Position numbers and translations under genes: made by a program. Below the pieces are notes generated by a model. It saw only the letters and a program-made list of their open reading frames with translations. It searched no databases and was not told the origin of the DNA. From Kiritimatiellia bacterium (GTDB lineage Bacteria > Verrucomicrobiota > Kiritimatiellia > RFP12 > UBA1067), in NCBI GenBank assembly GCA_017514235.1, contig JAFWKK010000001.1, positions 1 to 64,000 of the forward strand: a stretch of DNA of 64,000 nt. The letters are read 5' to 3'. This document shows positions 1 to 64,000 of this stretch, in pieces (the stretch's first letter is position 1; the number at the start of each line of letters is the position of its first letter).

Positions 1-1
1 A

Positions 2-365
2 GTTGTGATTTGATGCTCTATTGAAATGAGAAACACTCTGCTGCCGTCCCTCTACCTGCTCACGCAGTTGTGATTTGATGCTCTATTGAAATGAGAAACA
101 CTCGCACCTCTCGCGGTCGTGGTAGATGTGCGGTTGTGATTTGATGCTCTATTGAAATGAGAAACACTTAAGCAGCGTCTTGTTGTCGAGGCTGTCGGGT
201 TGTGATTTGATGCTCTATTGAAATGAGAAACACTTACTCGAGGCGCATCCCGCGCTCGGAGAGGTTGTGATTTGATGCTCTATTGAAATGAGAAACACTC
301 GCCCCTGCTGCGAGGCTTTCGCCCTTCTCGTTGTGATTTGATGCTCTATTGAAATGAGAAACACT
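2..365 (+). CRISPR. CRISPR array, type II-C, 6 repeats and 5 spacers visible (truncated at left edge)
   Basis: Six copies of a 36-bp direct repeat start at 2, 67, 133, 199, 264 and 330. They are separated by five unique spacers of 29-30 bp (38-66, 103-132, 169-198, 235-263, 300-329). All six copies read identically, so there is no degenerate terminal repeat. The array runs off the left edge, so its full length is unknown. Repeat and spacer sizes fit type II and the neighbouring cas9-cas1-cas2. The repeat 5' end (GUUGUGAU) is complementary to the predicted tracrRNA at 5339-5411. This puts the crRNA sense on the + strand, convergent with the cas operon, and any leader should lie left of the window. 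Confidence 0.97.
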
Positions 366-433
366 ATTGGGCTGAAATCGTCCTTTATTGTTGGGCATTT
401 CAATGAATTCTAAAGGCTGGGAAAAGGAAGCAG
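366..433. other. Spacer region between CRISPR array and terminator
   Basis: No gene is visible here. Bases 396-404 (CATTTCAAT) are complementary to the internal ATTGAAATG of the last repeat (348-356), so the end of a + strand array transcript could fold back on itself. The match is only 9 bases and does not extend, so I do not call it a tracrRNA anti-repeat. Confidence 0.5.
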
Positions 434-465
434 GCGGGGCCGTGTTTGCGGCCCCGCTCTTTTTT
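434..465 (+). terminator. Rho-independent terminator at end of CRISPR array transcript
   Basis: A perfect 9-bp GC-rich stem (GCGGGGCCG at 434-442 with CGGCCCCGC at 449-457) encloses a 6-base loop and is followed by TCT and a T-run (460-465). The T-run is on the + strand, so it should stop the pre-crRNA transcript just before the convergent cas2 gene, whose stop codon is at 465-467. The stem could also slow leftward transcripts, but there is no T-run in that direction. Confidence 0.85.
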
Positions 466-812
466 CAGAAAAATTCCAATTGATGTGGCGTTGCTGGCGG
501 TGGCTTGGCTTTCTTTCCTACGATATGTATTGTGTTCTCAAACTGTTTGTCTGTAACTTTGAGTATGGATACGGATCCTTCGTCGGGCACCAGATTTCTT
601 ACTCGTTCGATGTGAACATCTGCTGAGCCGTAGCTGGCGCAGTGTCTGATGTAAACTGAGTACTGGTGCATTCCGAATCCATCTTTCAGTAGGTTCTTCC
701 TGAATAGTGTCGCGCGTTTGCGTTGTGTCTTTGTCTCGACCGGTAAATCGAACATGACATATAGCCACATGATCTTGTAGCGGTTTATCGCTTCTTGCGA
801 GCAAAGTGTCAT
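465..812 (-). CDS. cas2: CRISPR-associated endoribonuclease/adaptation protein Cas2
   Basis: Cas2 partners Cas1 in spacer acquisition. The protein carries the typical Cas2 N-terminal beta strand with its aspartate (WLYVMFDLPVETK) and the downstream positions expected for a small ferredoxin-like fold. From the ATG at 812 it is 115 aa, and this start overlaps the cas1 stop as ATGA, which suggests translational coupling. Family members usually begin at the Met just before WLYVMFDLP, which here corresponds to an ATG at 768-770 (101 aa), so the true start may be the internal one; neither start has a strong ribosome-binding site. It is the last gene of the leftward cas9-cas1-cas2 operon and ends at the array terminator. 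Confidence 0.93.
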   Translation of the reverse strand: MTLCSQEAINRYKIMWLYVMFDLPVETKTQRKRATLFRKNLLKDGFGMHQYSVYIRHCASYGSADVHIERVRNLVPDEGSVSILKVTDKQFENTIHIVGKKAKPPPATPHQLEFF

Positions 813-1702
813 GGGAAACTAGGCAGGGCCAGTTCGTCGGACTCTTTTTTGTAGTATCGTGTGAGCGATGCTGTCGTGCAGGAGAGCGCAATCATCAAAG
901 GGCGTCGGACTTCACCTAAGATCGTGTCGCAGGAGAGCATCTGCAGAAGTCTCGCACGCATCTCTTTTGTCAGTTCAGCCATTGGCACGTCAAACGGTCT
1001 CACCTTGCCTAGGACGTATTGGTCGACAAACGGGCGATATGGTTCCATTATGTCGTCCGCAAGTGCAAATGCGTTGTAGCGATTGTGGTGGTGGATGCCC
1101 CGGAGACATATAAGGCCGGATCCCACTAATGCTCTTGCCGTTGCCGCCCGTAGTATTGCATAGCCGTAGTTCAGCGGCGCATTCGGCCATCTGCCGTTCC
1201 TGTAGCGTACGAATTCGTCCGGCCCCAATGCTTGGAAATAGATTCTGGCGGCCTGGGCTTCGCAGTTAGCAGGATCGCCATTCTTCACTTCATCGGCAAG
1301 GGACAGGAGTCGTTTCGCGCCATTCGCTCCAAGCCGTTCCATCAAGGTTGACTGGTTTCGTATCTTTTGTCGGATGATCATACGCCACAAACGCCCGTTC
1401 ACGGCATCGGTCGCCGAGAGTTGTGCTTCGATGGATTCTGCCGCCGTGCTGTTCGCTGCGTATGATAGCAATTGCGCGGATGGTGTATGAGATTTATCGC
1501 AAATGACGACGGCTACATTGTTCGCAGAAAGGAATTGAAGCGCTGCGGACGTTATTGCTATTTTATCTGATTCTAGAATTACAAATCCGACATCCTCTAT
1601 TGGCACGGTGCGATGTTCCCCAGACTCTGCGTTCCAGACTAGTTGTTCGTATTTGAGAGACAACTTGCCGACGCTGGAAAAGCATAGCGTTCTCGCAATC
1701 AT
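809..1702 (-). CDS. cas1: CRISPR-associated endonuclease Cas1 (type II)
   Basis: This is the integrase subunit of the Cas1-Cas2 spacer-acquisition complex. The protein is 297 aa, a usual size for type II Cas1. The expected metal-binding residues are visible: Glu148 in CEAQAARIYF, a His cluster at 204-206 in GIHHHNRYN, and Asp216/217 in ALADDIMEPYRPF. The segment LNYGYAILRAATARAL is characteristic of type II Cas1. Its ATG shares one base with the cas9 stop (TAATG at 1700-1704), so the two are translationally coupled, and its own stop overlaps cas2. No csn2 or cas4 is present, which fits subtype II-C. Confidence 0.97.
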   Translation of the reverse strand: MIARTLCFSSVGKLSLKYEQLVWNAESGEHRTVPIEDVGFVILESDKIAITSAALQFLSANNVAVVICDKSHTPSAQLLSYAANSTAAESIEAQLSATDAVNGRLWRMIIRQKIRNQSTLMERLGANGAKRLLSLADEVKNGDPANCEAQAARIYFQALGPDEFVRYRNGRWPNAPLNYGYAILRAATARALVGSGLICLRGIHHHNRYNAFALADDIMEPYRPFVDQYVLGKVRPFDVPMAELTKEMRARLLQMLSCDTILGEVRRPLMIALSCTTASLTRYYKKESDELALPSFP

Positions 1703-4700
1703 TATAGGAAGATGATTGTTCCGTCGAGCATCATCTTGAAGTGAATGCCTTCGAAGAGCATGTTGGAGAAATATACGCCTGGACTCAGATAAAGCAGTTC
1801 ATGTGGATTCTCGAAGTTCACTGACGATTCTCCGGTCTTGTGCTTACCAATTGCCTTCAAGTCCTTTTCAAGCACAACGCTCGCTCTTGCTTCCAGATGC
1901 CGACGGAAGGTGATGCGCCCGGTACTTTCAAATTTCACTACTTTGTATAACCTTTTCGAAAGTTCTGCTGGCTTGAGTTCTTTCGTGTTGTTTATGTTGG
2001 CGTGCTCAGCTGCAATTGCCATAGAACCTGGCACAATGTATCCGATGAACCCCTCTTGCTTGTGCAACGGAGCGTAGTCGGGTTTTTTGTGGCTTTGTGC
2101 CCAGACTAGTGCGTTGTCTGGCTTGATGGACAGCTTTTTGTTGGCCTTGAACACGCCGAGTCGAAAGTTAGACCCCTCAGATGTCCTAACATAGTACGGC
2201 ATTTTGTAGTCAAACTGCGATGCAATTGCATGGTCTTTAAGTCGCATCGGATTAGTCGTTTGAGCGAATGTTCTGACTTTGTTCACAGGAACGCCCGATG
2301 GCATCTTGATCATCCCTGGTTCAAGCGTCTTTATTCCGCTTTTCTTCAGTTCCACCAGTGCTGACGACACGATATCTCTTATGCCGACATCGACAATCTT
2401 GTCTACAAGTGTTTCAATAGCCGCAATTGGGCCAGTGAGTGGTTTGCGCACAACGAACGCTTTCTTGCCGTTGTCCGGCCTTGCGATACATCCATAGAAG
2501 GTGTCTTTGTGTAGGGCGCCGCGCACAGTGTCGCCTTTGCTATTTACAAATTTTATTGTTTTTGTTGGGTCTGCCTTTTGTGGATGTGCCTTAGCCAGAG
2601 CGTTTCGTTTAGAACTCTGGCGGAGTGTGGTCTGTCGAAGAACGTGCTTGACTAGTATTTCGCCCGTTGCTTTCCGCACTTTCTCGGCAAAGCCTTCGTA
2701 GGGTGGCTTACACAGGTCACATGGACGAACGTTTGTGACGCCGCCGTCATCTTTAAGCGCCGTGCATATTGCATTGAAGCGTGAGGGTGTAAGCGCGGCG
2801 ATCACCATTGCATCCTTTGCATGATGAGTGTGCTCCGCGCGGTCCTTTGCTTCATTGCCCTGAATTCCCCATGCCTTTCGGGCGAATGCCGTGGCAGCGC
2901 CGTTTACCGAGTAGACATTCGGATAGACGCTTCGTAAAAGTTCCACGGCATGAGAGCTCATAATCCCTGTGTCAACTAGCTGGCGCCGCTTGAATCCAGA
3001 AAGACCATTCGCCGGATCAATGAGCTTGTCGGACGTGATTTCGAATCTTCTCAGCTTGTCTCTCCAGTAATCAAGTTCAAGCTTCGTTCGAATCGCTTTA
3101 ATGCGGGCGTTTGCGCGCTGTTGCGGATCGGAGGCGGCCTTTGCCGCATTTCTTCTCGATTGCCATGTCTTTCTTAGGCCCTCGACCCTTTCGCGCCACG
3201 GGGCGAGGCGTGTGAATATCTCGGATTCGTAATTTGGACAGTCTGTCGGCACCATGCCTTTCTTTACCTCGCGGTTGTACTTTGCGTCACAGAGCGTCTT
3301 GTTTGCGAGAGAGTCGTCGCCGGACATGGAGCGCGGAATCGTGTGTTCTATGTCAAAGGAGTTCCCTGATACAAGTTCTCCTAGGGAGATGGTTTTCCCC
3401 GTGTACAAACACATGCGTCCCTGCTCCTCCCAAAGGATATAGCGGTCCACGAGGTCTTCCGATGCGCTCGCGCCGAGCTCCTGGCGAGCTTTGTCGCGGA
3501 GCGCGGCGCGATCTTTTTGCCATAGTTGCACGGCATGGCGTGTTGCATAGTCGTTAACGCTGCGTGCAAGTTCGATCCTGATAGTCGTGTCGCCGTCGAT
3601 TTTGCCGTGATCGCGCAGATAGTTGACGAGCCGTCGAAGCGTCGTCATTGAACGCTGTACTAGGGGATTGCGGATCATGCCGAGTGCGACGGCGGGAATG
3701 CGGTCCGGTTGCTTGGGGTCGACTTCGTATGGCGAGTCGCCGTGCAGGTAGAGCTTGTTCCAAGCCTTGTCGTCGACATTCCATTCCGTTAGGAGGTATT
3801 CGCGCAAAAGATCCATCAGCCTTGGCGGATTTCCTTCGCGGCGGAATGTTTCGATTCGCATCGCCTCTCTTGCGGCTCGGCATTTGGCCTCCATTTCTCT
3901 TATATGCAGGACAATCTCATCTTCGTGCTCTGCGAATTGCGGTATCACGTCCGGCATTTTCGCCAACAGACGCGCCGTGAAGAGATCATGGCCTTTGCGA
4001 AGGAAGGGCAGTATCTTGTTTATTGCCTTCAGCGAATATTGCGCATTGCCTTCTTTGGGGTGAATCTTGGCGAGTCGTACCACGTTTTCTTCTGAAAGGG
4101 CTGGATAATGGTGTCTGAACCATCCTTTGAGTTTTTCCTCGTCGTCGAAGAATGTCAGTGCGTCGAAGACCTTTTGCTCGGCATATGGGATGTCTCCGAA
4201 CCCGTTCTTGATTTTGCATCGTGTGGAACATGCTGTCACGGTGTCATCACTCTCATAGTGATGGAACTTAAGGGACTCGTTCTTGAACTTTTTCTTGAAA
4301 AGCTTTGATATGGAGCTGAACTTTATTGTGGAGGACTCCTTCATGAATGCCGAACAGGCTAGCTCTCTATCTTCTGCCGTTAGTGGAATTCGTTCGTCGG
4401 TTGTTGTGCTGCGGAACGATAGGTTGTTCACGAACGTGCGCATGCGGAACTCTTCGAATGCGGGGTGTCCGATTTGTGAGCGGGGGTTCCTGTGTTCTAG
4501 TGGACAGGGTCCTACGAGGTGTTTCTGGGAGCGTAACGGACGCTGGCGGAATATCGCATCGTAGAGGCTCTTGTAGAGGGGGTTGCTATGCGCAATTCCT
4601 TGAGTCTCCATGATGACGGCGAACTCGGTCATGTAGTGCTCGACGCGTCCGGTGTAGCGCTTGCGCACTCGCGTCTTGCAGAGACTATTGCGTTCCGACT

Positions 4701-5283
4701 CAATGCGTTTTGCAAAATACTGTCCGAGCGTACGGCATCCGGCGTCGGCTATCTCTTTCGTCAGGGCGGCAATGTCTCCTTTAACGGCTCCGAGGTCTTT
4801 GCTCTCTGTTCCGTCAGCCAGTGCGTCCTTGCGGGAACTCTTGAATCCGCGGCGTTGAGCAATGTGGTATAGCGCACGGCCGAGGACAAGCGGCGAAACC
4901 TTGCCAGAGGTGGCAGCTGCACGATCGGCGTATGGATTTGACGTGTCGGTTGATTTTAGCCAGTTGATGAATGCCTTGTTGTCGATTGGATAGATGCCGG
5001 ATTTCTTCCAAGTCTCAAGTTCTTTCTCGGAGATGGGGCTCATTTCGTTCTTGCCCAAAATCTCCAGTAGTTTCCATTTGCGGAGCTTGCGGCGGAACTT
5101 CATTCGTCGTGCCATGCGTGCAGCGCGGCGTATGGCGGCCGGAGTTTCCAATGTGTCGCTGGCGGCATCGATGCCTTCGGGGAACACAACGACTCCTTTT
5201 TCGAGAATGTCGCCTGTTGTGTCGTCCAGCACAGCCCATCCGAGAGAATTGGTGCCAAGGTCTAGTCCCAGCGTTTTTTTCAT
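1702..5283 (-). CDS. cas9: Type II-C CRISPR effector nuclease Cas9
   Basis: This is an RNA-guided DNA endonuclease of 1193 aa, somewhat long for II-C. RuvC-I is at the N terminus (LGLDLGTNSLGW, Asp8) and is followed by an Arg-rich bridge helix near residues 50-75. RuvC-II contains Glu571 (TIRIELARSVND). The HNH domain is at about 640-675 (FDIEHTIPRS with His647, then Asn661). RuvC-III is HTHHAKDAMVIAAL with His821 and Asp824. All catalytic residues are therefore present. A CxxC pair (CDLC) lies near residue 856. The gene is visibly less GC-rich than the rest of the window, which suggests transfer of the locus. It heads the cas9-cas1-cas2 operon. Its start codon is preceded by a 13-base homopolymer rather than a normal Shine-Dalgarno sequence. 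Confidence 0.98.
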   Translation of the reverse strand: MKKTLGLDLGTNSLGWAVLDDTTGDILEKGVVVFPEGIDAASDTLETPAAIRRAARMARRMKFRRKLRKWKLLEILGKNEMSPISEKELETWKKSGIYPIDNKAFINWLKSTDTSNPYADRAAATSGKVSPLVLGRALYHIAQRRGFKSSRKDALADGTESKDLGAVKGDIAALTKEIADAGCRTLGQYFAKRIESERNSLCKTRVRKRYTGRVEHYMTEFAVIMETQGIAHSNPLYKSLYDAIFRQRPLRSQKHLVGPCPLEHRNPRSQIGHPAFEEFRMRTFVNNLSFRSTTTDERIPLTAEDRELACSAFMKESSTIKFSSISKLFKKKFKNESLKFHHYESDDTVTACSTRCKIKNGFGDIPYAEQKVFDALTFFDDEEKLKGWFRHHYPALSEENVVRLAKIHPKEGNAQYSLKAINKILPFLRKGHDLFTARLLAKMPDVIPQFAEHEDEIVLHIREMEAKCRAAREAMRIETFRREGNPPRLMDLLREYLLTEWNVDDKAWNKLYLHGDSPYEVDPKQPDRIPAVALGMIRNPLVQRSMTTLRRLVNYLRDHGKIDGDTTIRIELARSVNDYATRHAVQLWQKDRAALRDKARQELGASASEDLVDRYILWEEQGRMCLYTGKTISLGELVSGNSFDIEHTIPRSMSGDDSLANKTLCDAKYNREVKKGMVPTDCPNYESEIFTRLAPWRERVEGLRKTWQSRRNAAKAASDPQQRANARIKAIRTKLELDYWRDKLRRFEITSDKLIDPANGLSGFKRRQLVDTGIMSSHAVELLRSVYPNVYSVNGAATAFARKAWGIQGNEAKDRAEHTHHAKDAMVIAALTPSRFNAICTALKDDGGVTNVRPCDLCKPPYEGFAEKVRKATGEILVKHVLRQTTLRQSSKRNALAKAHPQKADPTKTIKFVNSKGDTVRGALHKDTFYGCIARPDNGKKAFVVRKPLTGPIAAIETLVDKIVDVGIRDIVSSALVELKKSGIKTLEPGMIKMPSGVPVNKVRTFAQTTNPMRLKDHAIASQFDYKMPYYVRTSEGSNFRLGVFKANKKLSIKPDNALVWAQSHKKPDYAPLHKQEGFIGYIVPGSMAIAAEHANINNTKELKPAELSKRLYKVVKFESTGRITFRRHLEARASVVLEKDLKAIGKHKTGESSVNFENPHELLYLSPGVYFSNMLFEGIHFKMMLDGTIIFL

Positions 5284-5290
5284 GTCGCTA

Positions 5291-5303
5291 CCCCCCCCCC
5301 CCC
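5291..5303 (-). promoter_or_regulatory. G13 homopolymer in the ribosome-binding position of cas9
   Basis: On the cas9 strand, 13 consecutive G residues end 7 bases before the ATG (5281-5283), exactly where a Shine-Dalgarno sequence belongs. A G-run can base-pair with the CCUCC of 16S rRNA, so it could serve as the binding site. Homopolymers of this length are prone to slippage. This is the longest single-base run I saw in the window. Confidence 0.7.
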
Positions 5304-5304
5304 A

Positions 5305-5333
5305 TTGACGAGATTACGGAAATATTATATCAT
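5305..5333 (+). promoter_or_regulatory. Predicted tracrRNA promoter
   Basis: A TTGACG -35 (5305-5310) and a TATCAT -10 (5328-5333) are separated by 17 bp. Initiation 6-7 bases downstream would start at about 5339-5340, at the first base of the anti-repeat. The element overlaps the leftward cas9 promoter. Confidence 0.65.
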
Positions 5334-5353
5334 ACAGGCGCATCTTATCACAA
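5324..5353 (-). promoter_or_regulatory. Predicted cas9-cas1-cas2 promoter
   Basis: On the minus strand there is an extended -10 (TGATATAAT, 5332 to 5324) and a TTGTGA -35 (5353 to 5348) with an 18-bp spacer. The TGATATAAT form matches the extended -10 seen at many other genes here. The -35 hexamer lies inside the tracrRNA anti-repeat DNA, so the two promoters overlap. Confidence 0.65.
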
Positions 5354-5411
5354 CAAGGCTATATGCCGAAGTCGTTTTGAGACTGCAGCCCGGTTCGCCG
5401 GGCATTTTTAT
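5339..5411 (+). ncRNA. Predicted tracrRNA
   Basis: The anti-repeat pairs with the CRISPR repeat in two blocks: GCATC (5340-5344) with repeat GATGC, and ATCACAAC (5347-5354) with repeat GTTGTGAT. A UU/UU internal loop between them gives the usual bulged type II duplex. It is followed by a short nexus-like hairpin (GGC, UAUAU, GCC at 5357-5367), a second small stem (AGUC with GACU, 5370-5384) and a Rho-independent terminator. The RNA is divergent from cas9. The region is a confident match to tracrRNA architecture; the exact ends are predicted, not measured. Confidence 0.85.
5388..5410 (+). terminator. Rho-independent terminator of tracrRNA
   Basis: A 6-bp stem (GCCCGG 5388-5393 with CCGGGC 5398-5403) is closed by a UUCG tetraloop (5394-5397) and followed by ATTTTTA. 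It would also form the 3' hairpin that Cas9 binds in a tracrRNA. Confidence 0.85.
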
Positions 5412-5439
5412 TGCCTGAAACAGGTGTGTTGCCTGTAAC

Positions 5440-5466
5440 GCGCATTCTGACCGTATGGTCATGCGC
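5440..5466. other. Imperfect inverted repeat downstream of tRNA-Gln
   Basis: GCGCAT (5440-5445) pairs with ATGCGC (5461-5466), and inside it GACC (5449-5452) pairs with GGTC (5457-5460) around a 4-base loop. It lies 20 bases beyond the 3' end of the leftward tRNA and may act as a processing or termination hairpin, although no T-run follows on either strand. Confidence 0.45.
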
Positions 5467-5485
5467 AATGCGGACGCGTTCGAGT

Positions 5486-5559
5486 TGGTTGTCCCGCCTG
5501 GATTCGAACCAGGACTAAGAGAATCAAAATCTCCTGTGCGGCCAATACACCACGGGACA
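5486..5559 (-). tRNA. tRNA-Gln (anticodon UUG)
   Basis: The minus strand folds into a standard cloverleaf. The 7-bp acceptor pairs TGTCCCG with CGGGACA, the T arm contains GGTTCGAATCC, and the anticodon stem GGAGA/TCTCT holds the loop TTTTGAT with anticodon TTG at its centre. This reads CAA (glutamine). The discriminator base is A and the 3' CCA is encoded (5488 to 5486). Confidence 0.96.
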
Positions 5560-5572
5560 GCAATATGCATAT

Positions 5573-5578
5573 AGTATA
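5573..5578 (-). promoter_or_regulatory. Predicted -10 box of tRNA-Gln
   Basis: TATACT on the minus strand ends 14 bases before the mature tRNA 5' end, leaving room for a short 5' leader. No clear -35 was seen. Confidence 0.45.
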
Positions 5579-5612
5579 CAATATTTGCCGTCGTCTGTCA
5601 TCGTCGGCGGAC

Positions 5613-6461
5613 CTACTTGCGGGCAAGGATGCGCATGACACGTCTTATGTCCGCCGCCATCGCGTCGATTGCCGTTACGGCGATGTCATGGAACTGCAGT
5701 CCGTCGGGATTGCGCTTAACGAGGTCGCATACGGCGCGACCGCCGGCTAGCGCACCGTAGGTGTAGTAGTTCACCTTGCGGATGCCGCGGGCGATCGCCT
5801 CGCGGTAGTCTTTTTCGCAAAGCCCCGATCCGCCGTGCATCACCAGCGGCAGTTCGTTCGTCGCGGCATGGACGCTTTCAATCACTTCGAGCGACAGCTT
5901 CGGGGTGGTCTTGTAGATGCCGTGCACGGTTCCGAACGAGATCGCGAGCGCGTCCACTCCCGTCCTCTCCGCGAATTCCGCAGCCTCGCCGGGTTTTGTG
6001 TAGAAGTCTTCCGGGGCGTAGTCACCCAGCTCTCCCCTAAAGTTGCTTGGCATCGAACCGAGCTCGGCCTCGACGGTGGCGCCCAGCTCGTGCGCTATCT
6101 TGGCCACTTGCGCAGTGGCGGCGACATTCTCCTCGTAAGGCAGCGTCGAGCCGTCGAACATGACCGACGTGAACCCCATCGCGAGCGCCCTGAGGCAGTG
6201 TGTCACCGACGAACCGTGGTCGAGATGCACGGCGACGGGAGTCTTCGCATCCTTGGCTAGGCGAAGCATGAGCGGACCGGCTATGGAAAGCGGCAGGTAC
6301 TGCTCGTGCACCGTGGCGTGCTGCAGGATGAACGGCATGCCCATTTCCTCCGACGCTTTCACGGCGGCCATGGCCGATTCCAGCGTTGCGCAGTTGAACC
6401 CTCCGACGGCGTAGCCGCCTTTCGCTGCGCCGGCCAGCATCTCTTTCATGCTTACAAGCAT
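5613..6461 (-). CDS. Class II fructose/ketose-bisphosphate aldolase
   Basis: This is a Zn-dependent aldolase that cleaves a ketose bisphosphate into DHAP and an aldehyde. The 282-aa length matches the GatY/KbaY/Fba class II family. Visible signatures are the metal-binding HLDHG segment, VEAELG, the phosphate-binding SFGTVHG, and HGGSG near the C terminus. A clear AAAGGAG lies 6 bases before the ATG. The ATG overlaps the stop of the upstream SorE-like gene (TAATG), so the two are coupled. The pairing suggests that the reductase makes a sugar phosphate which, after a phosphorylation, the aldolase splits. Which sugar is used cannot be read from sequence alone. Confidence 0.93.
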   Translation of the reverse strand: MLVSMKEMLAGAAKGGYAVGGFNCATLESAMAAVKASEEMGMPFILQHATVHEQYLPLSIAGPLMLRLAKDAKTPVAVHLDHGSSVTHCLRALAMGFTSVMFDGSTLPYEENVAATAQVAKIAHELGATVEAELGSMPSNFRGELGDYAPEDFYTKPGEAAEFAERTGVDALAISFGTVHGIYKTTPKLSLEVIESVHAATNELPLVMHGGSGLCEKDYREAIARGIRKVNYYTYGALAGGRAVCDLVKRNPDGLQFHDIAVTAIDAMAADIRRVMRILARK

Positions 6462-7801
6462 TACAGGCTCCTTTCCCTTATCGTTTCCACCGGTTCCCCG
6501 ATTTCTATCTTAGGCGCGTTGGAAAGCAGGAAGTCCTCGGCCTCCTTGCACCAGAGCCCGTTGCTGGCGGTGCAGATCCGGTCCAGTTCGGCGAAGAGCG
6601 GGTCCGACTTGCCTTTTTCAGCAAAGTCGGCAATGGCCGTCATCGGCAGCTTGACGTGCGTGTAGACGAGCCGCTTGCCGCCCGGGACCTTCAGCAGTCC
6701 GAGCGTCGCGTCCGCCGCGGAGTCAAGGCCGCCGACGTGCGTCACCATTACCTCAGGATGCAGGATACCGCGGCCGATCCAGTCCACCGAGTCGATCATG
6801 TCGCCGACGAGGCTGCCGGAGTTCGCCGCGACGTGGTGCATCATGTAATGCACGTTGTAGAAGTTGAACGCCGGAGAGAGCGTCTTGTCGGTCGGGCCTG
6901 CGAAAAAGTTGAGGCACCCGTCGTAGGCGAGCAGGCTTGAGCACTGCGTCAGGAGCGCGGGCACGGCGGCCATGACGAATATGTCGTCGTAGCAGCCGTC
7001 AGGGGAATCCCCGTTGTACGCTTTGAGCGTGGCGACGAGGTCGGTCGCGCCGGAGGTATCGGCGAAGTGCAGATCGACGCCGTTGACTCGTCCGTCAGCC
7101 CTGCCGCCGGACCACCGGAGCCCGAACATGCGCGCCGCACGGGATAGCCTGGACTCGTCCACATCTGTGACGACGAGGCGGCGGGGACGCCTTTCCGGAG
7201 AATGGCAGGCGATGTCGATGCATCCGAGTCCCATGGCGCCGCATCCTGCCATGAGGAGCATCGTGCCGCCGTCGGAGATGCCTTGCACGTGTTTGTGGGT
7301 GGTCGGCGAGTTGTGGTAGCTGGCGCGATGGCCGGCGACGATGCACGATATCGGCTCTGCGAGGGAGCACTTGAAGAACGCGTCGCCCTCGTAGGGGAGA
7401 AGACAGCCCATCTCCATGACGACCGACGGAAGGCGCACGTGAGTCGCCTCGCCGCCGACGCCGCGCCAAGAGAAGCCTATGACAGAGTCGATCTCGTGCC
7501 CGGGCACGTTCAGCGTCGGCTGTATGCCTACGCGCTGGCCGACGGAGAAGCGATCCTTCCACTTAGCCCCTACTTCGCGTACGATGCCGCACATCTCGTG
7601 GCCGATGATGACCGGGCTTTCCGCGACGTCGTCCGGCACGCGCTTGTGTCCCGCGCCGAGCGTGACGCACTTGTAGTCGCTCACGCAGACTGAGTTCGCA
7701 ACTATCTCCACGACAACGCCGTCCTCGCCGGCCGGAGCCAGTTTGATGTCCTCCAGGCGCAGGTCGTTTGCCCCGTGCAGCCTCAAAGCTTTTGCCTTCA
7801 C
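6461..7801 (-). CDS. Zinc-type dehydrogenase, L-sorbose-1-phosphate reductase (SorE)-like
   Basis: This medium-chain dehydrogenase closely resembles E. coli SorE over its whole length. The segments SVCVSDYKC, GHKRVPDD, VIIGHEMCGIV, DDIFVMAAVPA, CLNFFAGPTDK, FNFYNVHY and LPMTAIADFAEKGK all have recognisable SorE counterparts. SorE reduces L-sorbose 1-phosphate to glucitol 6-phosphate with NAD(P)H. I chose the GTG at 7801 (446 aa) because homology begins there (KAKALRLHGANDLRLE) and a GAGAG lies upstream. The reading frame stays open to 8005, but the putative promoter at 7851-7859 lies inside that extension. It forms an operon with the aldolase. The exact substrate is uncertain. Confidence 0.85.
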   Translation of the reverse strand: MKAKALRLHGANDLRLEDIKLAPAGEDGVVVEIVANSVCVSDYKCVTLGAGHKRVPDDVAESPVIIGHEMCGIVREVGAKWKDRFSVGQRVGIQPTLNVPGHEIDSVIGFSWRGVGGEATHVRLPSVVMEMGCLLPYEGDAFFKCSLAEPISCIVAGHRASYHNSPTTHKHVQGISDGGTMLLMAGCGAMGLGCIDIACHSPERRPRRLVVTDVDESRLSRAARMFGLRWSGGRADGRVNGVDLHFADTSGATDLVATLKAYNGDSPDGCYDDIFVMAAVPALLTQCSSLLAYDGCLNFFAGPTDKTLSPAFNFYNVHYMMHHVAANSGSLVGDMIDSVDWIGRGILHPEVMVTHVGGLDSAADATLGLLKVPGGKRLVYTHVKLPMTAIADFAEKGKSDPLFAELDRICTASNGLWCKEAEDFLLSNAPKIEIGEPVETIRERSL

Positions 7802-7850
7802 TGGTCTTTCTCTCTTGTCACCGTTTCTTAGTAATGTTTCCTTACGGTAC

Positions 7851-7859
7851 ATTATATCA
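7851..7859 (-). promoter_or_regulatory. Extended -10 promoter of the SorE-like/aldolase operon
   Basis: TGATATAAT on the minus strand ends about 50 bases before the GTG start. It is identical to the cas9 extended -10. Confidence 0.65.
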
Positions 7860-7903
7860 CATTCGGACGCCGCCCGTGACATCTTCGCTGATGCGGCGGA
7901 ATT

Positions 7904-7912
7904 TGGTATACT
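7904..7912 (+). promoter_or_regulatory. Extended -10 promoter of the thioredoxin-like gene
   Basis: TGGTATACT ends 7 bases before the ATG at 7920, so transcription should begin at or next to the start codon. No Shine-Dalgarno sequence is present. Confidence 0.65.
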
Positions 7913-7919
7913 ATACGAC

Positions 7920-8774
7920 ATGAATACAAAGCAGTTTCGGATTGCGGCAGCGGTGACGCTGACGGCTATGGTTGTTGACGCGGGCGCTGCAGGATGGCGC
8001 AACATAGATGACGCCCATCACCTCGGCGGGCGCCGCGCCAGCGAAGGGTACATGAAGGGGAAGGTCGTGCTGGTCGACCGCTGGGGCGCGCATTGTCCGC
8101 CGTGCCGCAAGATGTTGCCGCAGGTGGAGCGCATATGGCAGAGCTTCAAGACGAAGTCGTTCGTCGTCCTTGGCGGTCACTGCGCCGGGTGGGGCACTGC
8201 GGACGAGGTCCGCCGGATCGTTGACGAGAACAAGCTGACGTATCCCGTCTATGAGGACGCGGGCCTTGCCGAAGGCGAGCCGCAGTTCAACGCCATTCCG
8301 TTCCTTTATGTCGTTGACGAGACGGGGATCGTGGCCTACAAGGGGCACAGCGAGCGGGCCGCCACGCAGGCGATCGTCACCGCGCTGACGGACATGGACG
8401 CTCCGCGCGACGTCGGGCAGTGGCGGCGCTTCCTTGATTTCGAGCTGAAGGAGCTTCCTGGCAAGGCGTACCTGCGGCTGGAGGAATTTTCCAAGAAGTT
8501 TCCACAGGAGGCGAAGGAGTATGCGGAGGCGAAGCGTGAGCTGGAGCGGGTGCCTGACATCAAGGAGCTCGTCGAGCTGGTAAAGTTCGCGAAGCAGGCG
8601 AAGGACATGCCGGTGTTCGACGAGAAGCGCAAGGACAAGAAGCAGAAGTTCGCGAAGATGGTCGAGGCCGCAATCGCGAAGTACGCGCCGTTGAAGGAAT
8701 CTAAGGATCTGCGCGTCGCGCAGGAGGCGAAGAACGCGATCGCCGACCTGAAGTGGACGCAGGCCGCGCTTTGA
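7920..8774 (+). CDS. Exported TlpA/thioredoxin-like disulfide protein
   Basis: This 284-aa protein has an N-terminal signal-like segment (about residues 1-25, cleavage after an AGA motif). A thioredoxin-fold domain follows, with active site WGAHCPPCRK near residue 60 and the cis-Pro region (NAIPFLYVVDETG). It resembles TlpA/ResA thiol-disulfide oxidoreductases that act outside the cytoplasmic membrane. The C-terminal 130 residues are Lys/Glu/Ala-rich, helical and possibly coiled-coil, with no recognised function. I chose the ATG at 7920 because the promoter -10 sits immediately upstream; the longer open frame to 7743 overlaps the divergent dehydrogenase. The predicted mRNA is leaderless. Confidence 0.85.
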   Translation: MNTKQFRIAAAVTLTAMVVDAGAAGWRNIDDAHHLGGRRASEGYMKGKVVLVDRWGAHCPPCRKMLPQVERIWQSFKTKSFVVLGGHCAGWGTADEVRRIVDENKLTYPVYEDAGLAEGEPQFNAIPFLYVVDETGIVAYKGHSERAATQAIVTALTDMDAPRDVGQWRRFLDFELKELPGKAYLRLEEFSKKFPQEAKEYAEAKRELERVPDIKELVELVKFAKQAKDMPVFDEKRKDKKQKFAKMVEAAIAKYAPLKESKDLRVAQEAKNAIADLKWTQAAL

Positions 8775-8788
8775 GGGACAGACGCCTT

Positions 8789-10462
8789 ATGGATAACATC
8801 ACAGAGATTCTTGAGCGCAACGCGGCCGAGTGGCCCGAGGATGTCGCGCTTGTCGAGATTAATCCGCAGGAGCTGGAGTCGCGCCACACCACGTGGCGCG
8901 AGTACGCGCTCATCGAGTCTTCGCCGATCGAGGCGTTCCGCAGCGAGATGACATGGCGCGAGTTCGACGAGAAGGCGAACCGCTTCGCGAACTTCCTGCT
9001 GAGCCGCGGATTCCGCAAGGGCGACAAGGTGGCGATACTGCTGATGAACTGCCTTGAGTGGCTGCCGATCTACTTCGGAATACTGAAGTCGGGATGCCTG
9101 GCGGTGCCGCTCAACTTCCGCTACACGGCGGAGGAGATACGCTACTGCCTTGACCTCGCCGATGCCGACGCGCTTGTGTTCGGACCTGAGTTCACCGGGC
9201 GCGTGGAGCAAATCGTGGATCGCGTGCCGCGGCTTAAGGCGCGGCTTTACGTCGGCGACGACTGCCCGAGCTTTGCCGAGCCGTACCGAAGCCTGATCTC
9301 CTACTGCTCGTCGCGCTCGCCGGCTGTCGCGCTGACTTCAGATGACGAGGCGGCGGTCTACTTCTCGAGCGGGACTACCGGTTTCCCGAAGGCAATAGTG
9401 CTCCAGCACCGCTGCCTCATGCACAGCTGCCGCGTGGAACAGGCGCACCACGGCCAGACCAAGGACGACGTGTTCCTCTGCATACCTCCGCTCTACCACA
9501 CGGGCGCGAAGATGCACTGGTTCGGCAGCTTCCTCGTCGGCGGGCGGGCGGTTCTGCTGAAGGGCGTGAAGCCCGAGTGGATATTGCGTGCGGTGTCCGA
9601 GGAGCGCTGCACCATCGTGTGGCTGCTGGTTCCGTGGGCGCAGGACATACTTGACGCGATCGACCGCGGCGACCTGAAGCTGGACGAGTACCGCCTCGCG
9701 CAGTGGCGGCTCATGCACATCGGTGCACAGCCGGTTCCGCCGTCGCTGATCCGCCGCTGGAAGAAAGTGTTTCCGAACCACGACTACGACACCAACTACG
9801 GACTTTCCGAGTCGACCGGTCCCGGAGCGGTGCATCTCGGAGTGGAGAACATCGACCGCGTCGGCGCGATCGGCGTCGCTGGCTACGGCTGGCAGACCAA
9901 GATAGTCGGCAAGGACGGCATCACCCCCGTCGAGCCGGGAACGGTCGGCGAGCTGGCGCTCAAGGGCCCGGGCGTGATGAAGGAATACTACAAGAACCCG
10001 GCGGCCACCGCGGAGATCATGAAGGAGCCGGGCTGGCTGCTGACAGGCGACATGGCGGAGGAGCGCGACGGCTTCATCTATCTCGTCGACCGCGCCAAGG
10101 ACGTCATCATCACGGGCGGCGAGAACCTTTACCCGGTGCAGATCGAGGACTTCATACGCGCGAACCCCAAGGTCAAGGACGTCGCGGTCATCGGCCTTCC
10201 GGACGCACGGCTCGGAGAGATAGCCGCGGCGATAGTGTCCGTCCGCGACGGCGAGACGCTTGACGAAGCTGAGTTCAACGAGTTCTGCCTCGGGCTGCCG
10301 CGCTACAAGCGTCCGCGAAAGGTGATCTTCGCGGACGTGCCGCGCAACCCTACTGGCAAGATAGAGAAGCCGAAGCTCCGCAAGATGTACGGCGGCGCAG
10401 GGCTCGTCGCCCAGCAGAACGGCATAGCCGAAGGCGAGGTTTCCGGCAATGCCGGGCAATGA
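8789..10462 (+). CDS. AMP-dependent acyl-CoA synthetase/ligase
   Basis: This adenylate-forming enzyme of 557 aa activates a carboxylic acid to acyl-AMP and then acyl-CoA. The P-loop-like motif YFSSGTTGFPKA, the NYGLSESTG segment, the hinge region (TGDMAEERDGFIYLVDRAKD) and the C-terminal catalytic lysine region NPTGKIEK are all present. Family members of this kind act on medium/long-chain fatty acids or aromatic acids; the substrate is not evident. The start at 8789 follows a GAGGGA and lies 14 bases after the thioredoxin-like gene, so the two are probably cotranscribed. The next gene is cstA, 21 bases downstream. Confidence 0.9.
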   Translation: MDNITEILERNAAEWPEDVALVEINPQELESRHTTWREYALIESSPIEAFRSEMTWREFDEKANRFANFLLSRGFRKGDKVAILLMNCLEWLPIYFGILKSGCLAVPLNFRYTAEEIRYCLDLADADALVFGPEFTGRVEQIVDRVPRLKARLYVGDDCPSFAEPYRSLISYCSSRSPAVALTSDDEAAVYFSSGTTGFPKAIVLQHRCLMHSCRVEQAHHGQTKDDVFLCIPPLYHTGAKMHWFGSFLVGGRAVLLKGVKPEWILRAVSEERCTIVWLLVPWAQDILDAIDRGDLKLDEYRLAQWRLMHIGAQPVPPSLIRRWKKVFPNHDYDTNYGLSESTGPGAVHLGVENIDRVGAIGVAGYGWQTKIVGKDGITPVEPGTVGELALKGPGVMKEYYKNPAATAEIMKEPGWLLTGDMAEERDGFIYLVDRAKDVIITGGENLYPVQIEDFIRANPKVKDVAVIGLPDARLGEIAAAIVSVRDGETLDEAEFNEFCLGLPRYKRPRKVIFADVPRNPTGKIEKPKLRKMYGGAGLVAQQNGIAEGEVSGNAGQ

Positions 10463-10483
10463 CGCAAAGCGAGGACATGTGAA

Positions 10484-12217
10484 ATGAATGGTGCGATTCT
10501 CCTGCTGATCGGCGTCGTATGCTTCACGGCCGCCTATCTTCTCTATTCACGCTTCATCGCCCGCGCGATAGGCATAGACCCGTTGCGGCCGACGCCGGCA
10601 CATGCGATGAATGACGGCGTGGACTATGTGCCAGCGCATCCGATGGTGCTGTACGGGCATCACTTCGCGGCAATTGCCGGCGCGGGCCCCATAATCGGTC
10701 CGGTGCTCGCGGCGCAGTTCGGGTGGGCGGCGGTCGCGGCGTGGATAGTGATCGGCTGCATATTCATCGGTTCCGTCCATGACATGGTTACGCTCTTCCT
10801 TTCCGTGCGGCACCAGGGCAAGTCGATCGGCTCCGTGATCGAGGACGTGCTCGGCCGCCCCGGCAAGATGATCTTCCTCATGTTCTGCTTCGCTGCGCTG
10901 GTGCTGGTGATGTCCGTCTTCACCGGACAGGTCGCCGACGCGTTCGTGTCCCACCCGGAGGTCGCCACCTCGTCGCTCCTCGGCATATTCGAGGCTGCTC
11001 TTTTCGGTGTGTGCGTATATAGGTTCCGCTGGAACGTGTTCTCTGCGAGCTTCGTGTTCGTGCCGCTCCTGTTCCTGCTCGTCTGGATCGGCGTCATTTT
11101 TCCGTGCGACCTGATGTCCCTGTTCGGCGTCTCGGAGGCGACGGCGCGCAACATCTGGGTGTTCGTGCTTTTCGTCTACTGCTTCGTTGCGTCCACTCTG
11201 CCGGTATGGCTGCTCCTTCAGCCGCGCGACTACCTGAACAGCTATCTTCTCTATGCGATGCTGGCGCTGGGGCTCGTGGGCGTGTTCGTGACATGTCCTC
11301 ACATCGGCATCGACGCTTTCGCCGGGCTGTCCGTGACGACGCCGGCGAAGGGGACTCAGTACCTGTTCCCGCTCCTGTTCGTGACCGTCGCATGCGGCGC
11401 ATGCTCCGGCTTCCACGCTCTCGTCGCCTCCGGCACGACGTCCAAGCAGATATCGAGTGAGGCGCATATCCGTCCGATCGGCTACGGGTGCATGCTCCTC
11501 GAGGGCGTCGTAGCCCTGCTGGCGCTCGTGTCGGTCGCGTGCCTTTCGCAGGCGGAGCTGACCAAGGGCCTTGCCGAAACGCCGCCGGTAGTCCTTTTCG
11601 CGCGCGGGCTTGCGTCGTTCTGCGCGAAGCTCGGACTGCCGGCCGATACGGCAGAGAGCTTCATGCTGCTTGCCGTGGCGGCGTTCCTTATGACGTCCGT
11701 CGACGCCTGCACGCGGCTCGCCAGGTTCGTCTGGCAGGAGCTGTGGTCTACGGCTTCCGCAGCGTCGCCAGCCGCCGAGAAGCCGCAGTCGCCCGTCGTC
11801 AGGCTCAACCGCAACATGTACTTCGCTACGGCAGTCGTAATTGCCATCGGCGTCTACTTGCTGGTGCTGAACCCGTCGATGGCGGCGAACCTCTGGACGA
11901 TGTTCGCAAGCGCAAACCAGATGCTGGCGGCGCTCACGCTGCTGACGGCGTCGCTGTGGCTGTTCAAGAACAGGCTGAAGTTCCTGATAGTGGCGCTGCC
12001 GATGTGCTTCATGATAATCACTTCCGGCACTGCGGTGTTCCAGCTGTTCCTGCAGAACGTCGGCAAGTGGATGGATCAGGGCTTTGCGGCAGGCGGCGTA
12101 ACAGCGATCGGCGCGGGCCTGTTGTTCGTCCTGGCGGTCGTGCTGCTGGTCCTTGGCGGAATGAAGATGCGGCGTCTTCTTCGCATGCGCATCGCGCGGC
12201 ACATCGCAGGGAAGTGA
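10484..12217 (+). CDS. cstA: CstA family carbon-starvation membrane transporter
   Basis: This 577-aa polytopic membrane protein has more than a dozen hydrophobic segments. Family signatures include the N-terminal GHHFAAIAGAGPIIGPVLAA segment, then GSVHDMVTLFLSVRHQGKSIG and FHALVASGTTSKQISSE. CstA-type proteins import peptides or pyruvate when carbon is scarce. An AGCGAGGA-like sequence precedes the ATG. It sits in a tight rightward run between the acyl-CoA synthetase and waaA. The transported substrate here is not determinable from sequence. Confidence 0.93.
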   Translation: MNGAILLLIGVVCFTAAYLLYSRFIARAIGIDPLRPTPAHAMNDGVDYVPAHPMVLYGHHFAAIAGAGPIIGPVLAAQFGWAAVAAWIVIGCIFIGSVHDMVTLFLSVRHQGKSIGSVIEDVLGRPGKMIFLMFCFAALVLVMSVFTGQVADAFVSHPEVATSSLLGIFEAALFGVCVYRFRWNVFSASFVFVPLLFLLVWIGVIFPCDLMSLFGVSEATARNIWVFVLFVYCFVASTLPVWLLLQPRDYLNSYLLYAMLALGLVGVFVTCPHIGIDAFAGLSVTTPAKGTQYLFPLLFVTVACGACSGFHALVASGTTSKQISSEAHIRPIGYGCMLLEGVVALLALVSVACLSQAELTKGLAETPPVVLFARGLASFCAKLGLPADTAESFMLLAVAAFLMTSVDACTRLARFVWQELWSTASAASPAAEKPQSPVVRLNRNMYFATAVVIAIGVYLLVLNPSMAANLWTMFASANQMLAALTLLTASLWLFKNRLKFLIVALPMCFMIITSGTAVFQLFLQNVGKWMDQGFAAGGVTAIGAGLLFVLAVVLLVLGGMKMRRLLRMRIARHIAGK

Positions 12218-12226
12218 CGGGCCGCC

Positions 12227-13546
12227 GTGAAATGGCTTGCCTACAATCTTCTCTTCGCGGCGGTCTATCCGTTCCTACTGCCAGGCTTTCTCGTGCGCAT
12301 GTTTCGCCGCGGAGGCTACGCCAGGCGCTTTGGCGACAGGTTCGCGCTGTATCCCTCAGGACTGTTCGGCGCGGACCGTCCGCTCTTTGATTCGCACGGC
12401 CCGTACCGTCCGGGGCCGGAGGGGTTCGTGTGGATACACGCCGTCAGCGTAGGCGAGGTGCAGGTGGCCGGACAGCTGATGCGCGAATGGCGTGCCGCCG
12501 AGCCGGAAGTGCGCTTCTGTTTCTCCACTACGTCGTCCACCGGCTGGACGACGGCATCGCGCGAAGTGTCAGAGCGCGACATGCTCGTCTACAATCCGCT
12601 CGATTTCCCGTCGTTTGTGAAAAGCGCGCTGCGCACCGTCCGGCCTCGTGCAATCGTGCTGACCGAAAGCGAGATATGGCCGAACTTCATACGGACGGCC
12701 CGACGTTTCGGAATCCCGCTTTTTCTCGTCAACGCGCGCGTTAGCGACAGGAGTGCGCCGCGCTATCGCCTGGCGCGGTGGTGGTTCGGTGACGTGTTCC
12801 GGTGTTTCGCGAAAATTTTCGCGCAGAGCGATCTCGACCGTGACCGCCTTGTAGCCGCCGGCGCCCCGGGTGACCGCATCGAAGTCACCGGCAGCTTCAA
12901 GTTCGACGCGGCGCGCCGCAACGAGGCCAAGGAGGCTGAGATGCGCACGTGGCTTGGCGACGGCAGGGTTTTGCTTGGAGGGTCTACGTGGCCCGGCGAA
13001 GACGAGGCGCTGCTTGCCGCCTATGCGGCGGTGCTTCCGCGGTTCCCCGGCCTGCGGCTCGTGATTGCGCCGCGTCATTTCGAGAAGGCGGACGCCGTGG
13101 AGGAGAATATCCGTCGCGCCGGGTTCGAGTGCGCGCGGCGCAGTCGCGGCGACGCGCCCGGCCCCGGTGCGGTCTGCCTAGCGGACACGACGGGCGAGCT
13201 GATGGGGCTTTACGGTGTCGCCGACGTGGTGTTCGTGGGCAAGTCGCTCTGTGCGCACGGGGCGCAAAACATGATAGAGCCGTGCCTTTGCGGCAAGCCG
13301 ACCGTCGTGGGGCCGTACACGGAGAATTTCCGTCCGGTGATGAGCGATCTTCGGTCTGCGGACGCCATAGCGGAAGTGAGGGACGCGGCGGAGCTGACGG
13401 GCAAGGTTGCGGAGCTGCTGGCGGACGACGGCGGACTCGGCGCACGGGCTGCCGCTGCGGTGGCACGTCGCCGAGGCGTGGTCGCGGCATGTGTTGGTTC
13501 CATGATGAAAACGCTTGAAAAGGGGAGATCAACTGATGAAGCTTGA
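12227..13546 (+). CDS. waaA: 3-deoxy-D-manno-octulosonic acid (Kdo) transferase
   Basis: WaaA transfers Kdo from CMP-Kdo to lipid A precursor at the inner membrane, so its presence implies an LPS outer membrane. The 439-aa GT30 protein starts with a membrane-anchor helix. It has the family segments WIHAVSVGEV, FSTTSSTGW, LTESEIWPN, RVSDRSAPRY, GSTWPGEDE and GKSLCAHGAQNMIEP. The start is a GTG (reads KWLAYN next), 9 bases after cstA. The gene overlaps the following metallophosphatase by 11 bases. Confidence 0.95.
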   Translation: MKWLAYNLLFAAVYPFLLPGFLVRMFRRGGYARRFGDRFALYPSGLFGADRPLFDSHGPYRPGPEGFVWIHAVSVGEVQVAGQLMREWRAAEPEVRFCFSTTSSTGWTTASREVSERDMLVYNPLDFPSFVKSALRTVRPRAIVLTESEIWPNFIRTARRFGIPLFLVNARVSDRSAPRYRLARWWFGDVFRCFAKIFAQSDLDRDRLVAAGAPGDRIEVTGSFKFDAARRNEAKEAEMRTWLGDGRVLLGGSTWPGEDEALLAAYAAVLPRFPGLRLVIAPRHFEKADAVEENIRRAGFECARRSRGDAPGPGAVCLADTTGELMGLYGVADVVFVGKSLCAHGAQNMIEPCLCGKPTVVGPYTENFRPVMSDLRSADAIAEVRDAAELTGKVAELLADDGGLGARAAAAVARRRGVVAACVGSMMKTLEKGRSTDEA

Positions 13547-14681
13547 CAGGCGCAGTTTTGTGGAAAACGTTGGGACGATGGCAGGCGTTGCATGCGTTCC
13601 AGGGTGCTTCCGCCCGCGAGACTGGTATTCGGTCGCTGTCCTTGGAGACACTCATTACGACGCCGAACCTGAAAGCGTGTACCATTCCCACTACGACGAG
13701 TCGAACAAGTGGGCCAAGGTGCAGCACGAGGAGTTCCGGCGCAACGGTGAGATGTGGCGAACGCGGTGCCCGAGGCTTCTCGCCGCAAGTGCGGAGGCGG
13801 CTCGCGCATGCGGTGCGCGCTTCGTGCTGCAGCTCGGCGACATAATACAGGGCGACTGCGACGATGTTCCGACGCACCGGAAGATGCTTGATGACTGCAT
13901 ACGGCTTCTGCGTGCGCCGTACCCGAATGGGCTTCCGTTCCTCACCGTGATTGGCAACCATGATTTCCGCGGCAAGGGAGCGAGGCCGGCCTATCTTGAT
14001 TTCATCGAGCCGTTCATGTCGGCCGAGATCGCCAGGCTTACGGGAGCTGCGGATCTTGCGCCGACGAAATACCCGGCCTTTTCGTTCCGTTTTGGAGATG
14101 ACGCCTGGGTGTTTTGCGATTTCGAGACGGACAATCTTCAGCCGATAATCGACAGCATCGATTCCGCTGCAGACGCGCGGCACGTCTTTCTCGTCACGCA
14201 CGGCACGTTCTCCACGCCAGATGCAAACTCGTTCCGCTGGCGGCTTGGCGGACGCAAGAAATGCGCCGCGTTGCGTCCGAAGCTCTACGAAGTCCTTTCG
14301 CGCCGCCGCGCCATAGTGCTGTCGGGCCACACCCACACGACGGCCTTCTACCGACACGAGAACAAGTTCGGCGGCTTCTGCGAGTTTACCGCCAATTCGG
14401 TGTGGGCTAAGCCGGAATATGCGACAGGCGAGGCCATAAGCGAATCCGTTGCGGACTACGGGTCAGTATGGCTTGCGAAACACGTCGGCGACAAGCTTGC
14501 GGACTACAGGTCGGAGCTTGAGTTCTTCAAGCCCGGACTTAGGGAATATTTCTTCAGCAACGGCGCCGGTCACTACATGCTCGACGTGTCTGGCGAGGAG
14601 GTCGTGATGTCGTTCTATCCCGGAGATTCTAGGGCCCCGGCCCGCAAGTTCAATCTGTATCGCAATTCTCGGCATTCCTAA
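13536..14681 (+). CDS. Exported calcineurin-like metallophosphatase
   Basis: This 381-aa protein has the metallophosphoesterase motif series: GDTHYD, QLGDIIQGD, VIGNHDFRG, VTHGTF and SGHTHTTAF. These bind two metal ions and hydrolyse a phosphoester. The N terminus (KLDRRSFVENVG) has a twin-arginine-like RRSFV, followed by a short hydrophobic part ending in Cys residues, suggesting export through Tat. I chose the ATG at 13536 because it follows AGGGGAGA at good spacing. It resembles exported phosphatases of the phytase/purple-acid class only in general fold; the substrate is unknown. A second exported phosphatase of this fold is at 18515. Confidence 0.85.
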   Translation: MKLDRRSFVENVGTMAGVACVPGCFRPRDWYSVAVLGDTHYDAEPESVYHSHYDESNKWAKVQHEEFRRNGEMWRTRCPRLLAASAEAARACGARFVLQLGDIIQGDCDDVPTHRKMLDDCIRLLRAPYPNGLPFLTVIGNHDFRGKGARPAYLDFIEPFMSAEIARLTGAADLAPTKYPAFSFRFGDDAWVFCDFETDNLQPIIDSIDSAADARHVFLVTHGTFSTPDANSFRWRLGGRKKCAALRPKLYEVLSRRRAIVLSGHTHTTAFYRHENKFGGFCEFTANSVWAKPEYATGEAISESVADYGSVWLAKHVGDKLADYRSELEFFKPGLREYFFSNGAGHYMLDVSGEEVVMSFYPGDSRAPARKFNLYRNSRHS

Positions 14682-14763
14682 ATCAGCGAACAGGGAAGCC
14701 AACCATAAAACTACTGAATGCTGCCAGTGCTGACCGTAAAGTAGATTCATGAGGTCTTTTCTT

Positions 14764-15576
14764 ATGGCAAGAAACATATTGGTGACAGGTTCTTCGCACG
14801 GGATTGGCGCAGGGTGCGCGATTGCGTTTGCGCGCGACGAGGGCGCTAACATCGGCATCACGTGCAACAAGAGTCCCGAGGGGGCGGAGCAGGTCGCGGC
14901 GGAGTGCGCCAAGTACGGCGTGAAGACGAAAATCTATGCCGGAGACGTGGGGAGCCACGATCACTGCAAGGCCATGGTGGAGGACTTCATCGCCACCTTC
15001 GGCAAGATCGACGTGCTCGTGAACAACGCAGGCGGCGCATTGCAGATTCCGGGCGGACCGAAGGGCGAGTTCAAGGACATGCCGATGGAGTATTGGGATT
15101 CGCAGATGGCGCTCAATCTCAATGCGGCTGCGTATTTCTCTCGCTACGCCGTAGCGGACATGATCGCGAAAAAGACCGAAGGGCGCATAGTGAACGTCTC
15201 GTCCGTCCACGGGCAGGTCACGTGGGTGCACCGCCGGATGCTTCCGTATTCCGCCGCGAAGGCGGGCCTAAACATGTTCACGAAGTCGCTCGGCGTGGAG
15301 GTCGCCAAGTACGGCATCCGCGTGAATGCGGTTGCGCCGGGTCTCATCTACACGAAGATCATGTCGCGCTATTCCGATGCGGATGTCAGGGGCTTCAATC
15401 ACAAGATACCCGTGGGACGCGGCGGGACGGTCGAGGAGATCGTGCCGACGATCCAGTTCCTTGCGGACGTGGAGAAGACGCGCTTCATCGTCGGGCAAGT
15501 CATCTTCGTGGACGGCGGCCAGTCGTGCGACGGGTCGATAGAGTCGATGAATTTCCCCGTGACCTTCTCTGACTGA
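14764..15576 (+). CDS. Short-chain dehydrogenase/reductase (SDR)
   Basis: This NAD(P)-dependent oxidoreductase of 270 aa has the classical Rossmann motif TGSSHGIG, the structural NNAGG, a catalytic Ser in NVSSVHG and the YSAAK active site, then the VAPGLIYTK segment. It is of the glucose/ribitol/3-oxoacyl reductase type. I chose the ATG at 14764 because GAGGT lies at good spacing upstream and the Rossmann strand begins directly after. It precedes an IlvD/Edd dehydratase and a flavoprotein, a grouping typical of sugar or sugar-acid oxidation; the substrate is not known. Confidence 0.9.
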   Translation: MARNILVTGSSHGIGAGCAIAFARDEGANIGITCNKSPEGAEQVAAECAKYGVKTKIYAGDVGSHDHCKAMVEDFIATFGKIDVLVNNAGGALQIPGGPKGEFKDMPMEYWDSQMALNLNAAAYFSRYAVADMIAKKTEGRIVNVSSVHGQVTWVHRRMLPYSAAKAGLNMFTKSLGVEVAKYGIRVNAVAPGLIYTKIMSRYSDADVRGFNHKIPVGRGGTVEEIVPTIQFLADVEKTRFIVGQVIFVDGGQSCDGSIESMNFPVTFSD

Positions 15577-15595
15577 AGTCCACGGGACAAGGGGA

Positions 15596-17302
15596 ATGAA
15601 GGATAAGTCAGCGATGAACGGATGCAATGGCGGCTGCGGCCTCAAGCTCCGCAGCAAGTGGGAGTTCGGCGAGGCGAGCGAATGCCGTCGCGGACTTCTT
15701 TGCGGAATGGGGATCTCGCCAGAAGAGCAGTCAAGGCCCCTCATAGGCGTCGTCAACTCGTGGAACGAGTACAACCCCGGCCACGTCCACCTGAAGGGAC
15801 TCGCCGAGCGCGTTAAGCAGGGCATCCGCGACGCGGGCGGATATCCCGTAGAGGTGATGACTACGGCCATCTGCGATGGCATGGTGCTGAAGGATCCGAA
15901 GTATATCGAGATTCCTTCGCGGAACTCCATCGCCGACCAGGTTGAGATCACCGTCGACGGCAACTTCTTCGACGGCATGGTGATGCTTTCCACCTGCGAC
16001 TCGATCGTGCCCGGGCATCTCATGGCCGCCGCGCGCCTTGACATCCCGACCGTGATCGTCACGGGCGGCTACATGCCGCTCGGCACGTTCCGTGGCAAGG
16101 AGGTGCTGCACATCCACGCGCAGGACAAGGTCGGCACGATGCAGGACGGCAAGATCGATCCTGACGAATACAATGGGCTCATCGAACACTCGTGGGGAAC
16201 TTGCGGCGGCTGCACTTCGATGACGACGGCGAATTCCATGTGCATGGTCGCGGAAGCGCTCGGCATGTCGCTGCCGTACAACTCAACGGTAAGCGCGGTG
16301 TCGTCCGAACTTGCCCTCATCGCCTACCGGGCTGGCGGGCGCGTGATGGACCTGTTGCGGAAGGGCATCACGGCCCGCAAGGTCATCACGCCGGCCGCGC
16401 TACGCAACGCGATAAAGATGGACATCGCCGTCGCTGCGTCCTCGAACCTTATCCTCCACATCCCCGCCATCGCGCACGAGGCCGGGTACGACGAGCCGTG
16501 GTGGAAGTATTTCGACGAGGCGTCGAACGACATTCCGCTCCTGTCGCATCTCGCGCCGAGCGGCCCGTACAACCTGCACGACCTCGACCTTGCTGGCGGT
16601 CTCCCTGCCGTGATGAAGGAGCTCCTTCCGAAGATCGACGGAGACGCGCTCACTGTCACAGGCAATACGATGGCGGAGAACGTCGAATCGGCGAAGGTCT
16701 ACAACCGCGACGTCATCCACACGCTCGAAGAGCCGGTAATGAAGAAACCCGGTATCGCCGTACTGTACGGCTCGCTCGCGCCAGAGGGGGCGATCATCAA
16801 GATCGCCGCCGTGCCGGACGCGCTCATGAACAAGTTCAGCGGCCCCGCGCGCGTCTTCAACACCCTCGACGAAGGACTGGAGGCTCTCCGCGCCGGAAAG
16901 GTCAAGCCCGGCGATGCGTGCGTCCTCCGCTTCCTCGGCCTAAAGGCCCGCTTTGGGACGACTGCGTTCATGTTCCAGGAGGAGCTGAAGGGCAGGCCGG
17001 AGCTGTACAACTCGTGCGCAGTCATCACCGACGGACGCTTCTCCGGCGGCACGTCCGGACTCTCCGTCGGCTATGTCTCGCCTGAGGCGGCGCTCTGCGG
17101 TCCGCTTGGGCTCGTCAAGGAAGACGACACCATCGAGATCGACATCCCGAACCGCCGCATAGACCTTATGATCGACGATACGGAGATGGCGAAACGCAAG
17201 GCGGCGTTCAGCTGGAAGTTCGACGAATCGAAGTATCCCCGTTTCCTGAACCTCTTCGTCAAGAACGTCGGCTCGATGGCGCACGGCGGGATTTGGGAAT
17301 AG
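15596..17302 (+). CDS. IlvD/Edd family dehydratase (dihydroxy-acid or sugar-acid dehydratase)
   Basis: This Fe-S dehydratase of about 568 aa has conserved family segments: NSWNEYNPGHVHL, CDSIVPGHLMAAARL (cluster Cys), GTCGGCTSMTTANSM (cluster Cys) and TDGRFSGGTSG. IlvD makes 2-oxo acids in branched-chain amino acid synthesis; close relatives dehydrate xylonate, arabinonate or phosphogluconate. The neighbours are an SDR and a flavoprotein rather than ilvB/C, so I favour a sugar-acid dehydratase, but IlvD activity cannot be excluded. The ATG at 15596 sits almost on top of its AAGGGG. The ATG at 15614, preceded by AAGGA, is an alternative start. Confidence 0.85.
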   Translation: MKDKSAMNGCNGGCGLKLRSKWEFGEASECRRGLLCGMGISPEEQSRPLIGVVNSWNEYNPGHVHLKGLAERVKQGIRDAGGYPVEVMTTAICDGMVLKDPKYIEIPSRNSIADQVEITVDGNFFDGMVMLSTCDSIVPGHLMAAARLDIPTVIVTGGYMPLGTFRGKEVLHIHAQDKVGTMQDGKIDPDEYNGLIEHSWGTCGGCTSMTTANSMCMVAEALGMSLPYNSTVSAVSSELALIAYRAGGRVMDLLRKGITARKVITPAALRNAIKMDIAVAASSNLILHIPAIAHEAGYDEPWWKYFDEASNDIPLLSHLAPSGPYNLHDLDLAGGLPAVMKELLPKIDGDALTVTGNTMAENVESAKVYNRDVIHTLEEPVMKKPGIAVLYGSLAPEGAIIKIAAVPDALMNKFSGPARVFNTLDEGLEALRAGKVKPGDACVLRFLGLKARFGTTAFMFQEELKGRPELYNSCAVITDGRFSGGTSGLSVGYVSPEAALCGPLGLVKEDDTIEIDIPNRRIDLMIDDTEMAKRKAAFSWKFDESKYPRFLNLFVKNVGSMAHGGIWE

Positions 17303-17357
17303 CGGCTGGTGGTTAGAGGGTGGTTGTTGGTTGGTGACCGGTGGGTGGAGCTCTGAC
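17303..17357. repeat. G/T-rich low-complexity intergenic stretch
   Basis: The + strand is dominated by irregular GGTGGTT / GTTGGTTGG units from 17305 to 17347. This differs from all other short gaps in the window. It contains several GG runs that could form a G-rich structure, and it ends with the GGTGGAG ribosome-binding site of the next gene. An A/C/T-rich patch of similar but complementary character lies inside the next gene (17786-17826). Confidence 0.45.
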
Positions 17358-18527
17358 ATGAAAGACGTGCTGGTGATCGGCGGCGGGCTTGCCGGATGGC
17401 GGGCGGCGGAAGCGGCGGTCAAGGCCGGCGCTTCCGTTGCGCTGGCCGCCAACGGAGCAGGCAACTCGCCCGACATACACGCACTCAACGTGCCGGTCCG
17501 CGATGATGACTCTGTGGAACGCTTCATGGACGACACCGTCAAGAGCGGACGCGGCGCGTGCGACCATGCGCTTGTCGAGACTCTGTGCCGCGGTTCGATC
17601 GCTCTCGCCGGCGAGTTCCCGTTCGACCGCAATCCCGACGGATCGTACAAGCTGCTCCAGCCGCTTGGCTGCAGCGTGCCGCGATGCGTTTCCATCGACC
17701 ACAAGATCGGCACGTGGGCGCTTACGAAGATCAAGCGCGAGCTGGCAGGTAAAGTCGATGTGATTCAGGGTCGCGTGACAAATCTGTTCTACAGCTCCCA
17801 ACCCTCAACTCTCAGCTTTCAACTTGGCGATAGAGACGCTGTTGGCGCTGCCAGAAGCGTCGTCATCGCCACAGGCGGCTGGTGCGGGAAGTACGCGTTC
17901 TCCGACAATCCGCCGGAGCTGCGCGGCGACGGCATCGACATGGCTGTCCGGCTCGGCGCTGCGACGCGCGACATGGATGCCGTGCAGTACGAGCCGACCG
18001 TTGCGCTCGCTCCTGAGAAGCTGCGCGGCATGCCCGTCATCACGACCATGCTTTACGACGGTGCGACGTTCCGCAACAGGGACGGCGAGGAGTTCCTTGC
18101 CGACAAGCACGCCAACAAGGACGAGATATCCCGCGCCATATTTGCGGAAGTCGAAGCGGGACGCGGCGTTGACGGCGGCGTCTGGCTCGACGCCACTGGT
18201 GTTCCGCATGAGATTCTCGAAACGACCTACATTGATACCGTGCGCCGCTATGCCGCAGCGGGCGTTGACATATCAAGCGAACCGATGCTGGTCGCGCCTG
18301 CGCCGCACACTTCGCTAGGCGGCCTTGTCATCGACACGCGTTGTCGCGTCCTTCGAGCCGACGGCTTTCCGATTCCCGGCCTTTTTGCCGCCGGAGAGGT
18401 GACCGGCGGCATCCACGGCAAGAACCGCATAGGCGGCAACGCAGGCACCGAGGTGCTCGTCTTTGGCCGAATCGCCGGCGAATCGTCGGCTGCGTACGCA
18501 AACGGAGCGAAACAATGTGCAGTATGA
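17358..18527 (+). CDS. FAD-dependent oxidoreductase, fumarate reductase/succinate dehydrogenase flavoprotein-like
   Basis: This 389-aa flavoprotein starts with the FAD-binding motif VLVIGGGLAGWRAA. Near the C terminus it has the signature FAAGEVTGGIHGKNRIGGNA typical of the FrdA/NadB/KstD superfamily. A second FAD segment, SVVIATGGWCGKYAFS, is at about 165-180. It lacks the long helical C-terminal domain of SdhA/FrdA, so it is a short, probably soluble member. Around 17786-17826 the composition becomes C/T/A-rich (residues YSSQPSTLSFQL), which looks like a small in-frame insertion. The role in this cluster (perhaps oxidising a sugar-acid product) is inferred from context. The ATG at 17358 follows GGTGGAG. 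Confidence 0.82.
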   Translation: MKDVLVIGGGLAGWRAAEAAVKAGASVALAANGAGNSPDIHALNVPVRDDDSVERFMDDTVKSGRGACDHALVETLCRGSIALAGEFPFDRNPDGSYKLLQPLGCSVPRCVSIDHKIGTWALTKIKRELAGKVDVIQGRVTNLFYSSQPSTLSFQLGDRDAVGAARSVVIATGGWCGKYAFSDNPPELRGDGIDMAVRLGAATRDMDAVQYEPTVALAPEKLRGMPVITTMLYDGATFRNRDGEEFLADKHANKDEISRAIFAEVEAGRGVDGGVWLDATGVPHEILETTYIDTVRRYAAAGVDISSEPMLVAPAPHTSLGGLVIDTRCRVLRADGFPIPGLFAAGEVTGGIHGKNRIGGNAGTEVLVFGRIAGESSAAYANGAKQCAV

Positions 18528-20017
18528 GAGTGACACGGCGGAGTTTCGTCGGGGCAAGCGTGGCGTTTGCCGGTGGATGTTGCGGTAGATTGACGCAGCC
18601 ACATGCGGATGTGTGTCCGTCCGCTCCACGCCTTAGGATCGGCATCCTCTCCGACATCCATGTCACTAGGCGCGAGAACGCCACGACGTTCGAGAAGGCG
18701 TTGCGATGGTTTTCTGAGCAAGGTGTTGACGGCGTTCTCATAACCGGAGACCTCGGCACGAAAGGCACGATAGACGAAATCGAGGTTGTAGCCGAGACTT
18801 GGTACAATGTGTTTCCGAACGACAGGGACGCCAACGGTCGGCACGTGGAACGACTGTTTCTCCTCGGCAATCACGATGTCGACGGGTTCGTCGGCAAGTC
18901 GTCGTGGCCGAAGGGGCAGATTCCTTCCCGTGAAGTTGCTGAAAAGACGTGCCTGGCGTTTCATCGCGAAAAGACATGGAAGAGGCTTTTCAACGAGGAA
19001 TATCGCCAGATTGTCGTCAAGCAGGTGAAGGGGTACACTTTCGTGCTGAACAGCTGGCATTCCCGAGCGCTGAAGGAGAAGGACGGACTGGAGGATTTCT
19101 GGAAGGTTTTCGCTCCGACGATCAACCCGGACATGCCGTTCTTCTACTGCCAGCACCCTCACCCGAAGGATACGTGCTCGGCCGGCTATCTGCTTGGCGG
19201 AGCCTTCTGGCACGGCGGCTGGGATGACGGAATCTCGACGAGGCTTCTTTCCGAGCACCGGAACTGCATCGCGCTTTCGGGGCACTCACATTATCCGATA
19301 GACGACGAACGAGCCATCTGGCAGGGCGCTTTCACGAGCGTCAATTGTGGCTGCGCAAGAGGATTTGCGTTCACGTTCCCCGGGCGGGAGAACGGACATG
19401 CCGTATCGGACATGAAGGCTGGCACGACGTTCCAGATGCCGCCGATCGACATCAAGCGCATCAGGCAGGGAATGCTCATGGAGGTGTTCGGCGACAGCAT
19501 CGTGTTCCACCGTCGCGAGTTTGTCTATGACCAGTCGCTTGGCCCGGACTGGGTGGTTCCGCTCGGGAAAGGCGCGGCGCGCCCGTATGAATTCGAACCG
19601 CGCCGCCGCGCATCGCGTCCGCCACAGTTCATCGAAGGGTCGTCCGTCGCAGTCGCGGAGCGGCCTGGCGGCAAGAACCGCAAAGGCGAGCCGTGCGAGC
19701 AGGTAGTCGTGACGGTCCCGTCAGCACGAGGAGGGCGCGTGTTCGACTACGAAGTGTCTGCCGAGGTGCGCATAGCGGACTTCACGCGCACGGTCGCGTC
19801 GAAGCGTGTATTTTCGCCAGACGCGTTTCTCGGTGCGGCCCAGGACGGCGGCAAGGTGACGTGCGTTTTCGCGAAGAGCGAGCTGCCGAAGGCACGTGAC
19901 ATCCGCTTCACGGTTCGCCCGTTCAACTGCTGGGGCAAGGGCGGCGAGCCAATAGCCTCGAAATGGCAGATTCTGTCGTCGGACAAGAGGGGTCATCTGC
20001 CGGCGGCGTCTGTCTGA
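18515..20017 (+). CDS. Exported calcineurin-like metallophosphatase with C-terminal domain
   Basis: This 500-aa protein begins with a signal carrying the twin-arginine motif TRRSFVGA, a hydrophobic core and a Cys pair (GGCCG), so it may be a Tat substrate and possibly a lipoprotein. The phosphoesterase motifs are GILSDIHV, ITGDLG, LLGNHDVDG, CQHPHP and LSGHSHYPI. The last 150 residues form a separate beta-rich region. The ATG at 18515 has GGAG seven bases upstream and overlaps the end of the flavoprotein gene by 13 bases, indicating cotranscription. Another ATG (18524) is close behind. The substrate is unknown. Confidence 0.85.
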   Translation: MCSMRVTRRSFVGASVAFAGGCCGRLTQPHADVCPSAPRLRIGILSDIHVTRRENATTFEKALRWFSEQGVDGVLITGDLGTKGTIDEIEVVAETWYNVFPNDRDANGRHVERLFLLGNHDVDGFVGKSSWPKGQIPSREVAEKTCLAFHREKTWKRLFNEEYRQIVVKQVKGYTFVLNSWHSRALKEKDGLEDFWKVFAPTINPDMPFFYCQHPHPKDTCSAGYLLGGAFWHGGWDDGISTRLLSEHRNCIALSGHSHYPIDDERAIWQGAFTSVNCGCARGFAFTFPGRENGHAVSDMKAGTTFQMPPIDIKRIRQGMLMEVFGDSIVFHRREFVYDQSLGPDWVVPLGKGAARPYEFEPRRRASRPPQFIEGSSVAVAERPGGKNRKGEPCEQVVVTVPSARGGRVFDYEVSAEVRIADFTRTVASKRVFSPDAFLGAAQDGGKVTCVFAKSELPKARDIRFTVRPFNCWGKGGEPIASKWQILSSDKRGHLPAASV

Positions 20018-20023
20018 ACAAGA

Positions 20024-20045
20024 TCAGGCTTGCGGTTTAGCCTGA
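20024..20045 (+). terminator. Possible terminator hairpin after the metallophosphatase
   Basis: TCAGGCT (20024-20030) and AGCCTGA (20039-20045) form a 7-bp stem with an 8-base loop just after the stop codon. There is no T-run, so termination here would be weak or factor-dependent. Confidence 0.4.
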
Positions 20046-20188
20046 CGCCTCTGCGTGAAATAAGAATGTGCCAAAAGGTGACATGGCCGGAAACGGTTTA
20101 TATGCGCTTGATCCTGCTGAGGCGGGCGCTGGCAGATTGCCCCCCCCGGTTCGGTTTTCGACACCCCCTTGCGCGGCAGAAGAATTTT

Positions 20189-20197
20189 TGATATACT
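20189..20197 (+). promoter_or_regulatory. Extended -10 promoter of the S10-spc operon
   Basis: TGATATACT lies in the only AT-rich patch upstream of rpsJ. Initiation near 20204 gives a leader of about 240 bases. Confidence 0.65.
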
Positions 20198-20272
20198 TTA
20201 CACATTCTTCGCAAGAGAAGATGGTCGCGATACGGGCGAGTAGATCCCGTCGCGTCGTGGCCGCAGGGCAGC

Positions 20273-20309
20273 GCCCGCGGTCATGGTGTGATCGCGGGCA
20301 GCTTTTTTT
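20273..20309 (+). terminator. Attenuator-like terminator in the S10 operon leader
   Basis: A 7-bp stem GCCCGCG (20273-20279) with CGCGGGC (20293-20299) is followed by AGC and seven T residues (20303-20309). It lies inside the leader, between the promoter and rpsJ, so it is placed to attenuate the operon. In E. coli, L4 represses its own operon through the S10 leader; a similar role here is an inference. Confidence 0.65.
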
Positions 20310-20441
20310 ACGGGGATGCTGCGAGGGGACACAACCGCGCGCGGAGCGCCTTCCGAAGGGCTTCCGGCGGCAACTCCGGGTGGAGCCCGCCGAGGGTGCG
20401 GTCGTCGAGTCGCAGGGTACGAGAAATAAGGAAAGAACAAG

Positions 20442-20750
20442 ATGCAACAGCAGAGAGTGCGCATCCGCCTGCAGGCATACGACCATCGTGTGCTTGACCA
20501 GGCCGTCGGTGGGATCATCGACACGGCCAGGGGAACGGGTGCGCAGGTTGTGGGGCCGATTCCGCTGCCGACGCGCGTCGAGCGGTACACGGTCAACCGT
20601 TCGCCCAACGTCGACAAGAAGTCGATGGATCAGTTCGAGATGCGCACGCACAAGCGGCTTCTCGACATCGTGAACCCGACGGCGCAGACTATCGACGAGC
20701 TGAAGAAGCTCAACCTGCCGGCGGGCGTGGACATCACCATCAAGGTCTGA
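20442..20750 (+). CDS. rpsJ: 30S ribosomal protein S10
   Basis: This 102-aa protein of the 30S head matches S10 along its length ([50 protein letters not shown]). S10 also acts with NusB in transcription antitermination, which matters here because a terminator hairpin precedes the gene. AAGGAAAG lies upstream of the ATG. It is the first gene of a single long ribosomal operon. Confidence 0.98.
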
Positions 20751-20762
20751 CGGGAGGGTGTC

Positions 20763-21431
20763 ATGGAAGGTTTGATCGGCAAAAAGATCGGCATGACCCA
20801 GGTGTTCGACGCTGAGGGCCGTCGCATGTGCGTGACGGTGCTCGAGGTCGGTCCCTGTCCGGTCGTGCAGCTTAAGACTCTCGAGCGCGACGGGTACGTT
20901 GCGGCTCAGCTCGGTTTCGGCGAGCAGAAGGCGAAGCGACTGACCAAGGCTGTCTGCGGCCACCAGGAGAAGACCGGCGGGCTGAAGGACAAGAAGGTGC
21001 GTGTGCTGCGCGAGTTCGCGCCTGACGCCGGCGAGGAGGTCAAGGTAGGCGACGTGCTTACGGTGGCTAACTTCGAGGGCGTCAAGTTCGTCGACGTGAC
21101 GGGCGTGACGAAGGGCAAGGGTTTTGCCGGCGTCTTGAAGCGCTACAACTTCGCTGGCGGCAACATGACGCACGGCGGCCACTCTAAGCGCCGCACGGGC
21201 GGCCTTGCCGCGCGCGACCTGCCGGGTTGGATCGAGAAGGGCAAGAAGATGCCCGGCCACATGGGTGCGGTCAACCGCAAGGCTGTCAACCTCGAGGTGG
21301 TGCAGGTCCGTCCGGACGACAACGCCCTGCTGGTGAAGGGTTCGGTTCCCGGCGCCCGCAACGGCATCGTGTTCGTCCGCAAGTCCCTCAAGAACAACGT
21401 GATCGCCGCGAAGGCGAAGAAGGGGGCGTAA
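20763..21431 (+). CDS. rplC: 50S ribosomal protein L3
   Basis: L3 binds 23S rRNA near the peptidyl-transferase centre and starts 50S assembly. The 222-aa protein has the expected [12 protein letters not shown] start, [14 protein letters not shown], the central loop [11 protein letters not shown] and [10 protein letters not shown]. It is 12 bases from rpsJ, with GGGAGG before the ATG. Confidence 0.98.
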
Positions 21432-21437
21432 GTAGCC

Positions 21438-22031
21438 ATGAAGAAGATCGAGACAGTCTTCGACAAGTCTGCGCTGACGCTCGACAGGGGCGCGCAGGCG
21501 GTCAAGGACGTGGTGACGGCGATCCGCAATGCGCGGCGCGCGGGCACGGCGTCAACCAAGAGCAAGGGCGAGGTCGCGGGTTCGAACAAGAAGCCTTGGA
21601 AGCAGAAGGGCACGGGCAATGCCCGCGCCGGCTTCCGCCAGTCGCCGGTGTGGCGTGGCGGCGGCGTGGCGCACGGGCCGCATCCGCGCTCGTTCGCGCA
21701 GAAGGTGAACAAGAAAGTTGTGGCGCTGGCATTCGCGAGGGCGGTTTCCGACCGTCTTGCGGAGGGCGATGTGATTGTCGTGGACAAGTTCGAGTTCGAG
21801 GCGCCGAAGACGCGGCTGATGGCGAAGTTCCTGAAGGAGCTAGGCGTCGACCGCACGGCGGTGATCGTGCAGCGCGACGTCGACGAGACGGTGTTCCTCA
21901 CGATGCGCAACCTTCCGGGCATCGACTATTCCACGGCCGGATCGCTTGACGTGTACACGGTTCTCGCGAACCGCAAGCTGGTCTGCGACAAGGACGGTTT
22001 CGACGCGCTCTTGGCGCGCATCACGAAGTGA
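21438..22031 (+). CDS. rplD: 50S ribosomal protein L4
   Basis: The 197-aa L4 has its exit-tunnel loop visible as KPWKQKGTGNARAGFRQSP followed by WRGGGVAHGPHPRS. In some bacteria L4 also represses the S10 operon through the leader; the attenuator-like hairpin at 20273-20309 makes that plausible here. The gene begins 6 bases after rplC. Confidence 0.98.
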   Translation: MKKIETVFDKSALTLDRGAQAVKDVVTAIRNARRAGTASTKSKGEVAGSNKKPWKQKGTGNARAGFRQSPVWRGGGVAHGPHPRSFAQKVNKKVVALAFARAVSDRLAEGDVIVVDKFEFEAPKTRLMAKFLKELGVDRTAVIVQRDVDETVFLTMRNLPGIDYSTAGSLDVYTVLANRKLVCDKDGFDALLARITK

Positions 22032-22044
22032 AGGAGCATGCGTC

Positions 22045-22347
22045 ATGACTAAGGCAGAACTCAAGGCCAAGACCGAGGGCGTCATTCTCGACGTGCTGAT
22101 CACAGAGAAGGGCTCCCGCATGTCTGCGGAGGGCCGCTACCTGCTGGAGGTCGCGCCCGACGCCCGCAAGCCGCAGATCGCGGCGGCAGCGGAGAAGGCG
22201 TTCGGCGTGCATGTGCTTGCCGTGCGCACGGCGAACATGAAGGGCGGCCTTCGCTTCGTCCGCGGCACGCGTCGTCAGGTGCGCGAGACCACCTGGAAGA
22301 AGGCGATCGTCACCGTCAAGGAGGGCGAGCGCATCGAGCTCGCATAA
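22045..22347 (+). CDS. rplW: 50S ribosomal protein L23
   Basis: This 100-aa protein at the tunnel exit is the docking site for trigger factor and SRP. L23 features are visible: VLITEKGS near the start, a central alpha-beta region (AAEKAFGVHVLAVRTANMKG), and a basic loop ending in WKKAIVTVKEGE. The start at 22045 follows GGAG and a 13-base gap after rplD. Confidence 0.96.
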   Translation: MTKAELKAKTEGVILDVLITEKGSRMSAEGRYLLEVAPDARKPQIAAAAEKAFGVHVLAVRTANMKGGLRFVRGTRRQVRETTWKKAIVTVKEGERIELA

Positions 22348-22365
22348 AGAGGGAGACCGACCAAT

Positions 22366-23190
22366 ATGGCACTTAAGACCTACAAGCCCCGTTCGAGCGG
22401 CATCCGCTTCCGCGAGTCCGCTACGTTCGAGGAGATCACCGAGAAGCGTCCGGTGAAATCGCTTACGAAGGCGCTCCGCAAGAAGGCGGGCCGCAACAAC
22501 CAGGGGCGCATCACGGTCCGCCACAGGGGCGGCGGCGCGAAGCAGCGCATCAGGATAGTCGACTTCAAGCGCCGCAAGTTCGGCGTCGAGGCGACGGTGA
22601 AGGACATCGCGTACGATCCCACGCGCAGCGCGTACCTGGCGCTCGTGGAGTACGCAGACGGCGTGAAGAGCTACATTCTCGCTCCCGACGGCCTGAAGCG
22701 GGGCATGAAGGTGATGAGCGGCCCGAAGGCCGAGGCGACGCTGGGCAACTGCCTGCCGCTGTCTCAGATTCCACTCGGGCTGGTGGTTCATGCGGTTGAG
22801 CTCGTGCCCGGGCAGGGAGCGAAGGTTTGCCGGTCGGCCGGCAACTCCTGCCAGGTGATGGCGCGTGACGGTGGCCGCGTGACGCTCAAGATGCCGTCCG
22901 GCGAAATCCGCATATTTGACGGACGTTGCCTTGCTTGCGTTGGCTCCGTCGGCAACAAGGACTGGGGTTCGATCAAGCTTGGCACGGCCGGTCGCAAGCG
23001 CCACCTGGGCATTCGTCCGACTGTGCGCGGCGTCGCCATGAACCCTGTCGACCACCCGATGGGCGGCGGCGAGGGCCGCACGTCCGGCGGTTCGCACCCG
23101 TGTTCGCCGTGGGGCAAGCTCGCGAAGGGCGGCAAGACGCGCGCGAAGCGGAAGGCCTCGAACAAGGTGATCGTCAAGAGGAGGAAATAA
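22366..23190 (+). CDS. rplB: 50S ribosomal protein L2
   Basis: The 274-aa L2 is needed for subunit joining and peptidyl transfer. Hallmark segments are GRNNQGRITVRHRGGGAKQ near the N terminus and MNPVDHPMGGGEG with its conserved His, then GKTRAKRKASNK at the C terminus. It is 18 bases after rplW with a GAGGGAG site. Confidence 0.99.
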   Translation: MALKTYKPRSSGIRFRESATFEEITEKRPVKSLTKALRKKAGRNNQGRITVRHRGGGAKQRIRIVDFKRRKFGVEATVKDIAYDPTRSAYLALVEYADGVKSYILAPDGLKRGMKVMSGPKAEATLGNCLPLSQIPLGLVVHAVELVPGQGAKVCRSAGNSCQVMARDGGRVTLKMPSGEIRIFDGRCLACVGSVGNKDWGSIKLGTAGRKRHLGIRPTVRGVAMNPVDHPMGGGEGRTSGGSHPCSPWGKLAKGGKTRAKRKASNKVIVKRRK

Positions 23191-23193
23191 TCC

Positions 23194-23472
23194 ATGGCAC
23201 GTTCTCTCAAGAAGGGCCCTTATGTCGAGGAAAGCCTCCTCCGCAGGGTCGAGAAGATGAAAGCGAGCGGCAAGAAGCAGCCGATCAAGACGTGGAGCCG
23301 CCGGTCGATGGTGATTCCTGACTTTGTCGGCCTCACGTTTGCGATCCATAACGGCCGGCAGCACATGCCGATCTTCATCACGGAAAACATGGTCGGCCAC
23401 CGGCTCGGCGAGTTCGCCCCGACGCGCACGTTCAAGTCGCACGGCAACAGCGTGGCGAAGGCCGAGAAGTAA
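23194..23472 (+). CDS. rpsS: 30S ribosomal protein S19
   Basis: The 92-aa S19 forms a complex with S13 in the 30S head. It begins [18 protein letters not shown] and contains [18 protein letters not shown] and the conserved [15 protein letters not shown]. It starts 3 bases after rplB. Confidence 0.98.
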
Positions 23473-23482
23473 GGAGTAGACA

Positions 23483-23842
23483 ATGGAAGTCATCGCCATT
23501 ACCCGCAATGCGCGCATGTCGGCCTTCAAGGGCCGGCCGCTCTGCCGCGCGTGCCAGGGCCTCGCGGCCTCCGAGGCGCTGAAGGTCGTCGAGTTCTCGC
23601 CGAAGAAGGCGGCCGAAATCATCCGCAAGACGCTTAAGAGCGCCATGGCGAATGCCGCGAACAACAACGGCGTCGCCGACGCTGGTGCGCTTACCGTGAA
23701 GCTGTGTGTGCTCGACGAGTCGGTGCGGATGCGCCGCTACTGGCCGACGGCCCGCGGCTCCGCGCATCCGATCGCCCGCCGCATGTGCCACTGCAAGGTC
23801 GTTCTTACGGACGAGAAGAAGGTCAAGAAGGAGAAGAAATAA
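23483..23842 (+). CDS. rplV: 50S ribosomal protein L22
   Basis: The 119-aa L22 lines the polypeptide exit tunnel. The long beta-hairpin is recognisable (DESVRMRRYWPTARGSAHPI), followed by RRMCHCKVVLTDEKK. The stop codon overlaps the rpsC ATG by one base (TAATG). Confidence 0.95.
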   Translation: MEVIAITRNARMSAFKGRPLCRACQGLAASEALKVVEFSPKKAAEIIRKTLKSAMANAANNNGVADAGALTVKLCVLDESVRMRRYWPTARGSAHPIARRMCHCKVVLTDEKKVKKEKK

Positions 23843-24537
23843 TGGGACAGAAAGTAAATCCCGTCGGTTTCCGCGTTGGCGTCAACCACGCCTGGGGCAG
23901 CCGTTGGTTCGCGCCCAAGAAGTCCTTCGGCGCGTTCCTTGTGGAGGATCAGCGCATCCGCGACCTCTGCAAGAAGCGGCTTGTCGAGGCCGGCATCTCC
24001 CGGATCATGATCGAGCGTTACGCTAACCGCGTGCGCGTCACCCTCTTCAGCGCCCGTCCGGGCGTGATCATCGGCCGCAAGGGCGGTGACGTCGAGGCGA
24101 CGCGTGACGAGCTGTCAAAGATGACCGGCAAGGAGGTCTACCTTGAGGTCAAGGAGGTCCAGGGAGCCGATGCAGACGCGCAGCTCGTGGCCGAGTCGAT
24201 TGCGCTGCAGCTCGAGCGCCGCATCATGCTCAAGAGGGCGATGAAGCGCGCGATGAAGGTTGCGATGGACATGGGTGTGGACGGCATCAAGATCCATGCC
24301 GGCGGCCGCATCAACGGCGCGGAGATCGCGCGCGTCGAATGGTCCCGCGAGGGCAAGGTGCCGCTTCACACGCTTCGCGCGAACATCGACTACGGTTTCG
24401 CGGAGGCCAACACCACGGCCGGCAAGATCGGTCTGAAGGTGTGGATATGCAAGAAGGAAGGGTTCCAGGCCCGTCCGCCCCGCGGCGATCGCCGCGGCGA
24501 CCGGCGTGAGCGCGGGGACCGCAAGGAGGGTCGGTAA
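23842..24537 (+). CDS. rpsC: 30S ribosomal protein S3
   Basis: The 231-aa S3 helps form the mRNA entry channel and helicase site. It begins GQKVNPVGFRVGVNHAW, has a KH domain with VIIGRKGGDVE, and the conserved KIHAGGRINGAEIAR. The last 20 residues are an Arg/Gly/Asp-rich tail beyond the usual end, likely disordered. The start is coupled to rplV by TAATG. Confidence 0.98.
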   Translation: MGQKVNPVGFRVGVNHAWGSRWFAPKKSFGAFLVEDQRIRDLCKKRLVEAGISRIMIERYANRVRVTLFSARPGVIIGRKGGDVEATRDELSKMTGKEVYLEVKEVQGADADAQLVAESIALQLERRIMLKRAMKRAMKVAMDMGVDGIKIHAGGRINGAEIARVEWSREGKVPLHTLRANIDYGFAEANTTAGKIGLKVWICKKEGFQARPPRGDRRGDRRERGDRKEGR

Positions 24538-24540
24538 GCC

Positions 24541-24963
24541 ATGCCTTTGATGCCCAAGAGAGTCAAGTACCGCAAGGTCTCCAAGGGGAATCGCGCGGGA
24601 TATGCAACGTCGGGCACGGAGCTCGCATACGGCGAGTTCGGCCTTAAGGCGCTGACGCGCGGTCTCCTGACGGCCACGCAGATCGAGGCGTGCCGCGTCG
24701 CGATCAACCGTGAGATGAAGCGCAAGGGGAAGCTCTGGATACGCATCTTCCCCGACAAGCCCGTCACGCGCAAGCCGATAGAGGTGCGCATGGGCGGAGG
24801 AAAGGGCAACCCGGAGTTCTGGGCGGCCGTAATCCTCCCAGGGAAGGTCCTCTTCGAGGTCGGGGGCGTCAGCGAGGAGGTCGCCAAGGAGTGCCTCCGT
24901 CTGGCGGCGACCAAGATCGGAATCCACACGAAATTCATCACCCGCGCAGGAGTAAAGATCTGA
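24541..24963 (+). CDS. rplP: 50S ribosomal protein L16
   Basis: The 140-aa L16 contacts the A-site tRNA. It starts [16 protein letters not shown] and contains [16 protein letters not shown] and the [14 protein letters not shown] loop. Its stop overlaps the rpsQ start (TGATG at 24961-24965), leaving no room for rpmC (L29), which normally sits here. Confidence 0.98.
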
Positions 24964-25223
24964 TGAGCACGGAAATCAGCAGCCGCGGTGCGCGCAAGGT
25001 GCGCAAGGGCGTGGTCGTATCGCGGATGGGCGCGAAGAGCGTCAAGGTCGCGGTCTCGTACCGCGAGCGTCACCCGATGTACGGCAAGGTCGTCACGCGC
25101 ACTAAGAACTACCATGTGCACGACGAGGCCGACACGGCCAAGGTCGGGGACACGGTGACCATCATGGAAACGCGTCCGATGAGCGCCACGAAGCGTTGGC
25201 GCATCGTCGCGGACGCGAAGTAA
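24963..25223 (+). CDS. rpsQ: 30S ribosomal protein S17
   Basis: The 86-aa S17 is an OB-fold protein. It contains RKGVVVSRMGAKSVKVAV, HPMYGKVVTRTKNYHVHDE and VGDTVTIMETRPMSATKRW, all typical. It directly follows rplP, with L29 missing between them. Confidence 0.96.
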   Translation: MSTEISSRGARKVRKGVVVSRMGAKSVKVAVSYRERHPMYGKVVTRTKNYHVHDEADTAKVGDTVTIMETRPMSATKRWRIVADAK

Positions 25224-25239
25224 GCAAGGAGAAGCCGAC

Positions 25240-25605
25240 ATGCTTCAGGAACTCTCCAATCTCGTAGTGGCGGATAACACTGGCGCCAAGCGTGCGATGT
25301 GTTTCCGTATTCTCAAGCAGCGCAAGGAGTACGCCCATCTCGGGGACGTGATCCGCGTTGCGATAAAGGAGGCTTCGCCGACCTCGTCCGTAAAGAAGGG
25401 CTCGGTCGCGACCGCCGTCATCATACGCACGGGCCAGCCGATCCGCAGGGAGGACGGCTCGATGGTCCACTTCGACCAGAACGCGTGCGTCCTCGTCGAC
25501 TCGAAGCTCAACCCGATCGGGACCCGCGTGTTCGGGCCGGTCGCCCGCGAGCTCCGCGAGAAGAACTACATGAAGATACTCTCGATGGCCCCGGAAGTGG
25601 TCTGA
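25240..25605 (+). CDS. rplN: 50S ribosomal protein L14
   Basis: The 121-aa L14 lies at the subunit interface. It starts MLQELSNLVVADNTGAKRA and has VIIRTGQPIRREDGS and GTRVFGPVARELREKN, all diagnostic. AAGGAG lies before the ATG. Confidence 0.98.
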   Translation: MLQELSNLVVADNTGAKRAMCFRILKQRKEYAHLGDVIRVAIKEASPTSSVKKGSVATAVIIRTGQPIRREDGSMVHFDQNACVLVDSKLNPIGTRVFGPVARELREKNYMKILSMAPEVV

Positions 25606-25619
25606 GAAGGAGCAACGAA

Positions 25620-25931
25620 ATGTCACTCGCAAGAATCAGGAAGAACGACACCGTGATCGTGACCTGCGGCAATGACGCGGGCAAGACCGGCACGGTATTG
25701 AGCGTGAACGCAAAGAAGGGCACGGCGATAGTGGGCGGCATAAACGTCCACAAGAAGGCGGTGCGCCGTACCGAGAAGACCGCTGGCGGCCTCATTGAAC
25801 GGGAGTTCCCGATCCGCATAAGCAAGCTCATGCCTTACGACGCCGAGAAGAAGGCGGGCACGCGCGTCAGGGTGGGCGACAAGGAGGGCAAGAAGGCCCG
25901 TCTCTCCGTCAAGAGCGGGAAGCCCCTCTAA
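25620..25931 (+). CDS. rplX: 50S ribosomal protein L24
   Basis: The 103-aa L24 is an early assembly protein with a KOW motif (RIRKNDTVIVTCGNDAGKTG) and the segment GGINVHKKAVRRTEKTAGG. It is 14 bases after rplN, with AAGGAG upstream of the ATG. Confidence 0.96.
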   Translation: MSLARIRKNDTVIVTCGNDAGKTGTVLSVNAKKGTAIVGGINVHKKAVRRTEKTAGGLIEREFPIRISKLMPYDAEKKAGTRVRVGDKEGKKARLSVKSGKPL

Positions 25932-25949
25932 GGAAGGAACTAAACTGTC

Positions 25950-26483
25950 ATGGCAAGACTGAAAGACGAATACGCGAACCGCATGGTGGCAGAGCTCGAG
26001 AAGAAGCTCGGCATCACCAACCGTATGCTCGTTCCGCGCCTCCAGAAGATCGTCATCAACATGGGCTTCGGCATCGTCTCCAAGGACGAGCAGAAGACGC
26101 TAGTGGACGACCTCGCTACCATCACCGGCCAGAAACCGATGCTTTGCCGCGCGAAGAAGTCGATCTCGAACTTCAAGCTGCGCGAGGGCATGGTCATCGG
26201 CGCGAAGGTCACCCTGCGCGGCATGCGCATGTGGGAGTTCGCCGACCGCCTTATCTCGGCGGCGCTGCCCCGCATCCGCGACTTCCGCGGGGTTCCCAAC
26301 CGCGGCTTCGACGGCGCCGGCAACTATACGCTCGGCATCAAGGAGCACACGATCTTCCCGGAGCTCGTGGATTCCGCAGTTCACTCCGGAATGGACGTCA
26401 CGTTCGTGACCTCGTCCACCGACAACGCGGCCTGCAGGGAGCTTCTCGTCTCCATGGGCATGCCGTTCGCAGGAAGGAGCTAA
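25950..26483 (+). CDS. rplE: 50S ribosomal protein L5
   Basis: The 177-aa L5 binds 5S rRNA and contacts the P-site tRNA. Typical parts are VPRLQKIVINMGFG, TGQKPMLCRAKKSISNFKLR, GAKVTLRGMRMWEF, PRIRDFRGVPNRGFDG and GNYTLGIKEHTIFPEL. Confidence 0.98.
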   Translation: MARLKDEYANRMVAELEKKLGITNRMLVPRLQKIVINMGFGIVSKDEQKTLVDDLATITGQKPMLCRAKKSISNFKLREGMVIGAKVTLRGMRMWEFADRLISAALPRIRDFRGVPNRGFDGAGNYTLGIKEHTIFPELVDSAVHSGMDVTFVTSSTDNAACRELLVSMGMPFAGRS

Positions 26484-26486
26484 GTC

Positions 26487-26672
26487 ATGGCCAAGAAGTG
26501 CCTCATCGAAAAGCAGAAGCGCACGCCGAAGTTCAAGGTCCGCGCCTACAACCGCTGCCAGCGCTGCGGGCGGCGTCACGCCTACCTCCGCAAGTTCGGC
26601 GTCTGCCGTCTCTGTTTCCGCGAGCTCGCTGTCGCCGGCCTCGTGCCCGGCGTGACAAAGGCATCGTGGTAA
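26487..26672 (+). CDS. rpsN: 30S ribosomal protein S14, zinc-binding type
   Basis: This 61-aa short S14 has two CxxC pairs (CQRC and CRLC) separated by [12 protein letters not shown], the zinc-binding form. It begins [20 protein letters not shown]. It starts 3 bases after rplE. Confidence 0.97.
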
Positions 26673-26697
26673 CGAAAGAAGAAAAGGAGTCCAGCAC

Positions 26698-27090
26698 ATG
26701 TCCATAGATCCCATTTCCGACATGCTCACGACGATCCGCAACGGTCTGAAGGCCCGCCTTTTCTCCGTGGAGACCCCGGCGAGCGGACTGAAGGGCGAAA
26801 TCGCCCGCGTCATGAAGGAGGCCGGCTACATCGCCGACGCCGTCACGACGTCAGAGTTCCCGAAGCGGCTCGTGATCACGCTGAAGTACACGGAGCGGGC
26901 CATGCCCGCCATAACGGAGCTCAAGCGCATCTCAAAGCCCGGCCTGCGCCGGTTCGTCTCGGTTCCCGAGATACCGTCCGTCCTCGACGGAATGGGCCTT
27001 GCGATCCTCTCCACCTCGAAGGGCGTCATGTCCGGCACTGAGGCGAAGAAGGCCCGCATTGGCGGGGAGCTCATCTGCACCGTAGCTTAA
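26698..27090 (+). CDS. rpsH: 30S ribosomal protein S8
   Basis: The 130-aa S8 is a primary 16S-binding protein. It starts SIDPISDMLTTIRNGLKAR and has the C-terminal GLAILSTSKGVMSGTEAKKA. In E. coli S8 represses the spc operon; no such site was identified here. Confidence 0.97.
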   Translation: MSIDPISDMLTTIRNGLKARLFSVETPASGLKGEIARVMKEAGYIADAVTTSEFPKRLVITLKYTERAMPAITELKRISKPGLRRFVSVPEIPSVLDGMGLAILSTSKGVMSGTEAKKARIGGELICTVA

Positions 27091-27109
27091 GTAAGAGGAG
27101 TCCAAGACA

Positions 27110-27646
27110 ATGTCTCGAATCGGCAAGGAACCCGTCACGATCGCGGAAGGCGTAACCGTCTCCGTCGACGGCCAGAAGGTGACGGTGAAGGGGAAGCTCG
27201 GGGAGCTTTCCTATACGATGCATGAAGGCATCACGGCGAAAGCGGAAGACGGCCGTATCGTCGTCTCGTGCGCAGATGACGCAACGCTCGGCAACTTCCA
27301 CGGCCTCGCCCGCGCACTGATTCACAACATGGTGGTCGGCGTGTCTGCGGGCTACAAGAAGCAGCTATCGATCGAAGGAACAGGCTTCAAGGCCGTGCTC
27401 AAGGGCAAGGAGCTTGCGCTCTCCCTGGGCTTTGCCTCGCCTAAGATATTTGCGGTGCCGGACGGCATCACATGCACCGTCGAGAACGACGGCCTCCAGG
27501 TGACGCTGACCGGCGTCGACAAGGCGCTCGTCGGCGAGTCTGCGGCGCGCATCCGCGCGTACTACCCGGCCGAACCCTACAAGGGCAAGGGCATCAAGTA
27601 CGTCGGCGAGCACATCCGCCGCAAACAAGGAAAGAAGGTGGCCTAA
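27110..27646 (+). CDS. rplF: 50S ribosomal protein L6
   Basis: The 178-aa L6 lies near the GTPase-associated centre. It begins SRIGKEPVTIAEGVTV and ends with the conserved YKGKGIKYVGEHIRRKQGKK. Its stop overlaps the rplR start as TAATG. Confidence 0.98.
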   Translation: MSRIGKEPVTIAEGVTVSVDGQKVTVKGKLGELSYTMHEGITAKAEDGRIVVSCADDATLGNFHGLARALIHNMVVGVSAGYKKQLSIEGTGFKAVLKGKELALSLGFASPKIFAVPDGITCTVENDGLQVTLTGVDKALVGESAARIRAYYPAEPYKGKGIKYVGEHIRRKQGKKVA

Positions 27647-28011
27647 TGAGCTTCAACCGCAAGGTACAGCGCCAGAAGCGGCATCTCCGCCTGCGTCAGC
27701 GCATCGTCGGCACGGCAGCGCGTCCACGCCTGTCGATCTGCATCACGAACAAGCACATGTACGTGCAGTTCATCGACGACGATGCCGGTCGCACTCTCGC
27801 TCAGGCGAACAGCCTGAAGGACGAGCACGCCAACCTCGCCACAGCCAAGGCGCTCGGCGCCGCGGCGGCCGAGGCCGCGAAGTCCGCAGGCATTTCGACC
27901 GTTGTCGTCGACCGCGGCGGCAACAAGTATACGGGCCGCGTCGCGGCAATCGTCGAGGCCGTCGTGGAGGCGGGCCTCTCCATCCGCACCAAGAAAGAGG
28001 AGAATCGGTAA
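27646..28011 (+). CDS. rplR: 50S ribosomal protein L18
   Basis: The 121-aa L18 binds 5S rRNA with L5. It shows RLRQRIVGTAARPRLSICIT, HMYVQFIDDDAGRTLA and VVVDRGGNKYTGRVAAIVEA. The start at 27646 is coupled to rplF. Confidence 0.97.
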   Translation: MSFNRKVQRQKRHLRLRQRIVGTAARPRLSICITNKHMYVQFIDDDAGRTLAQANSLKDEHANLATAKALGAAAAEAAKSAGISTVVVDRGGNKYTGRVAAIVEAVVEAGLSIRTKKEENR

Positions 28012-28013
28012 CA

Positions 28014-28508
28014 ATGGCTTTCAATCGCGACAAGCGTTCCGACGCGGGTGCCGAGGACAACCTCGACGAGCATACCGTGTTCATCAACAGGTGCGCCAAG
28101 ACCGTCAAGGGCGGCCGCCGCATGAGCTTCTCCGCCGTCATCGTGGTCGGTGACAAGGCCGGAAAGGTCGGCGTGGGTTTCGGCAAGGCCAACGAGGTCG
28201 CCGACGCAATCCGCAAAGGCGGCGAGGCTGCCCGCAAGGACATGCGCACGGTCACGTTGCGTGGCAAGACCATCCCGCACGACGTCGAGGGTGTCTGTGA
28301 CGGCGGCCGGGTGATTCTCAAGCCCGCGCCGGACGGCACGGGCCTCATCGTCGGCGGCGGCATGCGCCCCGTTCTCGAGGCCGTCGGCATACGTGACGCT
28401 GTCGGCAAGTCGCTCGGATCCAAGAACCGTCTCAACGTGGTCAAGGCCACTATGAACGCGCTCATGAAGCTCCGCAGCGCCGAGGAGATCGCGGCGATCA
28501 GGGCGTAA
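28014..28508 (+). CDS. rpsE: 30S ribosomal protein S5
   Basis: The 164-aa S5 is important for decoding fidelity. It has RVAKTVKGGRR-type signature as CAKTVKGGRRMSFSAVIVVG, GFGKANEVADAIRKG and GLGSKNRLNVVK-type as LGSKNRLNVVKATMNAL. It is followed by a 29-base gap and then rplO. The expected rpmD (L30) is absent. Confidence 0.97.
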   Translation: MAFNRDKRSDAGAEDNLDEHTVFINRCAKTVKGGRRMSFSAVIVVGDKAGKVGVGFGKANEVADAIRKGGEAARKDMRTVTLRGKTIPHDVEGVCDGGRVILKPAPDGTGLIVGGGMRPVLEAVGIRDAVGKSLGSKNRLNVVKATMNALMKLRSAEEIAAIRA

Positions 28509-28537
28509 CGGCGAAAGCCTCGAAAGGAGAACTTGAA

Positions 28538-28975
28538 ATGGAACTCAGCAATCTGACAAACACGCCGGGAGCACGCAGCCGCCGCAAGCGCGTCGGCCGC
28601 GGTTGCGGTTCGGGCATGGGCAAGACCTCCACCCGCGGTCACAAGGGTCAGGCCGCGCGCAAGGGCCACAAGCATAAGCTTCAGTTTGAAGGCGGCCAGA
28701 TGCCGCTCGTCCGCAGGCTGCCGAAGCGCGGTTTCAACAATGCCGCTTTCGCCGCCAAGGCGTTCGGCGTCAACCTTGCAGAACTTGAGAAGCGGTTCGA
28801 AGCCGGGGCCGAAATCACCCTCGCTACTCTTGCGAAGGCCGGCCTTACGGACAACAAGCGCCCGAAGGTCAAGATACTCGGCACCGGCGAACTGACAAAG
28901 AAGTTCACAGTGAAGGTTCCTTGCTCGGCTTCCGCCAAGGCGAAGATCGAGAAGGCCGGCGGCACCGTCGCCTGA
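28538..28975 (+). CDS. rplO: 50S ribosomal protein L15
   Basis: The 145-aa L15 is a late assembly protein. It begins MELSNLTNTPGARSRRKRVG, has the Gly-rich GRGCGSGMGKTSTRGHKGQ and MPLVRRLPKRGFNN. It is the last gene of this operon: a strong terminator follows, where secY is usually found. Confidence 0.98.
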   Translation: MELSNLTNTPGARSRRKRVGRGCGSGMGKTSTRGHKGQAARKGHKHKLQFEGGQMPLVRRLPKRGFNNAAFAAKAFGVNLAELEKRFEAGAEITLATLAKAGLTDNKRPKVKILGTGELTKKFTVKVPCSASAKAKIEKAGGTVA

Positions 28976-28996
28976 GACGGTCTCCGACCGCGTAAG

Positions 28997-29041
28997 ACGC
29001 GAGGCTCCCGGACATGCTCGGGCGTCTCGCGTTTCTTTTTT
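28997..29041 (+). terminator. Rho-independent terminator of the ribosomal operon
   Basis: ACGCGAG (28997-29003) pairs with CTCGCGT (29026-29032). An inner stem (CCCG with CGGG) lies around the ACATG loop, and TTTCTTTTTT follows. It closes the S10-spc operon right after rplO. Confidence 0.9.
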
Positions 29042-29074
29042 CGTGTCCCGCTGCAAAGCGAAGGGAGATGTGAC

Positions 29075-30283
29075 TTGAGGACCTGCGCTTCTAACAACTG
29101 CAATGCCTTTACGGCGTCATGCCTCTTGGCGGCGGCGTTGGCGGCGTGTCTGTGCCGCGCCGATCAACCAGCTGGCGTCAAGGCTGTCCCCATGCGGGAC
29201 TGCCCGATCGGTGTGTTTGACTCCGGAATAGGCGGGCTCTCCGTGCTTGAACAGATTCTTGCACTAGACGCGTTCGACAACGGCACCGGCGCTCCTGGCA
29301 CGGACGGACGGCCCGACTTCGCGGGAGAGGAGTTCGTCTACTTCGGAGACCAGGCGAACATGCCGTACGGACGCTATGACGCGGCGGGCAAGGCCGACCT
29401 TCTGCGCGAACTGGTCAGGCGAGACGCGCGCTTCCTCCTAGGCAGCGACGGGCATCGTCCGGCAAAGGTCATAGTCATTGCATGCAACACTGCCACGGCC
29501 TATGGTCTTGAAGCCGTCCGTGCCATGCCTCGGTCGCGCGGCGAAAAGGTCATCGGCGTCGTCAATGCAGGGGTTGAGGCCGCACTTGACGCAATTTCGT
29601 CGGCGACAGGTGCCTGCGCCGTCGCGGTCATGGCCACGCCGGCGACGATTTCATCCGGCGTGTACGAGCGTACGCTAGCCGAGACGGCCCGCGTCCGCGC
29701 GCTGTCGTTCCCAGTGTTTGTCGCCAGCCGCGGCGGCATCGGCCTTGCGGAGGCGGTTGAGAACGCCGAACCGGGACGTTTCCTGTGCGCACGGACGAAT
29801 GTGGTGGCCCTCGTCACGGACTATCGGGCGCACGGCGGCAAGGCGCCGATACGCGCGTTCATCCTCGGGTGCACTCACTATCCTTTCGTTCTGGAAGCCA
29901 TACGCTCCGCCCTCGACAGTCTTCGTGAGAATCCGGAGTATGCGTCGCTCCTGCCGCGCGACATTGTTTTCGTAGATCCGGCGGTCTACACGGCCATGGC
30001 GTGCTACAAGGCCCTGCGTGAAGATGGGCTTCTCAGGACGTCAGGCGCGGAGAGGCCCCGTCCGCGCGTTGAAGCGTTCGTGTCGATCGGACGCGACGGA
30101 CCGCTTGATGATTCCGTCAAGTACGGGCGCAGCGTGTCGGACGCGGACTACGGCACGAAAATTGTGCCGTTGGCTTGCGGTTCGCTGACGGATGCAACGG
30201 CGGAAAGCGTGGCGGCGTCCTTCCCTCTTTCTGCTGCCGCGCTCGGCATCTCCCCGACACATTCCTGCGACAAGGACAAGTGA
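29075..30283 (+). CDS. Glutamate/aspartate racemase-like protein with lipoprotein-type signal
   Basis: This 402-aa protein has all the MurI-family hallmarks: IGVFDSGIGGLSVL, YFGDQANMPYGRY, the first catalytic Cys in IACNTATAYG and the second in LGCTHYPF. MurI is normally cytoplasmic, about 265 aa, and supplies D-glutamate for peptidoglycan. Here a TTG start with AGGGAG seven bases upstream adds about 39 residues. They form a hydrophobic signal ending in LAAC, which suggests export or lipid anchoring. The protein also has extra loops and about 60 extra C-terminal residues. If translation starts instead at the Met of MRDCPIGVFD (29192), the protein would be a cytoplasmic racemase; the clear signal-like sequence argues against that. 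Confidence 0.8.
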   Translation: MRTCASNNCNAFTASCLLAAALAACLCRADQPAGVKAVPMRDCPIGVFDSGIGGLSVLEQILALDAFDNGTGAPGTDGRPDFAGEEFVYFGDQANMPYGRYDAAGKADLLRELVRRDARFLLGSDGHRPAKVIVIACNTATAYGLEAVRAMPRSRGEKVIGVVNAGVEAALDAISSATGACAVAVMATPATISSGVYERTLAETARVRALSFPVFVASRGGIGLAEAVENAEPGRFLCARTNVVALVTDYRAHGGKAPIRAFILGCTHYPFVLEAIRSALDSLRENPEYASLLPRDIVFVDPAVYTAMACYKALREDGLLRTSGAERPRPRVEAFVSIGRDGPLDDSVKYGRSVSDADYGTKIVPLACGSLTDATAESVAASFPLSAAALGISPTHSCDKDK

Positions 30284-30316
30284 CCATGTGGGCGTGAGAC
30301 GGGAACGGAGAAAGTA

Positions 30317-30325
30317 TGGTATAAT
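30317..30325 (+). promoter_or_regulatory. Extended -10 promoter of the sigma-54 activator gene
   Basis: TGGTATAAT ends 6 bases before the ATG at 30332, so the transcript should start at or within a base or two of the start codon. Confidence 0.7.
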
Positions 30326-30331
30326 AACGCA

Positions 30332-31873
30332 ATGCGAAACCCGTCACAGCCAGAGCTTGAAGTCCTGAGGGAGGTCACTACCGCCGTCGTGCGCGAGCGA
30401 GACGTGCGCCTTCTCCTTGAGAGGGTTATAGACATACTCGGCCGGCGCATGGGCATGCTGCGCGGCACGTTCACGATACTCGAGGGCGACGAACTGCGTA
30501 TCGAGGCGTCGTCACGCGGCCTTAATGCCGAGGAGCGCGCTCTCGGCCACTACCGACTTGGCGAGGGAATCACCGGGCTGGTAGCGAAATCGGGGAAGTC
30601 GGAGATCGTCCTGGACGTCCGCAGGGACCGCAGGTTTCTGAACCGCACGAAGTCGCGTCGTATTGACGAGGCGCTTTCTTTCATATGTGTGCCGCTGATA
30701 CGCAACGGTGACGTCATAGGCACGCTTTCAGCGGACCGCGAGATGCGCGGCGAGACCACTTCGCTCGCTAAGGACGTCGCGCTCCTGGAGATAATCGCCA
30801 ACTTGGTGGGCGAGGCGGCGGCTGTCTTGCGTGAGGAGTGCGCGGAGCGCGACGCGCTCAAGGACGAGAACCGCCGGCTGCGCGGGCTGATGTCAACCGA
30901 CAACCCGGGGCACATGATTGGCGAGTGCCTGCAAATGCGTGCTGTATACGAGCAGATACGCCAGGTGGCGCCGAGCGAGGCCACGGTGCTCGTGCGTGGC
31001 GCAAGCGGCACTGGCAAGGAACTGGTGGCGCGTGCGATACAGGTCCTTTCAGCGCGGCGCGACAAGCCTTTTGTTGCGCTCAACTGCGCGGCTCTGCCGG
31101 AGTCGCTGGTGGAGTCGGAGCTTTTCGGCCACGAGAAAGGGGCGTTCACCGACGCGCGCGAGCGCCGGATCGGGCGCGCTGAGGCAGCGGATGGCGGTAC
31201 GCTGTTCCTTGACGAGATAGGGGACCTTTCGCTGGCGGTGCAGGTGAAGCTGCTGCGTTTCCTGCAGGAACGCACGTTCTCCCGAGTGGGTTCTAACACG
31301 GTACTCCACAGCGACGTGCGGTTCATCGCCGCGACGAGCCGGAATCTCGAGGACCTGATGGCGCGGAAACTGTTCCGCGAGGACCTGTACTACCGGCTAT
31401 CGGTCTTCCCGATAGCTGTGCCGGACCTGAAGGACCGTGGCGGTGACATCGTGCTGCTGGCGCACCACTATCTCTCACGCATGAACGTGAAGTACGGGCG
31501 TAGCATCGACCGCATTTCCGCACCGGCGCTTAACATGCTGCAGGGCTATGCCTGGCCCGGCAACGTGCGCGAGCTGGAGAACTGCATGGAGCGCGCGGTG
31601 CTGACGGCCAGGGACAATGTGATACGCGGCTATAACCTGCCGCCGGCGATGCAGGATGGCGAACCGGCGGAAGGCCCGTACGACGAGGACAGGGCGCAGA
31701 CGCTCGACGAGCAGTTGGCCGATGCCGAGCGGCGGATACTGCGCAACGCGATCTCGCGCCACGGCGGGAACCGCGCGGCTGCTGGGCGCGAGCTGGGAGT
31801 AAGCTCGCGTATGATGAACTACAAGCTAGGAAAGCTGGGGATGCTGTCCGTCGGCCGAGAGGGCCGTCCGTGA
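30332..31873 (+). CDS. Sigma-54-dependent transcriptional activator (GAF - AAA+ - Fis HTH)
   Basis: This 513-aa enhancer-binding protein has NifA-like architecture. An N-terminal GAF sensor spans about residues 15-170. The AAA+ domain (about 195-430) has Walker A GASGTGKE, Walker B GTLFLDEIGD, and the arginine region FREDLYYRLSVFPI. A Fis-type helix-turn-helix is at the C terminus (NRAAAGRELGVSSRMMNYK). The sigma-54 contact loop reads GAFTDA instead of the more common GAFTGA. The GAF ligand and target genes are unknown, and no -24/-12 promoters were identified in the window. It lies upstream of pyrH but that gene has its own promoter. Confidence 0.92.
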   Translation: MRNPSQPELEVLREVTTAVVRERDVRLLLERVIDILGRRMGMLRGTFTILEGDELRIEASSRGLNAEERALGHYRLGEGITGLVAKSGKSEIVLDVRRDRRFLNRTKSRRIDEALSFICVPLIRNGDVIGTLSADREMRGETTSLAKDVALLEIIANLVGEAAAVLREECAERDALKDENRRLRGLMSTDNPGHMIGECLQMRAVYEQIRQVAPSEATVLVRGASGTGKELVARAIQVLSARRDKPFVALNCAALPESLVESELFGHEKGAFTDARERRIGRAEAADGGTLFLDEIGDLSLAVQVKLLRFLQERTFSRVGSNTVLHSDVRFIAATSRNLEDLMARKLFREDLYYRLSVFPIAVPDLKDRGGDIVLLAHHYLSRMNVKYGRSIDRISAPALNMLQGYAWPGNVRELENCMERAVLTARDNVIRGYNLPPAMQDGEPAEGPYDEDRAQTLDEQLADAERRILRNAISRHGGNRAAAGRELGVSSRMMNYKLGKLGMLSVGREGRP

Positions 31874-31910
31874 CCGACTGGCCTGGGGCATTGCCTTTCC
31901 CGCCTTGAAA

Positions 31911-31919
31911 TGATACAAT
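31911..31919 (+). promoter_or_regulatory. Extended -10 promoter of pyrH
   Basis: TGATACAAT ends 7 bases before the GTG start of pyrH. The mRNA is predicted to be leaderless. Confidence 0.65.
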
Positions 31920-31926
31920 TCACGTT

Positions 31927-32664
31927 GTGAAAAAGACTTCTCGCAAGTTGAAGTACCGTCGCGTCCTGCTGAAGCTCTCCGGCGAGGTGCTGGGGAACCG
32001 GGATTCCGGCGAATGTCTCGACCCTGCGCGGCTGGCGTACATGGCGGACCGGGTGCGCCGTCTCCGTGCTTTGGGCTGCGAGGTAGGCGTTGTGCTCGGC
32101 GGCGGCAACATCTTCCGCGGCCTTGCTGGCGCTAGCCGTGGCGTCGACCGCGTGACGGGCGACTCCATGGGAATGCTGGCGACTGTCATTAACTCGCTTG
32201 CGCTGATGAACGCGCTGGAAGCGGCCGGCATGCCGGCCAGTGTCATGACGGCGACCGACATGCCGAAGATTGCCGAGCCGTTCGTGGCGCGTCGGGCGCT
32301 CCGCTACCTTTCGGAAGGACGCGTAGTGATCTTCGGCGGCGGTACGGGCAACCCGTATTTCTCGACTGACTCGGCTGCGGCCCTGAAGGCGTGTGAAATC
32401 GGCGCGGACGTTTTGCTCAAGGCGACGAAGGTCGACGGCATCTATACCGCCGACCCGAAGAAGGACCCGAAGGCGGAGCGCTATCGGTCGCTGACGTACG
32501 AGACGGCCTTGGAGCGACGCCTGAAGGTGATGGACGCGGCGGCTTTTGCGCTTTGCCGCGACAATTCGATTCCAATCGTCGTGTTTGACTTCTTCGACAG
32601 GAACGCGCTCGTCGGCGTGGTCTCCGGCAAGTCGATGGGAACGCTGGTGAGCGAGAAGGGCTGA
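31927..32664 (+). CDS. pyrH: Uridylate kinase (UMP kinase)
   Basis: This hexameric enzyme phosphorylates UMP to UDP. The 245-aa protein has the amino-acid-kinase motifs LLKLSGEVLG, VVLGGGNIFRG, DSMGMLATVINSLAL, VIFGGGTGNPYFSTDSAA and KATKVDGIYTADPK. Translation starts at GTG 31927 directly downstream of its promoter. pyrH-frr is a common pair. The usual upstream rpsB and tsf are not here. Confidence 0.97.
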   Translation: MKKTSRKLKYRRVLLKLSGEVLGNRDSGECLDPARLAYMADRVRRLRALGCEVGVVLGGGNIFRGLAGASRGVDRVTGDSMGMLATVINSLALMNALEAAGMPASVMTATDMPKIAEPFVARRALRYLSEGRVVIFGGGTGNPYFSTDSAAALKACEIGADVLLKATKVDGIYTADPKKDPKAERYRSLTYETALERRLKVMDAAAFALCRDNSIPIVVFDFFDRNALVGVVSGKSMGTLVSEKG

Positions 32665-32711
32665 GCGCGTTAGGCGCATAAGGCAAACGTTTGTAAGGAA
32701 AGGCAGACAAG

Positions 32712-33275
32712 ATGGAAACAGTAAGTGAAGTGCTGAACGATGCAACGGCGAAGATCGCCAAGAGCTTCGACGCGCTAAAGGCGCAATTCGCCGGCCTTAG
32801 GACCGGTAAGGCGTCGCCGGCGATGGTCGATGGCATCAAGGTCGACTACTACGGGTCGCCGACTCCGATCAAGAGCCTCGGCACGATCTCGACGCCGGAG
32901 CCGCGCCAGATCAAGATCACTCCGTTCGACCCGACGGTGCTGGACGCGATGAACAAGGCGATACTTGCCGCGAACATCGGCGTGACGCCGCAGACCGACG
33001 GCAAGGTGTTGCGCATAACGGTGCCCGAGCTCAACGAGGAGCGCCGCAAGGAAATCGTCAAGGTCGCGAAGACGCAGGCAGAGGCGCAGAAGGTCGCAAT
33101 GCGTAACGTCCGCCGCGATGCCAACGAGACGGTGAAGAAGCTGGAGAAGGACAAGAAGATCTCCGAAGATGACATGAAGCAGGGCCTTGACCGCATACAG
33201 AAGGCGACGGACGACGGCATAGCGAAGATCGACGCCGAGCTGAAAGCCAAGGAAGCCGAAGTAATGGCGGTCTGA
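32712..33275 (+). CDS. frr: Ribosome recycling factor
   Basis: RRF splits post-termination ribosomes with EF-G. The 187-aa protein matches the family: LRTGKASPAMVDGIKVDYYG, PIKSLGTISTPEPRQIKI, ITVPELNEERRKEIVKVAK and NVRRDANETVKKLEKDK. It lies 47 bases after pyrH, with AAGGAAAG upstream. Confidence 0.98.
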   Translation: METVSEVLNDATAKIAKSFDALKAQFAGLRTGKASPAMVDGIKVDYYGSPTPIKSLGTISTPEPRQIKITPFDPTVLDAMNKAILAANIGVTPQTDGKVLRITVPELNEERRKEIVKVAKTQAEAQKVAMRNVRRDANETVKKLEKDKKISEDDMKQGLDRIQKATDDGIAKIDAELKAKEAEVMAV

Positions 33276-33321
33276 GGAGTGTCGTTAAGGATAAATCTTG
33301 AATTTCAAGGAGGAGGCAGCA

Positions 33322-34452
33322 ATGGCAGAAGAAGTTGAGATGACACCCGTCGAGGCCGGGGAACCACCCAAGGCAAATCCGCTGGCAAGGCCCGCATCGC
33401 CGATTTCGGCGGCAACGCAGGCGGCACCCGCCATACACAAGCCGGTCATCGGCGCGGCGCCGTCTGCAGGCGGCCTCAAGCCTGGCTTGAAGCTGCCGCC
33501 GAAGCCTGGCGTAGCCGGTGCGGCGTCCGCGAGCGGCGGCATTAAGCCTGGCCTGAAGCTGCCGACACAGAACGCTCTTAAGCCAGGTGTGAGGCTGCCG
33601 CAGAAGCCGGTCATACGCAAGCCAGGCTCGACTGTCCTAGCCGCGCCTTTGCCCAAGCCGATAGTAGGTGCGGCGAAACCCGTTGCGGTAGACGCTCAGG
33701 GCATTGGCAAGCTGCCGACTGTCGAGGCAAAGACCGTTCCTCGCTCCGATGCGGCGCCGGTCGTGAGCGAGAATCCGAAGCCGTTGGAGGCTCTTAAGAG
33801 CGTGACGCAGAAGCTGAAGGGCATCACTCAGGAGATTCCGCAGCAGGCGATTCTCCGCAAGACCGGCATCATTGCCGATGGTGCGATGAGCGAGGCCCAG
33901 AAGGAGGCCGCCAAGCACAAGACCGCGCGCATTTCGCTGTCCGACGCAATGGGCGTGGCGCCGGTGAAGAACGAGAATGCGCCGATCAAGACAATCCGCA
34001 TTAAGCGTCCGGTCGACATTCCGGGCAGCACGAAGCCCCTGAAGCCTCAGCCGCCGCCTGCCGCGGCAGAGCCTGCGCAAGCTGCGGCAGAGCAGGCCGG
34101 GCAGGATGCGACGGCTCCGACGGCGACGCAGCGCAAGACGCTGAAGATCACGCGCCCCGGTGGCGGTGCGGTTCGTCCGTCGGGCAAGTTCGGCATCAAG
34201 CGTCCGGGTTCGGCACCTGCTTCCTCCGCGGCATCGGCTGCAGCGGAGCCGGGCGACGGAGCAGTTGCCGACATTCCCGAAATCTCCGACATCCCGGACA
34301 TGTCGGTGGCTCCCGTGCCGGTTCGGGCGACGGCTTCCGACGGTCCGGCATGGCTTTGGACGCTTTCTGCGATCGTGCAGCTTGCGGCGTGTGCCGTTGT
34401 CGGCGCACTTGCATGGTTCCTGTACACGAATACGGCGACCAGCTACTTCTAA
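33322..34452 (+). CDS. Pro/Ala/Lys-rich protein with one C-terminal membrane segment
   Basis: This 376-aa protein is not a recognised family. Almost all of it is low complexity and rich in Pro, Ala, Lys and Gly. An imperfect repeat near residues 45-100 has units GLKPGLKLPPKPG, GIKPGLKLPTQ and LKPGVRLPQKP. Later basic stretches include IKTIRIKRPVD and KTLKITRPGGG. One hydrophobic helix near the C terminus (LWTLSAIVQLAACAVVGALA) precedes a 10-residue tail, so the bulk is probably cytoplasmic with a C-terminal anchor. The start at 33322 has AAGGAGGAGG upstream. It lies between frr and an ABC transporter; function unknown. Confidence 0.8.
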   Translation: MAEEVEMTPVEAGEPPKANPLARPASPISAATQAAPAIHKPVIGAAPSAGGLKPGLKLPPKPGVAGAASASGGIKPGLKLPTQNALKPGVRLPQKPVIRKPGSTVLAAPLPKPIVGAAKPVAVDAQGIGKLPTVEAKTVPRSDAAPVVSENPKPLEALKSVTQKLKGITQEIPQQAILRKTGIIADGAMSEAQKEAAKHKTARISLSDAMGVAPVKNENAPIKTIRIKRPVDIPGSTKPLKPQPPPAAAEPAQAAAEQAGQDATAPTATQRKTLKITRPGGGAVRPSGKFGIKRPGSAPASSAASAAAEPGDGAVADIPEISDIPDMSVAPVPVRATASDGPAWLWTLSAIVQLAACAVVGALAWFLYTNTATSYF

Positions 34453-34481
34453 GTCGGAGCTTGCGGTCTGCATCTTGACAG

Positions 34482-35378
34482 ATGAGACGTGTCGGAAGCA
34501 CGGCTGCGGTAGCGAAAGCGACGGCTCTGGAGATGCTTTCAGAGCCGTTGACTTTGCTTGTGCTTCTAGCGGCACTGACGCTTGAAGTGTTTGCGCCTGC
34601 TTTCCATTACCACCAGTTCGGCGAGGCGACGCGCATGGCGCGGGACGCCGGGCTCTCGGCCCTATTCACATGCGGAAGCGTGTTCGCGGTCTTCGTCACT
34701 ATCCGTGCGTTCCGCCGCGAGATTGAGTCTGGCACGTTGGAAATGGCTCTTTCGCATCCAGTTTCGCGAGTGAGATTCTTCCTGTCCAAGACGCTTGGCG
34801 CATGCCTCGCCTACCTGTCGTTCGCGTGCGTTCTGGCCTCGACCGCGCTGCTGACAGTCGAAGGCGCGGAGATCGGCGGCGAAATCGCCAGACGCACGGG
34901 CGACATCGCCCGCATCTACGGGCCGTGCTTCGCCGCCGGGGTGGCGGTCATGGTGTTGCCGCTTCTAATTGGCGCGGCGCTCAACCGCTTCGCCTGCTGC
35001 CGTTTCGTGCTTTCCGCGTTCGTCGTGGCGCTTGCGCTGTCGGTGGCGTCCGCTGCGGTCGCTGCAGTGCGCGACCCATCATGGGCATGGCGTCTGGCGC
35101 CTGCAGTCTTGCTCGTAGTGTTTGCGACGTTCGTGTTGCTCTCCGCGTCCGCCGCGTTCGCGGTGCGGTTCAGGGCGAACGTCGCGGCTGCGGCCGTTGG
35201 GCTGCTCGTGGCGTTGTCGCTCCCAGCCGTCGGCAACTACTACTTGGCGGACGCGCTCTCAAAGGGTGGTTCGGTGCCGTGGAGCTACGTTGGGCTTGCC
35301 GCACTGGCGACCGCATCCGCAGTGGCGTTTTTCTTGCTTCTTGGTGTTAGGTTAATCGAAGGGCGCGATGTTGCGTGA
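34482..35378 (+). CDS. ABC-2 type transporter permease
   Basis: This 298-aa protein has six hydrophobic segments. The motif IRAFRREIESGTLEMALSHPV, in the first cytoplasmic part, is typical of ABC-2 permeases that are built as single six-helix subunits. It precedes its ATPase, whose GTG start overlaps its stop (GTGA). Substrate unknown; such exporters often move polymers, peptides or lipids. No clear ribosome-binding site was seen for the ATG. Confidence 0.85.
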   Translation: MRRVGSTAAVAKATALEMLSEPLTLLVLLAALTLEVFAPAFHYHQFGEATRMARDAGLSALFTCGSVFAVFVTIRAFRREIESGTLEMALSHPVSRVRFFLSKTLGACLAYLSFACVLASTALLTVEGAEIGGEIARRTGDIARIYGPCFAAGVAVMVLPLLIGAALNRFACCRFVLSAFVVALALSVASAAVAAVRDPSWAWRLAPAVLLVVFATFVLLSASAAFAVRFRANVAAAAVGLLVALSLPAVGNYYLADALSKGGSVPWSYVGLAALATASAVAFFLLLGVRLIEGRDVA

Positions 35379-36145
35379 AAGGGCTTATGGACGATGACGT
35401 TGTTCTGCTGGACGGGGTCGTGAAGACGTTTCGCGACTTTTGGCTTCGTCCGACGGTGAGGGCTGTCGACGGACTGTCCCTGCGCGTGAGGCGCGGCGAG
35501 GTGTTCGGTCTCTTGGGGCCGAACGGATCGGGCAAGTCAACGACGATCAAGATGATACTCGGGCTTCTCTCGCCAAGCGGCGGGAAGGTCTCGCTCTTCG
35601 GCCTTACGCCGCGCTCTGTAGAGGCGCGTCGTCGGCTTGGCTACCTGCCCGAGCTAAGCTACCTGCATCCGTTCCTCACCGCGAGGGAAACGTTGCGCTA
35701 TTACGCCGGGCTTTGCGGACTCTGCCGGCGCGAGGCGTTGATGCGGACGGAGCAACTCCTGAAGATGGTCGGATTGGAGTCGGTTGCGTCTCGTCCCGTA
35801 GGCGGCTTCTCTAAGGGCATGGCGCGGCGGGTCGCCCTGGCAGCATCCCTCATAGGCCGTCCGGAGCTCCTAGTGCTGGACGAGCCGACGAGCGGGCTGG
35901 ATCCAGTCTCGACGAAGGAGGTGAAGACTCTGGTCCGTGCGCTTGCGCGCGGCGGCATGACGGTTCTCACTACGTCGCATCAGCTTGCGGACGCCGAGGA
36001 CATCTGCGACCGCGTCATGATCGTGAACCATGGCCGGGCCGTCGCCGAGGGCCGTATTGCGGAACTCGGCACGAGCCTCGAGGATTTCTTCCTGGCGAAA
36101 GTCGGAGACGCTGATGATTTCGTTCTGGCGGATTTTCTGGCTTGA
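35375..36145 (+). CDS. ABC transporter ATP-binding protein
   Basis: The 256-aa nucleotide-binding subunit has Walker A GPNGSGKST, a signature GGFSKGMARRVALA, Walker B LLVLDEPTSGLDP and the switch His in TTSHQLADAEDICDRV. It belongs to the ABC-2 exporter class. The GTG at 35375 overlaps the upstream permease stop; an ATG at 35387 is another possible start. It overlaps the next membrane protein by 32 bases, so the three genes form one unit. Confidence 0.93.
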   Translation: MKGLMDDDVVLLDGVVKTFRDFWLRPTVRAVDGLSLRVRRGEVFGLLGPNGSGKSTTIKMILGLLSPSGGKVSLFGLTPRSVEARRRLGYLPELSYLHPFLTARETLRYYAGLCGLCRREALMRTEQLLKMVGLESVASRPVGGFSKGMARRVALAASLIGRPELLVLDEPTSGLDPVSTKEVKTLVRALARGGMTVLTTSHQLADAEDICDRVMIVNHGRAVAEGRIAELGTSLEDFFLAKVGDADDFVLADFLA

Positions 36146-37373
36146 GTGCGTGACGCTTGTGCGCACGGGGACGCTGGCGATGCTGGCGGTCGCCGCCGCA
36201 GCGTGGATGATTGCCTTTCCGCACTTTGCGAAGGGCGATGGCACGCCAGAGGGCCTGCGCGAGCTTACCATACACTTCTCTCTTGGCGGAGTGTTCGCGC
36301 TTCTCGTGGTGGCGCTGTTGGCATCTGCCGCAGGGTCTATCGCGCGCGAACGCGCTGCGAAGAGGTTGCAGCTCACGCTGGTGCGCCCGGTCCGCTTCGC
36401 CGCGGTCGCGCTCGGCAAGATCGCCGCGCATGTCGCCGTCGGGGCCGTCGTACTTGCGTTCGCCTGCGCGATGCTTGCCGCCAGCACCGACTTGCGCACT
36501 CCGTGTCGCCATGTGCTTTCACCGACGCTGCCGTCCCCCCGCGAGGAGGCGAAGGCAATGTACGCTGCCTACATGGCCGACACCAACACGCCGGTGGAAG
36601 TGCGCCGCGCGAAGCGTTCGGTCGTTCTGCGTCTCCTGGAGAACAGGGCCATCGATCATTACCAGACGATCCTGACGAACTCCTGCGCGGAATGGAAGTT
36701 CGGGGGCTTGGGAAGTCTGGAGGGAATCAAGGGCCTGTCGGTGCGCATGCGCTTCACCAACCAGCTGGAGATGCGCCAGGAGGTGCAAGGGGTGTTCCGG
36801 CTCGGAGGGCTTGAAGGTGTTGTAAGCAACATCACCCAAGCCGTGCTGACTGTGCCGCTCTCCGGAACGGGGAAGGCGGCGGAACGGCTGACGTTCGAGA
36901 ACAATGGCCAGAACGCGCTCATGCTGCGGCCGCGGCGCGACCTGAACCTGCTCGTGCCGGCCGATTCATTCGGCCGGAACCTGCTGCGGACATTCGTAAC
37001 GCTGGTATCCGTGCTTGCGCTAGTCGTATCCTTCGGGGTGCTTCTTTCGTCGGGGCTAGGGCGTCCCGTAGCGCTCTTCGTGGCGTTCGTCACCCTGATC
37101 GTAGGCGAAATGAGCCCTAGCGTCATAGAGCAGTATCCTGACGAGCTGGAGACGAACCTGACGGACCGCATTGGCCTTGCGATCACTCGCGTCGCCGTGC
37201 ATGTTACGCGGCCTGTGTCGGCACTTTCGCCTCTCGGAGCGCTTTCCCGCGACGAGTGCGTCGAGCCGCGCGAGACATGGCAGCTGGCGGTGACAGACCT
37301 GTTGGTCCTGCCGATATTGCTGTCGCTGGTCTCAGGCTTTGTCATTCCGCGAAAGCAGGACGACATGGCATAG
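36114..37373 (+). CDS. ABC-2 type membrane protein with extracytoplasmic domain
   Basis: This 419-aa protein has two N-terminal membrane helices joined by the ABC-2-like SIARERAAKRLQLTLVRPV, a third helix, then a soluble region of about 170 residues (about 145-310). At least three C-terminal membrane helices follow. The soluble domain is placed outside the membrane by topology and shows no known motif. The ATG at 36114 follows GGAG and lies inside the end of the ATPase gene. It is likely the second permease of this exporter. Confidence 0.75.
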   Translation: MISFWRIFWLECVTLVRTGTLAMLAVAAAAWMIAFPHFAKGDGTPEGLRELTIHFSLGGVFALLVVALLASAAGSIARERAAKRLQLTLVRPVRFAAVALGKIAAHVAVGAVVLAFACAMLAASTDLRTPCRHVLSPTLPSPREEAKAMYAAYMADTNTPVEVRRAKRSVVLRLLENRAIDHYQTILTNSCAEWKFGGLGSLEGIKGLSVRMRFTNQLEMRQEVQGVFRLGGLEGVVSNITQAVLTVPLSGTGKAAERLTFENNGQNALMLRPRRDLNLLVPADSFGRNLLRTFVTLVSVLALVVSFGVLLSSGLGRPVALFVAFVTLIVGEMSPSVIEQYPDELETNLTDRIGLAITRVAVHVTRPVSALSPLGALSRDECVEPRETWQLAVTDLLVLPILLSLVSGFVIPRKQDDMA

Positions 37374-37379
37374 GCGATA

Positions 37380-37388
37380 TGGTACAAT
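37380..37388 (+). promoter_or_regulatory. Extended -10 promoter of thrH-nadA
   Basis: TGGTACAAT ends 20 bases before the thrH ATG, which in this case has its own ribosome-binding site (GGAGATA). Confidence 0.6.
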
Positions 37389-37408
37389 GTTAAGAAAACG
37401 GAGATAAG

Positions 37409-38011
37409 ATGAAGATTGTCTGCCTTGATCTAGAGGGAGTGCTGGTGCCCGAGATATGGATCGCCTTTGCGGAGGCGACGGGCATTCCGGGGTTCCGCCG
37501 CACCACTCGCGACGAGCCTGACTACGACAAGTTGATGCGAGGGCGCATCGCTCTTCTGGAGCAGCATGGCCTCGGACTGCGTGAAATACGGGAGGTGATT
37601 TCTCGGATTGACCCTATGCCCGGTGCGCGCAAGTTCCTTGACGCTCTGCGCGAGCGCACCCAGGTGCTGATACTTTCCGACACGTTTTACGAGTTCGCAA
37701 TGCCGCTCATGTGCAAGCTTGGTTACCCGACGCTGATGTGCAACTCGCTCATCGCCGATGCCGCCGGACGCATCACCGGCTATCGCTTGCGCTGCCCGCA
37801 GTCGAAACTCACGACGGTGAAGGCTCTGCAAGGCTGCGGCATCGAGACGATCGCTGCCGGCGACAGCTTCAACGACCTAGGAATGATACGGGCATCGAAG
37901 GCAGGATTCCTCTTCCGTTCGACCGAAAAGATCAAGGCGGACAACCCTGACCTCCGCTCGTTCGAAGACTACGACGCCTTTCTTGGGGGGATCCTCGATG
38001 CTCTCGGCTGA
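37409..38011 (+). CDS. thrH: Phosphoserine phosphatase / homoserine phosphotransferase
   Basis: This 200-aa HAD-family enzyme closely resembles ThrH of Pseudomonas. The start CLDLEGVLVPEIWIAFAE is almost the same, followed by TRDEPDYDKLM, the second motif LILSDTFYEFAMPLM and the metal-binding AGDSFNDLGMI. ThrH hydrolyses phosphoserine and can move phosphate to homoserine, so it may be the final enzyme of serine synthesis here. It overlaps nadA by 14 bases. Confidence 0.93.
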   Translation: MKIVCLDLEGVLVPEIWIAFAEATGIPGFRRTTRDEPDYDKLMRGRIALLEQHGLGLREIREVISRIDPMPGARKFLDALRERTQVLILSDTFYEFAMPLMCKLGYPTLMCNSLIADAAGRITGYRLRCPQSKLTTVKALQGCGIETIAAGDSFNDLGMIRASKAGFLFRSTEKIKADNPDLRSFEDYDAFLGGILDALG

Positions 38012-38897
38012 GATACGGGACCTGGCCGCCAGGCGCCACGCTGTCATACTCGCCCATAACTACTGCCGTGGCGAGGTTCAGGATGTCGCCGACTTTACCG
38101 GCGATTCGCTAGAACTCGCCCGCAAGGCGGTGGAGGTCAAGGCCGACGTAATCGTATTTTGCGGCGTCTATTTCATGGCTGAGACTGCGAAGATTCTTAA
38201 TCCGTCCAGGATGGTGCTGATACCCGACCCGTCGGCGGGCTGCCCGATGGCCGACATGGTGACTGCGGAACAGCTTCGCGAGCTGAAGGCGCGGCACCCA
38301 GGTGCCAAGGCCGTCTGCTATGTCAACTCTACGGCGGAGGTCAAGGCGGAGTGTGACATCTGCGTGACGAGCGGAAACGCCGAAAAGGTGATGGCGACAT
38401 TCCCATCTGAGCAGGAGATACTGTTTGTGCCCGACCAGCACCTTGGTGGACACATTGCCGGCATGCTCGGCCGCGAATACACGCTTTGGCCTGGCTATTG
38501 CCCGACCCATGCGGCGCTGACGGCAAGGGCGATAGATGAGGCGCGTCGGCTGCATCCGGGCGCACCGGTGCTCGTGCACCCAGAATGCGCGCGCGACGTG
38601 AGAGAGGCGGCGGACGAGCGACTTTCTACCGGCGGCATGTGCCGCTATGCGCGCGAATCGTCCGCGAAGGAGATAGTCGTCGGGACTGAGACGGGCATTC
38701 TGCACCGCCTGCGCAAGGAGAATCCCGGGAAGTCATTTTATCCGGCGTCGGAGCGGCTCGTCTGCCCGAACATGAAGAAGAACACTCTGGAGAACCTTCG
38801 CGACTCGCTTCGCGAAATGAAGACCGAGGTGGTCGTGCCGGACGCGATCGCCGAGCACGCCCGCCGCGCCATCTCCGCGATGTTAGCCGTCGGGTGA
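37998..38897 (+). CDS. nadA: Quinolinate synthase
   Basis: NadA condenses iminoaspartate with DHAP in NAD synthesis and carries a [4Fe-4S] cluster. The 299-aa protein has AHNYCRGEVQDVADFTGDS and the three cluster Cys contexts IPDPSAGCPMADM, VHPECARDV and VCPNMKKNTLENL. It also has YVNSTAEVKAECDICVTSGN. The ATG at 37998 lies after a G-run (37985-37990) inside the end of thrH. NadB is not adjacent; the flavoprotein at 17358 is only distantly related to NadB. Confidence 0.96.
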   Translation: MLSAEIRDLAARRHAVILAHNYCRGEVQDVADFTGDSLELARKAVEVKADVIVFCGVYFMAETAKILNPSRMVLIPDPSAGCPMADMVTAEQLRELKARHPGAKAVCYVNSTAEVKAECDICVTSGNAEKVMATFPSEQEILFVPDQHLGGHIAGMLGREYTLWPGYCPTHAALTARAIDEARRLHPGAPVLVHPECARDVREAADERLSTGGMCRYARESSAKEIVVGTETGILHRLRKENPGKSFYPASERLVCPNMKKNTLENLRDSLREMKTEVVVPDAIAEHARRAISAMLAVG

Positions 38898-38923
38898 CGC
38901 GCCAGCATTCAGGCTGCAGACGG

Positions 38924-38952
38924 TTGCCGTAGCGGCGGCAGTTTGGTAAAAT
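38924..38952 (+). promoter_or_regulatory. Promoter of the exported aldose epimerase
   Basis: TTGCCG (38924-38929), a 17-bp spacer and TAAAAT (38947-38952), with TGG before it, form a complete sigma-70-type promoter. It ends 6 bases before the ATG at 38959. Confidence 0.7.
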
Positions 38953-38958
38953 ACGGGC

Positions 38959-40083
38959 ATGAAACGAATGCTTTTCTCTGCTGTTGCAGCGACCGCAGCC
39001 TTTGCGGCATCGTCTGCTGATTTCGGAACCCTGTCCGACGGGCGCCGGACGCAAGTCTATCGCCTTGCCGGTGCCGGCGGTCTGATCCTTGACGTGTCGG
39101 ACTACGGCGGGCGCGTGGTGCGCGTCTATGCGCCGGACCGCTTCGGCAACCTCGCCGACGTCACGCTCGGCTGGAACACTGCCGCCGAGTACGAGAAGTT
39201 CGGCTTTTCGATGGGCACGCTGATCGGGCGCTACGGCAACAGGATACGCGACGGGCGCTTCTCGCTGGACGGCAAGGAATGCCAGCTGCCTGTCAACGAG
39301 ATCAAGCCAGCACCGCGCCATTGCAACTTGCACGGTGGCCCTAAGGGGTGGGACTCGAAGGTGTGGAAGGCACGCACATTCCGCGATGGCGACATACCCG
39401 GCATTGAGCTCGAGTGCGTCTCGCCGGACGGCGACATGGGCTTCCCCGGGACGGTGACGTGCAAGGTCACGTACCGCGTGCGTCCCGATAACACATGGAC
39501 GATAGACTACGAGGCTACGACCGACAAGCCAACGGTCCTGAACCTCACCCACCACTCCTACTGGAACCTCGCTGGCGAAGCGAGCGGCAACGTGCTTGCG
39601 CAGGAGCTGCAGGTCTTTGCCGACAAGTACACGCAGACCGATGCGGGGCTGATTCCGACGTCGGACGCGCCAGTGAAGGGAACGGGCTTCGACTTCACTT
39701 CGCTTCGTCCGATAGGAGCAGCGGCAGGCTGGATGGCCGCGCAGCCCGCTCTCGCGGCGATGGACAACTGGTACGACCACAACTTCGTGCTGCGCGGCAA
39801 GTTGGGCGAGTTGCATCCAGCAGCGACGATGCGCGATCCCGTTTCGGGGCGTCGCCTTGAGATCTGGACTACCGAGCCGTGCATGCAGATGTACGGTGCG
39901 CAGAACATGAACGGCACGCTCCCCGCGAAGGCGGCAGGTCGGAAGTATCCGCAGTTTGCCGGGATAGCCCTTGAGACGCAGCATTACCCCGATTCGCCGA
40001 ACCGGCCAGACTTCCCGTCGACCGTGCTGCGGCCCGGCGAGACGTTCCGCAGTCGGACCGAGTACCGCTTCTCCGCCGAATAA
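38959..40083 (+). CDS. galM: Exported aldose 1-epimerase (mutarotase)
   Basis: GalM interconverts alpha and beta anomers of sugars. The 374-aa protein has a signal peptide (basic start, hydrophobic stretch, ASSA cleavage region at about residue 20), so it acts outside the cytoplasm. Family motifs are LIGRYGNRI, CNLHGGPKGWD, the catalytic His region NLTHHSYWNLAGE and the catalytic Glu in ALETQHYPDSPN. It lies on its own promoter with a predicted leaderless mRNA. Together with the exported GH127 at 46363 it suggests extracellular sugar release. Confidence 0.94.
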   Translation: MKRMLFSAVAATAAFAASSADFGTLSDGRRTQVYRLAGAGGLILDVSDYGGRVVRVYAPDRFGNLADVTLGWNTAAEYEKFGFSMGTLIGRYGNRIRDGRFSLDGKECQLPVNEIKPAPRHCNLHGGPKGWDSKVWKARTFRDGDIPGIELECVSPDGDMGFPGTVTCKVTYRVRPDNTWTIDYEATTDKPTVLNLTHHSYWNLAGEASGNVLAQELQVFADKYTQTDAGLIPTSDAPVKGTGFDFTSLRPIGAAAGWMAAQPALAAMDNWYDHNFVLRGKLGELHPAATMRDPVSGRRLEIWTTEPCMQMYGAQNMNGTLPAKAAGRKYPQFAGIALETQHYPDSPNRPDFPSTVLRPGETFRSRTEYRFSAE

Positions 40084-40085
40084 GA

Positions 40086-41291
40086 ATGGGTTACGCGAAG
40101 AGAAAGTCAGCGTCTGTTTCTGCGCTTGCTGCGACTCCGGCCGTGCCGAAGGCCGCAGCCCCGAAGTCCGCCGCGCCGACCTCCGCACGGAAGGCTCCGG
40201 GCGGAGGAGGCTCCATCTGGAACATGCAGATAGGCGGGCCCAAGCAGAAGACCGACATGAAGCGCGTCGAGGTGCTTCTGTTCGTCTCCGAGCTCGCCGA
40301 CCTGCTGGAGGCAGGCATGACGCTCGGCCAGGCTCTGCAGGCGCTTGCGAGCCAGGGCGATGAGATGAGTGCGCAACGTTTCGTCTGCCAGGACCTCTGC
40401 GACAGGATCGTGCGAGGCGAGAGTTTCTCTGACGCATGCGCGCACCATCCTAAGACTTTCCCGCCGCTGTTCTCGAACATGCTCCGCGCTGGCGAGGCTT
40501 CGGGCGCGATGGTCGAGGTTTTGCGTCGTCTTGGCGAACACTACGAACGCGACGACAACATGCGCGGCAAGATCAAGAGTGCGCTAACGTACCCAGTGAT
40601 CGTGCTCGTGTTCGGCATCGCCGCCGTGATCGGTGCGCTGGTTTGGATCATCCCGAAGTTCCAGAAGGTGTTCGACTCGATGGGAGCGTCGCTGCCGCTG
40701 CCGACCCTGATCCTGATAGGCATGAGCCAAGCCCTGATCGAATACGGGTGGCTCATGGCGATCGGGGTGGCCCTGGCAGTGATTTGGTTCCGCAAGTGGC
40801 GCACGACGCAGTCGGGCATGCGCAGGATCGACACATGGAAGCTCAAGGCGCCGCTCATCAAGGGCATAGTGGCGTCGGGGGCGTATTCGTCGCTGGCCTA
40901 TACGCTGAAGACGTTGCTGACGAACGGCGTAAACGTGCTGCAGGCCCTCAAGATATGCGAAGAGACGTGCGGAAACGCGGTGATCGGCGACGCGCTGAAG
41001 ACTGCGCGCCAGCGCGTGACCGACGGTACGACGATCTCCGGGCCGCTCGCGTCGTCAGGAGTGTTTCCGCGCATGATGACGGATATGCTGGCCATCGGCG
41101 AACAGGCTGGCGACATGGCATCGTCGCTGGAGCACATCGGCCGCAGGTACCAGAAGGACATGGACCGCAACATCGCGGCATTCACGAACGCGCTGGAGCC
41201 GATCCTGATCGTGGCCATCGCAGGCGTAGTGGGCTTCGTCGCCATCGCCATCCTGATGGCGGTCTTCAAGGTTTCGAGTTCGCTTGGCTGA
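40086..41291 (+). CDS. Type II secretion/type IV pilus inner-membrane protein (GspF/PilC)
   Basis: This 401-aa platform protein has two GspF domains with membrane helices between and at the end. Family segments include FVSELADLLEAGMTLGQALQ, MLRAGEASGAMVEVLRRL, LTYPVIVLVFG, IKGIVASGAYSSLAYTLKTL and MLAIGEQAGDM. The first 55 residues are an Ala/Pro/Lys-rich, probably disordered tail. It begins 3 bases after galM. The matching ATPases (PilT and GspE) are 20 kb away at 60304-63083. Confidence 0.93.
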   Translation: MGYAKRKSASVSALAATPAVPKAAAPKSAAPTSARKAPGGGGSIWNMQIGGPKQKTDMKRVEVLLFVSELADLLEAGMTLGQALQALASQGDEMSAQRFVCQDLCDRIVRGESFSDACAHHPKTFPPLFSNMLRAGEASGAMVEVLRRLGEHYERDDNMRGKIKSALTYPVIVLVFGIAAVIGALVWIIPKFQKVFDSMGASLPLPTLILIGMSQALIEYGWLMAIGVALAVIWFRKWRTTQSGMRRIDTWKLKAPLIKGIVASGAYSSLAYTLKTLLTNGVNVLQALKICEETCGNAVIGDALKTARQRVTDGTTISGPLASSGVFPRMMTDMLAIGEQAGDMASSLEHIGRRYQKDMDRNIAAFTNALEPILIVAIAGVVGFVAIAILMAVFKVSSSLG

Positions 41292-41309
41292 CGGCAAGGG
41301 GTGAAGGGC

Positions 41310-42449
41310 ATGAAGATAGGGAAATATTCGTTTGGCATAGGCGACAGGTTCGCGCACGAGGGAGTGAACCAACTGAAGGCGCTCATCAGAGCCGAGGAGC
41401 GCTTCGGCGTACACTTCACTCCTGTCTGGAACAAGTCTAACCGCGAGCATACGATCATCGGCACCGAGCCGATGTCAACGCGACGTGAGGCGGATGCAGC
41501 TGTCACTGCGCTCGGTTACAAGGACGCTTACTTCTGTGACGCCGACCACATCAACTTGTCGAACGTGGACAGGTTCATCGACGCCTGCGACTTCTTTACG
41601 ATCGACGTCGCCGAGTCGATAGGCAAGTCCGGCTCGCCGGCCGAGCGCTACCTGCCCGCCGTGAAGGAGGCCGGGCGCATCTACCGCCACATCGCCGAGC
41701 GCAAGGGGGCTGAGAACTTCGTGACCGAAGTCTCGATGGACGAGGTGGACGTGGCGCAGACGCCATCCGAGATACGGTACATACTGACTGAGCTTGCCCG
41801 CGAGAAGGTCCCGCTCCAGACGTTCGCGCCGAAGTTCACCGGGCGGTTCAACAAGGGCGTGGACTACGTCGGTGACCTCGCGCAGTTCGAGCGGGAGTTC
41901 GATGAGGACCTTCAGGTGCTCGCGTGGGCGGCGACGGAGCTTGACCTGCCGGAGAACCTGAAGCTCTCTATCCACTCCGGGTCGGACAAGTTCTCGCTCT
42001 ATCCGATCATGGGCCGCCTCATCCGCAGGCATGATGCCGGAATCCACGTAAAGACGGCGGGTACGACCTGGCTTGAGGAGATCATCGGCCTTTCGCTTGC
42101 GGATCCGGCGGCCCTCGCTCTCGCAAAGCGAATCTACCGCATCGCGCTCGCCCGCATTGACGAACTGACAGTGCCTTACGCTACGGTCGTAGACATTGAC
42201 CGCGGGAAGCTGCCCGCGCCGGATATGGTTGATGCCTGGGATGCCGACACCTTCGCGAAGACGCTTCGGCACGACGAGTCGGAACCGCTATACAATCCGT
42301 CATTCCGGCAGCTCATACACGTCTCGTTCAAGGTCGCCGCCGAGCTCGCCGACGAATACTACCCCGCGCTCGACCGCAACATTGACATAATCGGCCGCGA
42401 GATTGAGGCCAACATCGGCGAACGCCACGTCAGGCTTCTATTCGCGTGA
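41310..42449 (+). CDS. Tagaturonate epimerase (UxaE)-like protein
   Basis: This 379-aa protein starts MKIGKYSFGIGDRFAHEG and contains TPVWNKSNREHTIIGTEP, YFCDADHINLSNVDRFIDAC, KLSIHSGSDKFSLYPIMG and AGIHVKTAGTTWLEEI. I recall this set from proteins annotated as tagaturonate/fructuronate epimerases, which link galacturonate and glucuronate catabolism; the assignment is from memory and not tested. I chose the ATG at 41310 because AAGGGG lies 8 bases before it. It is coupled to the next gene by GTGA. Confidence 0.65.
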   Translation: MKIGKYSFGIGDRFAHEGVNQLKALIRAEERFGVHFTPVWNKSNREHTIIGTEPMSTRREADAAVTALGYKDAYFCDADHINLSNVDRFIDACDFFTIDVAESIGKSGSPAERYLPAVKEAGRIYRHIAERKGAENFVTEVSMDEVDVAQTPSEIRYILTELAREKVPLQTFAPKFTGRFNKGVDYVGDLAQFEREFDEDLQVLAWAATELDLPENLKLSIHSGSDKFSLYPIMGRLIRRHDAGIHVKTAGTTWLEEIIGLSLADPAALALAKRIYRIALARIDELTVPYATVVDIDRGKLPAPDMVDAWDADTFAKTLRHDESEPLYNPSFRQLIHVSFKVAAELADEYYPALDRNIDIIGREIEANIGERHVRLLFA

Positions 42450-43360
42450 GCCGCACGGTCGAGGAGATAGGCGCGAAGATGGACGCGCTCGGCCTCTGGG
42501 AGACGGTCGCTCCCTACAACTGGGCCGTCAAGCCAAGGGGCACGGCGTTTCCGTATTTCTGCACAATCCTGGCGGAGGATGAGCCATCACCCGTCAAGAT
42601 CAGGTTTCTGATGCTGGAAGGCTGGCAAACGCTCCACGACTACGTGCGCATACGCATAGACCGCAACTACGGATTCTATTCCTCGCCGATGGAGATGCCT
42701 CATTTGGAGCTGGTCATCTGCCGCGACGGCAAGTGCCGCATCTTCCGGCACGACGAAGGCTACTTGCCGCAGGAGGCAGACGCGCGCCAGCGCTCGCTAG
42801 CCGAGAAGATTCTCTGGGAGGCGTTCGGCGTCATGTTGCGCGTTGAATCGGACCGACAGCTGCCGATGCGCTTCTCGGAGGAGCGGGCGATCTTCGCGCG
42901 CGTCGAGTCGGCGGACGGCGCGTGGGCCGATTCGCCGCTGCCTATTCCGGATCCACGCCCTCACGTCGAGAAAGTGTCTTTCGCAAAAGACGACGTGAAG
43001 CGCGCCCAGGACTTGCCGATAGCATCTGGCGAGGCACTTTCGGTAGACTTCCGCATGCTGACCAACGTCGCCACCGGGGAGCCTCGGCCACGCTGCATAT
43101 ACGCACTTGTCGCCGTAGACCCTGCCACAGGCGAGCAGATTCTCGACTGCCGTGCGACGGTTTCGTCCGACGGCGGACTGAAGGGGCTATGGGAAGCGAT
43201 GCCACCCCAGCTGCTCAAGGCGCTGATCCGGCGCGGACGCATACCCGGCGAGATACGTCTGCGTTCGGGGCGTGTCTTTCGCCTGCTGCGTCCGCTTTGC
43301 GAGGAACTGCCGTTCAAGCTGTCGCTTCACGACGAGCTTCCCGAACTGAAGGAGAAATAG
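42446..43360 (+). CDS. Hypothetical protein
   Basis: This 304-aa soluble protein starts at GTG and overlaps the UxaE-like gene by 4 bases. No signal peptide or membrane helix is seen. It resembles bacterial conserved hypothetical proteins with an aromatic-rich N-terminal half (ETVAPYNWAVKPRGTAFPYF, LMLEGWQTLHDYV) and a C-terminal half with PPQLLKALIRRGRIPGEIRL. I recognise no catalytic motif. Its position in an operon with UxaE-like and FmdB-like genes is the only hint of function. Confidence 0.8.
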   Translation: MSRTVEEIGAKMDALGLWETVAPYNWAVKPRGTAFPYFCTILAEDEPSPVKIRFLMLEGWQTLHDYVRIRIDRNYGFYSSPMEMPHLELVICRDGKCRIFRHDEGYLPQEADARQRSLAEKILWEAFGVMLRVESDRQLPMRFSEERAIFARVESADGAWADSPLPIPDPRPHVEKVSFAKDDVKRAQDLPIASGEALSVDFRMLTNVATGEPRPRCIYALVAVDPATGEQILDCRATVSSDGGLKGLWEAMPPQLLKALIRRGRIPGEIRLRSGRVFRLLRPLCEELPFKLSLHDELPELKEK

Positions 43361-43363
43361 GAG

Positions 43364-43615
43364 ATGCCGATTTACGTCTATGAGGCCAAGAACCCTGCGA
43401 AGGGCTGTGCGGCGTGCCGCAAAGGGGTCGAAGTCAGACAGTCAATTTCGGACCCGAAGCTGACTGCGTGTCCCGTCTGCGGCGCGGAGGTCTTCCGCGT
43501 GATTCAGTCGCCGGGCCTCGCCCATTCGAAGACTGATCTTCACTACCGGGCGAAGCGTGCCGGCTTCTCGTGCCTCAAGAAGGTACAGAAGGGCGAATAC
43601 GAGAAGATGTACTGA
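43364..43615 (+). CDS. FmdB-family zinc ribbon protein
   Basis: This 83-aa small regulator-like protein begins MPIYVYEAKN, like FmdB. It has paired cysteines (CAAC and CPVC) that would hold one zinc ion. The hydrophobic FRVIQSPGLAHS follows the ribbon. Such proteins are common next to unrelated genes and their role is not settled. It follows the hypothetical gene by 3 bases. Confidence 0.85.
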   Translation: MPIYVYEAKNPAKGCAACRKGVEVRQSISDPKLTACPVCGAEVFRVIQSPGLAHSKTDLHYRAKRAGFSCLKKVQKGEYEKMY

Positions 43616-43640
43616 AAGGAAGTTTAGAGGGAAGCAGACG

Positions 43641-44336
43641 ATGGCGGAACTGATAGTAGCGTTGGATGTCGGAACCAGGCAGGAGGCCGTAGACGCCGCA
43701 AGGCGGATTGGCGAGGCCGTAGGGTTCTACAAGATCGGCCTTGAACTTTTCACAGCTGATGGGCCTGATGTCGTGAAGGCAGTCAAGGACCTAGGCAAGA
43801 AGGTTTTCCTTGACCTAAAGCTTCATGACATTCCGCGGACGGTCGAACGTGCGGTGCGCTCTGCCGGACGGTTGGGCGTGGACCTGATGACGATTCATTC
43901 TGCCGGCGGCAAGGCGATGATCCGTGCGGCGGCGGATGCGGCGGCGGAGTTCGGCGAAGCCGGGCCGCGCGTCCTGGCGGTAACGGTTCTCACGTCTCTT
44001 GACGAGTCAGACCTTTCCGACATAGGAATAGTCGGGCGCACACCTGCGGAACAGGTTCGGGCTATGGCGAAGTTTGCGACTGCCAACGGTGCGCACGGTC
44101 TAGTCTGTTCGCCGAAGGAGGTGGGCGACCTTTCGCGGACGCTTCCGGCAGGTACGCTGTTCGTCACGCCAGGAGTACGCCCCGCAGGGTCGTCGGTCGG
44201 CGACCAGAAGCGCGTCGCTACGCCTGCAGAGGCAGTGGCGGATGGCGCGACACATCTAGTCGTAGGGCGGCCGATCATGGCGGCGGCAGATCCGTCAGCG
44301 GCGGCACGGGCTATACGTACGGAAATGAACGGCTGA
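43641..44336 (+). CDS. pyrF: Orotidine 5'-phosphate decarboxylase
   Basis: PyrF makes UMP from OMP, the last step before the PyrH reaction. The 231-aa TIM-barrel has the catalytic KVFLDLKLHDIPRTV (Asp-Lys-Asp array), MTIHSAGG, TVLTSLDESDL and the phosphate-binding LFVTPGVRPAG and LVVGRPI. The ATG at 43641 follows GAGGGAAG at good spacing. Confidence 0.97.
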   Translation: MAELIVALDVGTRQEAVDAARRIGEAVGFYKIGLELFTADGPDVVKAVKDLGKKVFLDLKLHDIPRTVERAVRSAGRLGVDLMTIHSAGGKAMIRAAADAAAEFGEAGPRVLAVTVLTSLDESDLSDIGIVGRTPAEQVRAMAKFATANGAHGLVCSPKEVGDLSRTLPAGTLFVTPGVRPAGSSVGDQKRVATPAEAVADGATHLVVGRPIMAAADPSAAARAIRTEMNG

Positions 44337-44390
44337 TATCGCCCCGCCATACAACTAATAGGGCGGGCCCTTGTAGACGGGCACAATATT

Positions 44391-44399
44391 TGGTATAAT
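44391..44399 (+). promoter_or_regulatory. Extended -10 promoter of the OFA transporter
   Basis: TGGTATAAT with TTGTAG (44371-44376) 17 bp upstream of the TATAAT forms a full promoter. It ends 9 bases before the ATG at 44409. Confidence 0.7.
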
Positions 44400-44408
44400 G
44401 CCCGCCGT

Positions 44409-45656
44409 ATGAAAAGGTTTCTTCATGCGGTGTTGCCGGCGTTCCTGCTGGCTGTCTCGGTGGGGCAGATTTATGCCTTCACCAATTTTTCGGACGAAAT
44501 CGCCCGTTGTATAGGCGAGTCGCAGAAGGACGTGCAGTTTGCGTTTTCGCTCGGCATATTTTTCCTTGGCATGGGTGCGGCATTCTTCGGCAAGATAGTC
44601 GAGCGCAACATACGCTTGTCGACGATCATAGGTACTGTGCTGTTCGTCTCGGGGCTGTGCGTCACGGCGGCGGGCGTCGCGGTGAAGTCGCTTGCGCTTG
44701 TTTATCTCGGCTACGGGTTTCTCGTAGGCACCGGAACCGGCATAATATACATCTCTCCGGTGAAGACCATGATGCTCTGGTTCCCCGAACACAAGGCCAT
44801 TGCCGCCGCGTTGCCCATCATTTCGTTCGGCCTTGGCTCGACGCTGTCGACGCTCGTCTACAAGGGTTTCGGCTTCGGAGGACCCGACTCGTTGTTTTCA
44901 ATGCACTTCCTGGGATTCTTCGATTTCTTCGGCGTGGCGGAAGATCCGGCGGCGATAGGGGCCGTGTTCAGGGCGTTTGCCGTGTTCTACGTAGTGCCGA
45001 TGGCGGTGGCGGCGTTTCTCCTAAAGAAACCTAAGATACAGGTCCAGAGCTTTGGTCATGGCATCCCCAGTCTGGAGTTCCGCTATGCGCAGCTGGCGAA
45101 GGACTCGTTCTTCCTTCGCGCTTGGCTGTTCATGTTCCTGAACATCTCGGCCGGCCTGTGCCTTATTCCGCTTGCAAAGCAGATGATGAAGTCTCCGTCC
45201 GTCGGGTATTCCGAGGGGTTGATCACCGCCATCATCGCTCTTTGTGGCATCATGAACGGCGGCGGTCGCTTCTTCTTCGCCTGGTGGTCCGACCGGCTTG
45301 CGCGGCGGATCAACATACTGCTAATCATACTGGCGATTTCCGCCGGTGTCATGACGCTTTCGTTCTGGCCGCCGATGATAGGTCTCGCGCTGCTGGTGAT
45401 CAACGCCTGCTACGGAGCCGGGTTCTCGGTGATACCGGCGATCCTCGCCGACCACTACGGCATGACGAACATTTCCAAGATTCATGGTGCGGTGCTGTCC
45501 GCATGGGGCTTTGCCGGCCTTGCCGGCAACCAGGCCGCGATGTTCGTGAAGGGGCATTTCGGCGGAGACGTCGCGGTCGTCGCGATGCTGATCGTGGCAT
45601 ATTCCGTCAACTTTCTCAACGCTGCCATGCTGAGGCGGACGTCGCGTTCCGCATGA
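44409..45656 (+). CDS. Major facilitator, OFA (oxalate/formate antiporter) family
   Basis: This 415-aa membrane protein has about 12 hydrophobic segments. The N-terminal SVGQIYAFTNFSDEI and FSLGIFFLGMGAAFFGKIVE, GYGFLVGTGTGIIYISPVKT, and GIMNGGGRFFFAWWSDRLARR match OFA-type transporters of small organic acids. Substrate unknown. It has its own promoter and a predicted very short 5' leader. It overlaps the next gene as ATGA. Confidence 0.87.
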   Translation: MKRFLHAVLPAFLLAVSVGQIYAFTNFSDEIARCIGESQKDVQFAFSLGIFFLGMGAAFFGKIVERNIRLSTIIGTVLFVSGLCVTAAGVAVKSLALVYLGYGFLVGTGTGIIYISPVKTMMLWFPEHKAIAAALPIISFGLGSTLSTLVYKGFGFGGPDSLFSMHFLGFFDFFGVAEDPAAIGAVFRAFAVFYVVPMAVAAFLLKKPKIQVQSFGHGIPSLEFRYAQLAKDSFFLRAWLFMFLNISAGLCLIPLAKQMMKSPSVGYSEGLITAIIALCGIMNGGGRFFFAWWSDRLARRINILLIILAISAGVMTLSFWPPMIGLALLVINACYGAGFSVIPAILADHYGMTNISKIHGAVLSAWGFAGLAGNQAAMFVKGHFGGDVAVVAMLIVAYSVNFLNAAMLRRTSRSA

Positions 45657-46234
45657 GGACGGTTGTCGTTGCGATGGAGTGCGAGGCAGAGGCGGTGCGG
45701 CCGCACCTGCGCGACGGCGACCGCCTTGTCGTCTCAGGCATCGGCAAGGTGAATGCGGCTGCCGCTGCTCAAAAGGCCATAGACGAGGGTGCGGACGAGA
45801 TTCTCAACTGCGGCGTCGCCGGTGGACTTGACGCTTCTATGGGCATTGGCGACGTCTATGAGATTTCGCAGGCTGTCGAATACGACTTCGACCTTGCCGA
45901 CTTGAACGGCACTGGACTTGGAGTCCATGATGAGAGGACGACCCCTTACTTCGACTGCCGGACTGCGGAAACGCATCTGTCGCGCATTCTTGCGACCGGC
46001 GACAGGTTCACGAACGACGTGAAGGACATAGACGCCGCACTTTCGCTTGGAGCAACGATCAGGGACATGGAGGGCGCCGCAATCGCCCACGTCTGTGAGA
46101 GGAACGGTGTCCCTTGCCGGATGCTCAAGGCCATCAGCGACGTCTGCGGGAAGGGCAAGATGACCGAACAGTACAAGGAAAACCTTGGGAAGACGCTTGC
46201 CAACCTTGGAGCCGCGCTTGACCTCTGGCTTTGA
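45653..46234 (+). CDS. 5'-methylthioadenosine/S-adenosylhomocysteine nucleosidase-like protein
   Basis: This 193-aa nucleoside phosphorylase-fold protein is shorter than MtnN (about 230). It has VVAMECEAEAV at the start, VVSGIGKVNAAAAAQ, LNCGVAGGLD and the active-site region RDMEGAAIAHVCERNGVP, then LKAISDVCG. MtnN recycles MTA and SAH; futalosine hydrolase is a related alternative. The start overlaps the transporter stop. Confidence 0.82.
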   Translation: MRTVVVAMECEAEAVRPHLRDGDRLVVSGIGKVNAAAAAQKAIDEGADEILNCGVAGGLDASMGIGDVYEISQAVEYDFDLADLNGTGLGVHDERTTPYFDCRTAETHLSRILATGDRFTNDVKDIDAALSLGATIRDMEGAAIAHVCERNGVPCRMLKAISDVCGKGKMTEQYKENLGKTLANLGAALDLWL

Positions 46235-46307
46235 GGCATGCTGTGTGCCCGGCGGACGTTCGGCCCGTCATGAATCGCATTGGCGGTTGCCGTGTCTAGC
46301 GGGGATT

Positions 46308-46316
46308 TGATACAAT
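46308..46316 (+). promoter_or_regulatory. Extended -10 promoter of the GH127 gene
   Basis: TGATACAAT with a TTGCCG (46287-46292) 18 bp upstream of the TACAAT. The start codon is 47 bases downstream. Confidence 0.65.
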
Positions 46317-46362
46317 GTCCGCAACAGGTCAAACGTTACAAGACATCGAGGTGAAAAGAAAG

Positions 46363-48357
46363 ATGAGAGCAATATCCGGAACAGTCCTTGCGGCTGCGGC
46401 TATGGCCGGCTTTGCGGCGTCTGCCGAGCCAGATTCAGCGGCTGGCATCGGAGACGTGCGTCTGAAGGGTTACCTGGGCGAGCGGCTGGACGCGATGATC
46501 GAGCACCATGTCGCGGCCCGCGATGCCGACTACATCACTGCGCCGTTCATGGAGAAGACCGAGACGAAGGGCTGGTGGCAGACCGAGTTCTGGGGCAAGT
46601 GGATGCATGCCGCAGTGCCTTACCTGCGTTATGCGGACAAGGATGTCGCGGCAACACTGGCGGAAAACGTTGAGCACGGCATCAACCGCATCCTCGCCTC
46701 GCAGGAGAGGAGCGGCTACATCGGCAACTATCCCGATGAACTCCGCTGTGGCGAAGGCTGGGACGTGTGGGGAATGAAGTACACCATGATGGGGCTTCTC
46801 CACTACTATGACAGGGCGCAGGTAACGGGTAACGGGGAACGGGCGAAGCTGGCTCTGGATGCCGCAAGGAAGCTTTGCGACTACGTAATCGCAGAGATCG
46901 GTCCCGACGGCAGGCGCGGACGCGAGCTGTGGCAGACCGGCAACTGGTCCGGCTACGCCAGCTCGTCGATACTCGAGCCGGTGGTGTGGCTATACAACCG
47001 CATCCGCCTTCGTCAGGACTTCGGCGGACAAGCCGGTGCCCGGAAATACCTCGACTTCGCCTCGTACATCGTGAAGGGTATGGCGGAGCCGGAGGCTGGG
47101 CCGCGGCTCGTTGACTTGGCGCTGAAGGGCGTGTCCGTTGCCGACAGGAACGGCTATGGCAACAAGCCGGAGAGTCACGGCGGATACGTGATGAAGCACA
47201 ACCGCTGGAAGTCTTACGAGATGATGAGCTGCTACCAGGGAATGCTTGACTACGTTGAGGCAATGTCCGACAGTGCCGACAGTCAGCCAGGAGCCTTGTC
47301 GCCCGTTCCGCTCGAAGACCTCCGCAAGGCCGCAATCATGACGGGTGAGGACATCGCAAGGGAGGAGGTCAACCTTGCAGGTGGCTGTGCGTCGTCCGAG
47401 GCCTGGTTCCACGGCGCGAGGAAGCAGCACCTTCCGTACCTGCGCCTTCAAGAGACGTGCGTGACGACGACGTGGATGCGCTTTTGCGAGAAGCTGCTGG
47501 ACGTGACCGGCGATGCTAAGTGGGCGGACGAGATAGAACGCACGTTCTACAACGCATATCTCGCTGCCATGAAGTCCGACGGTTCTGAGTTCGCCGGCTA
47601 CACGCCGCTTTCCGGCAGCCGTTACTACGGCCAGCACCACTGTTACATGCACACTGACTGTTGCACGGCGAACGGTCCGCGCGGGTTCCTGTGCTTCCTG
47701 AAGAAATTCTTCCGCGTGAAGGACGGCGCGGCGGAGTTCAACTTCTACGGGTCCGCGCTCGTCCATGGCGAGCTTCCGGGCGGACGCAACATAGCGTTCG
47801 ACATGTACTCGCTCTATCCGAGGACTGGCTATGCACGGATCGTCAGCCACACCGAAGGCCCCGTGCCGCTCCGCCTTAGGATTCCGGCATGGAGCGCGAA
47901 CACGTCGGTGAAGCTGAACGGCAGCGTGCTTGACGGTGTTGCGGCAGGCGGCTACTTCACGGTCAACCGCGAGTGGAAGTTCGGCGACATAGTCGAGGTC
48001 TCGTTTGACATGCCGGTAGTCGCGCACGTGATGGAGCACCATGTCGCGTTCACGCGCGGACCTGTGCTGCTGACTCGCGACAGCCGCTTCGCCGACGGCG
48101 ACATGGCCGAGCCGTTCCGCAGGGGCACCGTTAAGGACGGACAACACATGCCGACGTTCGCGGCGGTGCGCACGCCGTCCGACGACATGTGGATGACATT
48201 CTCCGCGACGCTGCCCGTCGGTTCCCATGACGAGAACCCGGAGGCGCGGAACCCCGCGACCGTTTTCTTCTGCGACTACGCCTCTGCGGGCAACCGGTGG
48301 CAGCGTGCCGACGCTTACCGAACCTGGTTCCCGGTCGAATACGGGCCGGACGAGTGA
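46363..48357 (+). CDS. Exported glycoside hydrolase family 127 protein (beta-L-arabinofuranosidase-like)
   Basis: This 664-aa enzyme has a signal peptide (about residues 1-19) and so acts outside the cytoplasm. Catalytic and zinc-binding positions known from GH127 are present: Glu346 (CASSEAWF), Glu364-Thr-Cys366 (QETCVTTTW) and the Cys433-Cys434 pair (CCTANGPR). The family removes beta-L-arabinofuranose from plant glycoproteins and arabinans; other specificities exist. The ATG at 46363 lies behind GAGGTG; a GTG at 46351 is possible. It overlaps lnt by 4 bases (GTGA). Confidence 0.92.
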   Translation: MRAISGTVLAAAAMAGFAASAEPDSAAGIGDVRLKGYLGERLDAMIEHHVAARDADYITAPFMEKTETKGWWQTEFWGKWMHAAVPYLRYADKDVAATLAENVEHGINRILASQERSGYIGNYPDELRCGEGWDVWGMKYTMMGLLHYYDRAQVTGNGERAKLALDAARKLCDYVIAEIGPDGRRGRELWQTGNWSGYASSSILEPVVWLYNRIRLRQDFGGQAGARKYLDFASYIVKGMAEPEAGPRLVDLALKGVSVADRNGYGNKPESHGGYVMKHNRWKSYEMMSCYQGMLDYVEAMSDSADSQPGALSPVPLEDLRKAAIMTGEDIAREEVNLAGGCASSEAWFHGARKQHLPYLRLQETCVTTTWMRFCEKLLDVTGDAKWADEIERTFYNAYLAAMKSDGSEFAGYTPLSGSRYYGQHHCYMHTDCCTANGPRGFLCFLKKFFRVKDGAAEFNFYGSALVHGELPGGRNIAFDMYSLYPRTGYARIVSHTEGPVPLRLRIPAWSANTSVKLNGSVLDGVAAGGYFTVNREWKFGDIVEVSFDMPVVAHVMEHHVAFTRGPVLLTRDSRFADGDMAEPFRRGTVKDGQHMPTFAAVRTPSDDMWMTFSATLPVGSHDENPEARNPATVFFCDYASAGNRWQRADAYRTWFPVEYGPDE

Positions 48358-49955
48358 TAACGGATCTGCTAAGGAAGCTTGCTCGGGTCGCGTGGTTCCT
48401 CCCGGGTTTTCTCCTGTGGGCGGCGTATCCGCCGATGGGTGAGAAGACCGACGTCCTTTTCGCTCTGGCACCGCTCATGTGGCTGTCGCGGCGCGGAGAC
48501 GCGCGTGAAAGCGCGAAACGCTGGTTCCAGAACGGTGCGTTCTACTGGGTAGCGACGCTTTCGTGGATGCCGGCGATCGTAAAGAACGGCGGACCGTGGC
48601 CGCTCGTGGTGCTGGGTTGGTTCGCGTTAGCTGCCTACTGCGCCGGGTATTTCGCGCTGTTCGGGTGGCTCTCCGCCAAGGTCTGGCGTTGGACGCGCGA
48701 CGGCGGCTACGGCAGGCGGCTTTTCGCCGTATTCCTGGCAGAGCCGCTTCTCTGGTGCGGACTTGAGCTTTTGCGTAGCCGGCTCTTCGGCGGGTTCTCG
48801 TGGAACCAGCTTGGCGTCGTGCCGGCCAACGGAGGCTTCGGTGCGCCGGCGGCCATCGGCGGCGTCTATCTGTTGTCGGCCGTCGTCATTCTCATAAACG
48901 GCACGGTCGCCGGCATCGCCGAGCGCGTGATGCGCCAGGTGCCGCGCCTGGCCGGCATCGAGACGTTGCTTGCGACATGCTGCGTGTTCGGCGTCTATTG
49001 GGCGTCGTCATTCGTATCCTTGCCGGATCCGGCGCATGCGCGGCAAATAAAGGTTGCGCTGGTGCAGAGAAACTTCCCGTGCGTGTTTAAGGGCCGCGAG
49101 GCGAATCCGTACGAGATTTACAGCAAGCTTCTTGAATCAGCCGCTGCGCTGAAGCCAGACCTAGTGATCCTGCCGGAAAGCGGGCTTTGCGAGTTCGGTC
49201 CGGTCGATCAGCAGGGGGCGGTGCGCTTCGCGGACTGGGTGAAGGAGAAGACAGGCGCTTCGCTTCTCACGGGCGGCACGCGTTTCTCGGACGGCAGGGA
49301 GTACAACAGCGCGGCCTTGTATTCTGGCGGAGACATACGCGTGTACGACAAGGTTCACCTTGTGCCCTTTGGGGAGTTCATACCCGGAGACAAGTGGATA
49401 ACCGCGCTTCAGAAGCTGGCTCCCGTAGGCAGCTGTACGCCCGGCGAGCTGAAGACGCTTCCGGTTGATCAGAGCGACGACGGCGCCAGGCTGGGCGTTG
49501 CAATCTGCTATGAGGATACCGACTCCGCGCAGATGCGCGCGCTTGCGAAGATGGGAGCGGGAATGCTGGTGTTCATCACGAACGACAGCTGGTTCTCCCG
49601 TTCCATCGAGGCGGAACAGCACGCCTGGCAGGCCACGGCCCGTGCAATTGAGACGGGCCTTCCCGTGGTGCGTGTCGGGAACAACGGCGTAACGGGCACT
49701 ATCGCGCCGGACGGCAAGGTGTCATGGCTGCCAGGCCCTGACGGGCGGCCGCTCGTGGACGCGCAGGGCAGCATGCTTGACCGCATCGCCCTTGCCCCTG
49801 TGCTTGGCGAAGACAGCGGTTGCCGCGGCGCCCTCACGCCATACGTGGCGTTTGGCGACTGGCCGCTCTGCGTAACATTTGCACTTCTCATACTGGCGAT
49901 GATTTTGGTAAAATACGCGCACCGACATGAAAAACGAAGATACCTGTCCATGTAA
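48354..49955 (+). CDS. lnt: Apolipoprotein N-acyltransferase
   Basis: Lnt adds the third acyl chain to outer-membrane lipoproteins. The 533-aa protein has at least six N-terminal membrane helices and then a nitrilase-like domain. Its triad is visible: Glu275 (LPESGL), Lys333 ([14 protein letters not shown]) and Cys385 (AICYED). A last membrane helix lies at the C terminus. The GTG at 48354 overlaps the GH127 stop. The next gene starts inside its last 29 bases, and the promoter for it is also inside lnt. Confidence 0.95.
49906..49914 (+). promoter_or_regulatory. Extended -10 promoter of the SEC-C protein gene
   Basis: TGGTAAAAT, identical to the galM site, lies inside lnt and ends 12 bases before the ATG at 49927. 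Confidence 0.6.
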
Positions 49956-50433
49956 GTCCGGAAAGACATTCGGAGAATGCTGCGGTCCGATCATCGCGGG
50001 CGAGGCGAAGGCCGAGACGGCCGAGGCCCTGATGCGCGCGCGCTATGCGTCGTACGTTACCGGCGACGTCGGCTTCCTTAAAACCAGTGCCACCAAGGAG
50101 GTCCAGGCGGAGTTCGACGAGGCGGCGTCAAAGGCGTGGAGCGCGTCGGCCGAATGGCACGGCCTGGAGATAATTCGCACCGAGCGCGGCGGCACTGGCG
50201 ATTCCGACGGCGTTGTGGAGTTCCGTGCGCTCTACACGGCGAACGGCGAGTTCTGCAACCATCACGAGGTCTCGCAGTTCGTGAGGGAGAAAGACGGCTG
50301 GAAGTTCGCCGACGGCGAGCTCGTCGGCGAGAAGCCGATTGTTCGCGAGGAGCCGAAGATAGGTCGCAACGACCTATGCCCGTGCGGCAGCGGCAAGAAG
50401 TACAAGAAATGCTGCGGACGCGGCAAGAACTGA
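49927..50433 (+). CDS. YchJ/UPF0225-like protein with two SEC-C zinc motifs
   Basis: This 168-aa protein has a SEC-C motif at each end ([13 protein letters not shown] and [13 protein letters not shown]), which bind zinc. The central domain ([28 protein letters not shown]) matches the YchJ core, an NTF2-like fold. Its function is unknown. It overlaps lnt by 29 bases but has its own promoter. Confidence 0.9.
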
Positions 50434-50437
50434 CGGC

Positions 50438-50980
50438 GTGAGCAGCAATCCCGATTTCGACAGGTGGTACGCCGCAAAGAGCGCCAGGTTCATCGTTGAG
50501 CCCAGCCACCGCCTTGAGACGTTCGGCAACACGCTGGTAAACTACCATCTTGTCTCGGAGCTTGCCGACAGGCCGGGCAAGGTGCGTATCCGCGAAGGGC
50601 GACTGGAGGCTCACCAGCCGCGCGTCATATCGCCGCACTTCGTGCCGCCCGAGATGGAGGGCTTTGGCGAGGAGGCGCGGGAGTATTTCGAGTTCCTCAG
50701 GCAGACGGAGGAGCGGCTGCGCATACTGCAGTACGGATATCACCTCAAGAGCGACAACTTCTCCGAGCAGATCGTAACCGACCGTATCTCCGCGGTGACG
50801 GAGCGCGTCAAGGCCGAGGTCATCGCCTCGCGCGACGTGTTCGCCGCAGTGATCCAGGGCGTGGACGAGCCGTGGGACGTCGCGCTCATCGAGCTGTGGT
50901 TGCGCGAGATACGGCGTAGCGCCGGGAACAACATTCGCGAGCTTGACGAGAAGGGGCTTCTGTATGGAAAGAACGACTAA
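50438..50980 (+). CDS. Hypothetical protein
   Basis: This 180-aa soluble, charged, mostly helical protein is not one I recognise. It contains SHRLETFGNTLVNYHLVSEL and the acidic REYFEFLRQTEERLRILQYG. GTG start 4 bases after the SEC-C gene. It overlaps parA by 17 bases, so it may work with ParA or simply be cotranscribed. Confidence 0.78.
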   Translation: MSSNPDFDRWYAAKSARFIVEPSHRLETFGNTLVNYHLVSELADRPGKVRIREGRLEAHQPRVISPHFVPPEMEGFGEEAREYFEFLRQTEERLRILQYGYHLKSDNFSEQIVTDRISAVTERVKAEVIASRDVFAAVIQGVDEPWDVALIELWLREIRRSAGNNIRELDEKGLLYGKND

Positions 50981-51872
50981 GACGATCGCAATCGCCAACC
51001 AGAAGGGCGGCGTGGGCAAGACCACGACGGTCGTGAACCTCGCCGCGGCGCTGGCGGCGCGCCACCGCTCGGTGCTGGTCGTGGACCTGGATCCTCAGGC
51101 GCATGCGACGCTCGGCCTCGGCCTTGAGAAGCAGGCGAGCGTGTCGATGTACGCCGTGCTGACGGGAGTCCGCGACATCGCGGACGTTATCCAGCCGACG
51201 AAGTGGAACAACCTCAACGTCATTCCGTCGGAGGTGGATCTCGCCGGCGCGGAGCTCGAGTTCGGCACTCGTCCAGACCGTCTGGAGATGATACGCAACG
51301 CCCTCGCGCCGGTAAAGGCGTCCGGTGCGTTCGACTACATCCTGCTCGATTGTCCGCCGTCCCTTGGCATCGTCATGACTGCCGCGCTCGTTGCAACCGA
51401 CGGCGTGCTCATTCCCATTCAGGCGGAGTTCTTGGCGATGGACGGGCTGGCGTTGATCACGGGCTCGATAGATCGCGTCCGGCGCGGACCCAACCCCGTC
51501 CTTGAGCTGAACGGCATCGTATTCACCATGGTCAACTTCGTGGCGAAGCTGACGCACGACGTGATGGCGGAGGTGCGCGGGCATTTCGGTGACCGGGTCT
51601 ATGAAACGCTGATACCGCGCAACGTGCGAGTGTCGGAGGCGATGTCGATGGGAACGCCGGTCGTCTATCTCGATCCGCGTTCGAAGGGATCCGAGGCTTA
51701 CAAGGCGTTCGCATGGGAGTTCATGGCGAAGAATCCGACGCGGTTCTCCGCGCCGAAGCAGACGACGCCGCTTGCGGCGACCCCGCACGAGGACAAGCCT
51801 GATGAGGCTCAGCGCGATAATACCGTCGCGTCCGGCGGAGCCGACGCTCCCGCAGACGCTCCGGTCGCTTGA
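50964..51872 (+). CDS. parA: ParA/Soj family chromosome-partitioning ATPase
   Basis: This 302-aa P-loop ATPase has the deviant Walker A NQKGGVGKTTT, Walker A' VVDLDPQAHATLGLGL, Walker B YILLDCPPSLG and the LIPIQAEFLAMDGL segment typical of chromosomal ParA. The last 45 residues are a variable tail. ParB is not adjacent, which is unusual for a chromosomal parA. The ATG at 50964 follows AAGGGG. The start of the next gene lies 71 bases before its stop. Confidence 0.93.
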   Translation: MERTTKTIAIANQKGGVGKTTTVVNLAAALAARHRSVLVVDLDPQAHATLGLGLEKQASVSMYAVLTGVRDIADVIQPTKWNNLNVIPSEVDLAGAELEFGTRPDRLEMIRNALAPVKASGAFDYILLDCPPSLGIVMTAALVATDGVLIPIQAEFLAMDGLALITGSIDRVRRGPNPVLELNGIVFTMVNFVAKLTHDVMAEVRGHFGDRVYETLIPRNVRVSEAMSMGTPVVYLDPRSKGSEAYKAFAWEFMAKNPTRFSAPKQTTPLAATPHEDKPDEAQRDNTVASGGADAPADAPVA

Positions 51873-52695
51873 CGTCGCTGCGGCCGGGCTGAACGTCGAG
51901 CGCATCGTCGTCACCGACGATGCGCTGCGCGGCCTCTCCTGGGCGCGCAACCGCGGGTTGGATAAGGCGACTGGCGACGCCGTGTTCTTCGTCGATGCCG
52001 ACGACACGGTGCGTCCTGACTTCTTCCGGCGGCTGTCTGCGGCGCTTGAGTCGTCCGGCGCGGACTTCGTGCTATCCTCGTTCGACTACGCGCCGCTGAA
52101 GCGCGACTACTGCCTTTCTGGCAACGAGGTGATCCGTGCGGCGATGCTGCCTGCCTTCTTCGGCTACTCGTTTGACGACGTGCGCCGCTGGAACGTTGGC
52201 GGCGACCTTCACGCACGGCGCGAGCAGGGCGGCGTATGGCGGTGCGCGTTCAGGCGCGATTTTCTCGAACGCCACTCGATCCGCTTCGATGAGAGCCTGC
52301 GCCTCTACGAGGATTCACCGTTCATAGCGGAATGCGCTGCCCGCGCCGGGAAGGTCGCCTCGATTCCGGACGTCCTGTACGACTATTCCCCGGGTCCGCA
52401 CGGCATACTCGCGACGACGCTCGGCACGGACCGATACTTCGAATACAAGTTTGCAGCACTCGAGAACCGAAAGGCGATCGCAGGGCGCGTCGGCGGCGGT
52501 GCGATGCGGTACTTCGCCGCGAGCGCGGTATTCTCGTCAATGGAACTGCTGAAGGCCCGCCGCGACTGGCGGCGCTATGTCGCCGACCCGTTCGTCACCG
52601 AATCGCTTCGGACCTTTCCATGCGCCCTCCGCCATCCCCTGACGGCCGCGGCGGTCGCGTTCCTGCGTTGTGCGGGCGCCGGTGTTGTGGTATAA
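51802..52695 (+). CDS. Family 2 glycosyltransferase
   Basis: This 297-aa GT2-type enzyme has RLSAIIPSRP at the start, GLSWARNRGLDKATGDAVFF and the metal-binding VDADDTVRPDFF, followed by an acceptor-binding half (WRCAFRRDFLERHSIRFDE). It uses a nucleotide sugar to extend an unknown acceptor. The ATG at 51802 overlaps parA by 71 bases in a different frame. The promoter of the next gene lies at its 3' end. Confidence 0.85.
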   Translation: MRLSAIIPSRPAEPTLPQTLRSLDVAAAGLNVERIVVTDDALRGLSWARNRGLDKATGDAVFFVDADDTVRPDFFRRLSAALESSGADFVLSSFDYAPLKRDYCLSGNEVIRAAMLPAFFGYSFDDVRRWNVGGDLHARREQGGVWRCAFRRDFLERHSIRFDESLRLYEDSPFIAECAARAGKVASIPDVLYDYSPGPHGILATTLGTDRYFEYKFAALENRKAIAGRVGGGAMRYFAASAVFSSMELLKARRDWRRYVADPFVTESLRTFPCALRHPLTAAAVAFLRCAGAGVVV

Positions 52696-52696
52696 T
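52668..52696 (+). promoter_or_regulatory. Promoter of the exported TIM-barrel gene
   Basis: TTGTGC (52668-52673), 17 bp, then TATAAT (52691-52696) with TGG before it. It ends 8 bases before the ATG at 52705, so the leader is only a base or two long. Confidence 0.7.
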
Positions 52697-52704
52697 CCGT
52701 TGTC

Positions 52705-53583
52705 ATGAGAACGAATGTGCATGCCGTGAGCCTTGTCCATGCCGTGCTGCTGTCGGCTTTCGTAGCGTTTGGGGAGCCGCAGGCCGATGCCAGCCGCGTC
52801 GTAGCCGGCGGAGAGCCGAAGATATCGGTCTTCGCTAACGCCATACACAGAACTGCGAAGGAACGCGGAGTCTCGCTGGCCGAGGCGGCGGACTTGCTTT
52901 ATGGCCTTGGCATCCGAGGCTTCGACACTAGCGTGTTCGACGGGAACCTCCAGGCGCTAGCGGCGACTAAACTGAAGCCTATCAATCTCTATTGCTTTCC
53001 GGACATGTATGCGGCCGACAACGGGGCGGAGGAGTGCGCCCGGGTGCTTGACGCGGCGGAGAAGTACGGCGTGCCGCGCGTCATGGTCGTGCCGTCCAAC
53101 TTCAGGAAGAACGGCGACAAGGAGGCCGACTTCGCGAAGGTGCTTTCTGGCATGAGGATATTTGTTGACGAGGGGAGCAAGCGCGGCATCACTATAACGG
53201 TTGAGGATTTCGGAGGCACCGAGAACCCGTGCTCGAGCGCGAGTCGCCTGAAGCGTATGCTGGACGAGATTCCCGGCCTTCGCTTTGCGCTTGACAGCGG
53301 CAACCTGTATTACGCCGGTCGCGGCGACGACATCGTAGACATGATGAAGTACGCCAAGGGGCGCATCGAGCACGTGCATCTCAAGGACCAGCTGAAGGAA
53401 GACTGCCGCAAGTACGCGACGCTCGGCCTCGGTGCGGTCCCCAATGAGACGATAGTGAAGTCGCTGGCCGCCGACGGCTACGACGGCTGGTACACGCTTG
53501 AGAACCTCGTCGGACCTGCCTACCTGGACGCCGTCCGGCAGGTGGCCGTGCTGAAGGCGTGGCTTGCAGAGAAGGGAAAATAG
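52705..53583 (+). CDS. Exported sugar phosphate isomerase/epimerase-like TIM barrel
   Basis: This 292-aa protein has an N-terminal signal-like stretch (about residues 1-30) and an AP-endonuclease-2-like barrel. Conserved metal-binding parts are ITVEDFGG (Glu), RFALDSGNLYYAG (Asp), HVHLKDQ (His) and WYTLENLVG (Glu). Family members epimerise or isomerise sugars such as xylose, hydroxypyruvate or inosose; the substrate is unknown. Most are cytoplasmic, so the exported form is notable. Confidence 0.85.
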   Translation: MRTNVHAVSLVHAVLLSAFVAFGEPQADASRVVAGGEPKISVFANAIHRTAKERGVSLAEAADLLYGLGIRGFDTSVFDGNLQALAATKLKPINLYCFPDMYAADNGAEECARVLDAAEKYGVPRVMVVPSNFRKNGDKEADFAKVLSGMRIFVDEGSKRGITITVEDFGGTENPCSSASRLKRMLDEIPGLRFALDSGNLYYAGRGDDIVDMMKYAKGRIEHVHLKDQLKEDCRKYATLGLGAVPNETIVKSLAADGYDGWYTLENLVGPAYLDAVRQVAVLKAWLAEKGK

Positions 53584-53611
53584 AGAATCCGATCGAAAGG
53601 AGTTCCAGACA

Positions 53612-54919
53612 ATGTCAGCATACGGGAAAGAGGAAGTCGTAGCGTTCCACCGCGGAGGCAAGGTCGCGGTCTCGCTGCCAAAGCCGCTGAGGACGAAGGA
53701 CGACCTATGCCTTGCCTACACGCCTGGCGTGGCGCATGCGGTGAAGGCGGTTGCTGCAGATCCAAACGCCGTCTACGACGTGACGGCCAAGCCGAACCTG
53801 GTGGCCGTTGTGTCCGATGGCACCGCGATACTCGGTCTGGGCGACCTGGGCGCCGCGGCGTCCATTCCGGTAATGGAGGGCAAGGCCGTACTCTTCAAGT
53901 CGTTCGGCGACGTGGACGCCTGGCCGGTGCCTCTCGACAGGTGTCGCGCCGGCGGACGGAGCGATGGCAAGACCGATCCGCAGCGCGTCATCGACGCGGT
54001 GATGGCCATCGCCCCGCAGTATGGCGGCGTCAACCTCGAGGACATTGCGGCGCCGGCGTGCTTTGAGATAGAGGACAAGCTCGATGCCGCGCTTGACATT
54101 CCCGTCTTTCACGACGACCAGTGGGGGACGGCGGTCATAGCGCTCTCCGGCGTGATGAACTATGCGAAGATTGCAGGCCGTCCGCTGGACTCGCTCAAGG
54201 TCGTCATCAACGGGGCCGGGGCGGCCGGCATACGCATCTGCGACATGCTGAAGGCCGCAGGCGCCCGCGACGTTACGATGTGCGACAGCAAAGGCACGAT
54301 ACGCAAGGACCGCACCGACCTCAATCCTTTCAAGGCCCGCCACGCCGTCGACACGTGCGCGAAGACGCTGAAGGAGGCGATTGCCGGAGCCGACGTGTTC
54401 ATCGGGGTTTCGGCGGCCAACGTGCTTTCTGGCGACGACGTGAAGTCGATGGGCGCATTCCCAGCGATCTTCGCGATGGCGAATCCCGACCCCGAGATTA
54501 CACCGGAGGCCGCCACCGCCGCACTCTCCGGCCGCCGTTTCGTGATGGTGACGGGACGGAGCGACTATCCGAACCAGATCAACAACGTCCTCGGCTTCCC
54601 GTACCTGTTCCGCGGGGCGCTTGACGCGCGCGCCACGACGATTAACATGGAGATGAAGGTCGCGGCCGCGAACGCCCTCGCCGCACTGGCCCAGAAGCCC
54701 GTGCCAGACGACGTGAAGGCCCTGTATCCGAGCGAGACGCTGGAGTTCGGCGAAGGTTACCTCATACCGAAGCCGTTCGACCGCCGCCTGTTCACAGAGG
54801 TCTCCTTTGCAGTCGCCGAGGCCGCCGTCAGGTCCGGCGTCGCGCGCACCGCGCTCGACCTCGCCGCATACCGGCAGGATCTCGAACGCCGCAATGAGAC
54901 TAGACAGGCGAATACTTGA
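53612..54919 (+). CDS. NAD(P)-dependent malic enzyme
   Basis: This 435-aa short malic enzyme converts malate to pyruvate and CO2. It has the active-site Tyr region [24 protein letters not shown], metal-binding [12 protein letters not shown] and FHDDQWGTA, the nucleotide-binding [11 protein letters not shown], and [12 protein letters not shown]. It lacks the phosphotransacetylase-like extension of MaeB. The ATG at 53612 follows AAAGGAG. It overlaps the next gene by 26 bases. Confidence 0.95.
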
Positions 54920-55781
54920 GCTGCATCCGGACTTTTCGCGCTCACGTGCGGAGGGACTGATCAAGGCTGGGCTGGTTGCTGTGAACGGCAAGGCCGCCAT
55001 AAAGGCCGGTCAGGTCGTGTCCGCAGAGGACGAGATTTCTGTCGAGATTCCGCCGCCGGCGCCTTCCGTCCCGGAGCCGGAGGACATTTCGCTCCCGGTC
55101 GTCTTTGAGGACGACGACCTGATCATCGTGGACAAGCCGCCAGGCATGGTCGTGCATCCGGCGCCAGGCCATTTCACGGGCACGCTGGTTAATGCGCTGC
55201 TTCACCGCTGCCCTAGCCTTGCCAGCATTGGCTGCGCGGCGCGCCCTGGAATCGTCCACCGCCTGGACCAGGACACTTCGGGGCTGATCGCCGTCGCAAA
55301 GACTGCGCGGGCAATGATGTCGCTTGCGCGGGCGTTCGCCAGCCATTCCCAGGTTGAGAAGACTTACCTTGCCGTCTGCCACGGTCGGCCGCCGCTCGAA
55401 TCAGGACGTATCGAGAACCTGATCGGGCGCCACCCGGTGGACCGAAAGCGCATGGCGATAGTGGAGCGCAACGGCAAGGTCGCGATAACGAACTGGCGCG
55501 TGCTGACGCCACCGAGCCGTTCCAGCCTTTCTGTCATAGAGTGTCGTATTGAGACAGGCAGGACTCACCAGATCAGGGTGCACATGGCGTCGCTGAAATG
55601 TCCTGTGGCGGGCGACAGGACGTATGGCTCCCCGTCGCGCGACAAGCTTCTGGATCCGCCGCCGCCGCGTCAGATGCTTCACGCATGGCGCCTAAGCCTG
55701 CGCCACCCGGTCACAGGCGAGCCGCTTTCGTTCGAGGCCCCGGTGCCGGCGGACATGTCGCCCTACATAGATAAGCCCTAG
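54894..55781 (+). CDS. RluA/RluD family 23S rRNA pseudouridine synthase
   Basis: This 295-aa protein has an N-terminal S4 RNA-binding domain (SRAEGLIKAGLVAVNG) and the synthase domain with catalytic Asp in GIVHRLDQDTSGLIAVAKT, then GRTHQIRVHMA. RluD modifies helix 69 of 23S rRNA; RluC is an alternative. Its stop overlaps the convergent lysA stop in the CTAG at 55778-55781, with no terminator between. Confidence 0.92.
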   Translation: MRLDRRILELHPDFSRSRAEGLIKAGLVAVNGKAAIKAGQVVSAEDEISVEIPPPAPSVPEPEDISLPVVFEDDDLIIVDKPPGMVVHPAPGHFTGTLVNALLHRCPSLASIGCAARPGIVHRLDQDTSGLIAVAKTARAMMSLARAFASHSQVEKTYLAVCHGRPPLESGRIENLIGRHPVDRKRMAIVERNGKVAITNWRVLTPPSRSSLSVIECRIETGRTHQIRVHMASLKCPVAGDRTYGSPSRDKLLDPPPPRQMLHAWRLSLRHPVTGEPLSFEAPVPADMSPYIDKP

Positions 55782-57061
55782 CGCTGCGAGCTTAAGGGCA
55801 GCGAGGAGAAATCGAGCGTTGCGAAATAGTCGTCGAGTGTCTCGGCGCGGCGTATCTCGCGCACTGAGCCGTCCTCCTCGAGAAGAAGCTCGGCGCTGCG
55901 CAGCTTGCCGTTGTACTGGAAGCCCATCGCGTGGCCGTGCGCTCCCGCGTCGCAGATGACCACGAGGTCGTCGCGCTCCAGGACAGGCAGTACCCGCTGT
56001 ATGGCGAACTTGTCGTTGTTCTCGCACAGCGAGCCGGTGACGTCGTAGACAGACGTGTCGCCGCTCGTCTCCTTGCCCGGCACGACGATCTCATGGTATG
56101 CGCCGTAGAGCGCGGGACGCATCAGGTTTGACATGCAGGCATCGAGCCCGGCGTACATGCGGTACGTGTTCTTGATGTGCCGGACGCGAGAGACGAGGTA
56201 TCCGTAAGGGCCGGTGATGCAGCGTCCGCACTCCATGAAAAGCCGCAGCGGGGCGAGCCCGCGTTCGGCGACGATTGCCTTGTAAGCGGCCTCGATGCCC
56301 TTGCCGACGCGTTCCAGGTCCATCGCCGCCTGGTCGGGACGGTAGGGAATGCCGATGCCGCCGCCGATGTTGACGAAGTCGAATGAGATTTCGAGCTGCT
56401 GGGAGATGTCGGCCACGAGGTCGAAGAGCATCTTCGCGGTATCGATTATGTATTCCGGGTCAAGCTCGTTCGAAGCGACCATGGTGTGCAGGCCAAAGCG
56501 TGTGGCGCCGGCCTCCTTCAGGCGGCGGTAGCCGTCGAAGAGCTGGTCGCGCGTGAAGCCGTACTTCGCTTCCTCGGGCTTGCCGATGATGGCGTTGCCG
56601 CCCTTGAGAGGCCCGGGGTTGTAGCGGCAGCAGAAAAGGCGGTTTGCGACCGACGCCGCGTCCGCCCCGACGGCGTCGAGGCAGTAGCCGATGTGCGTCA
56701 GGTCGTCGAAGTTGATGATGGCCCCGAGTTCCCATGCCTTCCTGAATTCCTCTGCCGGCGTGTCGTTCGACGTGAACATGATCGACTCCCCGACGTTTCC
56801 GACCTTTTCCGCAAGGACGAGTTCGGCCATCGAGGAGCAGTCGGAGCCGAAGTCGAATCCGTCGCGCAGCAGCTGCATGATGTGGGGGTTCGGCGTTGCC
56901 TTGACGGCAAAGTATTCGCGGAAGCCCTTGTTCCACGCAAAAGCCTTCTTCAGCCGCTTGGCGTTCGACCTGATGGCCTTGGCGTCGTAGATGTGAAATG
57001 GAGTCGGCCACCTGGCCGCGATCTCCTCCAGCTTTGCCTTGTCGAATGGTAGCGTTCTCAT
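55778..57061 (-). CDS. lysA: Diaminopimelate decarboxylase
   Basis: This PLP enzyme makes lysine from meso-diaminopimelate. The 427-aa fold-III protein has the PLP lysine in YFAVKATPNP, the phosphate-binding NIGGGIGIPY, the segment FMECGRCITG and the cofactor/substrate Cys-Glu in GSLCENNDKFA. Carboxynorspermidine decarboxylase (NspC) is a related option but is usually shorter. It has its own promoter inside the gap to the upstream BatD-like gene. Confidence 0.88.
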   Translation of the reverse strand: MRTLPFDKAKLEEIAARWPTPFHIYDAKAIRSNAKRLKKAFAWNKGFREYFAVKATPNPHIMQLLRDGFDFGSDCSSMAELVLAEKVGNVGESIMFTSNDTPAEEFRKAWELGAIINFDDLTHIGYCLDAVGADAASVANRLFCCRYNPGPLKGGNAIIGKPEEAKYGFTRDQLFDGYRRLKEAGATRFGLHTMVASNELDPEYIIDTAKMLFDLVADISQQLEISFDFVNIGGGIGIPYRPDQAAMDLERVGKGIEAAYKAIVAERGLAPLRLFMECGRCITGPYGYLVSRVRHIKNTYRMYAGLDACMSNLMRPALYGAYHEIVVPGKETSGDTSVYDVTGSLCENNDKFAIQRVLPVLERDDLVVICDAGAHGHAMGFQYNGKLRSAELLLEEDGSVREIRRAETLDDYFATLDFSSLPLSSQR

Positions 57062-57095
57062 GGTTGGATTGTCTGATATTCTGGAATGTGCGAGT

Positions 57096-57104
57096 ATTAT
57101 ACCA
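57096..57104 (-). promoter_or_regulatory. Extended -10 promoter of lysA
   Basis: TGGTATAAT on the minus strand lies between the BatD-like gene and lysA, about 35 bases before the lysA ATG. Confidence 0.65.
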
Positions 57105-57106
57105 AA

Positions 57107-58867
57107 TCACTTGCGCCTGTCGGCTTGGGTCTCCCGGGGTGCCACGTATTTGAGCGGAGTGCCGCCGACCGTCGCCGTCTTGTAGGACTTCGTGCGCGGG
57201 TCGTAGTACGGTATTGACAGCTTCGGCGTCATCGGTGCGCCATCGGCGACAAAGAAGCGCCGGTACTCGATTTCCTGCACCTGGCCCTCGCGGTTCGCTT
57301 GTCGCGACCACTCGAATGCCACGCCGTGCGGAAGGAAGTCAGCCGGCACGTATCCCTTCGGGCGCAGGCGGTAGGTGATGGTGATGACGTCATTCGTCTC
57401 CACCTTCAGAATGTCCGGGAGCTCGAAGACGGCCAGCCCCTCTGAGACGACGCCTGCGAAGTCGGCCGGCTGGCCCGCCGACGGGAGCGGCAGGATGTTG
57501 AGGGTCAGCGGTGCGGTGTCACACCGGAACGAGTTCGAGAACGTGAAGTTCATGCGTCCGCCGCGGCTTGTCCGCCGTCCGCTGACCATGCCCTCGACCG
57601 TGAACGACACCTCTCCGCGGAACGGCACGTCGTAGCGGACCGGCACCGAAAGCCGCTTGACGATGTTGGTCGGGTTCTTGGACGGAGAGTCGGCAATGTT
57701 TTGCGCCGGGCCGGTCACCGTAAGGCCGAACGTCTCGGATGGCGTCATGCGGAGCTGGCCTAAGGACGCCGAGCTTGGTGCTTCGATGGAAATGATGAAT
57801 TCGAAAGGCTCGCCGACCCGTACCGTCTTGCGGTCAATCGCGACCGACGCCGTGACCGAGATCGGTTCCTGCTCCTCCTTCTCTCCGAAGTGGAAGCTGA
57901 AGTTGCCGAACGACTGCTGCATCCTTTGATGCATCCGTTGCATCTCCTCCTCCATCTGACGGAAGATGTCCTGTGCCGGTGATGCAGTCGCCAGCAGGAT
58001 AGCCGCGACGCACGCCAGCGCCCGGATCCCGCGCCCGACGAGCCAGCCGACCAGTGCGAGCGCAACCAGTCCGCCGATGACGGTGCCGAGGCGTCCGCGC
58101 CAGTCCAGGCGGAGGATCGGGCGCAGCACCTGCCGCCAGACCGGCAGCTCCGCGTGCGGATTGTCGAATCGGCGCGCCAGCGCTGCCACGATGCCTCGCT
58201 CTATCTCAGGCGTCTGGCCGATGCGCCATTCCAGGCGCGAGTAAATCTTCATGGCCTGCGCCCAGTTGCCGTCTAAGATCGCGCAGCGTGCCTCGTTCAT
58301 CTTCGCTTCCGGAAAATCGAACGCGGCGAAGGCTTTCGCCGAGGGGGTCGCGCACGCCTTCCGCCATGCGAAGCGCATGTCGTCGGTCAGCTCGCACGAG
58401 GCGACGTCGGTCGCCAGCGCAGGCGGTTCCGGCAGGCCGTCGGACTGCTCGTCCATTCCTTCGACGACGATCTGCGTTCCGTTGCGGGCATGGACGGGAA
58501 TCTCGTTCGAGCGCACCAGCCGGCGTGCGCCGCTTGCGTCGGAATAGGCGAATTCCAGGGAAGGGAACCAGATCACGCCTTCGCGCAGGGGGCGGACGCG
58601 GTACGTGAGGCGGCGTGCGTCGCGGAACGTGTCGGTCTTCGCGCTTGCGTCGTCGAGGCGCCACGTGCGGCGGTCGGCGTAACGCGCCAGCGCCGGCGGG
58701 TGGAGCGACCGGAAGTCGGCCTCGCCGAGAAAGTCTATGGTGAGAGTCATCGGGTCGCCGACCTTCACGTTGTTTGCGTCGAAGAACGCACGCGCACGCA
58801 GGCCGGTCCCGGTCACCCCAGAAAGCTCAATAGCGCACAGCAGCGCACCGAATAGGCTCGTAATCAT
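57107..58867 (-). CDS. BatD-like protein with two beta-rich regions and internal TM segment
   Basis: This 586-aa protein has a short N-terminal signal-like segment. Residues about 20-125 resemble a BatD-type Ig-like domain (NNVKVGDPMTLTIDFLG). Residues 165-240 are helical and could be TPR-like. A hydrophobic stretch lies at about 265-300 (GGLVALALVGWLVGRGI and ALACVAAILLATASPAQ), followed by a Met/Gln/Glu-rich helix. A second BatD-like part with VRVGEPFEFIISIEAP follows to the end. It looks like a fusion of BatD- and BatE-like pieces. BatA/B/C and MoxR genes are not next to it. BatD proteins aid oxygen or stress tolerance in Bacteroides and Leptospira; the role here is inferred. Confidence 0.7.
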   Translation of the reverse strand: MITSLFGALLCAIELSGVTGTGLRARAFFDANNVKVGDPMTLTIDFLGEADFRSLHPPALARYADRRTWRLDDASAKTDTFRDARRLTYRVRPLREGVIWFPSLEFAYSDASGARRLVRSNEIPVHARNGTQIVVEGMDEQSDGLPEPPALATDVASCELTDDMRFAWRKACATPSAKAFAAFDFPEAKMNEARCAILDGNWAQAMKIYSRLEWRIGQTPEIERGIVAALARRFDNPHAELPVWRQVLRPILRLDWRGRLGTVIGGLVALALVGWLVGRGIRALACVAAILLATASPAQDIFRQMEEEMQRMHQRMQQSFGNFSFHFGEKEEQEPISVTASVAIDRKTVRVGEPFEFIISIEAPSSASLGQLRMTPSETFGLTVTGPAQNIADSPSKNPTNIVKRLSVPVRYDVPFRGEVSFTVEGMVSGRRTSRGGRMNFTFSNSFRCDTAPLTLNILPLPSAGQPADFAGVVSEGLAVFELPDILKVETNDVITITYRLRPKGYVPADFLPHGVAFEWSRQANREGQVQEIEYRRFFVADGAPMTPKLSIPYYDPRTKSYKTATVGGTPLKYVAPRETQADRRK

Positions 58868-58878
58868 GTTGTCGGCAT

Positions 58879-58887
58879 ATTATACCA
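58879..58887 (-). promoter_or_regulatory. Extended -10 promoter of the BatD-like gene
   Basis: TGGTATAAT on the minus strand ends 11 bases before the ATG at 58867. It lies back to back with the serS promoter. Confidence 0.65.
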
Positions 58888-58937
58888 TAAACTTAACCGT
58901 GGCATTGATTTGATTGTCCCCGCACGAAGCGAAATTG

Positions 58938-58946
58938 TGGTATAAT
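58938..58946 (+). promoter_or_regulatory. Extended -10 promoter of serS
   Basis: TGGTATAAT lies 35 bases before the serS ATG. In this case a GAAGGGAG ribosome-binding-type sequence is present in the leader. Confidence 0.65.
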
Positions 58947-58981
58947 AAAAGGCAACCCCAGAAGGGAGACGACATTGAACC

Positions 58982-60262
58982 ATGATTGACATCAAGAAGC
59001 TTAGGGAAGAATTCGACGCCACGGCTGCGGCGCTTGCGCGTAGGGGCGTTGAGCTGGAGCGGCTGGAAAGGGCCCGCGACCTGGACGCGCGCAGGCGCGC
59101 CCTGGTCGGCGAGACGGAGTCTCTGAAGGCCAAGCGAAACGCCGCATCGAAGGAGATCGGGAAGATTGCGAAGGAAGGCGGCGACATTGCGGCGGCCAAG
59201 GCCGAGATGCGTGCCGTCGGCGACCGCATCGCCGAGATCGACGGGGAACTGGCTCAGGTCGAGAACGACCTGCGCCAGGCGCTGCTCATGATTCCGAACA
59301 TACCGGCGCCGGAGATTCCGACCGGGCAGGACTCGTCGGCCAATGTCGTAGTGCGCAAGGTCGGCGAGTGGAAGGATCCCGACTTCAAGGTGCTCGACCA
59401 CATGACCGTCGGCGAAAAGCTCGGAATCTTCGACTTCCCGCGCGGCGTCAAGCTGACGGGTACGGGCTTCCCGATCATCCTCGGGCAGGGCGCGAAGCTT
59501 CAGCGCGCTCTCATCCAGTACATGCTCGACCTCCATTGCCGCAAGCAGGGCTACACCGAAATGCTGCCGCCGTTCGTGGTGAACAGCGACTCGATGACGG
59601 GAACCGGACAGCTGCCGAAGTTTGCGGAGGACTTGTACCACTGCCAGATCGACGATTTCTGGCTCATACCTACGGCCGAGGTTCCGGTTACCAACTATTA
59701 CCGCGACGACATACTCGACGGCAAGGACCTGCCGATAAAGCTGACGGCTTACACGCCGTGCTTCCGCCGTGAGGCCGGCTCGGCCGGCAAGATGACGCGC
59801 GGCATGTTGCGCGTCCACCAGTTCGACAAGGTGGAGATGGTGAACTTCGTCCACCCCGACACGAGCTTCGAGCAGCTGGAGACGCTGGTGAAGGAGGCCG
59901 AGGAAGTGCTTACGGGCTTGGGTCTCCATTTCCGGGTGCTGATGCTCTCCTCCGGCGACATGGGCTTCTCTGCGGCGAAGTGCTACGACCTTGAGCTCTG
60001 GGCTCCGGGCGAGGGGCAGTGGCTGGAGGTCAGCTCGTGCAGCTGCTTCACCGACTACCAGGCGCGGCGGCTCAACTGCCGCTTCCGCGACGCCGACGGC
60101 AAGACGCGGCTCGTCCACACGCTGAACGGTTCGGGCGTCGCGCTGCCGCGGCTCATGGTCGCGCTCCTGGAGCAACACCAGAACGCCGACGGGTCCGTGA
60201 CGATTCCTGAAGTGCTGCGCCCGTACATGAACGGACTGGAGCGGCTGGAGCCGGTGAAGTGA
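58982..60262 (+). CDS. serS: Seryl-tRNA synthetase
   Basis: This class II synthetase of 426 aa has the N-terminal coiled-coil arm (about residues 25-105). The catalytic core shows LPKFAEDLYHC, IPTAEVPVTNYY (motif 1/2 region), the motif 2 FRREAGSAGKMTRGMLRVHQF, broken here as CFRREAGSAG then MLRVHQFDKVEMV, and the motif 3 LNGSGVALPRLMVALLE. It has its own promoter, divergent from the BatD-like gene. Confidence 0.98.
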   Translation: MIDIKKLREEFDATAAALARRGVELERLERARDLDARRRALVGETESLKAKRNAASKEIGKIAKEGGDIAAAKAEMRAVGDRIAEIDGELAQVENDLRQALLMIPNIPAPEIPTGQDSSANVVVRKVGEWKDPDFKVLDHMTVGEKLGIFDFPRGVKLTGTGFPIILGQGAKLQRALIQYMLDLHCRKQGYTEMLPPFVVNSDSMTGTGQLPKFAEDLYHCQIDDFWLIPTAEVPVTNYYRDDILDGKDLPIKLTAYTPCFRREAGSAGKMTRGMLRVHQFDKVEMVNFVHPDTSFEQLETLVKEAEEVLTGLGLHFRVLMLSSGDMGFSAAKCYDLELWAPGEGQWLEVSSCSCFTDYQARRLNCRFRDADGKTRLVHTLNGSGVALPRLMVALLEQHQNADGSVTIPEVLRPYMNGLERLEPVK

Positions 60263-60303
60263 CGGTTCCGGGGGTTGGACGGCATCATTAAGGGAGAAGG
60301 CGC

Positions 60304-61391
60304 ATGGAAATTCGCATGGACGAGCTGCTGCAGGCCACCATCGACGAGGGCGGCAGCGATTTGCACATCCGGGCGCTGATGCCGCCGAAGCTGCGTGTGC
60401 ACGGCGAGCTTCTGCCGCTTTCTGACGAATCTCTTTCCGAGGCGGACGCCGCCGCGCTGGTGCGCGAGATATCCAGCCCCGAGCAGATGGCCGAGATTGA
60501 GCGCAACGGAGGCGCCGACTTCGCGCTGGCCCATCCCGACGGAACACGCTTCCGTGTGTCGGTCTTCAAGGAGCGCAGGCGCTACGGCGCGGTTCTTCGC
60601 CAGATCCCCAACAAGCTCATGTCCATGGAGCAGCTGGGGCTGCCGCCGGTCGTGAGGGAGATACTCTTCAGGCCGCGCGGGCTCATCCTCGTGACCGGCC
60701 CTACGGGCTCCGGCAAGTCGACGACGCTTGCGTCGATGATCGACGTCATCAACAGGGAGCGCAACGTCCACATCGTGACGATCGAGGATCCGATAGAGTT
60801 CTACCACACCTCGAAGAACTCGCTCGTCACGCAGCGCGAGATCGGCGACGACGTGCCGAGCTTTGCGGAGGCGATCAGGCGCGCCCTCCGCCAGGACCCG
60901 GACGTCATACTCGTCGGCGAAATGCGCGACCTCGAGACGATCGCCGCGGCGATCACGGCTGCCGAGACGGGCCACCTCGTTTTCGGCACGCTGCACACGA
61001 CTGGCGCCGCCGAGACGATCGACCGCATCGTCGACGCGTTCCCGATGAACCAGCAGGCGCAGATCCGCACGCAGCTGGCGGCGGGCCTCCAGGCGGTCAT
61101 ATCGCAGATACTTCTGCCGCGCCGCGGGCAGGACGGCAAGGTGCGCGGGCGCGTCGCGGCGTTCGAGATCATGACTACGACGGACGCGATCCGCTCGCGC
61201 ATACGCGACAACAAGACTAACATGATCAAGAGCGACATGCAGACCGGCGCGAAGTTCGGCATGACCACGCTCGACGCATCGCTTACAACACTCTTCAAGC
61301 AGGGGCTCATCACATACCAGGAGCTCATCACAAAGTCGCAGGACCCCGATTCCATCGTCATGAAACTAAGGAAGGAAGGCTACGGAAGCTG

Positions 61392-61392
<1 letters not shown>
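60304..61392 (+). CDS. pilT: Type IV pilus retraction ATPase PilT
   Basis: This 362-aa secretion ATPase powers pilus retraction. It has Walker A TGPTGSGKSTTLASM, the Asp box TIEDPIEF, Walker B PDVILVGEMRDLETI and the His box GHLVFGTLHTTGAAETIDR. The C-terminal AIRSRIRDNKTNMIKSDMQ is typical of PilT. Its stop overlaps the next gene start (TGATG). Confidence 0.96.
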
Positions 61393-63083
<1,691 letters not shown>

Positions 63084-63119
63084 AGCGGCGTGGGGCTGTT
63101 GCGCATCGGGGCTTATTTT

Positions 63120-63128
63120 TGGTATACT
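63120..63128 (+). promoter_or_regulatory. Extended -10 promoter of rplM-rpsI
   Basis: TGGTATACT gives a leader of about 100 bases before rplM. The leader contains a possible stem GCGGA (63176-63180) with TCCGC (63206-63210) and repeated GGACAAA-type units, which could be the L13 autoregulatory site; this is speculative. Confidence 0.6.
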
Positions 63129-63232
63129 ATACAAAATACGTCATCGGGGGCAAACCGGTGGCCTAGGAAACAACTGCGGACAAAACCCCGGACAAAGGGC
63201 ACAAATCCGCGACAAGGAAAGAAGAAAAGAAG

Positions 63233-63664
63233 ATGCAGAAGAGCTACCGTGCTCCGAATCCGGGCGACAGCCGCCCGTGGTTCCTCATCGACGCGAAGGG
63301 CCGTCCGCTCGGGCGCCTCGCAGTCGTAATCGCAAACAAACTCCGTGCGAAGGACCTGCCTACGTTTGATCCTTCGGTCGACGCCGGCGCGTTCGTGATC
63401 GTCACGAACGCCGCACTGGTCAGGCTCACGGGCAAGAAGGAGGAGCAGAAGGACTACCAGCGCTATTCCGGCTACCGGAACGGTCTGAAGCACTTCACCG
63501 CCGCCGAGATGCGCGCGTCCCATCCGGACCGCATGATCAAGGAGGCTGTGTGGGGCATGCTCCCGAAGAACAACATCGCGCGCAAGATGATGACCAGGCT
63601 CAAGGTCTTTGCAGGCGAGTCCCATGTCCATGCGGCGCAGAAGCCGGTCGAAATCAAGCTCTAA
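63233..63664 (+). CDS. rplM: 50S ribosomal protein L13
   Basis: The 143-aa L13 begins an rplM-rpsI operon. It has FLIDAKGRPLGRLAVVIANK, VIVTNAALVRLTGKK, the YSGYRNGLKHFTA motif and VWGMLPKNNIARKMMTRLKV, all diagnostic. AAGGAAAGAAG lies before the ATG. Confidence 0.98.
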   Translation: MQKSYRAPNPGDSRPWFLIDAKGRPLGRLAVVIANKLRAKDLPTFDPSVDAGAFVIVTNAALVRLTGKKEEQKDYQRYSGYRNGLKHFTAAEMRASHPDRMIKEAVWGMLPKNNIARKMMTRLKVFAGESHVHAAQKPVEIKL

Positions 63665-63679
63665 GGGAGGACTAGGAAA

Positions 63680-64000
63680 ATGGCTATCAAGAAGGCTATC
63701 TCCGCAGGCACCGGCCGCCGCAAGACGGCGACTGCGCGCGTGACCCTCGTCGAAGGCAGCGGCAAGTGGACGGTCAATGGCGTCGCGCTGGAGGCGTACC
63801 TGCCCTCCGAGGCGCTTCGCGATTACCTGAAGCAGCCAGTTGCCATCTCCGGCTACGACATGGAGAAGGTCGACGTGGTCGTTTCCGCAAAGGGCGGCGG
63901 CATCGCCGGCCAGGCTGGTGCGATCCGCCACGGCCTGGCCCGTGCGCTTGTCGCGGCCGACGAGACGACGCGCGCGTCCCTGAAGAAGGCCGGCTGCATG
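63680..64000 (+). CDS. rpsI: 30S ribosomal protein S9 (partial, runs off right edge)
   Basis: The first 107 residues of S9 are visible: a start with KKAISAGTGRRKTATARVTL, the segment VDVVVSAKGGGIAGQAGAIR and HGLARALVAADET. The C-terminal basic tail lies beyond the window. The ATG at 63680 is 15 bases after rplM, with GGGAGG upstream. Confidence 0.97.
   Translation, partial: MAIKKAISAGTGRRKTATARVTLVEGSGKWTVNGVALEAYLPSEALRDYLKQPVAISGYDMEKVDVVVSAKGGGIAGQAGAIRHGLARALVAADETTRASLKKAGCM

Follow-up and report, generated by a model that had tools for sequence, protein, structure and literature searches.

The window analyzed here is a 64,000-nt stretch of DNA from a Kiritimatiellae MAG. It begins at base 1 of contig 52, and the contig starts inside a CRISPR array. 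Next to cas9, on the opposite strand, lies a short segment that an earlier note on this DNA had interpreted as the tracrRNA gene of a II-C CRISPR-Cas9 system. The locus raises the question of whether this segment indeed encodes a guide RNA matched to the neighboring repeats and, if so, whether its transcript is trimmed to size or starts at its final 5' end. In our best explanation, to which we assign a probability of about 0.93, the segment encodes a II-C tracrRNA whose transcription starts at the anti-repeat and which does not need trimming by RNase III. Comparison of sequences further established the putative RNA as part of a single conserved locus that also holds its cognate repeats and Cas9, Cas1 and Cas2. 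The features are listed in Table 1.

Table 1. Features of the CRISPR-Cas9 locus in window coordinates
Feature	Position	Strand	Details
CRISPR array, 6 repeats GTTGTGATTTGATGCTCTATTGAAATGAGAAACACT, 5 spacers of 29-30 nt	2-365	+	Runs off contig
cas2-proximal leader	366-410	+	ATTG at array edge, CTTTA ~15 bases on
Terminator downstream of array	433-458	+	On array's transcribed strand
cas2	465-812	-	Cas2 model match
cas1, type II (TIGR03639)	809-1702	-	Profile match
cas9, 1193 aa	1702-5283	-	Cas9 model match; motif residues intact
Predicted tracrRNA promoter, TTGACG -17 bp- TATCAT	-35 5305-5310, -10 5328-5333	+	Consensus scan
Probable cas9 promoter, TTGTGA -18- TATAAT with TG	5324-5353	-	Scan and shuffles
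Predicted tracrRNA gene	5340-5409	+	Divergent from II-C locus
Upper-stem anti-repeat, GCATC	5340-5344	+	Start of transcription predicted at 5340, give or take 1-2 bases
UU (TT in DNA) of 2x2 U-U/U-U internal loop in repeat duplex	5345-5346	+	
Lower-stem anti-repeat, ATCACAAC	5347-5354	+	
Nexus hairpin, GGC-UAUAU-GCC	5357-5367	+	Stem identical in 19/19 aligned rows
Hairpin 2, AGUC-GUUUUGA-GACU	5370-5384	+	Arms 5370-5373 and 5381-5384
Intrinsic terminator, GCCCGG-TTCG-CCGGGC, 6-bp stem, UUCG loop	Stem-loop 5388-5403, whole 5388-5409	+	

Structure and uniqueness of the tracrRNA gene

The two anti-repeat blocks that the earlier note had placed around a UU were confirmed at the same positions, and the nexus, the second stem, the UUCG-capped terminator and the promoter were each found where it had located them. 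Both promoter and terminator were re-found by an independent consensus scan. The promoter was the top-scoring site, equaled by none of 100 shuffles, and the terminator stem is followed by an A and then by five T residues (5405-5409). Overall, region 5200-5600 contained four promoter-like sites against a shuffled mean of 0.6, and one terminator-like site against 0.3. A tRNA-Gln (TTG) gene on the minus strand (5486-5559) converges on the tracrRNA terminator.

The probable cas9 promoter stands back to back with that of the tracrRNA, and its -35 box falls inside the anti-repeat DNA. None of 100 shuffles yielded a site as strong in the window or in locus L055; in the other loci scored the site was weaker, and we rejected a divergent cas9 promoter as a feature of the clade. 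A run of 13 C residues (5291-5303) separates the start of cas9 from the tracrRNA promoter and falls at the expected cas9 ribosome-binding site, while the longest C/G run at this place in other loci is 6. Its reading as a phase-variation tract was also rejected: the assembly has 12 separate C/G runs of at least 10, which by our own estimate is not above the expectation from base composition, and the run is therefore merely noted.

We searched the window for the 15-mer GCATCTTATCACAAC, allowing up to two mismatches, and obtained seven matches, namely, the six array repeats and the tracrRNA site, whereas 0.02 matches were expected from shuffled windows. In the whole 3.96-Mb assembly, GCATCNNATCACAAC matched without mismatch only the six repeats and positions 5340-5354. 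The earlier note had suggested a covariance-model search and had named a better anti-repeat elsewhere in the genome as the finding that would speak against it. Our own model, built from 18 rows (the window and L036 included, L037 and L046 left out), produced a single match in this genome, at 5338-5409 with an E value of 6.5e-16, after 150 of 1710 first-look candidates had been scored. Within the scope of these two genome searches, no better anti-repeat was found. An Rfam scan, on the other hand, matched no tracrRNA family even at E values up to 10, and the gathering score was not reached; we assume that Rfam does contain a tracrRNA family. That the true tracrRNA is encoded elsewhere and this one is a chance anti-repeat is a reading to which the 92.36% completeness of the assembly and the roughly three sites with 13/15 matches expected in 3.96 Mb from base composition alone lend something. 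Nevertheless, we consider it close to negligible, given that the same RNA lies upstream of cas9 in relatives, that it covaries with the repeats, and that the match to the whole-structure model is unique in the genome.

For the covariation analysis, repeat and tracrRNA were joined in 19 rows, omitting L036 (no array), L038 (insertion) and the second L044 copy. Standard pairs occupied 98.3% of the 418 cells (22 pairs, 19 rows), and changes on both sides were seen at 11 of the 22 pairs and in 5 of the 13 repeat:anti-repeat pairs. The covariation score of 0.377, against 0.161 in shuffles and at most 0.081 in slid structures, was reached by none of 500 shuffles, a count that overstates independence because the rows are related. 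Both the repeat:anti-repeat and the terminator stems covary. The number of further standard pair types, however, did not exceed the shuffles (20 versus 19.1; 199/500). As the nexus stem never varies, it speaks neither for nor against the structure. Hairpin 2, which is displaced by one alignment column, did not enter the count; in the folds of 22 rows it takes forms such as AGUC/GACU, AGUA/UACU and AGGU/ACCU, and it is rearranged in L038. In sum, the segment displays the features of a tracrRNA: an anti-repeat that can pair, and covaries, with the cognate repeat, followed by a nexus, a 3' hairpin and a terminator. Together with its position upstream of cas9 in relatives and its uniqueness in the genome, this bears out the tracrRNA identity proposed in the earlier note.

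The window duplex of 8 + 5 bp around the U-U/U-U loop has a predicted energy of -21.9 kcal/mol, and the clade A rows with repeats (see below) range from -17.2 to -25.3 kcal/mol; in L037 and L038, pairing continues across the loop position. When the repeat was added to the folding of the tracrRNA, a check proposed in the earlier note, the canonical structure won at -41.3. The median of -31 given for II-C consensus repeats (PMC12080349) allows a rough comparison, since it was calculated with another program, IntaRNA.

We compared the gene with known systems. In the parts of the Campylobacter jejuni report considered here, tracrRNAs of ~62 and 74 nt are described (PMC3656092), and in a metagenomic collection, 79.2% of type II tracrRNA candidates lay upstream of the effector and 69.8% were reversed (PMC10278012), a placement that the window shares and that is the commonest in that set. 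Length, place and orientation of the window tracrRNA are thus ordinary, and the epithet "unusually short" in the earlier note does not hold. The small locus with few cas proteins also resembles that of C. jejuni (PMC3656092). In C. jejuni, however, RNase III is needed for crRNA maturation, two tracrRNA forms occur, and the repeats carry promoters and end in an extended -10 box (PMC3656092), whereas the window tracrRNA is predicted to be short from the moment of transcription, and the array repeats end in AACACT. The metagenomic II-C system EH CRISPR-Cas9 likewise has a predicted tracrRNA upstream of cas9, 36-bp repeats and an array at the contig end; it differs in its ~100-bp tracrRNA region, and the consulted part of its description contains no start at the anti-repeat (PMC10281378). 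A near-identical nexus, AAGGCTATAAGCCGAAG, and lower-stem anti-repeat are found in the Bacteroidota-type II-C locus of Flavobacterium salilacus (L008), the Cas9 of which is 28% identical in the best segment; there, however, the repeat has 47 nt and a 49-nt stretch aligns to it as anti-repeat. The main text of PMC10278012 does not contain the strings Kiritimatiell-, Verrucomicrob- or rumen. Among the titles and opening lines of abstracts listed by our searches, which covered neither subscription journals nor supplements, none concerned Kiritimatiellae Cas9 guide RNAs or a self-closing tracrRNA, which is weak evidence of absence.

Cas genes, array and assignment to type II-C

In the window, cas9, cas1 and cas2 adjoin without room for csn2 or cas4, as is the case in II-C; the upstream neighbors are tRNA-Gln and an open frame, and whatever lies beyond the array is not on this contig. 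Among PDB sequences, the cas9 product matched Cas9 chains best. In agreement with the intact catalytic residues claimed in the earlier note, D8, E571, H647, N661, N670, H821 and D824, which we take to be catalytic or HNH/RuvC motif residues, were invariant in 29 aligned Cas9 proteins. The protein thus has the HNH and split RuvC domains of a II-C Cas9 with their motif residues intact. Because the plus-strand repeat pairs with the tracrRNA and a plus-strand terminator lies downstream of the array, crRNAs appear to be read on the plus strand. The array would then be transcribed opposite to the cas operon, with the leader at its cas2-proximal end, as is also expected of II-C. The leader motifs ATTG and CTTTA were common to the window and all nine relatives printed in a by-eye comparison of 10 loci. 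As judged from the sequence, the array-cas2 flank fits the II-C layout outlined in PMC12080349, in which acquisition takes place at the end of the array that is transcribed last.

The same source describes II-C as having a promoter in each repeat (PMC12080349). This was not found in the window: the repeat ends in AACACT, with three of six matches to TATAAT, and positions 1-900, where the array is truncated by the contig end, contained no promoter-like site. Among the relatives with arrays that were scored, 8 of 19 had a -10 box at the repeat end (5/6 matches). Six loci (L041, L042, L044, L045, L046 and L055) have an extended -10 box at the repeat end (TGnTATATT, TGnTATAGT or TGnTACAAT), located 16 bp after TTGATG or TTGACG; of the remaining repeats, those of L037 and L043 have the -10 hexamer without TG, and the box is absent from L005, L007, L039 and L040 as well as from the window. 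Since the box varies among close kin, we did not take the missing repeat promoter to exclude II-C.

For each of the five spacers, we scanned viral contigs with its final 20-21 nt. Three spacers had no match; spacers 2 and 5 matched one and five contigs, respectively, but these hits agreed at only 23-24 of 30 nt over the full length and were rejected as chance, because only 3-4 of the 10 bases outside the search pattern agreed. The scan of viral contigs thus gave no protospacer or PAM, nor did the tracrRNA core or the repeat match there. The word "complete" in the earlier note is thus only partly borne out, as the contig begins in the array, the window repeats have no -10 box and no protospacer or PAM was found.

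Relatives and the transcription start

In the species-level collection, three of four relatives are named Kiritimatiellae or Kiritimatiellia, and they come from gut and rumen. Cas9 matches (E ≤ 0.001) were obtained in 4 of 59 near genomes and in 61 of the 387 genomes that represented the phylum; both counts include the own genome, and many of the 61 are partial or distant. The region upstream of cas9 in 30 loci, including the window and omitting L006 as the same contig as L055, yielded 22 tracrRNA rows from 21 loci by pattern and terminator. At E < 1e-4, the covariance model matched 29 of 33 locus sources (L044 twice), of which 18 are training loci that match by construction and 11 lie outside the model; L058, L061, L064 and L011 gave no match. 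Among the 59 near genomes, own included, it matched five, namely, all four with a Cas9 match and one orphan, and none of the other 54. Wider draws, which overlap and used stricter filters, gave matches in 35 of 346 genomes of the class and 13 of 162 of the order.

Several loci depart from the window in layout. Five clade D loci have the RNA between cas2 and the array rather than upstream of cas9, and in L051 it lies beyond cas2 near the contig end; these are L049-L053 and L059 (beyond cas2 in all, before the array in 5/6), and the L049 duplex has no U-U/U-U loop. The array is parallel to cas9 in L037, L038 and the clade B loci and antiparallel in the nearer kin of the window. In L044 the tracrRNA gene and promoter region are tandemly duplicated (5398-5470 and 5591-5663), and in L038 a nexus/hairpin segment is tandemly repeated (5638-5703 and beyond) within a tracrRNA of ~116 nt.

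The orphan (L079; G016:C92:20441-20516) consists of an intact tracrRNA with its promoter, lies 160 bases from a contig end and has no cas9 match; a nearby short open frame starts with MKKTF and then departs from the Cas9 sequence. In G177 (L063), the tracrRNA stands beside a cas9 piece with an internal stop. Such copies, as well as the absence from the window repeats of a -10 box that some relatives have, are what one would cite for a decayed remnant, in which the anti-repeat region survives and the system no longer works. We regard this as highly improbable for the window, where cas9, cas1 and cas2 are open with intact motif residues, the six repeats are identical over 36 nt with differing spacers, and both promoter and terminator are present.

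The position of the predicted transcription start was compared among relatives. In clade A, the Cas9 clade of the window (15 loci, 16 promoters), the best sigma-70-like site pointed to a start at the first anti-repeat bases in 16 of 16 cases, against 2.0 of 16 expected from shuffles; this register was defined as a start 7-11 bases before the lower-stem CACAA, no more than about two bases from where the upper stem begins, and the scorer was our own simple sigma-70 weight table, which may not fit the sigma factor of the host. A second type, clade B (six loci), combined a longer upper stem with a predicted start at -26 to -31. Among RNAs that had not been used before, four of five of the short type kept the register, L110 breaking it with a start at -38, and none of seven of the long type fell in that range; 15 of 16 loci gave output in this test (L118 had no pattern match), and L099, L100 and L107 repeat RNAs already seen. 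The promoter starting the RNA at the first anti-repeat base, as predicted in the earlier note, is thus supported by the clade A register. In the Cas9 tree, which comprised 29 of 30 proteins (L045, with a broken frame, was omitted), the short type stood apart with 14 rows and a branch support of 100/99, as did the long type with 86/96 and the downstream type with 90/95; the L011 Cas9, whose RNA lies beyond its contig, also fell on the short-type side. In general, tracrRNA groups have been described as largely tracking Cas9 clades (PMC7606464). On the present sample, the short start-at-anti-repeat design may have a single origin.

From this promoter, transcription would start at the first anti-repeat base and give a primary transcript of ~70 nt, the 5' end of which would already be mature, so that RNase III trimming would not be needed. 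Alternatively, read-through or a second promoter could start a longer tracrRNA upstream, which RNase III would trim to the predicted length. A 13-bp split duplex is a poor substrate for RNase III, the sequence upstream of GCATC in the window adds just two more repeat pairs, across a mismatch, and the best promoter pointed at the anti-repeat in all 16 clade A cases of the first comparison. On the other side stand the usual maturation of type II RNAs by RNase III, the upstream starts and longer upper stems of clade B, and the longer CRISPR transcripts accumulated by C. jejuni without RNase III, along with its two tracrRNA forms (PMC3656092). We consider such a longer precursor unlikely and conclude, from the predicted promoters, that the clade A tracrRNA is probably born mature, with a 13-bp duplex. 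In this design, the tracrRNA would pair with the crRNA by 8 + 5 bp around the U-U/U-U loop, and nexus, hairpin 2 and terminator stem would be the elements by which the paired RNA binds Cas9. The loaded Cas9 would cut DNA matching the spacer, and the crRNA alone would still need its ends made.

Predicted closed form of the free RNA

Folded by itself, the 70-nt RNA reached -27.1 kcal/mol against -15.3 in shuffles (z -4.1). In this predicted fold, 5340-5347 pair with 5378-5382 and 5384-5386, i.e., the anti-repeat with the loop and 3' arm of hairpin 2, which encloses the nexus and leaves hairpin 2 unformed. Freeing the anti-repeat of the window would cost 5.8 kcal/mol, a value reached by 3 of 200 shuffled anti-repeats; the corresponding counts were 1 to 69 of 200 in 15 clade A rows and 25 to 132 of 200 in the six clade B rows. 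For further RNAs, the counts per 100 shuffles were 11 (L108), 51 (L110), 10 (L119), 4 (L122) and 4 (L075) for the short type and 25 to 52 for seven of the long type. We also replaced parts of hairpin 2 at random and combined the p values by Fisher's method for 14 clade A rows (L038 excluded), a thinned set of 10 and five clade B rows, L060 of the six being lost because its pattern was not found. Random loops gave 3e-7, 1.6e-6 and 0.91, respectively, and random stems 0.002, 0.011 and 0.99. The stem control was therefore far weaker than the loop control (0.011 versus 1.6e-6 in the thinned 10), and part of the loop signal may reflect A/U-richness, as the random loops had uniform base composition. 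All these p values are too small, because related rows were treated as independent.

Tails were then exchanged among 18 clade A RNAs (without L038, L119 and the second L044 copy), 13 of clade B and three of the six clade D tails. In 14 of the 18 clade A RNAs, the own tail beat all 16 clade B and D tails (means of 3.1 for own and 0.25 for foreign), while L043, L044, L045 and L110 failed and show no closed fold. Clade A tails are, however, in part just stickier, since clade B anti-repeats reached 1.73 when closed by them and 0.69 when closed by clade B tails of their own. Within clade A, sub-lineages t1 and t3 preferred their own tails, t3 consisting of two rows only, and t2 did not (1.58 with t2 tails versus 3.38 with t1 tails).

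In our view, the closed form is a genuine prediction, but its function is uncertain. One possible, though rather doubtful, proposal is that the tracrRNA of this Kiritimatiellae/Verrucomicrobiota Cas9 clade is born mature and latched and that only a true crRNA opens the latch and loads Cas9. An internal repeat mimic in hairpin 2 would hold the anti-repeat closed, enclosing the nexus, until a crRNA arrives; the cognate duplex (about -22 kcal/mol) would then open the latch (~3-6 kcal/mol in the window and near kin) and free hairpin 2. Protection of the short 5' end would be as likely a use of the closed form as control of loading.

Collectively, our analysis describes a genuine and ordinary II-C tracrRNA, and it is the promoter register tested across the clade and the predicted closed conformation that go beyond the first reading of this locus. 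The window contributes a II-C guide RNA from uncultured gut Kiritimatiellae that is clean and open to testing and whose Cas9, repeats and terminator are known, and the start at the anti-repeat, predicted across the clade, would be a natural case in which to ask what minimum of duplex and processing suffices for Cas9. If the latch is true, chance partner RNAs would be kept away from Cas9, which would accept a true crRNA only, and the closed form, if real, would be a structural check that could prevent Cas9 from being loaded on off-target cellular RNAs.
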